From Methylobrevis pamukkalensis (GTDB taxonomy: Bacteria > Pseudomonadota > Alphaproteobacteria > Rhizobiales > Pleomorphomonadaceae): DNA of 55,833 bases. This document shows positions 1 through 55,833 of this stretch, piece after piece (position 1 is the first letter of the stretch; every line of letters begins with the position of its first letter). The DNA lies in the NCBI RefSeq assembly GCF_001720135.1, contig NZ_MCRJ01000007.1, positions 1-55,833 of the forward strand, given 5' to 3'. Under the pieces are notes generated by a model. It saw only the letters and a program-made list of their open reading frames with translations, was not told the DNA's origin and ran no database searches. The translations under genes were made by a program, and so were the position numbers.

Positions 1-231
1 TTGCGAGTCGAGTCATAAATTGGTTCGTAAACATTTAGTTTATTGTCACGACCGGTAGATGCCCCCGCCTGCATGCGCTTACAGGAACGCTTGACCATAT
101 TCTCATTAACATTCGTCGTATGAACTTCGTTCAAAATCACATTATGGAAAGTCCGTGGCGGTTCCGGGCCGACCCTGAATCGGCGTGCTCGTCTTGCCGT
201 GCAATTGCTGTCGCCCGATCCCGGCGCCCGG
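1..231. other. Left-edge intergenic, AT-rich
   Basis: No convincing gene is seen. The first ~160 bases are clearly AT-richer than the rest of the window and probably carry promoter or leader sequence for a gene outside the window. No complete promoter was assigned. Confidence 0.4.
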
Positions 232-792
232 TCAGTCGAAGATCTCGCCCGGATAGACGCCCCAGAGCGCGTCCTGCTCGATCCAGCCTTCGAACTGGTC
301 GCCCTCCAGATGGCACCACTGGCCGTCGCAGGTGTCGACCCGGCCCTGCACGCCCGGCTCCAGCCGCGTGACCACGGGTGAGTCGAGACGGGCATCGCGG
401 CGGATCGGCACCGGCGTGGCGTTGGTGTCCCACGGCGAGACCAGGGCGGAGCGCACGCCGGACAGCAGGCTGTGGAACACCCAGCCCTCGGCGCCTTCGA
501 AATCGCGGATGCGGCGCCAGTTGTCGAATTCCTGGGTCACCTCCACCGGCATGCCCGAGCGCACGTAGCGCCAGACGATCGCATGCTGGCGGCTCGGCCC
601 GACCCGCACGTTGACGGCGTCCGACTTGAGGCTGACGAAGCGCGGCACGCGCAGGCCCGTGCTGGAGCCCTTGCGCTGCGCCGCGCCCGGCGTGCCGCTG
701 CCGTCCGTCTGCTGGGCGGCGGCCGGAATCGCCGCGGCCGGAAGGCCCCCGACAAGGGCGATGACAAGGGCGATGACGAGGCTGCGAAGCAT
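232..792 (-). CDS. Secreted SH3-domain protein
   Basis: A 186-residue protein. The start is set at MLRSLVIALVIALVGG because this begins a classic signal peptide (hydrophobic run, then AAAQQ). Upstream in-frame sequence is Arg/Pro-rich and unlikely to be translated. The mature part has two bacterial SH3-like units: one around VNVRVGPSRQHAIVWRYV with GWVFHSLLSG, and a second around ARLDSPVVTRLEPGV with GWIEQDALWGVYPGE. Such SH3b proteins are periplasmic or cell-wall-associated, and the ligand is unknown. It is divergent from the 2-hydroxyacid dehydrogenase, a pairing I recall from other Hyphomicrobiales. No catalytic domain is visible. Confidence 0.85.
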   Translation of the reverse strand: MLRSLVIALVIALVGGLPAAAIPAAAQQTDGSGTPGAAQRKGSSTGLRVPRFVSLKSDAVNVRVGPSRQHAIVWRYVRSGMPVEVTQEFDNWRRIRDFEGAEGWVFHSLLSGVRSALVSPWDTNATPVPIRRDARLDSPVVTRLEPGVQGRVDTCDGQWCHLEGDQFEGWIEQDALWGVYPGEIFD

Positions 793-1165
793 GGGACTGT
801 CGGGTTCCTGCGCTGGACGTCTCGGCCGGGCTGCGCGTCGTGGCCAGGGTTCGCGGTCTGCGGTCATCCGGACAATCCCGGGCGACACTGTGTCGCCGGG
901 CCCCGGAACCGCCGCGATCGACGCGGCCGAACCGAGGCTTCAGTCTCGGAAACCGCGGATTTCCGCCGAATTTCCATGGACAAGGCGATGCGCAGATCCG
1001 TGACGAGAGTGGCCGAACAGGGTTAAGGAGCCGTCAACGCGTCGCTGTTTCCGCAAGGGCCGTTGAAGCGTCGGGCCGGGCACGGATATATGAACGGGAC
1101 ACCAGACCGGAAATGCCGCCCGCCGCGCTCGCCGGTGCCGTCGGCGAAAGGGGAGCCCCGGGGAA
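793..1165. other. Divergent intergenic region
   Basis: This 373-bp gap between divergent genes holds the promoter candidate at 1063-1092 for the plus-strand dehydrogenase. The minus-strand promoter of the SH3 gene must also lie here but was not recognised. No RNA gene or repeat is seen. Confidence 0.5.
1063..1092 (+). promoter_or_regulatory. Sigma70-type promoter for 2-hydroxyacid dehydrogenase
   Basis: TTGAAG at 1063-1068 and TATATG at 1087-1092 with an 18-bp spacer. The predicted leader is about 67 nt and is followed by a GGGGAA ribosome-binding site directly before the ATG at 1166. Confidence 0.5.
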
Positions 1166-2152
1166 ATGCCTCGCAAGAAGCCCGTCGTCTTCGTCACCCG
1201 CAAGCTGCCGGATGTGGTGGAGACCCGCATGCGCGAGCTGTTCGACACCCGCCTTTCGGCGGATGACCGGCCGCTGTCCCAGGCCGAGCTGGTCGCCGCC
1301 GTGCGCGAGGTCGATGTTCTCGTGCCCACGGTGACCGACCGGCTCGACGCCGGCGTGCTCTCCCAGGCCGGCCCCAACCTCAAGCTGATCGCCAACTTCG
1401 GCAACGGCGTCGACAACATCGACGTCGAGACCGCCACCAACCGCGGCATCGCCGTCACCAACACGCCGGGCGTCCTCACCGAAGACACCGCCGACATGAC
1501 CATGGCGCTGATCCTCGCCGTGCCGCGGCGGATCGCCGAGGGCATCAAGGTGATGGAGGGCGGCGACTGGGCCGGCTGGTCGCCGACGTGGATGCTCGGG
1601 CGCCGCATCTGGGGCAAGCGGCTCGGCATCATCGGCATGGGCCGGATCGGCCAGGCGGTCGCCCGCCGCGCCCTCGCCTTCGGCATGTCGATCCACTACC
1701 ACAATCGCCGCCGCCTGCCCGGTGAGGTCGAGGACCGGCTGGAGGCAACCTGGTGGGAGAGCCTCGACCAGATGCTCGCCCGCATGGACGTCGTCTCGGT
1801 CCACTGCCCGCACACCCCCGGCACCTACCACCTGCTGTCCGCCCGGCGCCTGCGCCTGATGAAGAAGGACGCCTATCTCGTCAACACCGCCCGCGGCGAG
1901 ATCGTCGACGAGAACACGCTGGCCCGCATGCTGGAGGCCGGCGAACTGGCCGGCGCCGGCCTCGACGTGTTCGAGCAGGAGCCGGCGGTGAACCCGAAGC
2001 TGGTGAAGTCGGACCGGGTGGTGCTGCTGCCGCACATGGGTTCGGCCACCATCGAGGGCCGAATCGACATGGGCGAGAAGGTGATCATCAACATCAAGAC
2101 CTTCATGGACGGCCACCGTCCGCCGGACCGCGTGCTGCCGTCGATGCTCTGA
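1166..2152 (+). CDS. D-2-hydroxyacid dehydrogenase (glyoxylate/hydroxypyruvate reductase type)
   Basis: A 328-residue enzyme of the D-isomer-specific 2-hydroxyacid dehydrogenase family, cytosolic, reducing a 2-keto acid such as glyoxylate or hydroxypyruvate. The dinucleotide-binding loop is GIIGMGRIGQAVARRA. The residues after the second strand (HYHNRRR) are basic rather than acidic, which favours NADP(H). The catalytic triad is visible as Arg in NTARGEIVDE, Glu in VFEQEPAVNP and His in LLPHMGSATIEGR. Length matches the GyaR/GhrB group. The exact substrate cannot be read from sequence. The start is supported by GGGGAA just upstream. Confidence 0.9.
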   Translation: MPRKKPVVFVTRKLPDVVETRMRELFDTRLSADDRPLSQAELVAAVREVDVLVPTVTDRLDAGVLSQAGPNLKLIANFGNGVDNIDVETATNRGIAVTNTPGVLTEDTADMTMALILAVPRRIAEGIKVMEGGDWAGWSPTWMLGRRIWGKRLGIIGMGRIGQAVARRALAFGMSIHYHNRRRLPGEVEDRLEATWWESLDQMLARMDVVSVHCPHTPGTYHLLSARRLRLMKKDAYLVNTARGEIVDENTLARMLEAGELAGAGLDVFEQEPAVNPKLVKSDRVVLLPHMGSATIEGRIDMGEKVIINIKTFMDGHRPPDRVLPSML

Positions 2153-2372
2153 AAGCGGGCGTGCGCGGGATCGATCTCGCGGGTCGAGCCGAGGCGGGGC
2201 CGGCGCTCGCCGCGCGCCGGCGGCAGAGCCTCGCAGCCGGATCATGCGGCATGACCTTGCTGCATCTGGCTTTTTCACACGGGCAGGGCCGTCGGGCCGG
2301 CCCCCGCCCCTCCGCCGCCGCCCCCGTTCCCCGGCTCCATGACGCTCATGTGAAATTTAAACGGCGGGCGGC

Positions 2373-2400
2373 TTGAACGGCGGACGGCGATGGGTATAGT
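2373..2400 (+). promoter_or_regulatory. Promoter of tRNA-Ser
   Basis: TTGAAC at 2373-2378 and TATAGT at 2395-2400 with a 16-bp spacer. Transcription would start about 19 nt before the mature tRNA. Confidence 0.6.
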
Positions 2401-2425
2401 GCGCCGCGACCGGTCATGCCGGCAT

Positions 2426-2515
2426 GGACAGGTGGCCGAGTGGTTGAAGGCGCACGCCTGGAACGCGTGTATAGGGGCAACTCTATCGAGGGTTCGAATC
2501 CCTCTCTGTCCGCCA
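2426..2515 (+). tRNA. tRNA-Ser (anticodon GGA)
   Basis: A 90-nt class II tRNA with encoded CCA. The acceptor stem GGACAGG pairs with TCTGTCC (one G-U), with discriminator G at 2512. The anticodon stem CACGC/GCGTG encloses loop CTGGAAC with anticodon GGA at 2460-2462. The T-arm contains GGTTCGAATCC. The long variable arm is typical of serine tRNAs. It reads UCC and UCU. Confidence 0.97.
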
Positions 2516-2602
2516 TTCTCTCGCTCACGGCAGTTCCGCTTCGCTCCACGCCTCCGCGGGGGCGGCCTTTCGGTCGGTCGCGCCGTCGCGCTCCTGGCTC
2601 CG

Positions 2603-2634
2603 GGTTCGGACTTCGTCCTCTCTTCTCCGCCATT
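2603..2634 (+). repeat. Degenerate copy of tRNA-Ser 3' end (possible att remnant)
   Basis: The sequence GGGTTCG...CCTCTCTTCTCCGCCATT resembles the tRNA 3' end GGGTTCGAAT then CCCTCTCTGTCCGCCATT at 2490-2517, with a few substitutions and inserted bases. It could be a decayed attachment site or chance similarity. Confidence 0.25.
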
Positions 2635-3061
2635 TTTCCCACCTCATGCGGGTCCGCTCCGCTCACCGCCCCCATCAGGCGACCTGATCAGTGGGCGGTC
2701 ATGCGCTCGCGGCCTGTTCCGGCCGTCGAACTGCCGTGCGAAGCGCCGCCGTTCCTTGCAGCCTTGCATCGCGTGGCATCTCTGCCTCGCACCTTGGCAA
2801 GGGCTGAACAGGCCTGTGGCCGCAATCGCGTCTGATCGCGATTTCTCCGGCTTTTCCTTGCTGTGATCAGGCCGAGATCGGGCCTCATATCCGGCATTCC
2901 GGGCCATCCCCCATCGAACCCGTCCGCGAAAGAGGCGGTGATCCGCGACTTACGGTCTGCGGCAAGAGCAGACACAGCGCGCTGCAGCAATGACCTGCCC
3001 CTTGTAACAGGCCGGTTACGTCACTGGAAAACGAGGCGTCGCAAAATTCCCGTGCATATGC

Positions 3062-3089
3062 TTGACGTTTCATGAACACAATGTATGTT
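3062..3089 (+). promoter_or_regulatory. Promoter of the secreted-protein operon
   Basis: TTGACG at 3062-3067 and TATGTT at 3084-3089 with a 16-bp spacer, inside an AT-rich island unlike the surrounding sequence. The predicted leader to the ATG at 3238 is about 140 nt and includes an imperfect inverted repeat near 3112-3136. Confidence 0.5.
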
Positions 3090-3237
3090 TGCTTCGCCGC
3101 ATTTCGCGTTGCTTGATATTCAAAGCATCAAAGCAGGATTACAGGTATTTGTATTGTCGGCTATTATTTTTACATTTGATATGCCTGCATACTCGCCTGT
3201 TACTTCGTTTTGGCAAAGTTATGCAGGGGTGGAAAAA

Positions 3238-4224
3238 ATGGGGTGCTTTAAATTACTGCGCGGCCTTGGCTTGCTGGCTTTTGTCGTGGCCATGCCGTTG
3301 TCGGCGCAGGCACAGACCGCGGAATATGATCGGGCGGGGCCGTGGAAACTGTTCCGGACGGTCGAGGGCGGCAAGGTGGAGGCCTGCCATGCCGAGATGT
3401 TCACGGGCACCGAGCAGGGCCTGATCTTCGACCACAACCCGAACTATACGTCGATCGGGTTCATGGGAATTGGCAGCGCCGTCGACGGGGCGGACAGCAA
3501 GGTGGAGATCTGGTTCGACGAAGACCGCCTCGCGGCCGAGATCATCGAGATGCCTCTGGAGGGCATGTGGCGCGTCTACCGCTCCTCCAACGACATGCCA
3601 GACGGCCTTCACGACCTGTTCGCCAACCGCTCCCGGGTGAGCTTCCGATACCAGGTGCCCGGCGACGGCAACGAGACGATGAGTTTCCCGCTGAAGGGCA
3701 CCAACGCGATGATGGAGCGGACCTTCGCCTGCGTGCAGACCGCACAGGCGGCCGCGGCGCCCGCCCAGGCCGCACCCGTCCAGCCTGCTCCCGTCCAGCG
3801 CGCCTATGACTGGGTCGCCTTCCGCCCCGGGATGCTGGGCCCGCGCCTGGTGTCCGCCGGCACCATGCCCGACGGCATGCCTGTCTACGTCTGTGCGGCG
3901 CAATACAATGGCGGATTTCACCCGGGCATGACCGGTGCCTGGTCCGAACGCTGCAGCTTCGGCTACGGCGGCATGGAGGTGGTGGGCGACGACTTCTTCG
4001 TCCTGACGGGCCAGGGGCGCTGGCGGGCTCTCGACGGGATCGAGGTGCCCGGCAATGCGGTGGAAGGCGGGCAGGAGGCCGACGGCCGAAAGCTCTACAT
4101 CTGCCGCGTCAACCAGCAAGGGGCGATGCTGGCCGGCAAATACCGGCCAGGCCTCGGCGGCTGCAACATCGGCGACGGCGGGAGCGAGGTCACCCTCGGG
4201 CCGGTCGAGATCCTGACCTTCTGA
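3238..4224 (+). CDS. Secreted protein with two DM9 (DUF3421) repeats
   Basis: A 328-residue exported protein. I chose ATG 3238 because it follows a strong ribosome-binding site (AGGGGTGG) and starts a good signal peptide, MGCFKLLRGLGLLAFVVAMP, ending SAQAQ. A longer reading to 3085 has an atypical N-terminus. Residues ~30-170 form a domain with the ending FPLKGTNAMMERTFACV. A Pro/Ala linker follows. Residues ~188-328 hold two DM9-type repeats, recognised by YVCAAQYNGGFHPGM then CSFGYGGMEV, and YICRVNQQGAMLAGKYRPG then GGCNIGDGGSEV. DM9 proteins are best known from insects, molluscs and nematodes, where some bind sugars. The bacterial role is unknown. Confidence 0.8.
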   Translation: MGCFKLLRGLGLLAFVVAMPLSAQAQTAEYDRAGPWKLFRTVEGGKVEACHAEMFTGTEQGLIFDHNPNYTSIGFMGIGSAVDGADSKVEIWFDEDRLAAEIIEMPLEGMWRVYRSSNDMPDGLHDLFANRSRVSFRYQVPGDGNETMSFPLKGTNAMMERTFACVQTAQAAAAPAQAAPVQPAPVQRAYDWVAFRPGMLGPRLVSAGTMPDGMPVYVCAAQYNGGFHPGMTGAWSERCSFGYGGMEVVGDDFFVLTGQGRWRALDGIEVPGNAVEGGQEADGRKLYICRVNQQGAMLAGKYRPGLGGCNIGDGGSEVTLGPVEILTF

Positions 4225-4247
4225 CGCGGCCACCGGGAGAAATTCTC

Positions 4248-5153
4248 ATGCTCGATCAGCTTCGACCGCTTGCCCTGGTGGCCTCGCTCTGTCTCGCCGG
4301 ACCGGCGCTGGCCCAGGCCCCCGAAATGGGCGACGAATTCTTCAACATCGCCGGCGATCCCGACGTGACGCTGCAGCCGGACTACGGCACGGTCCGGGAC
4401 TGGACCGTCGTTTCCGGCTTTGCCGGCAACCGTTTTGCCTTCTGCGCGGCGCAGATGAGCGGGCCGGACGGCACATGGCGCTTCGGTTACGACTCCGGCG
4501 GGCAATGGCAGATTGCCATCCTCCACGAGTTCTCAGGCGAAACGGCCTACGGATCGCTCTCGTTCGATGGGCGGACTTCGGGAATCGCCGGCTGGGGCGA
4601 TGGCTTGTGGGTGATCCTGTGGCCGATGCTCGGGGAATATGAGGCGATTGCCAAGAGTGACCTGATGGAGGTCCAACTCGGCGACATCCGACGCAGCATG
4701 CCCTTGCGCGGCACGGCCGCCGCCGCGCTGAAGGTTCAGGAATGCGTGGAGAACCGCGGCGTGGTCAAATCCGCCGCCGCCCCGCGCCCGCTCTCTGCCG
4801 CGCCGGCCTCGGCCGCGCCGCGGATGCCGGATCCGAAGCGCCGGGGGGAGACATTCGTCGGCGATTGCCAGACCCTCTATGAAAGCTACCGCTGCATGGC
4901 GACAACACTGACGCCGACCGGTCGATTCGGCGAGGCCATGGAGGTCGCCGATCCTCTCGGCACCGCGCCGACCTTCATCGTCCAGACCGACAAGGCGGAT
5001 CTGTCGCAGGTGTGGGTGTCCTTCGACCGCCGCAGCTTTGCCTATGTCGGCCTCTGGGGCACCGACGGCACGTGCCGCACCCCGTTGCCGGACCAGACGC
5101 CCGAGGTCGTCGCCGCCCTCGGCCATGACGGCTGGTCGCTCTGCATCAAGTGA
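4248..5153 (+). CDS. Secreted protein, N-terminal paralogue of its neighbour
   Basis: A 301-residue exported protein preceded by GGGAGAAA and lying 23 bp after the DM9 gene, so probably co-transcribed. The signal peptide is MLDQLRPLALVASLCLAGPA with cleavage near LAQA. The N-terminal half shares a pattern with the upstream gene: a W-x-V/L start, a Cys after ~15-20 residues, then an ending S/F-(M)PL-(R/K)GT plus a ~10-residue helix and CV. The C-terminal half (from ~residue 190) has Cys pairs (GDCQTLYESYRCMA, GTCRTPLP, WSLCIK) but no DM9 repeats. Function is unrecognised. It is probably periplasmic or extracellular. Confidence 0.75.
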   Translation: MLDQLRPLALVASLCLAGPALAQAPEMGDEFFNIAGDPDVTLQPDYGTVRDWTVVSGFAGNRFAFCAAQMSGPDGTWRFGYDSGGQWQIAILHEFSGETAYGSLSFDGRTSGIAGWGDGLWVILWPMLGEYEAIAKSDLMEVQLGDIRRSMPLRGTAAAALKVQECVENRGVVKSAAAPRPLSAAPASAAPRMPDPKRRGETFVGDCQTLYESYRCMATTLTPTGRFGEAMEVADPLGTAPTFIVQTDKADLSQVWVSFDRRSFAYVGLWGTDGTCRTPLPDQTPEVVAALGHDGWSLCIK

Positions 5154-5172
5154 GCTCATACGAGGCCCGAAA

Positions 5173-5194
5173 GATCCCGACCCGTCGGGGTTTT
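5173..5194 (+). terminator. Small hairpin plus T-run after the secreted-protein operon
   Basis: CCCGA/TCGGG stem (5176-5180 with 5185-5189) followed by GTTTT, about 20 bp after the stop codon at 5153. The stem is short, so strength is uncertain. Confidence 0.5.
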
Positions 5195-5208
5195 CCGAGG
5201 TTGCCGTC

Positions 5209-5244
5209 GCACAGGACGTTTCGAACGGTCGAAACGTCCTGTGC
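5209..5244. repeat. Perfect 16-bp inverted repeat between convergent genes
   Basis: GCACAGGACGTTTCGA at 5209-5224, loop ACGG, then its exact reverse complement at 5229-5244. It lies 7 bp from the stop codon of the minus-strand SDR. There is no T-run on either side, so it may be a bidirectional or factor-assisted transcription stop, or an mRNA-stabilising hairpin. Confidence 0.8.
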
Positions 5245-5250
5245 TCGGGT

Positions 5251-6033
5251 TCACGCCGTCGGCACCGTCCCCCCGTCGATGACGACTTCCGTGCCGGTGA
5301 TCGCGCTCGCCCGCGGCGAGACGAGGAAGGCGACGAGGTCGCCGACCTCGCGCGGGCTGGCCGGCCGGCCGAGGGGAATGCCGCCGAGGCCCTCCATGAC
5401 GATCGCCCTGCCGCCCTCGTAGTCGGTGCCGGCCTCCGCGGCCAGCCGCTCGACGAAGCTCACCGCGGCCTCCGTCTCCACCCAGCCGGGGGAGACGCGC
5501 AGCACGCGGACGCCCTGCGGCGTGACCTCCTTCGACAGGCTCTTGCTGTAGGTGGACAGCGCTGCTTTCGCCGCCGCATAGGCGGTGGTGGATTGGGGCA
5601 GCGGCAACCGGTTCTGGATCGATGTCACGTGGACGATGACGCCGGTCCCCTGCGCGATCATCGACGGCAGCAGCGCCCGGTCGATCCGCACCGCCGGCAT
5701 CAGGTTGAGATCGAGCTCCCGGTGCCAGACGGCGTCATCGAGTACGGCAAACCCGCCGGCCGGCGCCCCCGATCCGCCGACGACATGGACCACGATGTCC
5801 ACCCCGCCGAACTGATCCAGCACCCGCCCGGCGACCTGCGCGCAGCCCTCGGCCGTGGTGAGATCGGCGGCCACGAAGGTGACGCCCGCCGGCGCCGTGT
5901 CCGGCACGGCCCGCGCGGTCGTGATCACCTCCGCGCCTCCCTGACGCAGTGCGTCCACGACCGCCGCGCCGACGCCTTTCGTACCGCCGGTGACCAAGGC
6001 CCGGCGTCCGCTCAATCCGAGATCGAAGCTCAT
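5251..6033 (-). CDS. SDR-family NAD(P)-dependent oxidoreductase
   Basis: A 260-residue classical short-chain dehydrogenase. The cofactor motif is [15 protein letters not shown] near residues 11-25. The catalytic residues are Ser in HVTSIQNRL, Tyr and Lys in [10 protein letters not shown]. The C-terminal [16 protein letters not shown] is typical. Its start overlaps the end of the upstream NTF2-like gene by 4 bp, so the two are translationally coupled. Substrate unknown. The two-gene unit diverges from an HxlR regulator that probably controls it. Confidence 0.9.
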
Positions 6034-6353
6034 GCGCCGATCTCCAGGCGGACGATCCCGTCCGCCGCGACGACGAAGCGATAGCGCAGATCCACCGGGC
6101 TGCCGGGGAAATTGCCGGTCACGCGGCTGGTGACGAGCACCTGCTCTCCGTTCTCCTCAACGGCAACGGGCTCGCTGACATAGTCATACTGGCTGGAGGC
6201 CTCGGCCTTCCAGCGGGCGATCGCCGCGCGGCCGACATGGGTCCGGCCCTCGTCCTTGACGGCACCGGTGGGTGCAAAGCAGTCGGCGACCCCGGCGCCG
6301 GCACTGTCGGCGGCAAAATAGGCGGCGATGGGGGGCGGCAGGGTGACAGACAT
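6030..6353 (-). CDS. NTF2-like / SnoaL-like small protein
   Basis: A 107-residue NTF2-like fold protein, recognised by [20 protein letters not shown] at the N-terminus and [20 protein letters not shown] in the sheet region. Many such proteins are small isomerases, hydrolases or binding proteins. It is first gene of an operon with the SDR (ATGA overlap), suggesting the two act on the same small molecule. No substrate can be inferred. Confidence 0.8.
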
Positions 6354-6411
6354 GGACGATCCTCTTCTCGGGTGTCGTCGCCGTCAGGCTGACGGCGTTG
6401 CATGACCCGAG

Positions 6412-6434
6412 AATTTGTCCTAACCTGACAAAAT
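6412..6434. promoter_or_regulatory. Inverted-repeat operator candidate in the HxlR divergon
   Basis: AATTTGTC at 6412-6419 and GACAAAAT at 6427-6434 match as inverted half-sites in 7 of 8 positions, separated by 7 bp. The right half runs into the start codon of the regulator gene (ATG at 6433). It is well placed for autoregulation and control of the divergent NTF2/SDR pair. Confidence 0.55.
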
Positions 6435-6852
6435 GACAAGAACCGACGAAAAAGTAAGGTACGCACCTGACGGTAACCCAGCCGTCGCCTACACCCGCGA
6501 GAGCGCCGCCGAAGGCGTCGAGCAGGCACTGAAGCTGTTGGAGGGGCGCTGGAAGCTGATCATCCTGTTCCACCTGTTCGGCGGCCACGTGCTGCGCTTT
6601 TCGGAGCTGGAACGGGCGATCCCGGCCGTGTCGCAGAAGATGCTGATCCAGCAGCTCCGCCAGATGGAACAGGACGGCATCGTCCGCCGCATCGTCCACC
6701 ACCAGGTCCCGCCCAAGGTCGAATACGCCCTGACCGACTGGGGCCAGGCCCTGTGCCCGGCGCTGGACGCGCTGCTGACATGGGCGGGGCAGAGGGAGGC
6801 GCCGGCTGGGGCGACGGAGGAAGAGCTGGAGGATGGTGCGGGTGGGCTGTGA
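6433..6852 (+). CDS. HxlR-family transcriptional regulator
   Basis: A 139-residue winged-helix DNA-binding protein. HxlR hallmarks are LKLLEGRWKLIILFHLFGG, LRFSELERAIPAVSQKMLIQQLRQME and the wing segment VPPKVEYALTDWGQAL. Regulators of this family often sense redox-active or electrophilic compounds, and many control a neighbouring oxidoreductase. The divergent SDR/NTF2 genes fit this. There is no cysteine in the N-terminal arm of the kind used by YodB/HypR for disulfide sensing. There is no upstream ribosome-binding site, so translation may be leaderless or start slightly downstream. Confidence 0.9.
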   Translation: MTRTDEKVRYAPDGNPAVAYTRESAAEGVEQALKLLEGRWKLIILFHLFGGHVLRFSELERAIPAVSQKMLIQQLRQMEQDGIVRRIVHHQVPPKVEYALTDWGQALCPALDALLTWAGQREAPAGATEEELEDGAGGL

Positions 6853-6879
6853 GGCGGGCGTCTTCGGGAGCCTGTGCCG

Positions 6880-7779
6880 TCACGCCTTGAAGCAGTTCTC
6901 GCGATGCCAGTTCAGGAAACGAGGATGCGGCCGGTCGGTTGCGCGTGGTGGCACCAGCGCCCGCCCGGACGGATTGATCAGGCTACGCACGCCCTGTTCA
7001 TCGTTGACGTGACGCGAGACGAGAATTTTCAGGTCGTCGTCGATGCTGATCAGACCCCGGTCGAACATCCAGTGGGCGGTCCCGGACAGCGCAAGTCCGT
7101 TGGAGAGGATGTCGGGACCGTTCGCTTCCACCGGACGGATATGCGCGGCGGCAACCTCGGCCCGGCCGCCGCCATTGATCAGTTGCAGGCCGGTGACGGC
7201 ACAGCGCCGGTCGTAGGCCTTCAGGACGAGGCTGCGAAACAATCGATCTCGAACGAGGCGCGAGGAGAGGCTGGCCACACGGTCACGCGGAACTTCGAAC
7301 TCGAAGGGCGCCTGCTCCTCGTGAAAGGCAGCGGCGACCGGAACATCGTCGACACGCGGCAGCAGACTCGCGTCCTCCACGAGACCTAGGTCGATGATCC
7401 GCTTGAAATCGGAATTCGACAACGGGCGCACCGCGGCCTGGGCCCGGCCTGACAGACGCCCGTGCTCGTTCAGCAACCCCGTCTCGACAACAGCATCGCC
7501 GTCCATGAATGCGACCGGAGTTGGAAAGTCGAGGTAGCTGCCGGGCTCGATCAGGGCGACGAACATGCCCGGCACCGATGGATCGGACACCACGGACTGA
7601 ACCCGCGCCACGGCATGATAGCCTTTGGTGCCAGCAATCTTTGTCGGCTCGTAGTAGACGATCCAGTCGCCGAGGCAGCGCTCCACCCGCCCGCGATATT
7701 GCTTCGGGAACTGGTACCGCTCCGCAGGACTGTCGTCGTAGATCGAGTCCGAGCGATGGATGAAGACGCCGTGGGCCAT
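6880..7779 (-). CDS. HNH endonuclease domain protein (HNH_2 type)
   Basis: A 299-residue protein starting at MAHGVFIHRSDSIYDD. In-frame sequence upstream looks non-coding. The C-terminal HNH_2 domain (about residues 195-260) shows CAVTGLQLINGGGRAEV, then AAAHIRPVEANGPD, then LSNGLALSGTAHWMFDRGL, giving the His-Asn-His metal and catalytic set. The N-terminal ~170 residues, with RYQFPKQYRGRVERCLGDWI and YYEP, resemble the N-terminal part of other HNH proteins of putative restriction-endonuclease type. No methyltransferase or other defence gene is adjacent. It is convergent with the HxlR gene 27 bp away. It could be a stand-alone restriction or DNA-processing enzyme. Confidence 0.85.
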   Translation of the reverse strand: MAHGVFIHRSDSIYDDSPAERYQFPKQYRGRVERCLGDWIVYYEPTKIAGTKGYHAVARVQSVVSDPSVPGMFVALIEPGSYLDFPTPVAFMDGDAVVETGLLNEHGRLSGRAQAAVRPLSNSDFKRIIDLGLVEDASLLPRVDDVPVAAAFHEEQAPFEFEVPRDRVASLSSRLVRDRLFRSLVLKAYDRRCAVTGLQLINGGGRAEVAAAHIRPVEANGPDILSNGLALSGTAHWMFDRGLISIDDDLKILVSRHVNDEQGVRSLINPSGRALVPPRATDRPHPRFLNWHRENCFKA

Positions 7780-7905
7780 GACACTGCACTGCGAGGAAGC
7801 GGCGCCCGGCACTATGCCTGAAGCCGATTCGCCCATGAGAGCGTGCCGATGCGAAGTCGTCCAGGCCCGTTCGGCGTTTCGACGCCCACCTTCCCCCGCG
7901 GCACG

Positions 7906-7941
7906 AAAGAAAACGCCCGGCCCCCTTTCGAGGACCGGGCG
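7906..7941 (-). terminator. Rho-independent terminator of ompW
   Basis: Stem CGCCCGG (7914-7920) with CCGGGCG (7935-7941). On the minus strand the hairpin is followed by TTTTCTTTC. It lies ~38 bp past the reconstructed ompW stop codon. Confidence 0.75.
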
Positions 7942-7978
7942 AGGCACCGCACCAGATTCTTTCGCCCGTCCCTTCCGC

Positions 7979-8676
7979 TCAGAAGCGATAGGTCAGGCCC
8001 GTGTGCACGATCGTCGGGTTGAGGTCGACGTCGGCCTTCACCGCGGCCTCGCCGAGGCGGCCGGTGGCTTCGGTGCTGAGGAAGACGTGCTTGACGTCGA
8101 CGAACAGGCCAAGCTGGTCGGAGAGCATCACCTCGCGCCCGCCTGCACCACCGCGCCGAAGGCGTTGTCGACGTCGAAGTCGGAAAGCGCGCCGTCCTTC
8201 TCGTTGAAGAACATCGTGTAGTTCACGCCGCCGCCGATATAGGGCCGCACCATGCCGAACTGCGGCAGGTGATACTGGACCGCCAGAACGGGGGGCAGGT
8301 AGTTGACCTTGCCGAGGGTGCCGAGCGTCCCGGTCACGCCGCCGTCGCCGGCGACCGAGGCGAGCGGGGCATTGGCGAGCGTCAGCGACAGGGAGACGTC
8401 CGGCATCACGTACCAGCCGATGTCGAGGCCGAGGGCAAGGTCGTCGTCGATGGCCACCTCGCCGCTGACGCCGGCGCCGCCGGCCGACACGCTGGCGCCC
8501 TCGTCGAACAGCACGCCGGCCGGGCCGACGTGGACGAACCAGTCATATTCGGTCGCGAGAACGGCGGCCGGAACCTCCGGCATTCCCTCCGCCGCGACGT
8601 CGGCGCCAAGGGCGGCGGTGCAGGAGGCGATCAGGGCGGCGGCCACGACGGCGACCGATGCTTTGCCACGAACCAT
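7979..8676 (-). CDS. ompW: OmpW-family outer membrane protein, frame broken near 8134
   Basis: An eight-stranded outer-membrane beta-barrel. Start MVRGKASVAVVAAALIASCT is a signal peptide ending LGA. Barrel motifs include NYLPPVLAVQYHLP and VRPYIGGGVNYTMFF. The open frame stops at 8128, but the next frame continues with VMLSDQLGLFVDVKHVFLST and ends GLTYRF, the typical OmpW C-terminus with terminal Phe. The total of 698 bases is one short of a multiple of three. Restoring one G/C in the CCTCG run at ~8134 (minus-strand GCCGAG) joins the frames into ~232 residues. An FNR/FixK-type box lies 88 bp upstream of the start. OmpW proteins pass small hydrophobic molecules and are often oxygen-responsive. 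Confidence 0.85.
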
Positions 8677-8763
8677 GTCTGTTGTCCTTCCGGGGGGCGG
8701 TCTCTCGGCGCCCCTGCTGGTTTCTCCTCGGCGCGATCTGACGCCGACGCGAGGCGGAAGGAT

Positions 8764-8777
8764 TTGATCTGGATCAA
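8764..8777. promoter_or_regulatory. FNR/FixK-type binding site upstream of ompW
   Basis: TTGATCTGGATCAA matches the TTGAT-N4-ATCAA consensus exactly. Its centre is ~94 bp upstream of the ompW start codon, so activation from about -41 would put the transcription start near 8729 with a leader of ~50 nt. This suggests oxygen-dependent control of ompW. Confidence 0.7.
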
Positions 8778-8842
8778 CAATTTCGGAACGCGGAGGCCCT
8801 GTTGCAGCGATGCAACAGTGGGCGGATACGGTCACCGCGACA

Positions 8843-8884
8843 GACGACAAAAAAGACCCGGCCGCGCGAGGGAGGCTCGCGGGC
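8843..8884 (-). terminator. Strong terminator, minus strand
   Basis: CCCGGCC pairs with GGCCGGG, and the inner arms CGCGAG/CTCGCG enclose GGAGG. On the minus strand it ends in TTTTTTG. It is the first good minus-strand stop after the cenR/cpk unit, although ~290 bp from it. Confidence 0.65.
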
Positions 8885-9036
8885 CGGGCCGAAGAAATTG
8901 CAAAAAACAATCAGAGCACAAGACATGAAATATGGGTGCCGCCTGTGGAGGGCGACACATGAAGGCTGACAGCCGAACCGGACTGAAATGAGGCGGGACA
9001 CCCGCGCCGTCAGAGTCGCTTTGCGGCGGGAGTGGT

Positions 9037-9083
9037 TTTGAAGGTTCGAGGGCCGTGCGGCGACGCTCCGGCCCTTTTTGTTG
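9037..9083 (+). terminator. Orphan plus-strand terminator, copy A of a dispersed element
   Basis: AGGGCCG/CGGCCCT stem followed by TTTTTGTTG. It matches 44 of 47 positions with the parB terminator at 18928-18974 (opposite strand). No plus-strand gene precedes it, so it may end a small RNA, or be a relic. Confidence 0.65.
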
Positions 9084-9173
9084 CAAGGTGTGAGTGAGGG
9101 CTTGATGGGGCCAGATTGAAGCGGTGCCCGCGGGCACGGCAGCCAATGGCCGCGCGAGACAGCTCCCGCGCCG

Positions 9174-9647
9174 TCAGCCCGTGCCGTCGTCGTCCAGCGC
9201 CTCGAGCCGCGCCCGGACGCCGACCAGCGAGTCGCTGAGCGCGATCAGCCGGGCCGCAAAATGCGGGCGCAGCCGATCGGCGATCTCGGGATATTCGTCG
9301 AGCATGCGGCGGAACAGCTGGCGGCGGATCTGGATCACCTGGGTGTCGCCGACCGCGATGCCGTCGGCGAGCCGCCGGCTTTCCACCAGCAGCGCCCGCT
9401 CGTCGATCATGCGGCCGGGGCCGCAGCGCTCGACGAAACGCGGGACCGCGCCGCCGGTGTAGATGTCCACGGCCCCGCCTGCGACCACGAAGGCGGCGTC
9501 CGCCTTGTCGCCGGCCGCAAACAGCCGGGTCCCGTCGGCAAACGACCGGTTGTCGGCCGAGAAGGCGACGAGCCGAAGCCTGTCCTCGCCGAATTCGGCG
9601 AGGAGCGGCACCCGGCCGAGCATCTTGACGTCCGATTCGAGGCTCAT
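9174..9647 (-). CDS. Cyclic nucleotide-binding domain protein (Cpk-like)
   Basis: A 157-residue protein starting at MSLESDVKMLGRVPLLAEFG. A start 18 bp upstream is also possible. A single CAP/PKA-regulatory-subunit-like domain occupies nearly all of it, with GTRLFAAGDKADAAFVVAGG and a region RMIDERALLVESRRLADGI where the phosphate-binding cassette should be. That cassette lacks the usual G-E-x-A-L...R-x-A-x-V spacing, so binding of cAMP or cGMP is not assured. There is no DNA-binding helix. In Brucella the same gene follows the OtpR/CenR regulator and is called cpk, and here it lies ~90 bp downstream of such a regulator on the same strand. Confidence 0.8.
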   Translation of the reverse strand: MSLESDVKMLGRVPLLAEFGEDRLRLVAFSADNRSFADGTRLFAAGDKADAAFVVAGGAVDIYTGGAVPRFVERCGPGRMIDERALLVESRRLADGIAVGDTQVIQIRRQLFRRMLDEYPEIADRLRPHFAARLIALSDSLVGVRARLEALDDDGTG

Positions 9648-9739
9648 GCCAGCGGTTTCAGCCAATCATCCGTGCCGGCGTCCGCACCATTCGTCGCCGC
9701 AGCCTTCGACGATTGCCAAAATTTGCCGCAGCACACAAG

Positions 9740-10422
9740 TCAGGGCACCAGCTTATACCCGCCTCCTTCCGTCACCAGAAGTTGCGCGTTGGACGGATCG
9801 CGCTCGATCTTCTGGCGAAGGCGGTAGATGTGCGTTTCCAGCGTGTGGGTGGTGATCCCGGCGTTGTAGCCCCAGACCTCGTGTAGCAGCACCTCGCGGG
9901 TGATCACCTTCTCGCCGGCGCGGTAGAGGAATTTCAGGATCGACGTCTCCTTTTCGGTAAGACGGATCTTGCTCCCCTTGCCGTCGACCAGCAGCTTGGC
10001 GCTCGGCCGGAAGGTGTAGGGGCCGATGGTGAACACCGCCTCCTCGGACTGCTCGTGCTGGCGCAGCTGCGCCCGGAGCCGGGCAAGCAGCACCGCGAAC
10101 TTGAAGGCTTCGCCACATAGTCGTTGGCGCCCGCCTCGAGCCCGAGGATGGTGTCGGAATCGGAATCATGGCCGGTGAGCATGATCACCGGCGCCGAGAA
10201 GCCACCCTTGCGCAGGAGCTTCACCGCCTCGCGCCCGTCCATGTCCGGCAGGCCGACGTCCATCAGCACCAGATCGATATGGCCGCCGCGCGCGGTCTGG
10301 ATCGCCTTGGTGGCGGTGTCCGCCTCGATCGGTTCGAATTCCTCGTAGAGCGACAGCTGTTCGACCAGCGCATCGCGCAGGTCGTTGTCGTCATCGACGA
10401 TGAGGATTTTCCGGGCTGTCAT
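9740..10422 (-). CDS. cenR: CenR/OtpR-type response regulator, frame broken near 10106
   Basis: An OmpR-class response regulator. The receiver domain starts MTARKILIVDDDNDLRDAL, with phospho-acceptor Asp in LVLMDVGLPDMDGRE, then VIMLTGHD and GANDYVAKP. The frame is lost right after AKP. The next frame resumes with LLARLRAQLRQHEQSEEAVF and a winged-helix domain ending THTLETHIYRLRQKIERD and GGGYKLVP. The 683-base length is one short of a multiple of three. One C restored in AAGCCTTC (giving AAG-CCC-TTC, K-P-F) rejoins it as ~227 residues. It matches my memory of the CenR/OtpR regulator of alphaproteobacteria, which controls envelope integrity. Upstream, divergent, is an L,D-transpeptidase-like gene. 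Confidence 0.85.
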
Positions 10423-10526
10423 GGACGATTATACCTTGTCGAATATCGGCCGGCGCCGGCAAAGTCCTGCGGCGCATCTGTGCTGAAACAGACCATTGTT
10501 TGACCGGAGAGGCAAGTCACGCCGAC

Positions 10527-11132
10527 ATGAGGCTTTCGCGATCCCCGCGCGCGCCGCGTTCCCGAAAACGTGATCGCCGGGCGGCGCCGGTTGGCGGCGA
10601 TCTGACGGTCCGGCTGCTGTCGCCCTCCGCCACCCGCGGCCGCCTCACCGGCCTCGGCCTCGACCTGCCCTGCGCCATCGGCCGCAGCGGCATGCGCGCA
10701 CCGAAACGCGAAGGCGACGGCGCCAGTCCCGCCGGGCGATTCGCGCTGCTCCACGGCTATTACCGCGCCGACCGCGGCCTCAAGCCGGCGTCCCGCCTGC
10801 CGTTGCGGCCGATCCGCCCCGGTGACGGCTGGTGCGACGCGCCCGGCGACCGCAACTACAACCGCCCAGTCCGCCTGCCCTATCCGGCAAGCACCGAGAC
10901 GATGCGGCGCGGCGACCACCTCTACGACATCGTGCTCGTGATGGACGCCAACGTGACGCGGCGGGTGCGCGGCCGGGGCAGCGCCATCTTCCTGCATCTG
11001 GCCCGCGACGGCTTCCGGCCGACCGAAGGCTGCGTCGCGCTGCGCCGGGGCGACATGCTGCGCCTGCTGTCGAAGATCCGGACGGGCACGCGGATCGTAA
11101 TCGGCAGGCATGAGCGACCTCACCAATCTTGA
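10527..11132 (+). CDS. L,D-transpeptidase-like (YkuD-family) protein
   Basis: 201 residues from ATG 10527. A TTG 27 bp upstream is an alternative. The YkuD catalytic signature appears as IFLHLARDGFRPTEGCVAL: the conserved His, then Thr-Glu-Gly-Cys in place of the more common Ser-x-Gly-Cys, with the nucleophile Cys retained. SPAGRFAL and RNYNRPVRLPY are typical of the short stand-alone L,D-transpeptidase-like proteins. No signal peptide is seen, so location is uncertain (N-terminus Arg-rich). It diverges from cenR and overlaps the next SDR gene by 23 bp. Likely role: peptidoglycan cross-link or lipoprotein attachment. Confidence 0.75.
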   Translation: MRLSRSPRAPRSRKRDRRAAPVGGDLTVRLLSPSATRGRLTGLGLDLPCAIGRSGMRAPKREGDGASPAGRFALLHGYYRADRGLKPASRLPLRPIRPGDGWCDAPGDRNYNRPVRLPYPASTETMRRGDHLYDIVLVMDANVTRRVRGRGSAIFLHLARDGFRPTEGCVALRRGDMLRLLSKIRTGTRIVIGRHERPHQS

Positions 11133-11815
11133 ACCCGGCTTCACCGCCCTCGTCATCGGCGCCTCCGGCGGCATCGGCCGCGCCCTCCACGCCCGCCTCG
11201 CCGCAGATCCCCGCTGCGGCGCGGCCCTTGCCCTGTCGCGCGATGCGGGCGACTTCGATCTCACCGACGAGGCCTCCATCGCCGCGGCGGCGGAGCGGAT
11301 CCGCGTCGCCGCCGGCACGCTCGATCTGGTGTTCAACGCCACCGGCGCGCTGACCCTCGACGGCATCGGGCCGGAGAAGACGATCCGCGCCCTCGATCCG
11401 GCGGCAATGGCGCGGCAGTTCGCGGTCAACGCCATCGGCCCGGCGCTTCTCCTCAAGCATCTTTCGCCGCTGCTGCCGAAGGACCGTCCGTCGATCTTCG
11501 CCAGCCTCACCGCGCGGGTCGGCTCGATCGGCGACAACCGGCTCGGCGGATGGATCTCCTACCGCGCCGCCAAGCGCCCAGAACCAGATCCTCCGCACCG
11601 CGGCGATCGAGATCGCGCGGACGCGGCCCAAAGCCGTGGTCGTCGCGCTGCATCCTGGCACGGTGGCCACCCGGCTCAGCGATCCGTTCAGCGCCGGTCA
11701 CGACCGGCTCGACCCCGCCGAGGCCGCCGGCCGGCTGCTCGCCGTGCTGGGGCGCCTGACGCCGGCCGACAGCGGCGGCTTCTTCGCCCATGACGGGGCG
11801 CCGATCCCGTGGTGA
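11110..11815 (+). CDS. SDR-family oxidoreductase, frame broken near 11575
   Basis: The N-terminal two thirds carry VIGASGGIGRALHARL, FNATGAL and ISYRAAK, the cofactor and Tyr-x3-Lys catalytic motifs. The frame is lost after the catalytic Lys. The continuation in another frame reads QNQILRTAAIEIARTRPKAV, then VVALHPGTVATRLSDPFS and GGFFAHDGAPIPW. The length of 706 leaves remainder 1, consistent with loss of two bases: AAGGCCGCCCAG (Lys-Ala-Ala-Gln) read as AAGCGCCCAG. Repaired, the protein is ~235 residues, of the C-factor/CsgA-like SDR group. The stop codon overlaps the photolyase start. Substrate unknown. Confidence 0.75.
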
Positions 11816-13389
11816 GCCAGTCGCCGGCCCTCGTCCTCCTTCTCGGCGACCAGCTGTCGCCGGCAATGTCGAGCCTGCGCGCCGCCGACCGCGACCGCGA
11901 TGTGGTCCTGATGTGCGAGGTCGCCGACGAGACGACCTATGTGCCGCATCACCGCCAGAAGATCGTCTTCCTCCTGTCGGCCATGCGCCATTTCGCCGAG
12001 GCGCTGCGCGCGGACGGCTGGACGGTCGACTATGTCCGCCTCGACGATCCGGCCAACACCGGCAGCTTCACCGGCGAAGTCGGCCGGGCGCTCGCCCGCC
12101 ACGGCGCCGACCGGCTGCTCGTGACCGAGGCCGGCGAATGGCGGGTGAAGGCGATGATCGACGGCTGGGCGGCCCGCTTCGGCACCGAGGTCCAGGTCCT
12201 GCCCGACCGGCGTTTCGTCTGCCCCCTGCCCGCTTTCGAGGACTGGGCGCGCGACCGCAAGAGCCTGCGGATGGAATATTTCTACCGCGAGATGCGCCGG
12301 AAGACGGGCCTGCTGATGGACGGCGACAAGCCGGCTGGCGGGCGCTGGAACTTCGACGCCGAAAACCGCAAGCCGCTGACGGACGACCTGTTCCTGCCCG
12401 AGCGGCGGCGTTTTGCGCCGGATGCGGTCACGCAGGAGGTCATCGACCTCATTGCCGCCCGCTTTCCCGAGGGATTCGGCGATCTGGAGGGATTCGGCTG
12501 GGCGGTGACGCGCGCGGATGCGGAGGCTGCCTTCGAGGAGTTCCTCGGCCGCGCGCTCGCCCGCTTCGGCGACCATCAGGACGCCATGCTCGCCGGCCGG
12601 CCGTTCCTTTATCACGGGCTGATCTCGGCCTATCTCAACGTCGGCCTGCTCGATGCCCTCGATGTCTGCCGCCGCGTGGAGGCGGAATGGCGCGCCGGCC
12701 GGGTGCCGCTCAACGCCGCCGAGGGCTTCATCCGCCAGATCATCGGCTGGCGGGAGTATGTGCGCGGCATCTACTGGCTGAAGATGCCCGGCTACCGCGA
12801 CGAGAACGCCCTCGGCGCGACCCGCCCCCTGCCATGGTTCTACTGGTCCGGCGACACCGACATGGCCTGCATGGCCGAGGCGATCGGCCAGACCAGGCGC
12901 CACGCCTATGCCCACCACATCCAGCGCCTGATGGTGACGGGCACCTTCGCGCTGCTCGCCGGCATCGATCCGAAGGCGCTGCACGAATGGTATCTCGCCG
13001 TCTACATCGACGCCTTCGAATGGGTGGAGCTGCCCAACACCCTCGGCATGAGCCAGTTCGCCGACGGCGGCCTGCTCGGCTCCAAGCCCTATGCGGCGAG
13101 CGGCGCCTATATCGACCGGATGTCGGACTACTGCGCCGGTTGCCGCTATGACGTGACGGAGAAGACGGGCGCGATCGCCTGCCCGTTCAACGCGCTCTAC
13201 TGGGATTTTCTCGCCCGCAACGCGGACAGGCTGCGCGGCAATCCACGGCTCGGCACGGTCTATGCGACCTGGGACAGGATGGCCGAGGGCAAGCGCGACG
13301 CGCTCCGGGAGAGCGCCGGCGCCTTTCTGGACCGGCTCGACCGGGACGACGCCGGACCTGCTCGGTCACCTCCCTCTCAGGCCGGATAG
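11809..13389 (+). CDS. phrB: Iron-sulfur (6-4) photolyase / bacterial cryptochrome (PhrB/CryB type)
   Basis: 526 residues from GTG 11809 (GTG 11812 is also possible), overlapping the upstream SDR stop. It belongs to the deoxyribodipyrimidine photolyase-related group. The N-terminal Rossmann domain begins LVLLLGDQLSPAMSSLRAAD. The FAD-binding helical part has GWREYVRGIYWLKMP, HHIQRLMVTGTFALLAGIDP and WVELPNTLGMSQFADGG. Cysteines in YCAGCRYDVTEKTG and IACPFNALYW plus an upstream Cys fit the [4Fe-4S] ligands of this class. The family repairs (6-4) photoproducts with light, or signals light. The complete frame and length fit PhrB. Confidence 0.93.
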   Translation: MVSQSPALVLLLGDQLSPAMSSLRAADRDRDVVLMCEVADETTYVPHHRQKIVFLLSAMRHFAEALRADGWTVDYVRLDDPANTGSFTGEVGRALARHGADRLLVTEAGEWRVKAMIDGWAARFGTEVQVLPDRRFVCPLPAFEDWARDRKSLRMEYFYREMRRKTGLLMDGDKPAGGRWNFDAENRKPLTDDLFLPERRRFAPDAVTQEVIDLIAARFPEGFGDLEGFGWAVTRADAEAAFEEFLGRALARFGDHQDAMLAGRPFLYHGLISAYLNVGLLDALDVCRRVEAEWRAGRVPLNAAEGFIRQIIGWREYVRGIYWLKMPGYRDENALGATRPLPWFYWSGDTDMACMAEAIGQTRRHAYAHHIQRLMVTGTFALLAGIDPKALHEWYLAVYIDAFEWVELPNTLGMSQFADGGLLGSKPYAASGAYIDRMSDYCAGCRYDVTEKTGAIACPFNALYWDFLARNADRLRGNPRLGTVYATWDRMAEGKRDALRESAGAFLDRLDRDDAGPARSPPSQAG

Positions 13390-14048
13390 TCACGATGCCC
13401 GAAGATGGCGCTGCCGACGCGCACGTGGGTGGCGCCCTGGCCGATCGCCGTCTCGAAGTCCGACGACATGCCCATCGACCGCCAGAGAACGCCGGCGTCC
13501 TTTGCCAGATCGTCGAGCAGAGCGAAATGCGGGGCCGGATTCTCGTCGGCCGGCGGAATGCACATCAGCCCGGCGATCTCCAGCCCGTGGACCTCGCGGC
13601 AGCGCGCCACGAAGGCCACCGCGTCCGTGGGCGCGACCCCGGCCTTCTGCGGCTCCTCGCCGGTGTTGACCTGGACCAGCAGCTTCGGCCGCCGGTCCTG
13701 CCGCGCCATCTCGCCGGCCAGTGCCGCGGCGATCTTCTCCCGGTCCACCGTGTGGATGACGTCGAACAGGGCGACCGCCTCCTTGGCCTTGTTCGACTGC
13801 AGCGGGCCGATCAGATGCAATTCCACACCGGGAAATTCCGCGCGCAGCGCCGGCCATTTCTCCTGCGCCTCCTGCACCCGGTTCTCGCCGAAGACCCGCT
13901 GACCGGCGTTCAGCACCGGGCGGATGTCCTCCGCCCCGAAGGTCTTCGACACGGCGACGAGCGTGACGGCGGCCGGATCGCGGCCCGTCTCGCGGGCGGC
14001 GCGCGCCAGACGATCGCGGATTTCGGCGAGGCGGTCGGCAGCAGGCAT
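13377..14048 (-). CDS. yggS: YggS-family pyridoxal phosphate homeostasis protein
   Basis: A 223-residue PLP-binding protein with a single alanine-racemase-like barrel. The PLP lysine is in TLVAVSKTF. Other signatures are VFGENRVQEAQEKW, HLIGPLQSNKAKEAV and the C-terminal GMSSDFETAIGQGATHVRVG then SAIFG. It balances free PLP and amino-acid pools and has no known enzymatic activity. Length matches the family. It converges on the photolyase gene (13-bp overlap of the two 3' ends) and diverges from leuS. Confidence 0.95.
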   Translation of the reverse strand: MPAADRLAEIRDRLARAARETGRDPAAVTLVAVSKTFGAEDIRPVLNAGQRVFGENRVQEAQEKWPALRAEFPGVELHLIGPLQSNKAKEAVALFDVIHTVDREKIAAALAGEMARQDRRPKLLVQVNTGEEPQKAGVAPTDAVAFVARCREVHGLEIAGLMCIPPADENPAPHFALLDDLAKDAGVLWRSMGMSSDFETAIGQGATHVRVGSAIFGHRDYPA

Positions 14049-14319
14049 CGGATCTCCGGTCGTGTCAGGGGTACGGGCGGCTCACGGTTGGGTGCGACGG
14101 GCAGGCCGCGTTGTCAAGCGGCCGGCCCTCTTGCCGTCCCGTTGCCCGCCCGCACTGCGGGCGGCGGGACACCCGGCCGAATCGATGTCTGTTGACCGGG
14201 CTGCCCGTTTCTGGTGAAGGTCGCACCACCCGTTCGGCCACTTTCCCCCGGAATCCTTCTCCGGCAGGACGACGCCCGTTCCCCGAATTCAGACACGATC
14301 AGACGGCAGTATCCACACC

Positions 14320-16941
14320 ATGGCTTCCGAGCGCTACAATGCCCGCGTGACCGAGACCCGATGGCAGAAGGCCTGGGACGAGGCGAAGGTCTTTGCGACC
14401 GCCAACGACGATCCGCGCCCGAAATATTACGTGCTCGAGATGTTCCCCTATCCGTCGGGGCGGATCCACATGGGCCATGTGCGCAACTACGCCATGGGCG
14501 ACGTGGTGGCCCGCTACAAGCGCGCCAGGGGCTTCAACGTGCTGCATCCGATGGGCTGGGACGCCTTCGGCATGCCGGCCGAGAATGCCGCCATGCAGAA
14601 CAAGGTCCACCCGAAGAGCTGGACCTATTCGAACATCGCCACCATGCGCGACCAGCTGAAGTCCATGGGTCTCTCCCTCGACTGGGCCCGGGAGTTCGCC
14701 ACCTGCGACGTCGCCTACTATTCGCGCCAGCAGCGCCTGTTCCTCGACTTCCTCGACAAGGGCCTCGTCACCCGCCGCAAGTCCAAGGTCAACTGGGACC
14801 CGGTGGACATGACCGTGCTCGCCAACGAGCAGGTGATCGACGGCAAGGGCTGGCGCTCCGGCGCCACGGTCGAGCAGCGCGAACTGGTGCAGTGGTTCTT
14901 CAAGATCTCCGATTTCTCCGAAGACCTGCTGACGGCCCTCGACGGGCTCGATCGCTGGCCGGAGAAGGTGCGCACCATGCAGCGCAACTGGATCGGCCGG
15001 TCCGAAGGTCTGCGCGTGCGCTTCCAGCTCGACGGCGCCGTGCCCGAGGGTCAGGATTTCGTCGAGGTGTTCACCACCCGCCCCGATACCCTGTTCGGCA
15101 TGAGCTTCCTCGCCCTGTCGGCCGACCATCCGCTCACCACCGCACTGGCGGCCACCTCGCCGGAAATCGCCGCCTTCGTCGAGGAATGCCACCGCATGGG
15201 CACCTCGGCCGCGGCGGTGGAGACGGCCGAGAAGCGCGGCTACAACACCGGCCTCGTCGTCCGCCATCCGTTCCTTGATGCGGTCTTCCCGGTCTATGTC
15301 GCCAATTTCGTGCTGATGGACTACGGCACCGGCGCGATCTTCGGCTGCCCGGCCCATGACCAGCGCGACCTCGATTTCGCCCGCCGCTACCACCTGACCG
15401 TCACCCCGGTCGTCCTGCCCGAGGGTGCCGATCCGACGACCTTCGCGGTTGCCGACGAGGCCTACACCGGCGAAGGCCGGATCTTCAATTCGGCCTTCCT
15501 CGACGGCCATTCCGTGGCCGAGGCCAAGGAGATGGTTGCCCACCGCCTCGAGACCGCGACCCTCGGCCAGGCGCCGCAGGGCACGCGCCAGGTGAACTAC
15601 CGCCTGCGCGACTGGGGCATCTCGCGCCAGCGCTACTGGGGCTGCCCGATCCCGGTGATCCACTGCGACAGCTGCGGCGTCGTCCCGGTGCCGCGCAAGG
15701 ACCTGCCGGTCGCCCTGCCCGAGGACGTCGACTTCGACCGTCCGGGCAACCCGCTCGATCGCCACCCGACGTGGAAGCACGTGTCTTGCCCGGTCTGTGC
15801 CGCCCCGGCCCGGCGCGAGACGGACACGATGGACACCTTCGTCGACAGCTCCTGGTATTTCGCCCGCTTCACCGCGCCGGACGCCGACGACCCGACGATC
15901 CCCGAGGTGGCCGACGCCTGGCTGCCGGTCGACCAGTATATCGGCGGCATCGAGCACGCGATCCTGCACCTGCTCTATTCGCGCTTCTTCACCCGCGCGA
16001 TGAAGGTGGCCGGCCATGTCGGCCTCGACGAGCCGTTCCGCGGCCTGTTCACCCAGGGCATGGTGATCCACGAGACCTACCGCGCGGCCGACGGCAGCTG
16101 GGTCTCGCCCGCCGAGATCCGCATCGAGGCCGGTGAGACGGGCCGCCGCGCCTATCGTCTCGACACCGCCGAGGAAGTGACGATCGGCGCCATCGAGAAG
16201 ATGTCGAAGTCGAAGCGCAACACGGTCGATCCGACCGAGATCATCGAGAGCTTCGGCGCCGACACCGCCCGCTGGTTCATGCTGTCGGATTCCCCGCCCG
16301 AACGCGACGTCGAGTGGACCGACCAGGGCGCACAGGGCTCCTCGCGCTTCCTGCAGCGGGTCTGGCGACTCGTCGGCGAAACCGCCGAGATCGCCCCGCC
16401 GCCGGGGACCCCGGTGCCGGACGTGCTGGCCCCGGCCGCGCTCACCCTGCGCAAGGCCGCGCATCGCACGCTCGCCGCCGTCGGCGAGGCGATCGAGACC
16501 CTGCGCTTCAATGTGGCCCTCGCCAAGATCTACGAACTCGTCAACGCGCTGGGCTCGGCGATCGCCAACGAACGCGCCGCCTTCGCCGCCCCGGGCGAGG
16601 CCGCCGCCCTGCGCGAGACCGCCGAGATCCTCGTCAAGCTGATGGCGCCGATGACGCCGCATCTGGCCGAGGAATGCTGGCACGTCCTCGGCAACGGCGA
16701 GATGCTGGCGATGAGTCCCTGGCCCGAGCTGGTCCCGGCCCTCCTGGTCGAGGACGAGGTGACCATGCCGGTCCAGATCAACGGCAAGAAGCGGGCGGAC
16801 GTCACCGTGCCCCGCGACGCCGATGCCGCCACCGTGGAAAAGGCTGCGCTTGCCCTCGAGGCGGTGCAGCGCGCGCTGGAGGGCAAGGCGCCGAAGAAGG
16901 TGATCGTCGTGCCGCAGAGGATCGTCAATGTCGTCGCCTGA
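14320..16941 (+). CDS. leuS: Leucyl-tRNA synthetase
   Basis: 873 residues, a full-length class Ia synthetase that charges tRNA-Leu. The HIGH-type motif appears as [16 protein letters not shown] near residue 45. The editing CP1 domain has [12 protein letters not shown] with the Thr-rich editing site, and [16 protein letters not shown]. The KMSKS motif is [13 protein letters not shown]. The C-terminal LeuRS-specific domain ends [15 protein letters not shown]. Its stop codon region overlaps lptE by 14 bp, then holA follows, the standard leuS-lptE-holA cluster. Confidence 0.98.
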
Positions 16942-17497
16942 CCGAAGCCGCTCTCCCCGCCATCCGGGCCGCCGCACCGTCCTCTCGCTGATGCTGCTCG
17001 GCGGCGCCGCCGTCGTGGCAGGCTGTCAGGTGCGGCCGCTCTACGCCGACCGGGCGGACGGCGTCTCCACCAACGACGACATGCGCGCGATCGCGGTCAA
17101 GTATGACCGCCCAAGCGACGACGACATCACCCGCATCCTCCAGAAGCTGCGCAACGAACTGGCCTTCGACTTCAGCGGCGGCGGCGAGGCACTGCCACCG
17201 CGCTTCGAGTTGCGGCTGTTCCTGTCCGAGCGCGAATCCGAGGTCGGCATCGAGGAGGACCAGGACGTTCCGGCCGCGCGCCTCGTCTCGATCACCGCGA
17301 CCTTCACCCTGACGGATCTGGAGAGCCGGACCGTGGTGATCAGCGGCACCAGCTTCGCCACCGCCTCCTACGATTTCTCCTCGCAGCGCTTTGCCAACAT
17401 CCGGGCGCTGCGCGACGCCGAGGACCGGGCCGCCGTGTCGCTTGCCGCCAACATCCGCACCCGCGTCGCCGCCGCCCTCGCCACCCGCGGCACCTGA
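16928..17497 (+). CDS. lptE: LPS assembly lipoprotein LptE
   Basis: A 189-residue outer-membrane lipoprotein that plugs the LptD barrel during lipopolysaccharide export. After a basic N-terminus, the signal ends in a lipobox VAGC with the lipidated Cys followed by QVRPLYAD, which is characteristic of alphaproteobacterial LptE (Pfam LptE). The rest is a small alpha/beta fold with [18 protein letters not shown] and [20 protein letters not shown]. It is translationally coupled to leuS by a 14-bp overlap. Confidence 0.93.
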
Positions 17498-17520
17498 GGA
17501 CGCGCGGGAGGAGCTTCAGA

Positions 17521-18546
17521 ATGGTCGCCGCGAAAGCCGCCGATGCCGATCGCCTCGTCGCCGACCCGCCGCGCGCGTCGACCTTCTTCCTCGTCTACGG
17601 ACCGGACACCGGCCTCGTCGCCGAACGGGTCACGGCGCTGGCGACCCGCCGGCGCGACCCGGCCGATCCCTTCTCCCTGATCCGGATCGAGGGCGGCGAG
17701 ATTTCCACCAATCCGGCGCGCCTTGCCGACGAGGCCTATGCGGTGTCGATGTTCGGCGGCCAGCGCGCGATCATCGTCCGCGACGGCGGCGGGCGCAGCA
17801 ACATCGTCCCGGCGCTGACCCAGCTGCTGAAGTCACCGCCGCCCGAGACCACCGTGGTGGTCGAGGCGGGCGACCTCAAGAAGTCGAGCCCGCTGCGCAC
17901 CCTGTTCGAGAAGGACCGGAACGCCTACGCGATCGCCTGCTACGTCGACGACGACGCCTCCATCGGCCGGCTGGTCGACCAGGAGGTGAAGGCCGCCGGC
18001 CTGACCCTCGCGCCCGACGCCCGCACCCTTCTGGTCTCCCTGCTTGGCGGCGACCGCCTGGCCAGCCGCGGCGAGGTGACGAAACTCTGCCTCTATGCCC
18101 ACGGGAGGGGCCGGATCGAGATCGCCGACGTCGAGGCCGTCACGGGCGATGCGGCCAGCGTCACCCTCGACGAGATCGTGGATGCCACCGCCCTTGGCGA
18201 CCTCGACGCCCTGTCGATCGCCCTTGGCCGGGCCGCCGCCGAAGGCATTCGCGCCGACGTGCTCGCCGGCGTCGTGCTGCGGCATTTCCAGATGCTGGAT
18301 CTTGCCCGGGTCGATGTCGACGGCGGCGCCAAGCCGGCCGCCGTCGTCGCGACGATCCGCCCGCCGGTGTTCTTCAAGCGCGCCGACCGCATCGCCCGCA
18401 TGCTGAGCCTCTGGACTGCGCCGCGCCTCGTCCGCGCTCTCGACATCCTCTCCAAGGCCATGCGCGACAGCCGCCTCGACGCCGATCTCGCCGACGAGAT
18501 CCTCGCCAACGCCCTGTTCACCCTCGCCCGCGCCGCCCGCCGCTGA
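17521..18546 (+). CDS. holA: DNA polymerase III subunit delta
   Basis: A 341-residue clamp-loader subunit that opens the beta sliding clamp. N-terminal FFLVYGPDTGLVAERVTALA is the degenerate nucleotide-binding fold of HolA, and the DNA pol III delta pattern continues with AVSMFGGQRAIIVRD and LKKSSPLRTLFEKD. The C-terminal collar domain has VLRHFQMLDLARVDV and VFFKRADRIARMLSLW. It is preceded by GGAGGAG 6 bp before the ATG and follows lptE by 23 bp. Convergent with parB. Confidence 0.95.
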   Translation: MVAAKAADADRLVADPPRASTFFLVYGPDTGLVAERVTALATRRRDPADPFSLIRIEGGEISTNPARLADEAYAVSMFGGQRAIIVRDGGGRSNIVPALTQLLKSPPPETTVVVEAGDLKKSSPLRTLFEKDRNAYAIACYVDDDASIGRLVDQEVKAAGLTLAPDARTLLVSLLGGDRLASRGEVTKLCLYAHGRGRIEIADVEAVTGDAASVTLDEIVDATALGDLDALSIALGRAAAEGIRADVLAGVVLRHFQMLDLARVDVDGGAKPAAVVATIRPPVFFKRADRIARMLSLWTAPRLVRALDILSKAMRDSRLDADLADEILANALFTLARAARR

Positions 18547-18703
18547 TCCTTTCGGGCGCGAATCGACAGGGTGTTGATTTGACTCCGAAATCGGATCGGA
18601 GGCGAAGCGGGAGCGCAATGATTGGGTTGTTGCGGAGTCGAATCGAAGTGGGGTGACGTTCTCCCGGCATGCTCCGTTACGGCGACGCCGTGCCCGCAGC
18701 CCG

Positions 18704-18738
18704 CCCCACCCTGTCCCTCTCCCCGATGGGGAGAGGGG
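18704..18738 (+). repeat. Palindromic element, copy 1 (REP-like)
   Basis: It contains CCCTCTCCCCGATGGGGAGA with GGGG after it. It matches the reverse complement of the copy at 18821-18857 apart from one substitution in the loop and a 2-base difference near the outer end. Its core forms a hairpin of CTCTCCCC with GGGGAGAG. Confidence 0.8.
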
Positions 18739-18820
18739 AAGATGAAGGCGAGGACGGATCTGCCGACAGCCTCTCGCCGAAACGAAACGCTGATGGGAGC
18801 GAGGCCCTGAAGTCCTGCGT

Positions 18821-18857
18821 CCCCTCTCCCCGTCGGGGAGAGGGACAGGGTGAGGGG
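18821..18857 (-). repeat. Palindromic element, copy 2 (inverted)
   Basis: CCCCTCTCCCCGTCGGGGAG followed by AGGGACAGGGTGAGGGG. It is inverted relative to copy 1 and 82 bp away, so the pair has the head-to-head arrangement of a REPIN/BIME. Similar GC-rich palindromes are frequent in Rhizobiales intergenic DNA. Confidence 0.8.
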
Positions 18858-18927
18858 TCTCCAGGCACCGCCTCCGAACCAAGGCACCCGGCTCCTCCGC
18901 CGCCCGAAAGCACCCCGACCACTCGCC

Positions 18928-18974
18928 CAACAAAAAGGGCCGGAGCGTCGCCGCCCGGCCCTTCAACCTTCAAA
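18928..18974 (-). terminator. parB terminator, copy B of a dispersed element
   Basis: On the minus strand AAGGGCCGG and CCGGCCCTT enclose an 11-base loop and are followed by TTTTTG, starting ~13 bp past the parB stop codon. It is nearly identical to 9037-9083. Confidence 0.85.
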
Positions 18975-18986
18975 GCCGATCTCGCC

Positions 18987-19874
18987 TCAGAGCGATCCGC
19001 CCAGACGCCGCACCAGATGGTCCAGCTGATCGAGCGACTTGTAGCGCAGCTTCAGTTCGCCCGAGCCGTTCGCCTTGTGGCCGATCACCACCTCGACGCC
19101 GAGGAGATCCGCCAGCTGCCGCTCCAGCGCCTTGGTGTCCGCATCCTTCTCGGGGCGCGGCGGCCGCGCCTCCGCCACCGGACGCTCGGCCACCTGCTGC
19201 ACCAGCGCTTCCGTGGCACGCACGCTGAGGCCTTCGTCGACGATCTTCTTCGCAAGGCCCACCGGATCGGCCGAGGTGATCAGCGCCCTCGCGTGGCCGG
19301 CGGTCAGCTGGCCCTCGTTGAGGTAGCCCTTGATCGGGTCGGGCAGCTTCAAGAGGCGCAGGGTGTTGGCCACATGGCTGCGGCTCTTGGCAATCACGGT
19401 GGCAAGGTCGGCCTGGGAATACTGGAATTCCTCGATCAGCTGCTCGTAGCCCATCGCCTCTTCCAGCGGATTGAGATCCTGCCGCTGGACGTTCTCGATG
19501 ATCGCGATCTCGAGCGCCTCACGGTCGGTGACATCCTGGATCACCACCGGAATGTCATGCACGCCGGCCCGCTGCGCCGCGCGCCAGCGGCGCTCGCCGG
19601 CGATCAGCTCGAAGCTGCCGGGGATGGTCGGATTGGCGCGCACCAGGATCGGCTGGATCACGCCGTGGCGGCGGATCGAGGCCGTCAGGTCTTCCAGCTC
19701 GTCCTCGCGAAAGATCCGCCGCGGATTGCGCGGGTTGGCCTTGATCAGGTCCAGCGCCACCTTGCGGGTGCCGCGCGCCCGCTCCACCACCTCGAAATCG
19801 TTGCTTGCATCGCCGATCAGGGCGGCAAGACCGCGCCCGAGCCGCCGGCGTCCGCTGTCGTCCGTCATCGCCAT
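18987..19874 (-). CDS. parB: Chromosome partitioning protein ParB
   Basis: A 295-residue CTP-dependent clamp that loads at parS and spreads along DNA. N-terminal GRGLAALIGD, the ParB/Srx-fold motif GSFELIAGERRWRAAQRAG (CTP-binding Arg patch), IIENVQRQDLNPLEEA, and the helix-turn-helix region YSQADLATVIAKSRSHVANT then LRLLKLP. The C-terminal dimerisation domain ends LVRRLGGSL. It lies directly downstream of parA (55-bp gap), and matching parS sites are ~4 kb away. Confidence 0.97.
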   Translation of the reverse strand: MAMTDDSGRRRLGRGLAALIGDASNDFEVVERARGTRKVALDLIKANPRNPRRIFREDELEDLTASIRRHGVIQPILVRANPTIPGSFELIAGERRWRAAQRAGVHDIPVVIQDVTDREALEIAIIENVQRQDLNPLEEAMGYEQLIEEFQYSQADLATVIAKSRSHVANTLRLLKLPDPIKGYLNEGQLTAGHARALITSADPVGLAKKIVDEGLSVRATEALVQQVAERPVAEARPPRPEKDADTKALERQLADLLGVEVVIGHKANGSGELKLRYKSLDQLDHLVRRLGGSL

Positions 19875-19929
19875 CCTCGCCTCCCGATCCTGTCCGCCTG
19901 CCCGCCCGTCACGCCGTCCGCCCGATCTG

Positions 19930-20763
19930 TCACGCCACCGCCTTCAGCCGCCGCTCGCGCTGGATGATCTCCGAGGCGAGCTTGAGATAGGCCTGGCTGC
20001 CCGAGCACTTCAGGTCGTAGAGCAGCGCCGGCTTGCCGTAGGACGGTGCCTCGGAGACCCGGACGTTGCGCGGGATGATCGTGTCGTAGACCGCGTCGCC
20101 CATGTGCGAGCGCACGTCGGCGACCACCTGGTTGGAGAGGTTGTTGCGGCTGTCGAACATGGTGAGCACGATGCCGTGGATCGTCAGGTCCGGATTGAGG
20201 CTGGTCTTCACCTGCTCGACCGTCTGCAGAAGCTGCGACAGGCCTTCGAGCGCGAAGAATTCGCACTGCAGCGGCACCAGGATCGAATGGGCCGCGCTCA
20301 TGGCGTTGATGGTGAGGAGGTTCAGCGACGGCGGGCAGTCGACCAGCACATAGGAGAAGCGCTTGACCTTCCCGTCGCGGTCGCGCTCGCAGGCGGTGAC
20401 GTGATCGGCAATGGCATGGCGCAGCCGGAAGGCGCGATCCGCCTCGCGGGCGATCTCCAGCTCGACGCCGAGATTGTCGAGGGTCGAGGGCGCGACCGAC
20501 AGCCGCGGCACGGCCGTCTCGATCAGGCATTCGCCGAGTTCCGCCTCGCCGACGAGGAGATCATAGGTCGAGACCCGCCGCGACGAGCGGTCGATGCCGA
20601 GCCCTGTCGAGGCGTTGCCCTGCGGATCGAGATCGACGATCAGCACCTCCTCGCCGATGGCGGCGAGCGCGGTGCCGAGGTTGATGGCGGTCGTGGTCTT
20701 GCCGACGCCGCCCTTCTGGTTGGCGAGGGCCAGTACCCGGGGATGCTCAGGCAGCTGATTCAT
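19930..20763 (-). CDS. parA: Chromosome partitioning ATPase ParA
   Basis: A 277-residue Walker-type ATPase that drives segregation of ParB-parS complexes. The deviant Walker A motif is NQKGGVGKTTTAINLGTAL near residue 15, Walker A' is VLIVDLDPQGNASTGLG and Walker B is FSYVLVDCPPSLNLL. I chose ATG 20763 (MNQLPEHPRVLALANQ) because GAGAGG precedes it. A TTG 27 bp upstream is an alternative. It forms an operon with parB and lies downstream of rsmG. Confidence 0.97.
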   Translation of the reverse strand: MNQLPEHPRVLALANQKGGVGKTTTAINLGTALAAIGEEVLIVDLDPQGNASTGLGIDRSSRRVSTYDLLVGEAELGECLIETAVPRLSVAPSTLDNLGVELEIAREADRAFRLRHAIADHVTACERDRDGKVKRFSYVLVDCPPSLNLLTINAMSAAHSILVPLQCEFFALEGLSQLLQTVEQVKTSLNPDLTIHGIVLTMFDSRNNLSNQVVADVRSHMGDAVYDTIIPRNVRVSEAPSYGKPALLYDLKCSGSQAYLKLASEIIQRERRLKAVA

Positions 20764-21526
20764 CGAAGCCTCTCGTTGAGACACGGCCAACCTTCAAAAT
20801 TCGGAATGCGTCGCAGCACCTGGCCCGATCTGCAGCGGGGCCGGTCCGGGAGTTCGCCGTTGATCGACGCGGCGAGTCTAGCACCGGAAGGCAACGTTGC
20901 GCAGAACGACGATGCGACCGGCCGGATCGATCCTGCTTCGATGTTCTACCAGATCGAAAGCCCAAGATTGAGTGGTCTCGGCAAGTTCGGACGCAAAATC
21001 TTGTCCTTTGTGGAAAACACCGGCGGCACCGGCCTCCAGCAGAGGTCGGGTCAGGGCCAGCAGTTTCGGCAACGGGGCCAGCGCCCGGGCCGACACGGCC
21101 TCGATTCGGACGAGCCCCGGCGCGGTTCGTTGCATGAACGATTCGATCCGGTCGTCGTGGACGGTGACCGGCAAGGCCAGTTCCCGCGCGACCGTACGCA
21201 GGAAGGCCGCCTTGCGGCCGTTGCTCTCGACGAGATGCACCGCGGCGCCGTCCTCGTCGGCGATCAGCGTAGCAGTGACGAGCCCGGGGAAGCCAGCGCC
21301 GGACCCGACATCGACCCAGCGCCGCGCGTCGGGCAGGGCGGCGAGTGCCTGGGCGCTGTCGGCCACATGCCGGCTCCACAACTCGCCGAGGGCCGCAGGG
21401 GCCACCAGATTCTTGGCGGTCTGCCATTTGCGCACGAGGGCGACATAGGCGTGCAGCCGTTCCTCGGCCCGCGGCGTCAATGGCCAGATGCGGCGAGAGC
21501 GGCCGGGCTGTCGGGAAGACCGGGGC

Positions 21527-23437
<1,911 letters not shown>

Positions 23438-23596
23438 GAAATCACGCTTGCGAAGAGGATGCCGTGATGGGGGCGGAGCGAGGCTCCGGTGCGCCGCGTC
23501 GGCTTGCGCACGTTCTAGCCGATCGACGCCAGGCGGTCAAAAGACCGCGCCGCACAGGCAGGCGCAGGCGGTTTCAGCCGGGGGCGATTCGATGCC

Positions 23597-23612
23597 TGCT
23601 TCACGTGAAACA
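23597..23612. promoter_or_regulatory. parS site (one mismatch)
   Basis: TGCTTCACGTGAAACA differs from the canonical parS palindrome TGTTTCACGTGAAACA at a single position. Confidence 0.85.
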
Positions 23613-23683
23613 TTCCGCCTCCGAATCGGAGGTTGAACTTGCGACTCATTCCGGCACGCTCCGGTTATCCCCAGCCTGTGGAG

Positions 23684-23699
23684 TGTTTCACGTGAAACA
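23684..23699. promoter_or_regulatory. parS site (perfect)
   Basis: TGTTTCACGTGAAACA, an exact canonical 16-bp ParB loading site. Confidence 0.95.
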
Positions 23700-23757
23700 T
23701 CCACAGGCCAGATCCGCCGTTGCGGTCCCGAAAGGGCACAGGCAGCCTGACATCCGT

Positions 23758-25109
23758 TCACTTGCCGATGCAGAAGCTCGAAAAGATTTCCCCCAGGATA
23801 TCCTCAACCCCGACGCGCCCGGTCAGGCTGGCCAGAGCATCCGTGCCCCGGCGCAGATGCTCGGCCCGGATCTCCAGGGGGAGGTCGTCGCCCCCGGCGC
23901 TGACAAGGGCCGCTTGCAGTCGCTCCAGGCAGAGGCGCTGCCGCGCGCGTGTGACGAGGGCGGGCGTGGTCGGGGCCAGCGAAAGGAGATGCGCGGTCAG
24001 CGCACCGAGCAGCGTGTCGATACCGGCCCCTGTGGCGGCCGAAAGCTGGAACGCCGGCCCGGATGTGCCGTCCGGGCTCCCGGCGGCCTGCGACGCAGAC
24101 GCCGCGATCCGGTCGATCTTGGTCTGGACGCACCACACCGGCGGCCCGGCACTCACAATATCGTCGGGCGGGGCGCGGCCCGTCTCGTCGAGCCACAGCA
24201 CGAGATCGGCCGTCCCGGCCCGCCGCCGGGTGCGGCGGATGCCTTCCGCTTCCACGACCTCGTCGGTCTCGCGCAGGCCCGCCGTGTCTATCAGCGTCAG
24301 CGGCAGGCCGCCGAGATCGAGATGGACCTCCAGGGTGTCGCGGGTCGTGCCCGGCACGTCGGTGACGATCGCCACGTCGCGGCGGCTCAGCGTGTTGAGC
24401 AGGGTCGACTTGCCGGCGTTGGGCGGCCCCAGCAGCGCCACCTCGAAGCCGTCGCGGATCCGTTCGCCATGGGCGGACGCCGCAAGCACCTCGGACACCT
24501 GCCGTTCGACGGCGGCAACGAGATCGCCGACCTCGGCCGCGACGCTGTCCGGCACATCGTCCTCGTCGGCAAAGTCGAGATCCGCCTCGACCAGCGCCCG
24601 CGCCCGCAGCAACTGGTCCCGCCAGCCGGCGGCGCGCTCTGACAGACCGCCGTCCATCTGGCGCAGCGCCTGGCGGCGCTGCGCATCGGTCTCGGCGGAG
24701 ATGAGATCGGCGACGCCTTCCACCTCGGTCAGGTCCAGCCGGCCGTTGTCGAAGGCGCGGCGGGTAAATTCGCCCGGCTCCGCCATGCGCCAGCCGGGCA
24801 AGGCATCGAGGCAGCGCAGCAGCGCGGCGACCACCGCCCGGCTGCCGTGACACTGGAACTCGGCGCAGTCCTCGCCGGTGTAGCTCGCGGGACCGGGCAG
24901 GAAGATCACGATCGCCTGGTCGATCAGGCTGCCGTCCGCCGGATCGCGCAGCGACCGCAGGCTGGCGCGACGCGGCGCAGGCAGACCACCCGCGATGCTT
25001 TCGAGGCCGAATCGAATGCCGGGGCCACTGGCCCGGATCACCGCCACGCCGGCCGCGGCCGCCCGGAGGAGAGGGCATGGATCGTGTGGTGCAGGGTGTC
25101 TGGGAACAT
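23758..25109 (-). CDS. mnmE: tRNA modification GTPase MnmE, frame broken near 25056
   Basis: GTPase partner of MnmG in wobble-uridine modification. The main open frame begins only at AVIRASGPG, lacking the conserved N-terminus. In another frame just upstream, ATG 25109 gives [18 protein letters not shown], which is the expected start. Joining the two requires one base in the GGCCGCGGCC stretch at ~25056. The total of 1352 bases is one short of a multiple of three; repaired length is 450. The G1 motif is [21 protein letters not shown]2/G3 [11 protein letters not shown] and [12 protein letters not shown], and the C-terminus is [11 protein letters not shown] with the catalytic FCIGK Cys. Confidence 0.92.
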
Positions 25110-25211
25110 CAACTCTTCCCGGTGGCTTCTATCCTCGGAGGGTCGAAGGGCTTAGCCTTCGGCCGACCTTCGATGCCACGCCCGCCCGCGAAAGAAAACA
25201 GGACGCCGCCA

Positions 25212-27239
25212 ATGACCAATCGCCTTCGCGACGAGACGAGCCCCTACCTGCTGCAGCATGCCGACAATCCGGTCGACTGGTGGCCCTGGGGGCCGGAGGC
25301 GCTCGCCCATGCGTCGGAGACGGGAAAGCCGATCCTGCTCTCCGTCGGTTATGCCGCCTGCCACTGGTGCCACGTGATGGCACACGAGAGTTTCGAGGAT
25401 GACGAGATCGCCGCGCTGATGAACCGGCTGTTCGTCAATGTGAAGGTCGACCGCGAGGAGCGGCCGGACATCGACCAGATCTACATGTCGGCCCTGCAGG
25501 CGCTGGGCGTCCATGGCGGCTGGCCGATGACCATGTTCCTGACCCCCGACGGCGTGCCCTTCTGGGGTGGCACCTATTTTCCGAAGACCTCCCGCTACGG
25601 CCAGCCGGCCTTCGCCGACATTCTCAACGGCGTGGCGGCGAGCCTGGCGCAGCGGCCGGACCAGGTGGCCGAGAACCGCAAGGCGCTGATGGCCCATCTG
25701 TCGCGCCGCGACGACAAGGGTCCGCTCGGACTCGACGGCTCCGTGCTGGATCTCGCAACCGACAAGCTGCTGTCGATCATGGACCCGATCAACGGCGGCT
25801 TCCGCGGCGCGCCGAAGTTCCCGCAGGCGCCGGTCCTCGACCTGATGCTGCGCAGCTTCGCCCGGCGCCGCGATCCCGGCTTCCTCGACACCGTGCTTCT
25901 CACGCTGGAGCGGATCGCCAACGGCGGCATCTACGACCATCTCGGCGGCGGCTTCTCCCGCTACTCGGTCGACGACCGCTGGCTGGTGCCGCATTTCGAG
26001 AAGATGCTCTACGACAATGGCCAGTTGCTCGGCCTCTTCGCCCGCGCCTATGCGGCGACGGGATCCAGTCTGTTTCGCCGCCGAATCGAGGAGACGGTGA
26101 CCTGGCTGGGCCGCGAGATGCTGCTGCCCGAGGGCGCGTTTGCCGCCAGCCTCGACGCCGACACCGAGGGCGAGGAAGGCCGTGTCTATGTCTGGAGCCG
26201 CGCCGAGATCGTGACCGAACTCGGCCCCCAGGCCGATCAGTTCGCCGCCGTCTACGACGTGACCGAGGCCGGCAACTGGGAAGGGGTCAACGTCCTCAAC
26301 CGGCTGCAGCCGTCGACGATCCCCGTCGACGAGGACCAGCTGGCGCGCCTGCGCATGGCGCTGCTGACCGCGCGGATGCGGCGCGTTCAGCCCGGCCGCG
26401 ACGACAAGATCCTCGCCGACTGGAACGCGCTGGCGATCTCCGGGCTTGCCATCGCCGCCATCGCCCTGCGCCGCGACGACTGGCTCGACCTGGCAATCAC
26501 CGCCTATCGCGGCATCACCGCCACGATGGCGCGGGACGGAAGGCTCGGCCACAGCGCCCGCGGCGGCCGTCTCGTCTTCCCCGGCATGGCCACCGACCAT
26601 GCCGCCATGGCGGTTGCCGCGCTCGATCTCCACCAGGCGACCTTCGATCCGCTGTGGCTGGAAGAGGCAGCGCGCTGGCTCGACGCGCTCGATCGCCATC
26701 ACCGCGACGAGAACGGGCTCTACTTCATGTCGGCCGACGATGCGCCGGGGCTGATCGTCCGGCCGCGGTCGATCCTCGACGAGGCGACGCCCAATGCCAA
26801 TGGCCTTGCCGCCGACGCCTCGGTGCGGCTCCATCTCCTCACCGGCGAGGCGCGGCATCTGGATCGGGCCGACGCCATCTTCACCGCCTGCGGCGGGGCG
26901 GTGGCCCGCAATGTCGTCGGCACCGCCAGCCTGATGGCCGCCTTCACCCGTAGGCTCGATCTCGCCTCGGTGGTGATCGTCGGCGAAGCGGGACCGGACA
27001 GGGAGGCGTTGCTGACAACCGCACGCACGCTCTTTCCCGAAGCGGTTCCTTTCGTCGCCGAATCGACCGAGGCGCTCGGCGCCGGGCATCCCGCCCATGG
27101 CAAGACCGCGATCGACGGCCGGCCTGCGGCCTATCTCTGCCGCAGCAGCACCTGCTCGCTGCCGGTGACCACCCCGGAAGACCTGGCGGCGCTCGACGAG
27201 GGGCAGGCCGCCGAGGACGCGATCGACGACGCGTCCTGA
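25212..27239 (+). CDS. DUF255 thioredoxin-domain protein (YyaL/SSP411 family)
   Basis: 675 residues. The N-terminal thioredoxin-like domain (Thioredox_DsbH, residues ~1-165) has [18 protein letters not shown] and the CxxC site [17 protein letters not shown]. The rest is an (alpha/alpha)6-barrel of the glycoside-hydrolase/epimerase type, with [31 protein letters not shown] and [17 protein letters not shown]. The function is not established, and animal SSP411 is linked to spermatogenesis. It sits on the strand opposite to rho and mnmE, inserted between them. No signal peptide, so probably cytosolic. Confidence 0.9.
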
Positions 27240-27270
27240 GGGCTCATCTCCGTCCAGACGGATCGGCATG

Positions 27271-27307
27271 AAAAGGCCGCCGTCCCTTCCGGGGCGGCGG
27301 CTCGTTT
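27271..27307. terminator. Strong hairpin between DUF255 gene and rho
   Basis: An 11-bp stem (27276-27286 with 27291-27301, one T-G pair), loop TTCC. AAAA precedes it and TCGTTTC follows, so it can serve both the plus-strand DUF255 gene and, with TTTT on the minus strand, the convergent rho gene. Confidence 0.8.
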
Positions 27308-27357
27308 CAGGACCGATTCGATGGACCGAGCCGGGCGCGCAGGCGCCCCGACGCCGA

Positions 27358-28623
27358 TCAGGTGTTCATGGAATCGAAGAAGTCGCCGTTGGTCCGGGTC
27401 TGCCGCAGCTTGTCGAGCAGGAACTCGGTCGCGTCGGTGGTGCCCATCGGATTGAGGATCCGGCGCAGGACGAAGGTCTTCTTGAGCTTGTCCGGCGGAA
27501 CCAGCAGGTCTTCCTTGCGGGTGCCCGAGCGCTGAATGTCGATCGAGGGGAACACGCGCTTGTCGGAGATCTTGCGGTCGAGAATGATCTCGGAGTTGCC
27601 GGTGCCCTTGAACTCTTCGAAGATCACCTCGTCCATGCGGCTGCCGGTGTCGATCAGCGCGGTGGCGATGATGGTCAGCGAGCCGCCCTGTTCGATGTTG
27701 CGCGCCGCGCCGAAGAAGCGCTTGGGCCGCTGCAGGGCGTTGGCGTCGACGCCGCCGGTCAGCACCTTGCCGGACGACGGCACCACCGTGTTGTAGGCGC
27801 GGCCGAGGCGGGTGATCGAATCGAGCAGGATGACCACGTCGCGGCCATGCTCGACGAGGCGCTTGGCCTTCTCGATCACCATCTCGGCGACCTGCACGTG
27901 CCGGGTGGCCGGCTCGTCGAAGGTGGAGGAGACGACCTCGCCCTTCACCGAGCGCTGCATGTCGGTCACTTCCTCGGGACGTTCGTCGATGAGGAGGACG
28001 ATCAGGTAGCAGTCGGGATGATTGGTCGTGATCGAATGGGCGATGTTCTGGAGGAGGACGGTCTTGCCGGTGCGCGGCGGGGCGACGATCAGCGCGCGCT
28101 GGCCCTTGCCGAGCGGCGCGACGAGATCGATGACCCGCGCCGACATGTCCTTCTGGGTGACGCCCTCGATCTCCATCCGGAAGCGTTCGTCCGGGTAGAG
28201 CGGCGTCAGGTTGTCGAAGTGGACCTTGTGGCGCGCCTTGTCCGGGTCCTCGAAATTGACGGTGTTGACCTTCAGCAGCGCGAAATAGCGCTCGCCTTCC
28301 TTCGGACTGCGGATCTGGCCCTCGACCGTGTCGCCGGTGCGCAGCGAGAAGCGCCGGATCTGGGAGGGCGAGACGTAGATGTCGTCCGGGCCGGGGAGGT
28401 AGTTGGCGTCGGGAGAGCGCAGGAAGCCGAAACCGTCCTGCAGCACCTCGACCACGCCTTCGCCGATGATGTCGACGTCCTGGGCGGCATACTGCTTGAG
28501 GATGGCGAACATGAGCTCCTGCTTGCGCATGGTCGAGGCATTCTCGACCTCGAGCTCTTCGGCCACGGTCAGCAGTTCGGTCGGTGTCTTGGATTTGAGA
28601 TCCTGGAGTTTCATCTCCGGCAT
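27358..28623 (-). CDS. rho: Transcription termination factor Rho
   Basis: 421 residues from the Met of [18 protein letters not shown]; 421 is the usual length in rhizobia. A hexameric RNA-dependent ATPase. N-terminal RNA-binding cold-shock-like domain has [20 protein letters not shown]. Walker A is [15 protein letters not shown], Walker B is [14 protein letters not shown], and the Q/R-loop regions follow with [21 protein letters not shown]-terminus [17 protein letters not shown]. Preceded by a long leader and a good promoter at 28884-28912. Confidence 0.97.
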
Positions 28624-28980
28624 AGAAGCGTCGCTCGCGTTTATGTGAAAGGCTGCGGCCGCTCGCGGCCGCACATGATCGGGGGGAAATCTGAAAAGGC
28701 CCGGCGGGGAGCCGGTGCAGGGAGCTGGTTTCGCGTCGAACCCGCTACGAGAGGGGAGGCATGAGACCTGGGTCCGACATCCTGCCGGCCGTGGCGCTCC
28801 GGATCCGTTTCGCGACCCGGCCGTCTTCGGCTCCGGATGCGAATCGGGTGGCGACCCGTCCGATGTTGAACAGGAACGCTCCTGATATAGTCGTTTCGCC
28901 CGACAATCACAAGAGTGCCGCCGAGCCCAGCGATTCCGCGCGGTGTCGCGTCGTCTTCGCCGCGCCTGGCACGACCAGGC
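28624..28980. other. rho leader and promoter region
   Basis: A 357-bp gap between hemJ and rho, both leftward. No gene is seen. The promoter at 28884-28912 implies a ~250-nt 5' leader for rho, a length that allows transcriptional autoregulation by Rho as known in other bacteria. Confidence 0.6.
28884..28912 (-). promoter_or_regulatory. Promoter of rho
   Basis: On the minus strand TTGTGA (28907-28912) and TATATC (28884-28889) are separated by 17 bp. Confidence 0.65.
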
Positions 28981-29403
28981 TCAGAAGGGTTTCAGCACCA
29001 CGAGCAGGACGATGGCGATCAGGATCAGCGTCGGCACCTCGTTGGCGATCCGGAAGAAGCGCGCCGGACGCGTGTTGCGGTCGGCGGCGAAATCCTTGAG
29101 CCAGCGGCCGCATTTCTCGTGGAAGACGCTCATCGCCACCACCAGCGCCAGCTTGGCATGGAGCCAGCCGGAGGAGAAGAAGCCGGCCTCGAAGGCCACC
29201 CACAGGCCGAAGATCCAGGTGGCGATCATCGCCGGCCGCATGATCGCCTTGAACAGCCGCCGCTCCATCACCTTGAAGGTTTCCGACAGCTCGGACCCCG
29301 CCGCCGCATCGGCATGGTAGACGAACAGCCGCGGCAGGTAGAACAGCCCCGCCATCCAGGCGATCACCGACAGGATGTGCAACGCCTTCAGCCATTCGTA
29401 CAT
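28981..29403 (-). CDS. hemJ: Protoporphyrinogen oxidase HemJ
   Basis: A 140-residue, four-helix membrane protein that oxidises protoporphyrinogen IX to protoporphyrin IX in many alphaproteobacteria lacking HemG/HemY. Hallmarks are the start MYEWLKALHILSVIAWMAGL with the essential His, then YLPRLFVYHADA, SGWLHAKLALVVAMSVFHEK and the C-terminal ANEVPTLILIAIVLLVVLKP. It lies 66 bp downstream of hemE, an earlier enzyme of the same pathway, on the same strand. Confidence 0.95.
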   Translation of the reverse strand: MYEWLKALHILSVIAWMAGLFYLPRLFVYHADAAAGSELSETFKVMERRLFKAIMRPAMIATWIFGLWVAFEAGFFSSGWLHAKLALVVAMSVFHEKCGRWLKDFAADRNTRPARFFRIANEVPTLILIAIVLLVVLKPF

Positions 29404-29469
29404 GATCGGATCTCGCGGTTCGGCAGGCGGGGAGGGGTGGAGGCGTTACGGTGTCACGGCGTTCGGAAA

Positions 29470-30510
29470 TCAGGCGCCGCCGGTGCGCTCCCGCACGCGG
29501 CGGATCATCCGCGCGACATTCTCGACCGGGGCTTCGGGCGTGATGCCGTGGCCGAGGTTGAACACGAACGGCCCGCCGGCCAGCGCGTCCACGACGAGAT
29601 CCACCGCCCGGTCGAGCGCCTCGCCGCCGATCACCACCCGCAGCGGATCGACGTTGCCCTGCACCGCGCAGAGCGGCTGCACCGCGTCACGGGCAAAATC
29701 GAGCGGCACCGACCAGTCCATGCCGACGGCGGTCACCCCCGTCGCCCTCACATAGGCCGGCAGCCGGGCGCCGGCGCCCTTGGGAAAGCCGATGATCCGC
29801 GCGCCGGGCACCTTCGCGCGCACGCCCTCGACGATGCGCCGCATCGGCTCCACGGCAAAGGCGGCAAAGCCCTCCTCGTCGAGGGGGCCGGCCCAGCTGT
29901 CGAACACCTGCACCGCGTCGGCGCCCGCCTCGAACTGCGCGACGAGATAGAGGATCGAGGCTTCGGTCAGCCGGTCGATCAGGGTGGTGAAATTCTCGCG
30001 CTCCAGCAGCGCCGCCCGTCGCGCCGGGCCCTGGTCGGGCGTACCCCGTCCCGCCACCATGTAGGTCGCCACGGTCCAGGGCGCCCCGCAGAAGCCGAGC
30101 AGCGTGGTCTCGGCGGGCAGGGCCGCCCGGATGCGCGACACCGCCTCGAAGACCGGCTGCAGGCCCGGGACGACCTGTGCGGAATCGAGATCGGCCGCCT
30201 CTTCCAGGGCCATCGGATCGAGCCGCGGGCCTTCGCCCTCCACGAAGCGCACCTTGCGGCCGAGCGCATCGGGAATGACGAGGATGTCGGAGAACAGGAT
30301 CGCTGCATCAAAGCCGAAACGGCGGATCGGCTGGAGCGTGACCTCGGTGGCGAGCTCCGGATTGTAGCAGAGATCGAGAAAGCCACCGGCCTTCGCCCGG
30401 GTTGCCCGATACTCCGGGAGATAGCGTCCCGCCTGACGCATCATCCAGATCGGAGGGACGGTGCTCGTTCGTCCGTCGAGAACCTCGAGCATCTTGCGTG
30501 TCGGTGCCAT
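29470..30510 (-). CDS. hemE: Uroporphyrinogen decarboxylase
   Basis: A 346-residue enzyme converting uroporphyrinogen III to coproporphyrinogen III in heme synthesis. The signature [20 protein letters not shown] is near residue 20; the catalytic Asp region is [20 protein letters not shown], and [15 protein letters not shown] and FDSWAGPL follow. The C-terminus is [19 protein letters not shown]. In alphaproteobacteria hemE borders the chromosomal origin (well known in Caulobacter), consistent with the adjoining gap. Confidence 0.97.
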
Positions 30511-30747
30511 CGTCGCGCTCCGTCCTCCCTCACTTCAAAAAGAGAGAATCTTATTTGAAAGAGATCTGTAGTTTCTGTTAGGGGGCTGGATATCAGGGAT
30601 TGCCGTCCGTCCACAATGGCCGCGCCCGCCGCCGGCCCGGCAGGGACGTGGTGGAGAAAAAGGCGGGACTTGTCGACAGACGGGGATGCGGGGACCGCTT
30701 TCGCAGCGATTCCAACGACCTGACGCCGCCGCGCATCGGTGAGTGCC

Positions 30748-30756
30748 TGTGGATGA
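30748..30756 (-). promoter_or_regulatory. DnaA box (8/9)
   Basis: TGTGGATGA, reverse complement TCATCCACA, one mismatch to TTATCCACA. Confidence 0.6.
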
Positions 30757-30926
30757 TCCGGGGAGAAGTCCGGCGCCGGCCACGGGTTTACGAAGTCTTC
30801 ATCTTTTCCACCGGGGGTCCGGGGACGGAAGGCCGTCGTCTGCCCTGTGGACGGAATCCGGGGTTTCCCACAGGGCGATCGGGGGCCGGGTCCGGGGTCC
30901 GAAGTTATCGACTCCCCGGCCGCCGC

Positions 30927-30935
30927 TGTGGACAA
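30927..30935 (-). promoter_or_regulatory. DnaA box (8/9)
   Basis: TGTGGACAA, reverse complement TTGTCCACA, one mismatch to TTATCCACA. Confidence 0.6.
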
Positions 30936-31079
30936 ACGGCGGGAGAGCCGCCCGCCTCGACATCCAACCCGTTGCCGGTGATACTCTTTTCGGCCGGCTC
31001 CGCGCGGGGAGGCCACCGCCTTCCGGCGACCATCCGGTCGGCGGGGACATCGGCGGCGACGTCGATAGGGGCAGGACGC

Positions 31080-31927
31080 ATGGCGGACGGAAAGACCTAT
31101 TTCCACATCCATCTCATCTCCGACTCCACCGGCGAGACCCTGCTCACGGTGGCCCGCGCCGTGGCGGCGCGCTACGACGACATCGCCGCGATCGAGCATG
31201 TCTATCCGCTGGTGCGCACGCCCGGCATCTGGAGCGGGTGATCGAGGACATCGAGGCGGCGCCCGGCATCGTGCTCTACACCATCGTCGACCGCGAGCTC
31301 TGCGCCCGGCTGGAGACCGCCTGCAAGGCCGCGGCGCTGCCGGTGGTCTCGGTGCTCGATCCGGTGGTGGAGGTGTTCCACGGCTATCTCAACCTGCCGG
31401 CCACCATGCGCGTCGGCGGCCAGCATGTGCTCGACGCCGGCTACTTCGACCGGATCGAGGCGCTGAACTACACCATGGCCCATGACGACGGCCAGCTGCC
31501 CGAGGACATCGAGACCGCCGACGTGGTGATCATCGGCATCAGCCGCACCTCGAAGACGCCGACCAGCATGTATCTGGCGATCCGCGGCCTGAAGGTCACC
31601 AATCTGCCGCTGGTGCCGGGCATGGCCTTGCCCGACGCGGTGACGAAGGCGCGCCGGCCGCTGATCGTCGGCCTGATCGCCAGCGCCGAGAGCATCCTCC
31701 ACATCCGCCAGAACCGGCTTCTGGCGCTTGGCGCCGCCAGCCAGCCCTCGACCTATGTCGACCGGGCCGCGATCGCGCGCGAGGTGGCGCAGTCGCGGCG
31801 GCTGTTCGTGGAGCAGGGCTGGCCGGTGATCGACGTGACGCGGCGTTCGATCGAGGAAACCGCCGCGGCGATCCTTGCGCTTCACCATCAACACCGCTAC
31901 GGCAAGGACACCGTGCCGATCTCCTGA
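31080..31927 (+). CDS. PPDK/PEP synthase regulatory kinase-phosphorylase (DUF299), frame broken near 31224
   Basis: Bifunctional Ser/Thr kinase and Pi-dependent phosphorylase that switches pyruvate phosphate dikinase or PEP synthase off and on. ATG 31080, after AGGGGCAGGA, gives [20 protein letters not shown], the conserved N-terminus, and reads to [10 protein letters not shown], where the frame breaks. The next frame continues [20 protein letters not shown] and carries the P-loop [17 protein letters not shown] and LVPGMALPD. The 848-base length is one short of a multiple of three; an extra G in CCCGGCATC restores ~282 residues. It opens the origin-proximal plus-strand cluster. Confidence 0.92.
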
Positions 31928-31967
31928 CGCCGCCCTCAATGACGCGCCGCGACCGGACCCTGAACCC

Positions 31968-32564
31968 ATGACCCGACTGATTCTCGCCTCCGGCAGCGCC
32001 ACCCGCGCCTCGCTCCTGACGCAAGCCGGCCTGATCTTCGAGCGGCGCGCGCCGGATGTGGACGAGCGCACCATCGAGGCGACGCTGGAAGGAACCGGCG
32101 CCGGGCCCGACGACGTGGCCCAGGTGCTCGCCGACGTGAAGGCCAGCGAGGTCAGCCGCCTTCATCCCGAGGCGCTGGTGATCGGCGCCGACCAGACCCT
32201 GTCGCTGGACGGCGTGCGTTTCCACAAGCCGGCCGATCTTGCCGCCGCCCGCCAGCAGCTGCTCGACCTGTCGGGGCGGATCCACACCCTGAGTTCGGCG
32301 GTGGCCTGCGCCCGCGGCGGCGAGGTGGTCTGGCGCCATGTCTCGCAGGCCCATCTCACCATGCGGCCGTTCGGTCCGGCCTTCGTGCGCCACTATCTGT
32401 CGATCGTGGGCGAACGGGCGCTGACCAGCGTCGGTGCCTACCAGCTGGAAGGCATGGGCATCCAGCTGTTCGAGGAGATCGACGGCGACTATTTCACGAT
32501 CCTCGGCCTGCCGCTGCTGCCGCTGCTCGGCCGGCTGCGCGAGGAAGGGATCCTCGAACCATGA
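31968..32564 (+). CDS. maf: Maf-family nucleotide pyrophosphatase
   Basis: A 198-residue house-cleaning nucleoside triphosphate pyrophosphatase. N-terminal [20 protein letters not shown] with the (S/G)xSxxR motif, central [20 protein letters not shown] (conserved ADQ and KP), and C-terminal [20 protein letters not shown] then [11 protein letters not shown]. The shorter start ATG 31968 is chosen because the conserved domain begins right there. Its stop overlaps aroE by 4 bp. Confidence 0.93.
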
Positions 32565-33403
32565 CCGGACCGCTCCGCGCCGGGGTGGTCGGCTGGCCCG
32601 TCGCCCATTCCCGCTCGCCGCTGATCCACGGCCACTGGCTGGCCCGCCACGGCATCGACGGCCGCTACGACCGGATTCCGGTCGCCCCCGACGCGATCGG
32701 CACCTTCCTTGCCGGCCTCAAGGCCTCCGGCCTGCGCGGCGCCAACGTCACCATTCCGCACAAGGAGGCAGCCTTCCTTGCTGCCGAGGTGGCCGATCCG
32801 GTCGCGAGCTTCCTCCGGGCCGCCAACACGCTGTGGCTGGAGGACGGCCGGCTTCACGCCGCCAATACCGACGTCCACGGCTTCCTCGCCAATCTCGACG
32901 ACCGCGCGCCCGGCTGGGACGCAGCCGGCGGCGCGGCGCTGGTGCTCGGCGCCGGCGGCGCGGCGCGGGCGATCGTCTACGGTCTTGCCCGGCGGGGGTT
33001 CGCGCCGATCCGTCTCGTCAACCGCACCCGCGACCGCGCCGAGGCGATCGCCGGGCTGTTCCCGGGCAAGGTAACGGTGCATGGCTGGGACGAGGTGTCG
33101 CAGCTCGTCGGCGAGGCCCGCCTCGTCGTCAACACCACCTCGCTCGGCATGAAGGGCGAACCGCCGCTCGACATCGATTTCTCCGGGGCCCGCGCTGATC
33201 TGCTCGTCACCGATGCGGTCTACGTGCCGCTGGATACGCCGCTGATCCTCGCCGCAAGGGCGCAGGGCCTCGCCACCGTCGACGGTCTCGGCATGCTGCT
33301 GCATCAGGCGGTGCCGGGCTTCGAGCGCTGGTTCGGCGTGCGTCCGGAGGTGACCCCGGAGCTTCGAGAAATGATTCTCGCCGATCTCGGGGCGGCACCG
33401 TGA
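32561..33403 (+). CDS. aroE: Shikimate dehydrogenase
   Basis: A 280-residue NADPH-dependent reductase of 3-dehydroshikimate in aromatic amino-acid synthesis. Substrate residues are in [27 protein letters not shown] (catalytic Lys) and [15 protein letters not shown] (catalytic Asp). The cofactor loop is [20 protein letters not shown] followed by [11 protein letters not shown], the NADP-type NRTR. Coupled by overlaps to maf upstream (ATGA) and coaE downstream (GTGA). Confidence 0.96.
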
Positions 33404-34038
33404 TCGTGCTCGGCCTCACCGGCTCGATCGGCATGGGCAAGACCACCACGGCCGACATGTTCCGCGCCGCCGGCGTGCCGGTCCACGACGCGGATGCCGC
33501 GGTGCACCGGCTCTACGCCGGTCCGCTCGCCGCCGCGATCGAGGCGCGCTTTCCCGGAACGACGGTGGACGGCGCCGTCGACCGGGCGCGTCTTTCGGCC
33601 GCCGTGGTCGGAAATCCGGCGGCGCTCGCCGACCTGGAGGCCCTGGTCCACCCGGCCGTGCGGGCGGAGGAGGCGGCCTTTCTCGACGCGGCAAGGGTCC
33701 GGGGCGAAACGGTGGTCGTCCTCGATGTGCCGCTGCTGTTCGAGACCGGACGGGCCGGCGATGTCGACGCGGTGGTGGTGGTCAGCGCGCCGGCCGAGGT
33801 CCAGCGCCAGCGCGTGCTGGCCCGCCCCGGCATGACCGAGGAAAAATTCTCGGCGATCCTCGCCCGCCAGCTTCCCGATGCCGACAAGCGCGCGGCCGCC
33901 GACTTCCTCGTCGAGAGCGGCGACGGCCTCGAGCGCGCCCGCGCCGATGTCCTGCGCGTGCTGCAGGCGGTGCGGTCCGGCGCGGTGCGCCCGAAGCGCA
34001 CGCCGGCGGGGAATGTGGGGACAGCGGACGGGCACTGA
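33400..34038 (+). CDS. coaE: Dephospho-CoA kinase
   Basis: A 212-residue kinase catalysing the last step of coenzyme A synthesis. The P-loop is [20 protein letters not shown], followed by [32 protein letters not shown] and [20 protein letters not shown] (LID region). Starts with GTG overlapping the aroE stop codon (GTGA). Confidence 0.96.
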
Positions 34039-34137
34039 CCTGCCGCCGTTGCCGGCGCTGGCCGCGGCTGGCAAGGTCGGCCCGAAATCCGTTTGCCGGC
34101 AAGGACGCGGGCACACGTCAGGCAGGACCGGGATCCG

Positions 34138-34854
34138 ATGCAGCGCGAAATCGTCCTCGACACCGAGACCACCGGCCTCGACCCGAAGACCGGCGACCGG
34201 CTGGTCGAGATCGGCGCGGTCGAGATCGTCAACCGCTTCCCGACCGGCAAGACCTTCCACGTCTACATCAACCCGGATCGCTCGGTGCCGGTCGAGGCCT
34301 TCAACGTCCACGGCCTGTCCGACGAGTTCCTCGCCGACAAGCCGCGGTTCGAGGACATCGCCGACGACTTCGTCGCCTTCATCGCCGGCGCGCAGCTGGT
34401 GATCCACAACGCCCAGTTCGACATGGGCTTCATCAACATGGAGCTGAAGCGCTCGGGCCGGCCGACGGTGGCGCCGGACCTGGTGCTCGACACGCTGGCG
34501 CTCGCCCGCCGCAAGCATCCGGGCTCGCCGGCCAGCCTCGACGCGCTCTGCGCGCGCTACGGCATCGACAACTCCCGCCGCACCCGCCACGGCGCGCTGC
34601 TCGACAGCGAGCTTCTGGCCGAGGTCTACATCGAGCTGCTCGGCGGCCGGCAGGCCGATCTCGGACTTTCCACCGCCGCGGCCACCGCCGCACGGGCCGC
34701 CGCCGCCAGCGGCATTGCCCGCCCCCGCCCGGTCCCGCTCGCCCCCCGCCTCACCGCGGTGGACCTTGCCGCCCACGCCGGCTTCGTGGCGACCCTTGGT
34801 GACAAGGCGCTGTGGAACCAGTGGCTTGCGCCGGACACCCCGGCGGCCGAGTGA
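34138..34854 (+). CDS. dnaQ: DNA polymerase III epsilon subunit (proofreading exonuclease)
   Basis: A 238-residue DEDDh 3'-5' exonuclease. Exo I is [20 protein letters not shown], Exo II is [17 protein letters not shown] and Exo III is [20 protein letters not shown], with catalytic Asp/Glu pair, Asp, His and Asp all present. The C-terminal ~60 residues are Ala-rich and link to polymerase alpha. ATG 34138 is chosen because [13 protein letters not shown] is the conserved start; an ATG 45 bp upstream adds a basic stretch without similarity. Confidence 0.96.
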
Positions 34855-34875
34855 TTGTTTCCCGCAGGCGGAACG

Positions 34876-34910
34876 CAAAAAAGGCGGCGGCTCATCGGGA
34901 GCCGCCGCCT
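34876..34910 (-). terminator. secB terminator
   Basis: A perfect 12-bp stem AGGCGGCGGCTC/GAGCCGCCGCCT (34882-34893 and 34899-34910), followed on the minus strand by a T-run (plus-strand AAAAAA at 34877-34882). It may also slow plus-strand transcription from dnaQ. Confidence 0.9.
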
Positions 34911-34941
34911 GTTGCATGTCATCCACCCGTGACGGCTGGGA

Positions 34942-35457
34942 TCAGTTGGCCGGGCCCTGCTGCTGCTGGGCCTGAGCCTGGGCGGCCATCCGCTGGATAT
35001 ACTGCTGGTAGAGCGCCACGAAATCGATCGGATCGATCATCAGCGGCATGAAGCCGCCGTTGCGGGTGGCGTCGGCGATGATCTGCCGGGCGAAGGGGAA
35101 CAGCAGGCGCGGGCATTCGATCATCACGAAGGCATGCAGGTGCTGCTCGGGCACGTTCTGGATGCGGAACACGCCGCCATAGGTGAGGTCGGCGACGAAG
35201 ACGACCTCCTCGCCATGGCTGGCCCTGGCCTCGAGCTTGAGGTCGACCTCGAACTCCCCGGCAGCGCGCGCCCGCGGGATCACGTTGACGTTGACGTTGA
35301 TCGAGGGCGCCTTGTCGCGGGCGACGAGGCTCTGCGGCGCGCGCGGGTTCTCGAAGGAGAAGTCCTTGATATACTGCGCGGCGACGTTGAGGGACGGCTG
35401 GGCCTGCGGCGTGGACGGCGTGGAGTCTGGCGCGACGGAGCTCATCTGGTCATTCAT
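34942..35457 (-). CDS. secB: Protein-export chaperone SecB
   Basis: A 171-residue cytosolic chaperone that keeps preproteins unfolded and passes them to SecA. Signatures are [60 protein letters not shown] and [20 protein letters not shown] then [13 protein letters not shown]. The tail is Gln/Ala-rich. ATG 35457 (MNDQMSS) is preferred to an ATG 36 bp upstream. It diverges from glsA. Confidence 0.96.
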
Positions 35458-35598
35458 CCTGAAGCGACGATAGGGATCGGGTCGCCCCCACATCTGGTCA
35501 ACGCGGCGACGGTCGGTCGGATGACGGGGCTAACACGGGGCGCGCGTGCTATCAAGACAAGGGTCTTGTGCACCTGCGGGGAGGGGGAAAGGGACACG

Positions 35599-36555
35599 AT
35601 GCCGGACGGGTCGAAACAGGCGGGAACGGCGGATCTCGGCCAGGTGGTGGCGGACATTGCCGCGGAGATGGCGGCGCGGACCGATCGAGGCGAGGTCGCC
35701 ACCTACATTCCGCAGCTGGCGCGGGTCGATCCCGCGCGCTTCGGCCTGTGCGTGACCACCCGCGACGGCACCGTCCACACCGGCGGCGACGCGGACGTGC
35801 CCTTCTCGATCCAGAGCATCTCCAAGGTGTTCACGCTGACGATCGCCCTCGGCCTCGTCGGCGACGCCCTGTGGCGCAAGGTCGGGCGCGAGCCGTCCGG
35901 CGATCCGTTCAACTCGATCGTCCAGCTCGAGCACGAGCACGGCAAGCCGCGCAATCCCTTCATCAACGCCGGGGCGATCGCCGTCACCGACGCGATCCTT
36001 GCCGGCCACCAGCCACGCGAGACCCTCGGCGAGATCCTGCGCTTCATGCGCCATCTGGCCGACGACGAGACGATCTCGATCGACGAGGATGTCGCCCGCT
36101 CCGAGAAGGCGACGGGCTTCCGCAATGCCGCGCTCGCCAATTTCATGCGCGCCCACGGCGTCGTCGAGAATCCGGTCGAGCACACGCTCGGCGTCTATTT
36201 CCACCACTGCGCCATCGCCATGACCTGCCGCCAGCTGGCCATGGCCAGCCGGTTCCTCGCCTTCGGCGGCCGCGACCCGGCGAGCGGCCATTCGATCGTC
36301 TCGGCCGAGCGCGCCCGGCGCATCAACGCATTGATGCTGACCTGCGGCCACTATGACGGCTCGGGCGACTTCGCCTTCCGCGTCGGCCTTCCGGGCAAGA
36401 GCGGCGTCGGCGGCGGCATCATCGCGGTCGTGCCGAATGTCGCTTCGATCGCGGTCTGGTCGCCGGGCCTCGACAAGGTCGGCAACTCGCGGCTCGGCAC
36501 GATCGCGCTGGAGCGGCTGGCGCGGGCGATGGGCTGGTCGATCTTCGGCTCCTGA
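35599..36555 (+). CDS. glsA: Glutaminase
   Basis: A 318-residue serine-dependent glutaminase (Pfam Glutaminase, beta-lactamase-like fold) hydrolysing glutamine to glutamate and ammonia. The catalytic SxxK motif is [16 protein letters not shown]. Other conserved segments are [29 protein letters not shown] and [23 protein letters not shown] 35599 follows GGGGGAAAGGGACACG. In acid conditions such enzymes support ammonia-based pH homeostasis. Neighbours give no further clue. Confidence 0.95.
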
Positions 36556-36562
36556 CGCCGGA

Positions 36563-37753
36563 TCACGTCTCTTCCAGCGGCGGCGCCCGCCCGAGGGCAA
36601 CCTGTTCCCAGATCGCGACGACGCCGAGCACGGCGACGCTGAGCGCGGCGAGCGCCAGCGTCGGCAGGACGAGCGCGAGGGGAACGAGCCCCAGCATCAG
36701 CGCGAGACCCACCACGTGGGAGCGCGGCAGCCGGTCGGTCGTCACCCGCTTGAACAGGGTCACGCCGGTGAGGAACAGCAACGGACCGCCGATCACCGCC
36801 GCGGCGATCGCCGTGTCGCCCGGCTGGTCCGGATGGGTCAGCAGGAACTCGTCGGCTGCGGCCGTCAGCACCAGGCCGGCGACGATGATGATGTGGTCGT
36901 AGGTGTAGGCGAGGCGGGCGATCTGCCCGGTGTCGCGCGTCTGGGCAAGGATGCGGCTCGCCTGGCCGGAGCCGACATTGAAATACACCGCCCACATGGC
37001 GACGCTGCCGAGGAAGGCGACGAGGAAGCTCGTGGCGTTGGCGAGGGTCCAGTCCATGTCGGAAAAGTTGGTGCCGGTGACGAGGATCGATTCGCCGAGC
37101 GCGATGATCAGGAACAGGCCGCAGCGCTCGGCCATGTGCCCGCCTTCCACGTCCCAGTCGCTGGTCTCCGAGCGCCCGAGGCCCGGCACGGGGAAGCCGA
37201 TCGCGGGCGAGAGATATTCGGTGGCGATCGCCGCGATCCACAAGCCGAGGCGTACCTCGCCCTCCGCGACGCCGCCGGCGATCCACAGGCCGCCGGAAAA
37301 GGCGAGCCACCAGGTCATCCGTCGGAAATTGCGGTGGTTGACCGGGTGGTCGCGGCGCATCGACCAGGCGGTGAACAGCGAGCGACCGACCTGCATCGCC
37401 GCGTAGGCGATGGCAAACGCGAGCCCCTTCTCGCCGAAGGCGTCCGGGATCGAGGTGGAAAGCACCAGCCCGGCGAGCATCAGCAGGAACAGCATGGCCC
37501 GGACCGGGCCGCTGTCGGGGTCGAGCCAGTTGGTGACCCAGGTGGTGTAGACCCAGACCCACCAGACCGCGAGCAGCAGGATCGCCGTTTCCAGCGCGCC
37601 CAGAAGCGTGAAATGCGCCAGGAGGCGGTGCGAGAGCTGGGTGAGGGCGAAGACGAAGACGAGATCGAAGAACAGCTCGACGAAGCTGACCTTGTGATGC
37701 TTGTGCGCCACCCGCGCCCGCAGCCAGTAGGCCTTGTGCTTCTGCTCACCCAT
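36563..37753 (-). CDS. Low-temperature requirement protein A (LtrA) family membrane protein
   Basis: A 396-residue polytopic membrane protein with ~10 predicted helices. The family signature VSFVELFFDLVFVFALTQLS follows a basic N-terminus starting at MGEQKHKAYWLRARV, and the second signature ERCGLFLIIALGESILVTG is near the middle. LtrA proteins were named from a cold-growth Listeria mutant. Their transport or enzymatic role is unknown. The frame extends further upstream, but the residues there look non-coding. It converges on glsA with 7 bp between stops. Confidence 0.9.
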   Translation of the reverse strand: MGEQKHKAYWLRARVAHKHHKVSFVELFFDLVFVFALTQLSHRLLAHFTLLGALETAILLLAVWWVWVYTTWVTNWLDPDSGPVRAMLFLLMLAGLVLSTSIPDAFGEKGLAFAIAYAAMQVGRSLFTAWSMRRDHPVNHRNFRRMTWWLAFSGGLWIAGGVAEGEVRLGLWIAAIATEYLSPAIGFPVPGLGRSETSDWDVEGGHMAERCGLFLIIALGESILVTGTNFSDMDWTLANATSFLVAFLGSVAMWAVYFNVGSGQASRILAQTRDTGQIARLAYTYDHIIIVAGLVLTAAADEFLLTHPDQPGDTAIAAAVIGGPLLFLTGVTLFKRVTTDRLPRSHVVGLALMLGLVPLALVLPTLALAALSVAVLGVVAIWEQVALGRAPPLEET

Positions 37754-37910
37754 CCCCGCCTCCCGATCTCCGCCGCGGAAGGAGACGCCTTCGTCAGCGG
37801 AATGTTCCCTCAGGCGGGCCGATCGGGCAGATTGAAGGCGTTTTGTCGCCGAAAACGTCAAGATCGGCGGCGTCGGGAGACCGTGCCGGCGCGCGCGGGG
37901 GCCCCTGGCC

Positions 37911-38738
37911 TCACACGGTCAGGACATCGCGGCGCAACTCGTAGAGCATGATGCCGGTGGCGATGGCGAGGTTGAGGCTGTCGGCGCGCCCGGCCATCGG
38001 GATCTTCGCCCGCACGTCGCAGGCCTCCGCCAGCCGGGGGGGCAGGCCCGACTGCTCGTTGCCCATCAGCAGGATCGTCGGCTCGGACGAGGCGAGGGTG
38101 CGGTAGTCGTGGGTGGCGGAAAGATGGGTCCCGACCAGCCGGGCCGGGGAGCGGGCCGCAAAGCCGAGGAAGGCCTCCACCGAGGCGCGCACCAGCGGCA
38201 CATGGAACAGCGAGCCCATGGTGGCGCGCACCGTCTCGAAGGAAAACGGGTCGCAGGTGTCGCCGACGAGGATCACGCCGCGGGCGCCGACCGAATCGAC
38301 GGTGCGGATCACCGTGCCGAGATTGCCGGGATCCTTCACGCCTTCAAGCGCCACCCAGACGTCGTTGGCCGCCAGGGTCACCTTGTCGAGCGGCATCAGC
38401 TTCTGGCGGAACACGCCGACCACCATCTGCGGATTCTCCCGCTTCGTGATCTTGCCGAGGATCGCCTCGGTGACCTCCAGCACCGTGCCGCCGCGCGCCT
38501 TGACCGAGGCCGCCGCCCGCAGCACCCGCTCCTGGTCGCGCGCCGCGCCGGCGTAGCAGATCGTGTCGACCGGCCAGTGCTCCTCCAGCGCGTCGGTGAC
38601 GAGCTTCAGCCCCTCGCCGATGAACAGGCCGGTCTCGTCGCGGTGCTTCTTCATCTGCAGCGCGCGCAGGTTCTTGACCTGCGGATTGGACAGGCTCGTC
38701 ACCTGGTGGACGGTGCCGGCGGCGACGGGGTCGGTCAT
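37911..38738 (-). CDS. TrmH-family RNA 2'-O-methyltransferase (SpoU)
   Basis: A 275-residue SPOUT methyltransferase. N-terminal substrate-binding domain with VTSLSNPQVKNLRALQMKKH and ETGLFIGEGLKLVTDALE; the C-terminal knotted SAM domain carries motif I-like ALEGVKDPGNLGTVIRTVDS, motif II GNEQSGLPPRLAEACD and motif III IPMAGRADSLNLAIATGIML. Likely a 23S rRNA or tRNA ribose methylase; the target is not predictable. It starts within the stop codon of the next upstream methyltransferase (ATGA overlap), so the two are coupled. Confidence 0.92.
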   Translation of the reverse strand: MTDPVAAGTVHQVTSLSNPQVKNLRALQMKKHRDETGLFIGEGLKLVTDALEEHWPVDTICYAGAARDQERVLRAAASVKARGGTVLEVTEAILGKITKRENPQMVVGVFRQKLMPLDKVTLAANDVWVALEGVKDPGNLGTVIRTVDSVGARGVILVGDTCDPFSFETVRATMGSLFHVPLVRASVEAFLGFAARSPARLVGTHLSATHDYRTLASSEPTILLMGNEQSGLPPRLAEACDVRAKIPMAGRADSLNLAIATGIMLYELRRDVLTV

Positions 38739-39574
38739 GGGGCACTCCAGCGGGTGAACATCGAGGTGGAGAGGGCGCGGCCGGTGCCGCCGTCGGCCAG
38801 GGTCTCGCGCAGCACCAGTTCGCCGGACTCGAGCCTGCCGGGCAGGTCGCCGAACAGATCGCCCATCAGTTCGTGGCCGGCGAGGAACGAGGCACGGATC
38901 GAATAGGCGGTCAGGATCACGAAGGACGGGTCGGGCGACAGCAGGCTGCGGCAGAGGTCCAGCATGTGCGGCAGGTCGTCGAACAGGTTCCACACCTCGC
39001 CGTCCGGCCCGCGGCCGAATTTCGGCGGATCGAGGAAGATGCCGTCATAGACGCTGCCGCGGCGGATCTCGCGCTCGCAGAATTTCACCGCGTCATCGCA
39101 GATCCATCGGATCGGTGCCGAATCGAGCCCGGACAAGAGCTGGTTCTCCCGCGCCCAGGCGATCGCCTTCTTCGAGGCATCCACATGGGTGACCTCGGCG
39201 CCGGCCTTCGCCGCCAGCAGCGAGGCAAGGCCGGTGTAGCCGAAGAGGTTCAGCACCCGCAGCGGCCGGCGGGCCGCGGCGATCCGTTCGGCCGCCCAGT
39301 CCCAGTGGACCTTCTGCTCGGGAAAGATGCCGACATGGCGGAAGGCCGTGAGGCGGCACAGGAAGTCGGTGCCGGAGACGGACATCTGCCAGCTCTCGCC
39401 GAGGCTCGGCGCGTGGCGCCAGCGGCCCGGGCCCTCCTCGTCGACGTCGCCGGTGAAGACGGCGCCGGCCGCCGCCCACTCGGCCGCCGGCCGGCGCCGG
39501 GCCCCCATCGCCTGCGGTTCGGGCCGCACGGTGACGAGGTCGCCGTAGCGCTCCAGCTTCTCGCCCTCGCCCAT
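38735..39574 (-). CDS. Class I SAM-dependent 23S rRNA methyltransferase (RlmI-like)
   Basis: The Rossmann methyltransferase domain has SVSGTDFLCRLTAFRHVGIF, WDWAAERI, LNLFGYTGLASLLAAKAGAE with HVDASKKAIAWARENQ, and the catalytic FLDPPKFGRGPDGEVW. 279 residues follow ATG 39574, but this Met is inside the conserved start: upstream in the same frame reads TLLETSGWDQYALLD, as in relatives. That frame stays open to a stop at ~39730 with no ATG, GTG or TTG. A different frame beyond it encodes a Lys/Ser/Gly-rich repeat tail. One base lost near 39709 would unite them. The true start is unresolved. A parS-like site lies at 39626-39641, inside this N-terminal part. Confidence 0.85.
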   Translation of the reverse strand: MGEGEKLERYGDLVTVRPEPQAMGARRRPAAEWAAAGAVFTGDVDEEGPGRWRHAPSLGESWQMSVSGTDFLCRLTAFRHVGIFPEQKVHWDWAAERIAAARRPLRVLNLFGYTGLASLLAAKAGAEVTHVDASKKAIAWARENQLLSGLDSAPIRWICDDAVKFCEREIRRGSVYDGIFLDPPKFGRGPDGEVWNLFDDLPHMLDLCRSLLSPDPSFVILTAYSIRASFLAGHELMGDLFGDLPGRLESGELVLRETLADGGTGRALSTSMFTRWSAP

Positions 39575-39625
39575 GTCGAGCAGCGCATACTGGTCCCAGC
39601 CGGAGGTCTCCAGCAGGGTGCCGAG

Positions 39626-39641
39626 TGTTTCACGTGAAATG
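39626..39641. promoter_or_regulatory. parS-like site (14/16)
   Basis: TGTTTCACGTGAAATG matches the canonical parS in 14 of 16 positions with an intact TTTCACGTGAAA core. It lies ~9 kb right of the putative origin and inside the 5' part of the methyltransferase gene. Confidence 0.6.
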
Positions 39642-39859
39642 CGCGGCCCGCGCGGCCGGGGCGGCGGACGCTTCGGCGCCGGGGCGGCCGACGCTTCATC
39701 AGCCCGCGCGGCCGGCCGGCCTCCGGTTTAGAAGCCGGAGATTTTCCCGTGTCGGATCGAGGTCCCGCCTTCGGGATGCGGGGACCGCCGCCACGGGAGG
39801 CGCCGCCCCGCGGCGCGTCGTCGGCCCGGCGGGTGTCGCCATGGGACTCAGCGCCGGAC

Positions 39860-39994
39860 GGTCTGGCACCGAACGGCTTGCCGCCGGAGGGCCTTGCGTC
39901 AGAGGATTTGCCACCGGAGGATTTTCCGACGGGCGACTTGCCACCAGTTGACCTGCCAGCGGACGGCTTGCCGGCAGACGGCTTGCCCCCGGTC
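39860..39994 (-). repeat. 15-bp tandem repeat encoding a GGKPS-like pentapeptide
   Basis: About nine diverged 15-bp units. In the minus-strand reading they encode GGKPS, AGKPS, AGRST, GGKSP, VGKSS, GGKSS, DARPS, GGKPF and GARPS. It is likely the disordered basic N-terminal arm of the adjacent rRNA methyltransferase. This reading frame uses G/C in the third codon position more than the alternative open frame does. Confidence 0.7.
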
Positions 39995-40299
39995 TTCCGG
40001 CCGGAGGGCGACGTGTCGGACGGCGGCGGGCGGCGGGCCAAGGGCGTCTCCGGACGGGATGCGGGTGGACAGGACGGCGGGCAACGGGCCCCATCCGCTG
40101 CGGCCGATCGCCCGCACCCTATAGCGTGCGGCCGGCGCGAGGAAAAGCGCGCCGCCGGCCCCGGCGCAGAATGCTGCGCGCAACGGCGCCTTTTTGCCCG
40201 ATCAGGCCATCGTCGCGGACATGGGCCGGCGACTGTTTCGCCGCCGATTCGATCGGCTGCGCTCTCGACAGCCGGCGCCGGTGGAAGTATTGCCGAAGA

Positions 40300-40989
40300 A
40301 TGCGGATTCTTGCTCTCGATACGTCGCTCGATCTCTGTCAGGTCGCCTTCGTCGCCGCCTCCGGACGGGCGGTGCTGCGCTCCGAACCGCTGGCGCGCGG
40401 CCACGGCGAGCGACTGTTCGCGATGATCGCCGAGGTGCTGGACGAGGCGGGGGTCACGCTGGCCGACGTCGACCGATTCGCCGTCACCACCGGCCCCGGC
40501 AGCTTCACCGGCATCCGCATCGGCCTTGCCGCCGCCCGCGGCTTCGGCCTCGCCCTCAAGCGTCCCGTGGTCGGCATCGGCACGCTGGCGGCGCTGGCGC
40601 GCTCCTTCGAGGACCGCCCGTCCGGTCCGGTCGTCTCCGTGGTCGATGCGCGCAAGGGCGAGGTCTACATGGCGGTCCACGCCGCGGGGGGCATGGAAAT
40701 GGTCGCGCCCTTCGTTGCGACCGCGGAGGTGGCGCTGGCGCATGTGCCGCCGGACACCGCGCTGCTGATCGGCAGCGGCGCGCCGCTGCTGGTGCATGCG
40801 GCCACCTGCGCCGGCCAGCGCGTGCCCCCGCATCTGGCACGGTCCGGACCGGACGTTCTGGCGCTCGCCCGGCTCGGCCTTGCCGCGCCGGCGCCGGCCC
40901 GCCCGCCGGCGCCGGTCTACGTCCGTCCGCCCGACGCAAAGCCGTCCCGCCGCCCGTCACTGCTCGCCGCCCTGGAGTTCGACCGCTGA
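40300..40989 (+). CDS. tsaB: tRNA threonylcarbamoyladenosine biosynthesis protein TsaB
   Basis: A 229-residue ASKHA-fold scaffold protein that works with TsaD and TsaE to make t6A37 on ANN-decoding tRNAs. N-terminal MRILALDTSLDLCQVAFVAA, central TTGPGSFTGIRIGLAAARGF and VVSVVDARKGEVYMAVHAAG are diagnostic. Start ATG 40300 is the first Met before the conserved RILALDTS. Stop and start overlap by one base with rimI (TGATG), a standard tsaB-rimI pair. Confidence 0.95.
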   Translation: MRILALDTSLDLCQVAFVAASGRAVLRSEPLARGHGERLFAMIAEVLDEAGVTLADVDRFAVTTGPGSFTGIRIGLAAARGFGLALKRPVVGIGTLAALARSFEDRPSGPVVSVVDARKGEVYMAVHAAGGMEMVAPFVATAEVALAHVPPDTALLIGSGAPLLVHAATCAGQRVPPHLARSGPDVLALARLGLAAPAPARPPAPVYVRPPDAKPSRRPSLLAALEFDR

Positions 40990-41477
40990 TGTTTCCCTGG
41001 TACGACCCCTTCCCGGTCCTGATCGAGCCGGCCGACCTTGGCGAGGCCGACGAACTTGCCGAGATCCACGCGACCGGCTTTCACCGCGGCTGGAGCCCGC
41101 CCGAGGTGGAGGCGCTGCTGGTGCAGGACCGGATGATCGCGCTCGTCGGCCGGCGCGGCTCGCTGTTCGGCTCGCGCCGCCCGGTCGGCTTCGTGCTGGT
41201 GCGCAAGGCCGGCGACGAGGCGGAGGTGCTGACACTGGTGGTCTCGCCGCACCATCGCCGGCGCGGCATCGCCGCACGGCTGATGGACGAGGCGATGCGC
41301 CGGCTTTACGCCGAGCGGGTGCGCTCGCTGTTCCTGGAGGTCGATGAGGGCAATGCCGCCGCGATCGGCCTCTACCGCCGCCTCGGCTTTCGCGAGGTCG
41401 GCCGCCGCGACAACTACTACGCCCGCAGCGGCGGGCCGGCCGGCGGCGCGCTTGTCATGCGTGCCGACATAAGCTAA
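40989..41477 (+). CDS. rimI: Ribosomal-protein-alanine N-acetyltransferase (RimI-like GNAT)
   Basis: A 162-residue GNAT acetyltransferase. The acetyl-CoA loop is LVVSPHHRRRGIAARLMDEA (R/Q-x-x-G-x-A), with LEVDEGNAAAIGLYRRLGF and VGRRDNYYA downstream, as in RimI, which acetylates the N-terminus of ribosomal protein S18. N-terminus FHRGWSPPEVEALL. Translationally coupled to tsaB and followed by fur after ~90 bp. Confidence 0.93.
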   Translation: MFPWYDPFPVLIEPADLGEADELAEIHATGFHRGWSPPEVEALLVQDRMIALVGRRGSLFGSRRPVGFVLVRKAGDEAEVLTLVVSPHHRRRGIAARLMDEAMRRLYAERVRSLFLEVDEGNAAAIGLYRRLGFREVGRRDNYYARSGGPAGGALVMRADIS

Positions 41478-41569
41478 CCGGGACCGGGTCCGGTCCCCCC
41501 GGAACCCATCCATGACTTTCTGTCCGGCGTCGGTCGCGCCGGCTGACCCAAGCCTCGGGACCCGTGGTG

Positions 41570-42031
41570 ATGAACGAATTGGCGGGACGTCAGCTTGAGG
41601 AGCAATGCGCCGCCAAGGGCATGCGCATGACGGAACAGCGCCGTGTCATCGCCCGGGTTCTCGGCGCCGCCACCGACCATCCCGACGTGGAGGAGGTCTA
41701 TCGCCGCGCCTCGGCGATCGACGGCAACATCTCGATCTCCACGGTCTACCGCACCGTCAAGCTGTTCGAGGACGCGGGCATCATCGCCCGCCATGATTTC
41801 CGCGACGGCCGCTCGCGCTACGAGACCGTGCCCGACGAGCACCACGACCATCTGATCGACCTGCGCAGCGGCGAGGTGATCGAATTCCGCAGCGAGGAGA
41901 TCGAGGGCCTGCAGGAGCTGATCGCCCGCCGCCTGGGCTACCGCCTCGTCGACCATCGGCTCGAACTCTACGCCGTACCGCTCGACGCCGACGAGACCCC
42001 CTCGCCGGGCCGGGGCGCGCGCAGCGAATGA
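41570..42031 (+). CDS. Fur-family metalloregulator (Fur/Mur)
   Basis: 153 residues from ATG 41570; two GTG codons just upstream (41564, 41567) are alternatives. The winged helix has MRMTEQRRVIARVLGAATDH, VEEVYRRASAIDGNISISTV and YRTVKLFEDAGIIARHDF. The metal sites are in YETVPDEHHDHLIDLRSGEV with the HHDH cluster and IEFRSEEIE. No C-x-x-C zinc motif, as usual for alphaproteobacterial Fur, which often responds to manganese (Mur). Overlaps plsC by 4 bp. Metal specificity cannot be read from sequence. Confidence 0.93.
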   Translation: MNELAGRQLEEQCAAKGMRMTEQRRVIARVLGAATDHPDVEEVYRRASAIDGNISISTVYRTVKLFEDAGIIARHDFRDGRSRYETVPDEHHDHLIDLRSGEVIEFRSEEIEGLQELIARRLGYRLVDHRLELYAVPLDADETPSPGRGARSE

Positions 42032-42894
42032 GCGGCCTGCGCGACCGGGGCAACCTGCTGCCGGCCGCCAAGCTCGCGCTGCTCGTCGTCGGCACCCTGC
42101 CGTTCGTGCCCTTGCAGATGCTGGCGGTGCGCCGCGGCTGGGCCCTCTCCCGCCGCCTGCCGCTCGTCTGGCACCGGGTCGCAGCCCGCCTGCTCGGGGT
42201 CCGGATCACGGTGCGCGGCGCCCCGGCGGCGGAGCGCCCGCTGCTGATCTGCGCCAACCATGTCTCCTGGCTCGACATCGTCGTGCTGGCCGCGCTGATG
42301 CCGGTCTCCTTCGTCGCCAAGTCCGAGGTCGGCACCTGGCCGGTGTTCGGCACGCTGGCGCGGCTGCAGCGCTCGGTCTTCGTCGACCGCCAGCGCCGGT
42401 CGGCCACCGCCAGCCAGGCCCGCGACATCGCCGGCCGGCTCGGCGCGGGCGACGCGATCGTGCTGTTTGCGGAAGGCACCTCCAGCGACGGCACGCTGGT
42501 GCTGCCCTTCCGCTCAGCCCTCGTTGGCGCCGCCCATGCGGCGCTGGAGGCCGGCGATCATCCCGAGGTGCTGGTCCAGCCGGTGGCGATCGCCTACACC
42601 CGCATCCACGGCCTGCCCGCCGGCCTTGCCGGGCGGCTGGAGGTGAGCTGGACCGGCGAGGTCGACCTCGTGCCCCATCTCCTGTTCGTGCTGCGCCAGG
42701 CGTCGATCGACGTGTCCGTGCTGTTCGGCACGCCCGTGGTCTTCGGCCGGGGCGGCGATCGCAAGGCGGTGACGCTGGCCGCCGAGCGCGCGGTGCGCCG
42801 GATGCTGGCCGGCGAGATCGCCGGTCACGACATTTCGGCGGAAACGTCGGATGGGGCCTCCGGGCCTATTCTCAAAGCGGCCGAAACCGGATAA
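42028..42894 (+). CDS. plsC: 1-acyl-sn-glycerol-3-phosphate acyltransferase-like protein
   Basis: A 288-residue membrane-associated lysophospholipid acyltransferase. The HX4D catalytic motif is CANHVSWLDIVVLAAL, and block III is IVLFAEGTSSDGTLVLPFRS. One N-terminal hydrophobic segment (LALLVVGTLPFVPLQMLAV) anchors it. It may make phosphatidic acid or acylate another lysolipid such as ornithine lipid precursors. Overlaps fur by 4 bp and is followed by miaB after 108 bp. Confidence 0.88.
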   Translation: MSGLRDRGNLLPAAKLALLVVGTLPFVPLQMLAVRRGWALSRRLPLVWHRVAARLLGVRITVRGAPAAERPLLICANHVSWLDIVVLAALMPVSFVAKSEVGTWPVFGTLARLQRSVFVDRQRRSATASQARDIAGRLGAGDAIVLFAEGTSSDGTLVLPFRSALVGAAHAALEAGDHPEVLVQPVAIAYTRIHGLPAGLAGRLEVSWTGEVDLVPHLLFVLRQASIDVSVLFGTPVVFGRGGDRKAVTLAAERAVRRMLAGEIAGHDISAETSDGASGPILKAAETG

Positions 42895-43002
42895 ACCGGA
42901 CGAAGGTCGTCCCCCGAACGGGCGGCGGCCGAGGATGCCCTGGACGGCAATCCCTCGCGGCGTGAGCCCGCGGCGAGGCGCAGAGGAGAAAGCACCGCAC
43001 TC

Positions 43003-44397
43003 GTGACGGCGCAGAAGTCAGTCTACATCAAGACCTACGGGTGTCAGATGAACGTCTACGATTCCGATCGTATGACCGACGCCCTGGTCCCGCTCGGCTA
43101 CCGCGAGACCGACAGTCTCGACACCGCCGACCTTGTCATCCTCAACACCTGCCACATCCGCGAGAAGGCCGCCGAGAAGGTCTATTCCGAACTCGGGCGC
43201 CTGCGCGTGATGAAGGAAGAGCGTGCCCTCGAGGGCCGCGAGATGCTCGTCGGCGTGGCCGGCTGCGTAGCCCAGGCCGAAGGGCAGGAGATCCTGCGCC
43301 GCGCGCCCTCGGTCGACATGGTGTTCGGTCCGCAGTCCTATCACCGCCTGCCCGAGATCATGGAGCGCGCCCGCCTCGGCGTCGGCGTTGTCGAGACCGA
43401 CTTCGACGGCGACGACAAGTTCGAGGTGGTGCCGGCCCCGGCGCGCCAGGCGATCCGCGCCCGCGGCGTCACCGCCTTCCTCACCGTGCAGGAAGGCTGC
43501 GACAAGTTCTGCACCTTCTGCGTCGTGCCCTACACCCGCGGCGCCGAGATCTCGCGCCCGGTGGGCAAGGTGCTGGCCGAGGCCGAACGGCTCGCCGCCG
43601 CCGGCGTGCGCGAGGTGACGCTGCTCGGCCAGAACGTCAACGGCTACCATGGCGAGGGTCCGGACGGCCGCCCGTGGGGCCTTGGCGACCTTCTGCGCCG
43701 CCTTGCCGAGGTGCCGGGTCTCGACCGCCTGCGCTACACCACCAGCCATCCGCGCGACATGGACGCCGACCTGCTCGCCGTCCACCGCGACCTGCCGCAG
43801 GTGATGCCCTATCTCCACCTGCCGGTGCAGTCGGGCTCCGACCGCATCCTCGACGCGATGAACCGGCGCCACACCCGCGACGACTACCTGAAGCTGGTCG
43901 CCCGCATCCGCGCCGCCCGCCCGGACATCGCCCTGACCAGCGACTTCATCGTCGGCTTCCCGGGCGAGACCGAGGCCGAGTTCGCCGAGACGCTGTCGCT
44001 CGTCGAGGAGGTCGGCTTTGCCGCCGCCTACACCTTCAAGTATTCGCCCCGCCCCGGCACCCCGGCGGCGAGCCTCGGCGACCAGGTCGACGAGGCCGTG
44101 GGCAGCGAACGGCTGCTTCGGCTCCAGGCGCTGGTCAACCGCCAGCAGCAGGCCTTTTCCGCGTCGATGGTCGGACGCACCCTCGAGGTGCTGTTCGAGA
44201 AGCCCGGCCGCTATCCCGGCCAGCTCATCGGCCGCTCTCCTTATCTGCAGTCGGTCGTCGTCGCCGCGGATGCGGCGCGGATCGGCACGATCGCGCGCGT
44301 GACGATCGAGGACATCAGGCCCAACAGCCTGATGGGTCATCTCGTCGATGCGCCGGCCGAGGCAGTCGATGTCGCCGGCGCCGGGGGATGGAGTTGA
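43003..44397 (+). CDS. miaB: tRNA-2-methylthio-N6-dimethylallyladenosine synthase MiaB
   Basis: 464 residues, a radical-SAM methylthiotransferase acting on i6A37 of tRNAs. Three N-terminal cluster cysteines occur in [37 protein letters not shown] and [11 protein letters not shown]. The radical-SAM CxxxCxxC is in [22 protein letters not shown]-terminal TRAM domain follows (from [20 protein letters not shown]). The start is GTG 43003, with GAGGAG 15-20 bp upstream. Confidence 0.97.
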
Positions 44398-44435
44398 CGG
44401 GCGAGACCCTGGTGCCTGCCGGACCTGGAGACGAC

Positions 44436-45527
44436 ATGACCCACGCTTCCGACATGACCCATGTTGTGCTTGCCTTCGATGACAACCGCCTGATCGGCGA
44501 CCTCTACGGTCAGTTCGACCAGCATCTCGCTCTCATGGAACAACGCCTCGGGGTCGACGTCGTCGCCCGCGGCAATCAGGTCACGATCCGCGGCCCGCAC
44601 GAGGCCTGCGCCCGTGCCCGCGACGTGCTGGAGGCGCTCTATGCCCGGCTGCAGGCGGGCGACGAGATCCAGCCCGGCGACGTGGAGGGCGCGCTGCGCA
44701 TGGCGATCGCGGTCGGGGCGCAACTGCCGCTGCCGACGCTGGAGCCGAAGACGCGGCTGAAGCTCGCCCAGATCGCCACCCGTCGCAAGACCGTGGTCGC
44801 GCGCAATCCGGCGCAGGACGCCTACATCCGCGCCATGGACCGGGCGTCGCTGGTGTTCGGCCTCGGCCCGGCCGGCACCGGCAAGACCTATCTCGCCGTC
44901 GCCTATGCCGCGGCCCTTTTGGAGCGCGGCGAGGTCGCGCGCCTGATCCTGTCGCGGCCGGCGGTGGAGGCCGGCGAACGGCTCGGCTTCCTGCCCGGCG
45001 ACATGCGCGAGAAGATCGACCCTTACCTGCGCCCGCTCTACGACGCGCTGCACGACATGATGCCGCCGGAAAAGGTCGAGCGCTGCCTCACCTCCGGCGC
45101 CATCGAGGTCGCCCCGCTCGCCTTCATGCGCGGCCGGACGCTCGCCAACGCGGCGGTGATCCTCGACGAGGCGCAGAACACCACCGCCGTGCAGATGAAG
45201 ATGTTCCTGACCCGCCTCGGCGAGGGCTCCAAGATGTTCGTCACCGGCGACCCGACCCAGGTCGACCTGCCCGCCGGCCAGGTCTCCGGTCTCGTCGAAT
45301 CGACGCGGATCCTGAAGGACGTGCCCGGGATCGTGCAGGTCCGCTTCTCGGAGACCGACGTGGTCCGCCACGAACTGGTCGGCCGCATCGTCACCGCCTA
45401 TGATCAGGAAAGCCGCGAGCGGCTTGCCGCCCGCGAGGTGTCGCGCGCCCGCAGCCGGCCGGTCGAGCCGCAGATCGAGCCGCCGCTGGAGCCGGAGGTG
45501 TTCGTGCCGCGCGAGACCCTGTCGTGA
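44436..45527 (+). CDS. ybeZ: PhoH-family ATPase (YbeZ)
   Basis: 363 residues from ATG 44436, which follows GGAG at the right distance. An in-frame ATG 48 bp upstream overlaps miaB. An N-terminal KH-like RNA-binding part (LALMEQRLGVDVVARGNQVT) precedes the P-loop ATPase: Walker A GPAGTGKTYLAVAYAAALLE near residue 144 and Walker B AAVILDEAQNTTAVQMKMFL then RLGEGSKMFVTGDPTQVDLP. It is probably a helicase-like partner of the endoribonuclease YbeY, next in the operon. Confidence 0.95.
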   Translation: MTHASDMTHVVLAFDDNRLIGDLYGQFDQHLALMEQRLGVDVVARGNQVTIRGPHEACARARDVLEALYARLQAGDEIQPGDVEGALRMAIAVGAQLPLPTLEPKTRLKLAQIATRRKTVVARNPAQDAYIRAMDRASLVFGLGPAGTGKTYLAVAYAAALLERGEVARLILSRPAVEAGERLGFLPGDMREKIDPYLRPLYDALHDMMPPEKVERCLTSGAIEVAPLAFMRGRTLANAAVILDEAQNTTAVQMKMFLTRLGEGSKMFVTGDPTQVDLPAGQVSGLVESTRILKDVPGIVQVRFSETDVVRHELVGRIVTAYDQESRERLAAREVSRARSRPVEPQIEPPLEPEVFVPRETLS

Positions 45528-46048
45528 GCCGACAACCTGCACCCTCGTCCCGGTCCGCGGTCCCGCCGCTCGTCGTCGACCTCGTGGTCGAGGCCGGCGA
45601 CTGGGGTGCGGAGGAGGATCTGGAGGCGATGGCGGAGCGCACGAGCGCAGCCGTGCTCGCCCGGGCGCCGCAGAAGGTGCGTCCCGGCACCGAGGTGACG
45701 CTGCTGTTCGTGGACGACGCCGCGATCCGCGAGATCAACCGCGAGCATCGCGGCTTCGACAAGCCGACCAACGTGCTGTCCTTCCCGATGCAGCCGCCGG
45801 GCGCCGCGCTCTACGGGCCGATGCTCGGCGACATCGTGATCGCTCGCGAGACGGTGGTGCGCGAGGCCGACGAGGCGGGCATTCCCCTCGACCACCATCT
45901 TGCGCACATGATGGTCCACGGCCTTCTCCACCTGCTCGGCCATGACCATGTGGAGGCCGACGAGGCCGACGCCATGGAGGCGCTCGAGACGGCGATTCTC
46001 GGCGATCTTGCGATTCCCGATCCCTATTGCGGGACGGACCCCGTATGA
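45524..46048 (+). CDS. ybeY: Endoribonuclease YbeY
   Basis: A 174-residue single-strand-specific metal-dependent endoribonuclease in 16S rRNA 3'-end maturation and ribosome quality control. The zinc motif is HHLAHMMVHGLLHLLGHDHV (H-x3-H-x5-H). Other signatures are VTLLFVDDAAIREINREHRG and KPTNVLSFPMQPPG. Starts with GTG overlapping the phoH stop (GTGA) and is followed by the corC gene after 64 bp. Confidence 0.96.
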   Translation: MSRQPAPSSRSAVPPLVVDLVVEAGDWGAEEDLEAMAERTSAAVLARAPQKVRPGTEVTLLFVDDAAIREINREHRGFDKPTNVLSFPMQPPGAALYGPMLGDIVIARETVVREADEAGIPLDHHLAHMMVHGLLHLLGHDHVEADEADAMEALETAILGDLAIPDPYCGTDPV

Positions 46049-46112
46049 TGGCGCCGGCAGGCGAGCGCCCTGCCGCGGCCGCAACCGATGAAAGGACGAT
46101 GGAAAGACTCCG

Positions 46113-47192
46113 ATGAACGACACCGACGCACAGAGTAGCAGCGCGGTCCTCGCCGACGAGGCGAGGTCCGCGACCCGTGACGGACAGGGCGACGCCGAGA
46201 CACGAAGTTCCGGCGGCTGGCTTGGCCGCCTGAGGGAAACCCTGGGACTTCGCGTCCCCGCCAATCTCCGCCAGGATCTCGAACAGGCCCTGTCGCGCGA
46301 GGACGCCCTCGACGCGGCCTTCTCGCCGGAAGAGCGGGCCATGCTGCGCAACATCCTGCGCATGCGCGAGACCCGCGTCGACGACATCATGGTGCCGCGC
46401 GCCGACATCAACGCCGTCGATCTCTCCATCTCGCTCGCCGATCTGGTGCTGGCCTTCGAGAGCTCTGGCCATTCGCGCATGCCGATCTTCCGCGAGACCC
46501 TCGATGATCCGGTCGGCATGGTCCACATCAAGGACCTGATGGCCCACATCACCATCGCTGCCAAGCGCATCCGCGACGACGCGGCCGGCCCCGCCGTGCC
46601 GGTGCTCGAGGTCGGCTCGGTCGATCTCGGCCTGCCGCTGTCGGCGACCGACCTGTTGCGGCCGATCCTGTTCGTCCCCCCCTCGATGCCCGCCTCCGAT
46701 CTGCTTGCCAAGATGCAGGCGACCCGCATCCAGATCGCGCTGGTGATCGACGAATACGGCGGCACCGACGGTCTCGTCTCCATGGAGGACATCGTCGAGA
46801 CCATCGTCGGCGACATTTCCGACGAGCATGACGAGCTCGAGGGCCCGTCGATCGTCCCGACCGCCAACGGCGGCTTCATCGCCGACGCGCGGGCGTCGCT
46901 GGAGGACGTGGTGGCGGCCGTGGGCCCCGAATTCGAGGTGGCCGACTACGGCGACGACGTCGACACCATCGGCGGCATGCTGTTCAGCCTGCTCGGGCGC
47001 ATCCCGGTGCGCGGCGAGATCGTCACCTCGCCGGAACTGGCCGCCTTCGAGATCGAGGTGCTCGAGGCCGATCCCCGCCGCATCCGCAAGGTCCGCATCT
47101 CGCCCCGCGGCGCGGCCCAGCCGGCGGTTCCCGACCGGCGCAAGCGGCGTCCGGACAGCGAGGCCCCCGAACAGGAGTCGGCGGCCGAATAG
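46113..47192 (+). CDS. CorC/YbeX-type CBS-domain protein (hemolysin family)
   Basis: 359 residues. Two CBS domains occupy ~residues 70-215 (MRETRVDDIMVPRADINAVD with HSRMPIFRETLDDPVGMVHI, and PILFVPPSMPASDLLAKMQA with IQIALVIDEYGGTDGLVSME). A C-terminal CorC_HlyC domain carries IGGMLFSLLGRIPVRGEIV. There is no transmembrane DUF21 domain, so it is the soluble YbeX/CorC type, tied to magnesium/cobalt handling and ribosome biogenesis. The conserved miaB-ybeZ-ybeY-ybeX-lnt order is preserved. Confidence 0.93.
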   Translation: MNDTDAQSSSAVLADEARSATRDGQGDAETRSSGGWLGRLRETLGLRVPANLRQDLEQALSREDALDAAFSPEERAMLRNILRMRETRVDDIMVPRADINAVDLSISLADLVLAFESSGHSRMPIFRETLDDPVGMVHIKDLMAHITIAAKRIRDDAAGPAVPVLEVGSVDLGLPLSATDLLRPILFVPPSMPASDLLAKMQATRIQIALVIDEYGGTDGLVSMEDIVETIVGDISDEHDELEGPSIVPTANGGFIADARASLEDVVAAVGPEFEVADYGDDVDTIGGMLFSLLGRIPVRGEIVTSPELAAFEIEVLEADPRRIRKVRISPRGAAQPAVPDRRKRRPDSEAPEQESAAE

Positions 47193-47347
47193 TCCGGCCG
47201 AAGAGCGCGGAGGAACCGGGGCAAGCCTGCAGCCGGCGCTTGACCCCATGGCAGGCGACGGCTCAGCTTGGCCGGCGGCATGGCTGATTCGCCGCCGCGT
47301 CCGGCCGGGCCCGTGGCCGCCGGTCAGGCTCCAGGCAGGGACACCGG

Positions 47348-48954
47348 ATGCGGGCGATCGAGAACGCGGTTCTGCTGCTGTGGGGCTGGAAGCGCCTGGC
47401 CCTTGCCTTCATCGCCGGCGCCGTCTCGGCGCTGGCGCTGGCTCCGGTCGATGCCCTGCCGGTGATGTTCCTGACCTTTCCGCTGTTGGTCTGGCTGATC
47501 GACGGCGCGGCGACCCCCTCGCGCGGCGGGGTCGCGCGGCTGCGCCCCGCGCTCGCCGTCGGCTGGTGGTTCGGCTTCGGCTGGTTTCTCGCCGGCCTCT
47601 GGTGGGTCGGCGCGGCCTTCCTCGTCGAGCCGGAGGTGTTCGGCTGGCTGATGCCCGTCGCGGTGGTGGCCCTGCCGGCCGGGCTCGCCCTGTTCTGGGC
47701 CTTCGGCGTCGGGCTTGCCCGGCTGTTCTGGATCGAGGGCGCCTTCCGCATTCCGGTGCTTGCCGCAGCGCTCACCGTCGCCGAATGGCTGCGCGGCCAC
47801 ATCCTCACCGGCTTTCCGTGGAATCTCGTCGGCCAGGTGCTCGGCGGCACCGACGTCACCGCCCAGTCGGCCAGCCTCGTCGGAGTCTACGGCCTGACCT
47901 TTCTCGCAGTCTCGTCTTCGCCGCGCCGGCGCTTCTGTCCGGCAACGCCCGCGGTATCGCCGGACGGGGCACGGTGCTGGCCCTCGCCGGCCTGCTGGTC
48001 GTGGGCAATCTCGGCTATGGCGCCTGGCGCCTCGCCGGTGCCGATGCGGGAACGGTGGAAGGCATCCGCCTGCGCATCGTCCAGCCGGCGATCGACCAGA
48101 GCGAGAAGTGGACGCCGGAGGCGCGCCGCGCGGCGCTCGCCACCTATCTCGACCTCTCCGACAGCCGCCGTTCGCCCGAGGATCTCGGCATCCTCGGCGC
48201 GACCCACCTCGTCTGGCCGGAAACGGCGCTGCCCTTCTTCCTCACCGAAAGCCCCGAGGCCCTGTCGGCGATCGCCGACGCCCTGCCGCCCGGCACGACG
48301 CTGATCACCGGCGCGCCGCGCGTCGACGGCAGCGGCGGCGAGCGGCGCTATTTCAACAGCGTCTATGCCGTCGACGACGGCGGGCGGATCGTCGCGGCCT
48401 ACGACAAGGCCCACCTCGTTCCCTTCGGCGAATACCTGCCCTTTGCGCCGCTCATGGAAAGGATCGGCCTGCGCCAGATCGTCCAGTCCGTGGGCGGCTT
48501 CTCCGAGGGACCGGGCCGCGGTGTGGTGTCGCTGCCCGGCACCCCGCCCTTCGGCGTGCTGATCTGCTACGAGATCATCTTCCCCGATGCCGCGATCGAC
48601 CGCGCCCGGCGCCCGGACTGGATCGTCAACGTCACCAACGACGGCTGGTTCGGCCACACCTCCGGCCCTTACCAGCATCTGGCGGAGGCGCGGCTGCGGG
48701 CGATCGAGGAGGGATTGCCGGTTGTGCGCGCCGCCAACACCGGCGTCTCGGCGATCATCGACGCCCACGGGCGAATCACCGCCAGCGTCGGCCTCGGCGA
48801 GACCGGCGTCGTCGACGGCGGGCTGCCGGTCGCGTTGCCGCCGACGGTCTATGCCCGCCATGGCCGTCTTCTCCTCGGCGGCCTGTTGTTCACGACATTC
48901 ACCCTTGCAGCGGTTTTCCGTGCACGTTCACGTCGAGCCGTTGACAACGGCTAA
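47348..48954 (+). CDS. lnt: Apolipoprotein N-acyltransferase, frame broken near 47911
   Basis: Inner-membrane enzyme adding the third acyl chain to lipoproteins. N-terminal membrane helices run from WGWKRLALAFIAGAVSALAL to TVAEWLRGHILTGFPWNLVG and VYGLTFLA. There the frame breaks and continues with VFAAPALLSGNARGIAGRGT and the nitrilase-like domain: catalytic Glu in HLVWPETALPFFL, Lys in VAAYDKAHLVPFGEYLPF and Cys in FGVLICYEIIFPDAAIDR. The total of 1607 bases is one short of a multiple of three. Restoring C in GCAGTCTCG repairs ~535 residues. Follows corC in the usual order. Confidence 0.93.
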
Positions 48955-49276
48955 ACCGGGGCGCCAGAATTTGCCGCCCTGCCGGGTGCTGGCACTTTGC
49001 CGGCCACTGCAGGACGTCGGATCATCGAACCCTCGAGTCCGGCAGCACGGAACGCCCGACTGCCCGCCGTCAAATTTCCGGCAAGGTTGTGCGTTCGAAG
49101 ATCATGAACAAGCCCCGCGGTCGCGCGTCGACCGTATGGGACGTTGATCGCTGCCGGTTCGGGACAAGACGGTAGAAGCAAGATCGTCCTCATCCAAGAG
49201 GCGACAAGACCGGGACCGCACCTGTCCGACACCGGAACCGCCCCCGCAACGGGTCGCAACTTACGAGTAACCCCCA
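48955..49276. other. lnt to praR-like intergenic region
   Basis: A 322-bp gap with no convincing gene, repeat or terminator. The XRE gene's promoter should lie here, but no consensus pair stands out. A short Shine-Dalgarno-poor stretch precedes its ATG. Confidence 0.4.
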
Positions 49277-49690
49277 ATGGCCAGCAAGAAATCTCCAAAC
49301 CCGATCGACATTCATGTCGGCAGCCGGATCCGGCTCAGGCGCATGATGCTCGGGATGAGCCAGGAAAAGCTGGGCGATGCCCTCGGCATCACCTTCCAGC
49401 AGATCCAGAAATACGAAAAGGGCACCAACCGCGTCGGCGCCAGCCGGCTCTCGCACATCTCCACCGTGCTCAAGGTTCCGGTGGCCTTCTTCTTCGAGGA
49501 CGCCCCCGGACAGGGCGAGGAAGCGGCCGGCTTTGCCGAGCAGCCCCGCTCCTATGTGGTGGATTTCCTGTCGAGCTCGGAAGGCCTTGCGCTGAACAAG
49601 GCCTTCGTGCGGATCGAGGATGCCAAGGTGCGCCGCAAGGTCATCGACCTCGTGCAGGCCCTCGCCAGCGACGTGGCCGAGGCGGGCTGA
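49277..49690 (+). CDS. XRE-family transcriptional regulator, PraR/PhrR-like
   Basis: A 137-residue DNA-binding protein. Helix-turn-helix of the SinR/Cro type covers residues ~13-67: VGSRIRLRRMMLGMSQEKLG then ITFQQIQKYEKGTNRVGASR and LSHISTVLKVPVAFFFEDA. The C-terminal FLSSSEGLALNKAFVRIEDA followed by KVRRKVIDLVQALA is typical of the rhizobial PraR/PhrR group, which represses adhesin and quorum-related genes. Located upstream of metK with a strong hairpin between. Confidence 0.85.
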   Translation: MASKKSPNPIDIHVGSRIRLRRMMLGMSQEKLGDALGITFQQIQKYEKGTNRVGASRLSHISTVLKVPVAFFFEDAPGQGEEAAGFAEQPRSYVVDFLSSSEGLALNKAFVRIEDAKVRRKVIDLVQALASDVAEAG

Positions 49691-50025
49691 ACGGCCGCGC
49701 CGCCGGGCCGGCTTCCGGCCCGGCGGCGCCCTTCCCGTCGCGTCCGGACATGCGCCGGACGGTGTCTCTGGCCCCCGTTCGGTCCCCATCAGCCAGGGCC
49801 CGATTTTTTCGGCAGAAACGTATTTCTCCCGTTCACGCCTCTGACGGGCTCCCTGAACCAGGGTCGGCGCCCGACCGGCAAATCCGTTCTCGTCCAGCGC
49901 ACGTAACCCCGGGGCAGCGCGCATGACGCCGCGCCGGGGGCGCTTGATTATTCCCCGAAGCCTTGCCAGAAGGGTGCGCGCGCAGCCGAGGGCGGCGCAC
50001 CGGCGTTTCATAGAGGGGTTTCCCG
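49691..50025. other. praR-like to metK intergenic region
   Basis: A 335-bp gap with a long hairpin (49697-49729) and, further on, an AT-rich spot around 49801-49830 that may include the metK promoter. I looked for a SAM-type riboswitch before metK and did not find one. Confidence 0.5.
49697..49729 (+). terminator. Perfect 15-bp hairpin after the XRE gene
   Basis: GCGCCGCCGGGCCGG and its exact reverse complement enclose loop CTT, starting 7 bp past the stop codon. It is followed by CCCTTCCC without a real T-run, so termination may be weak. Confidence 0.6.
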
Positions 50026-51194
<1,169 letters not shown>

Positions 51195-51210
51195 CGGCGG
51201 GAGCGGTCCG

Positions 51211-51948
51211 ATGGGCGAGGGGGACAACGGCGACGCGGCGCATCCCGCATCCGCCGCGGCCGAAGACGGCGCGGCGCGCGCGGCCGCCTTCTTCGGGCGG
51301 CGCAAGGGCCGGCCGCTGCGCGAGCAGCAGGCCGCGCGCTTCGACGACCTCTATCCCGCGCTCGGCCTGGATCTCTCCGCTCCGATCCCGGATCTCGCCG
51401 CGCTGTTTCCGCACCGGCCGTCCACCGTGCGCCTCGAGATCGGCTTTGGCGGCGGCGAGCATCTGATCCATCGGGCGCTGGAGGCGCCCGACGTCGGCTT
51501 CATCGGCGTCGAGCCCTTCGTCAACGGCATGGCCAAGACCCTGATGGAGATCGGCCGCCACGGGATCGGCAACATCCGCCTGTCCGACGCCGATGCGATG
51601 CGGGTGCTGGACGTGCTGCCGGACGCCTCCCTCGACCGGATCAGCCTGCTCTATCCGGACCCCTGGCCGAAGAAGCGCCACTGGAAGCGTCGCTTCGTCG
51701 GCCCGGACACGGTCGCCCGCTTCGCCCGGGTCCTGAAACCGGGCGGCCAGTTCCAGTTTGCCTCCGACATTGCGAGCTATGTGGACTGGACGCTGCGCCA
51801 CGTCCGGGCCCATCCGGCGTTTGCCTGGACGGCGACGCGCGCCTCTGACTGGGCAACGCCCTTTGCCGGATGGCCGGGCACGCGCTACGAGGCCAAGGCC
51901 CTGCGCGAGGGCCGCACCCCCGCCTACCTGACCTTTCGCCGGGCCTGA
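51211..51948 (+). CDS. trmB: tRNA (guanine-N7-)-methyltransferase TrmB
   Basis: A 245-residue SAM-dependent enzyme methylating G46 of tRNAs. Start [15 protein letters not shown] at 51211 follows GGGAGCGG; the frame is also open upstream only because of the metK break. Signatures are [59 protein letters not shown] and [20 protein letters not shown]. The C-terminus ends [12 protein letters not shown]. 16 bp after the true metK stop, so the two are probably co-transcribed. Confidence 0.95.
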
Positions 51949-51991
51949 CACCCAACCGGCGACGTGCTGAACCGCGGTTGCGCGCCCCGCC

Positions 51992-52019
51992 TTGATTTTC
52001 GCGGCCCGATGCGTATATT
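51992..52019 (+). promoter_or_regulatory. Promoter of the rimP-nusA operon
   Basis: TTGATT at 51992-51997 and TATATT at 52014-52019 with a 16-bp spacer. Transcription would start near 52026, ~120 nt before rimP. Confidence 0.65.
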
Positions 52020-52049
52020 GCGGTCATTCATCAGAGCTTGATGCGCTTC

Positions 52050-52092
52050 AAAGAGCGGATTGAGAGTGGGCTCCCCCGGGACCCGCTCTTTT
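52050..52092 (+). terminator. Attenuator-like hairpins in the rimP-nusA leader
   Basis: The 3' arm CCGCTCTTT (52083-52091) can pair either with AAAGAGCGG at 52050-52058 (perfect 9 bp) or, as CCCGCTCT, with AGAGTGGG at 52063-52070 (8 bp, one G-T pair). A short T-run follows (52089-52092). It is 25-65 nt after the predicted transcription start. Confidence 0.7.
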
Positions 52093-52145
52093 CGGCTTAG
52101 GCAAACCGGATCGGCTCACAGGGTGTCCGGCAAGGCGCGAAGGCG

Positions 52146-52826
52146 ATGCCGGCAGATCGAACGAGCGACGGAACGACGGGCGGCATGACCGACAGCGGCG
52201 ACAACGACAACAGCGGGATCGAGCCCGGCGACGACGAGACCCTCGACGGTCTGGCCGACATGCCGCGCACGGCGGCAAGCTTCGAAGCTCCGCTCGACGA
52301 ACCGCGTCTCGTCCGCGAGACCGGTCCGGAGGCGCGCGTCGCCGACATCATCGACCCGATCCTGATCGACCTCGGCTACCGCCTGGTGCGGGTCCGCCTG
52401 TCCGGCCTCAACGGCAAGACGCTGCAGATCATGGCCGAGAAGCCCGATGGCACCATGACGGTGGAGGATTGCGAGGCGGTGAGCCGCGCGATCTCGCCGG
52501 CGCTCGACGTCGAGGATCCGATCGACCGCGCCTATCATCTGGAAGTGTCCTCGCCGGGCATGGACCGCATCCTCGTGCGCGAGAGCGACTTCGTGCGCTG
52601 GTTCGACCACGAGGTCCGGGTCGAGCTCGCGGTGCCGCTCAACGGCCGCAAGCGCTTCCGCGGCTGGCTGCTTCCCGTCGAGAACGGCATCGGCGGCGTG
52701 CGCATGCTCCAGCCGCTGGAAGACGGCACGCAGGAAGTCCGCTTCCCGCTGAACACCATCGACGAGGTCCGCCTCGTCCTGAACGACGCCCTGATCCGCG
52801 CCTCGCTGAAGGCCGGCAAGAGCTGA
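52146..52826 (+). CDS. rimP: Ribosome maturation factor RimP
   Basis: 226 residues. It binds 30S precursors and helps assembly. The N-terminal ~60 residues are an acidic, low-complexity extension, so the start is not certain (52146 or ATG 52185). The conserved part begins [20 protein letters not shown], then [35 protein letters not shown] and ending [20 protein letters not shown]. First gene of rimP-nusA-ylxR-infB, the classic operon. Confidence 0.95.
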
Positions 52827-52960
52827 CCTGCCGGCCGGCGACGCCGCATCCGCGGCGCGGCAGCCGCGCAGGACCTGCAAGACGAGAGACCTGGACGACG
52901 CCCGTGGCCGTTCCGCCCTGAACACGCCGGAACCCGCGAGCCACAAGGAGAAGAAGTGTC

Positions 52961-54675
52961 ATGGCTGTGAGTGCGAACCGGCTGGAACTGCTGCAGATCG
53001 CCGACGCTGTCGCCCGCGAGAAGTCGATCGACCGGCAGATCGTGATCGCCGCGATGGAGGACGCCATCCAGAAGGCGGCCCGCTCGCGCTACGGCCAGGA
53101 AACCGACGTGCGTGCCGAGATCCACAGCCGCACCGGCGAGATCAAGCTGCAGCGTCTGCTCCAGGTCGTCGAGACGGTCGAGAACATCGCCACCGAGATC
53201 GATCTGGCCGAGGCCCAGCACCGCAACCCCGGCGCCCGCATCGGCGACTTCATCGCCGAGGCGCTGCCGCCGATCGACTTCGGCCGCATCGCCGCCCAGT
53301 CGGCCAAGCAGGTGATCGTGCAGAAGGTGCGCGAGGCCGAGCGCGACCACCAGTACGACGAGTTCAAGGACCGGATCGGCGAAGTCATCAACGGCGTCGT
53401 CAAGCGCGTCGAATACGGCAACGTCATCGTCGACCTCGGCCGCGGCGAGGCGATCTGCCGCCGCGACGAGCTGATCCCGCGCGAGGCCTTCCGCTACGGC
53501 GACCGCATCCGGGCGCTGATCCACGACGTGCGCCGCGAGCAGCGCGGGCCGCAGGTGTTCCTGTCGCGCACCCATCCGCAGTTCATGGCCAAGCTGTTCG
53601 CCCAGGAAGTGCCGGAGATCTACGACGGCATCATCGAGATCAAGTCGGTCGCCCGCGACCCGGGCTCGCGCGCCAAGATCGCGGTGATCTCCCGGGATTC
53701 CTCGATCGACCCGGTCGGCGCCTGCGTCGGCATGCGCGGCAGCCGCGTCCAGGCGGTGGTCCAGGAGCTGCAGGGCGAGAAGATCGACATCATTCCGTGG
53801 AACCCGGATGCGGCGACCTTCATCGTCAACGCGCTGCAGCCGGCGGAAGTCGCCAAGGTGGTGCTCGACGAGGACGCCGAACGCATCGAGGTGGTGGTGC
53901 CCGACGAGCAGCTGTCGCTGGCGATCGGCCGTCGCGGCCAGAACGTGCGCCTCGCCTCGCAGCTCACCGGCTGGGACATCGACATCCTGACCGAGCAGGA
54001 AGAGAGCGAGCGCCGCCAGAAGGAATTCCAGGAGCGCACCGAACTGTTCATGGAGCGCTCAACGTCGACGAGGTGGTCGGCCAGCTGCTTGCCACCGAAG
54101 GCTTCGGCTCGGTCGAGGAACTCGCCTATGTCGACACCGGCGAGATCGCGACCATCGAGGGCTTCGACGCCGAGACCGCCGAGGAAATCCAGGCCCGCGC
54201 CACGGAATTCCTCGATGCCCAGGAACAGGCCCGCGACGAGGAGCGCCGCGCGCTCGGCGTCGCCGACGAGCTGCGCGAGATCCCCGGCATCACCACGGCG
54301 ATGATGGTCGCCCTCGGCAAGGACGGCGTGCTGACGGTCGAGGATCTGGCCGGCTGCGCCACCGACGATCTCGTCGGCTGGTCGGAGCGCAAGAACGGCG
54401 AGACCCAGCGCTTCAAGGGCGCGCTGTCCGACTTCGAGATCTCGCGCACCGACGCCGAGGCGATGGTGCTGGCGGCCCGTGTCGCCGCCGGATGGATCGA
54501 GGCCGACGCCGAGGAGGTGTCGGAGGACGAGACGTCCGGGGATGACGTTGCGGACGACGAGACGGAAACCGACGGCGAGGCCGAAGTCGAGATCGAAGCC
54601 GAGGCTGACGCGGACGCCGGGGAAGAGGTGTCCGAGGATGCCGAGACCGGGCAGGAGCCCGCGACCCGCGCCTGA
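52961..54675 (+). CDS. nusA: Transcription termination/antitermination protein NusA, frame broken near 54055
   Basis: RNA-polymerase-binding elongation factor. N-terminal [20 protein letters not shown], the S1 domain ([20 protein letters not shown]), KH1 and KH2 ([20 protein letters not shown], then [20 protein letters not shown]). After QERTELFM the frame breaks and continues [20 protein letters not shown] with helix-hairpin-helix repeats ([33 protein letters not shown]), then a strongly acidic tail. 1715 bases, one short of a multiple of three; G restored in ATGGAGCGC (Met-Glu-Ala) gives ~571 residues. Good ribosome-binding site AAGGAG. Confidence 0.96.
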
Positions 54676-54714
54676 TGGCGCGGTGTCGGCCGGTGGCAAG
54701 GGGATGCGGGACGG

Positions 54715-55401
54715 ATGGCGCGTGAGCGAGATGACGGCGAGCGCACCTGCCTCGTCACGCGGGAGGCGCAGCCGCCCGAGGGGCTGATCCGCTTCGTGGC
54801 CGATCCGGCCGGGCGGGTGATGCCCGACCTGCGCGAGCGGCTTCCGGGCCGCGGCGCCTGGGTCGGCTGCCGCCGCGACCTCGTGGAGACGGCGGTCAGG
54901 AAGCGCCTGTTCGCGCGGGCGCTACGCACCGAGGTCGAGATCGATCCGGATCTGCCGGCGACCCTCGACCGGATGCTGGAGGAGGCGGCGCTGTCGTCCC
55001 TGTCCATGGCCCGCAAGGCCGGACAGGCGATCGCCGGCTTCGGCAAGGTGACGACGGCGCTGGCCGGCGGCGGTGTTCTGGCGGTGATCCATGCCGCCGA
55101 GGCCGCCGACGACGGGCGCCGCAAGGTCGGCCAGGCGATCCGGCGGCGCGCCGCGATGGTTGCGGAGATGGGGCCGGAGGGCGCCGTTGCCCCGCACGTT
55201 GTCGTGATCGAGGGAATCTTCGGCCTGCCGCAATTGGATTTGGCATTCGGCGGGGCAAATGTGATACATGCTGCACTGCTTGCCGGCGGTGCGAGCAAGA
55301 GTTTCCTGACCCGAGCTGAAATGCTGGCCCGTTATCGCGGCCGGCATCTTGATGCATCGGAAGGGTCGCCCGACAGCGGGGACGACCGGGAGCCGGTCTG
55401 A
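54715..55401 (+). CDS. YlxR-family RNA-binding protein with L7Ae-like C-terminus
   Basis: A 228-residue protein between nusA and infB. The YlxR (DUF448) domain has [20 protein letters not shown] and [20 protein letters not shown]. The C-terminal part (~residues 95-190) resembles ribosomal L7Ae folds ([38 protein letters not shown]). Such fusions are usual in alphaproteobacteria. Likely binds RNA; in Bacillus YlxR influences RNase P. Starts 39 bp after the nusA stop. Confidence 0.92.
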
Positions 55402-55632
55402 CCGGACATGACGGCCGTTCGCCCACGGGTGGTTTGACCACCGGCGGCAGAACGGCAAGGCCGACCGGGCGTGACGCCCGGCGCCAGGACGGCCCGGCCC
55501 TTGCCGGCCGATGACGGGATCACAGCGCGTCACGACCCCTCGCGGCCGGTTCGCGCACGAGACGAAGTGTGGCGGCGGCAACAGGTCATGACGGACCCCT
55601 TGCCGGCTCGCCACCGCAGGATATGAGACGGT

Positions 55633-55833
55633 ATGAGCGACACGAAGAACACAGACGACAAGACGCTGGGCGTGAACACGAAGAAGACCCTTACTCTTCG
55701 GCGCACGGTCGAGCAGGGCACCGTCCGGCAGAGCTTCAGCCACGGGCGGACCAAGTCTGTCGTCGTGGAAAAGAAGAAGACCCGGGGTGTTCGTGACGAG
55801 CCGGCGGCGGCACCCGCCGCAGCTGCGCCCCGT
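55633..55833 (+). CDS. infB: Translation initiation factor IF-2, N-terminal part
   Basis: 67 codons, running off the window edge. The start [20 protein letters not shown] leads into [20 protein letters not shown] and [10 protein letters not shown], the conserved N-terminal IF-2 motif of alphaproteobacteria, followed by the beginning of an Ala/Pro-rich linker. The GTPase domain lies outside the window. Last visible gene of the rimP-nusA-ylxR-infB operon. Confidence 0.92.

Follow-up and report, generated by a model that had tools for sequence, protein, structure and literature searches.

The intergenic gap at 30511-31079 of the window (the whole 55,833-nucleotide stretch of DNA that was analysed) is, judging from its sequence, most probably an oriC of the hemE/COG1806 type, the kind of chromosomal replication origin described in Caulobacter. 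We put the probability of this reading at about 0.93. A probable chromosomal origin between hemE and the PPDK regulator had been proposed in the first-pass annotation, and the proposal is supported by a cluster of DnaA boxes, by synteny, and by a skew switch in relatives. The arrangement in this alphaproteobacterium of the order Hyphomicrobiales is the same as in Caulobacter and many relatives, a sound but ordinary case. The features of the window are listed below.

18990-19874, minus strand: parB (Pfam ParB_N/HTH_ParB/ParB_C); parB and parA together span 18987-20790
19933-20790, minus strand: parA (Pfam AAA_31)
23597-23699, no strand: two parS sites in the mnmG-mnmE gap, the candidate centromere-like partner of the origin region (motif match)
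29473-30510, minus strand: hemE, uroporphyrinogen decarboxylase, left border (Pfam PF01208)
30511-31079, no strand: putative oriC (DnaA-box cluster, synteny, skew switch in relatives)
30534-30580, no strand: AT-rich segment, candidate unwinding element (72% AT; conservation)
30546, 30708 (to 30712), 30854 and 30910, no strand: GANTC sites, candidate CcrM sites (motif match)
30588-30618, plus strand: conserved single-copy core GGATATCAGGGATTGCCGTCCGTCCACAATG, the 31 bp with the highest conservation in the gap
30650-30658, minus strand: DnaA box 7/9, TTCTCCACC (consensus match, as for all boxes below)
30670-30678, plus strand: DnaA box 7/9, TTGTCGACA
30748-30756, minus strand: DnaA box 8/9, TCATCCACA
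30804-30812, plus strand: DnaA box 7/9, TTTTCCACC
30864-30872, plus strand: DnaA box 7/9, TTTCCCACA
30905-30913, plus strand: DnaA box 7/9, TTATCGACT
30927-30935, minus strand: DnaA box 8/9, TTGTCCACA
31080-31927, plus strand: PPSR, kinase/pyrophosphorylase, COG1806/DUF299, right border (Pfam PF03618)

The gap is 569 bp long and lies between the hemE start at 30510 and the PPSR ATG at 31080, which agrees with the earlier statement that hemE borders it. The border genes are those of the Cori type, with PF01208 on one side and PF03618 on the other, and hemE-PPSR adjacency was found in 26 of 29 relatives, with gaps of 363-661 bp. Gene orientation had been described as diverging from the gap; this holds roughly, with the pattern broken by 25077-27239 on the left and by secB (34942-35493) on the right. 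No Rfam RNA was found in 30511-31079. PPSR is split between two frames, with its start in the frame of 31080 and its remainder in the frame of 31229-31927; the break near 31217-31229 looks like a single-base indel and is probably an assembly or sequencing error. The dnaA gene of the same genome (G000:C94:17752-18239) matches in two pieces with the frame broken between them, which again suggests base errors in this assembly.

The Caulobacter origin, invoked in the first-pass annotation as the established hemE-adjacent case, was mapped experimentally between hemE and COG1806, the same position as the gap (PMC1914354). Its elements are an AT-rich stretch of ~40 bp, DnaA boxes, an IHF site and CtrA sites, five in number (PMC1914354), and the Caulobacter G-box and W-box are TGATCCACA and TCCCCA, respectively (PMC4285127). 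The gap resembles the Caulobacter crescentus origin (Cori) in its border genes, similar size, AT-rich segment of ~40 bp and GANTC sites (PMC1914354; PMC4285127).

DnaA boxes were scored as matches to the consensus TTATCCACA, where 8/9 means one mismatch and 7/9 means two. Two 8/9 boxes had been claimed and were found at 30748 and 30927, while the 7/9 boxes number five (30650, 30670, 30804, 30864, 30905) rather than four. In total the gap holds seven boxes of at least 7/9 and two of 8/9, compared to 0.5 and 0.02 expected after shuffling of its sequence; in 200 shuffles there was no case of two boxes with at most one mismatch or of seven boxes with at most two. It is the densest DnaA-box place of the whole window, with eight boxes in 569 bp when an adjoining site in hemE is included, and the runner-up had four. 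Among stretches sampled from three relatives (1.19, 0.40 and 0.40 Mb), the hemE gap was likewise the densest cluster of boxes with at most two mismatches. A stronger cluster elsewhere, which would have told against the origin, was thus found neither in the window nor in these samples. The boxes are weak, with no 9/9 box in the gap. As in Cori, moderate boxes one change from TTATCCACA are present, but they read TCATCCACA and TTGTCCACA instead of the G-box TGATCCACA.

The AT-rich flank noted earlier at 30534-30580 was confirmed: it is 72% AT, compared to 31% for the window. No 47-mer of the window is richer in AT, and only one other place, 3135-3184, equals it. The gap overall is only 34% AT. 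All four GANTC sites reported in the gap are present, where the GANTC density of the window itself predicts 0.87 (P(≥4) = 0.012), and the site at 30546-30550, inside the AT-rich segment, is kept in 19 of 19 aligned family gaps. Across the window GANTC is strongly depleted, with 85 sites found and 291 obtained from shuffles. Unlike Cori, the gap lacks a TCCCCA W-box, and no sequence in it comes closer than two mismatches to the CtrA site TTAA-N7-TTAA. Perfect CtrA sites are kept in about sixteen relatives, many family members having one or two, and CtrA sites are missing from some accepted alphaproteobacterial origins (PMC1914354); their absence is therefore regarded as a difference within the type and is not needed for membership.

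Phylogenetic footprinting of 19 gaps, the window's own and 18 from the same family, singled out the 31-bp core, whose conservation was 0.89 compared to a gap mean of 0.62. The core lies beside the AT-rich segment and has the form GGATANCAGGGAT-N10-TCCACAAT. A search pattern of GGATANCAGGGAT, 5-12 bases and CCACAATS had a single match, always at hemE, in each of 15 out of 20 genomes of the family, and the remaining five carry variants of the core; the same pattern read backwards, used as a control, gave no match in the family genomes. A strict pattern, which required a final C absent from the window, had no match in 385 genomes of the class, suggesting that the core in its exact form is confined to the family. 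In the relative G002 the core starts with an 8/9 DnaA box, TTATCCACG (CGTGGATAA), and the first half of the window's core is therefore read as a degenerate R1-like DnaA box. Inspection by eye, unscored, revealed no clear run of DnaA-trios (BUS: at least three NAN trios by a DnaA box) beside the core.

The hemE gaps of Rhizobiaceae and other Hyphomicrobiales resemble that of the window in being AT-rich and then, in many cases, carrying a GTGG-TA-CA-GGATT-type core 60-110 bp from hemE, but this core differs from the window's at 2-4 of 12 fixed bases. Bradyrhizobium-type loci, among those read, differ in mostly having no PPSR beside hemE. A rhizobial hemE region also occurs in a record titled Bacillus subtilis strain SK6B4, which is probably mislabelled. 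A further likeness is to the R1 region of Escherichia coli oriC, in which GGATAACAAGGATC follows AT-rich 13-mers, as GGATANCAGGGAT does the AT-rich segment in the window. A 39-bp E. coli probe for this order corresponded to one place per chromosome, the R1 box of oriC. E. coli oriC differs in its neighbouring genes, in the rest of its box array, and in GATC instead of GANTC methylation. Tentatively, and at odds that we consider to be against it, the core could be a family-specific, strictly positioned two-part site for DnaA (or for DnaA and a partner protein), forming an unwinding module equivalent to the E. coli R1 region, with CtrA control lost in the GC-rich lineage of the window. The conserved core offers a short target for work on DnaA-driven unwinding in Hyphomicrobiales.

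GC skew was taken from relatives because the genome to which the window belongs, as one whole contig, is too fragmented (4.38 Mb, 348 contigs, 86% complete); nothing can be learned from the skew of the 55-kb window by itself. Stretches were sampled from three relatives, G004, G012 and G057, whose hemE-bearing contig is a near-complete chromosome. In G012 the skew was -0.016 to the PPSR side of the gap and +0.030 to its hemE side; the corresponding values were -0.017 and +0.092 in G057, and +0.030 and -0.043 in G004. The skew check proposed earlier therefore gave a sign change at the hemE-PPSR gap in all three relatives, that of the window's own replicon not being usable, and local skew minima fell 1.5-4 kb from the gap. 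The coarse cumulative skew of G004 dropped until hemE (5.065 Mb) and had its maximum at around 2.1-2.4 Mb, roughly half a chromosome off. A second, slightly lower dip in G004, 95 kb from the gap, probably reflects an insertion or rearrangement that came later. Gene content can shift the skew over a few kb, which the agreement of three genomes makes unlikely here.

The nearness of parS and parAB was also borne out, with a perfect parS, TGTTTCACGTGAAACA, at 23684 and a one-mismatch parS at 23597, 7 kb from the hemE gap. This is a further likeness to Cori, since parS in Caulobacter lies about 7 kb from the origin. Within 23597-23705 the two parS sites are interleaved with TTATCCCCA and ACATCCACA, and ParB and DnaA sites overlap at 23697-23699.

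The best-surviving alternative places the origin in this mnmG-mnmE gap (23.44-23.76 kb), with its parS sites and DnaA-like boxes, and leaves the hemE gap merely a promoter region. Its boxes (TTATCCCCA at 23665 and ACATCCACA at 23697) adjoin the two parS sites and form the second-best cluster of the window, E. coli oriC adjoins mnmG, and G012 and G057 also have box clusters several kb from hemE. However, the boxes there are far fewer, two weaker ones, and in the three relatives the hemE-to-mnmE arm already shares the skew of the replichore to which it belongs, which places the switch at the hemE gap. An origin between mnmG and mnmE was therefore rejected and is very improbable.

Still less credible is that the hemE gap serves only as a divergent promoter for hemE and PPSR, its DnaA boxes being chance matches. 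A shared gap of this kind is found between any two divergent genes, and most of the boxes are weak, but this reading is opposed by the box count relative to shuffles and by the skew switch. The core, moreover, stays with hemE after PPSR has gone from the neighbourhood: in G002 PPSR was not found beside hemE, yet the core is present together with three 8/9 boxes. An origin beside dnaA, a common arrangement outside alphaproteobacteria, was rejected as the least probable of all, being contradicted by the distance from dnaA to hemE (72 kb in G012, about 262 kb in G004 and about 121 kb in G057), by the absence of any 8/9 box near dnaA in the dnaA loci retrieved, and by the skew of G012, which is still negative from dnaA to hemE.

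For the hemE-PPSR gap as oriC, location and motif content were read directly from the DNA, and binding, melting, methylation and timing would follow by analogy with the known family. DnaA-ATP would bind the R1-like box of the core, at 30588, together with the weak and moderate boxes across 30650-30935. The DnaA oligomer would then grow toward hemE and melt the AT-rich segment at 30534-30580, after which helicase loading would give rise to two diverging forks. The GANTC sites may couple firing to methylation by CcrM, and ParAB may act on the parS sites, 7 kb off, to segregate them immediately after they are replicated. An origin placed on a contig from a poorly studied group could help growth-rate estimates from read depth (peak-to-trough) and assembly orientation. 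A third parS-like site, with two mismatches, was found at 39626-39641, ~8.5 kb from the gap on its PPSR side.
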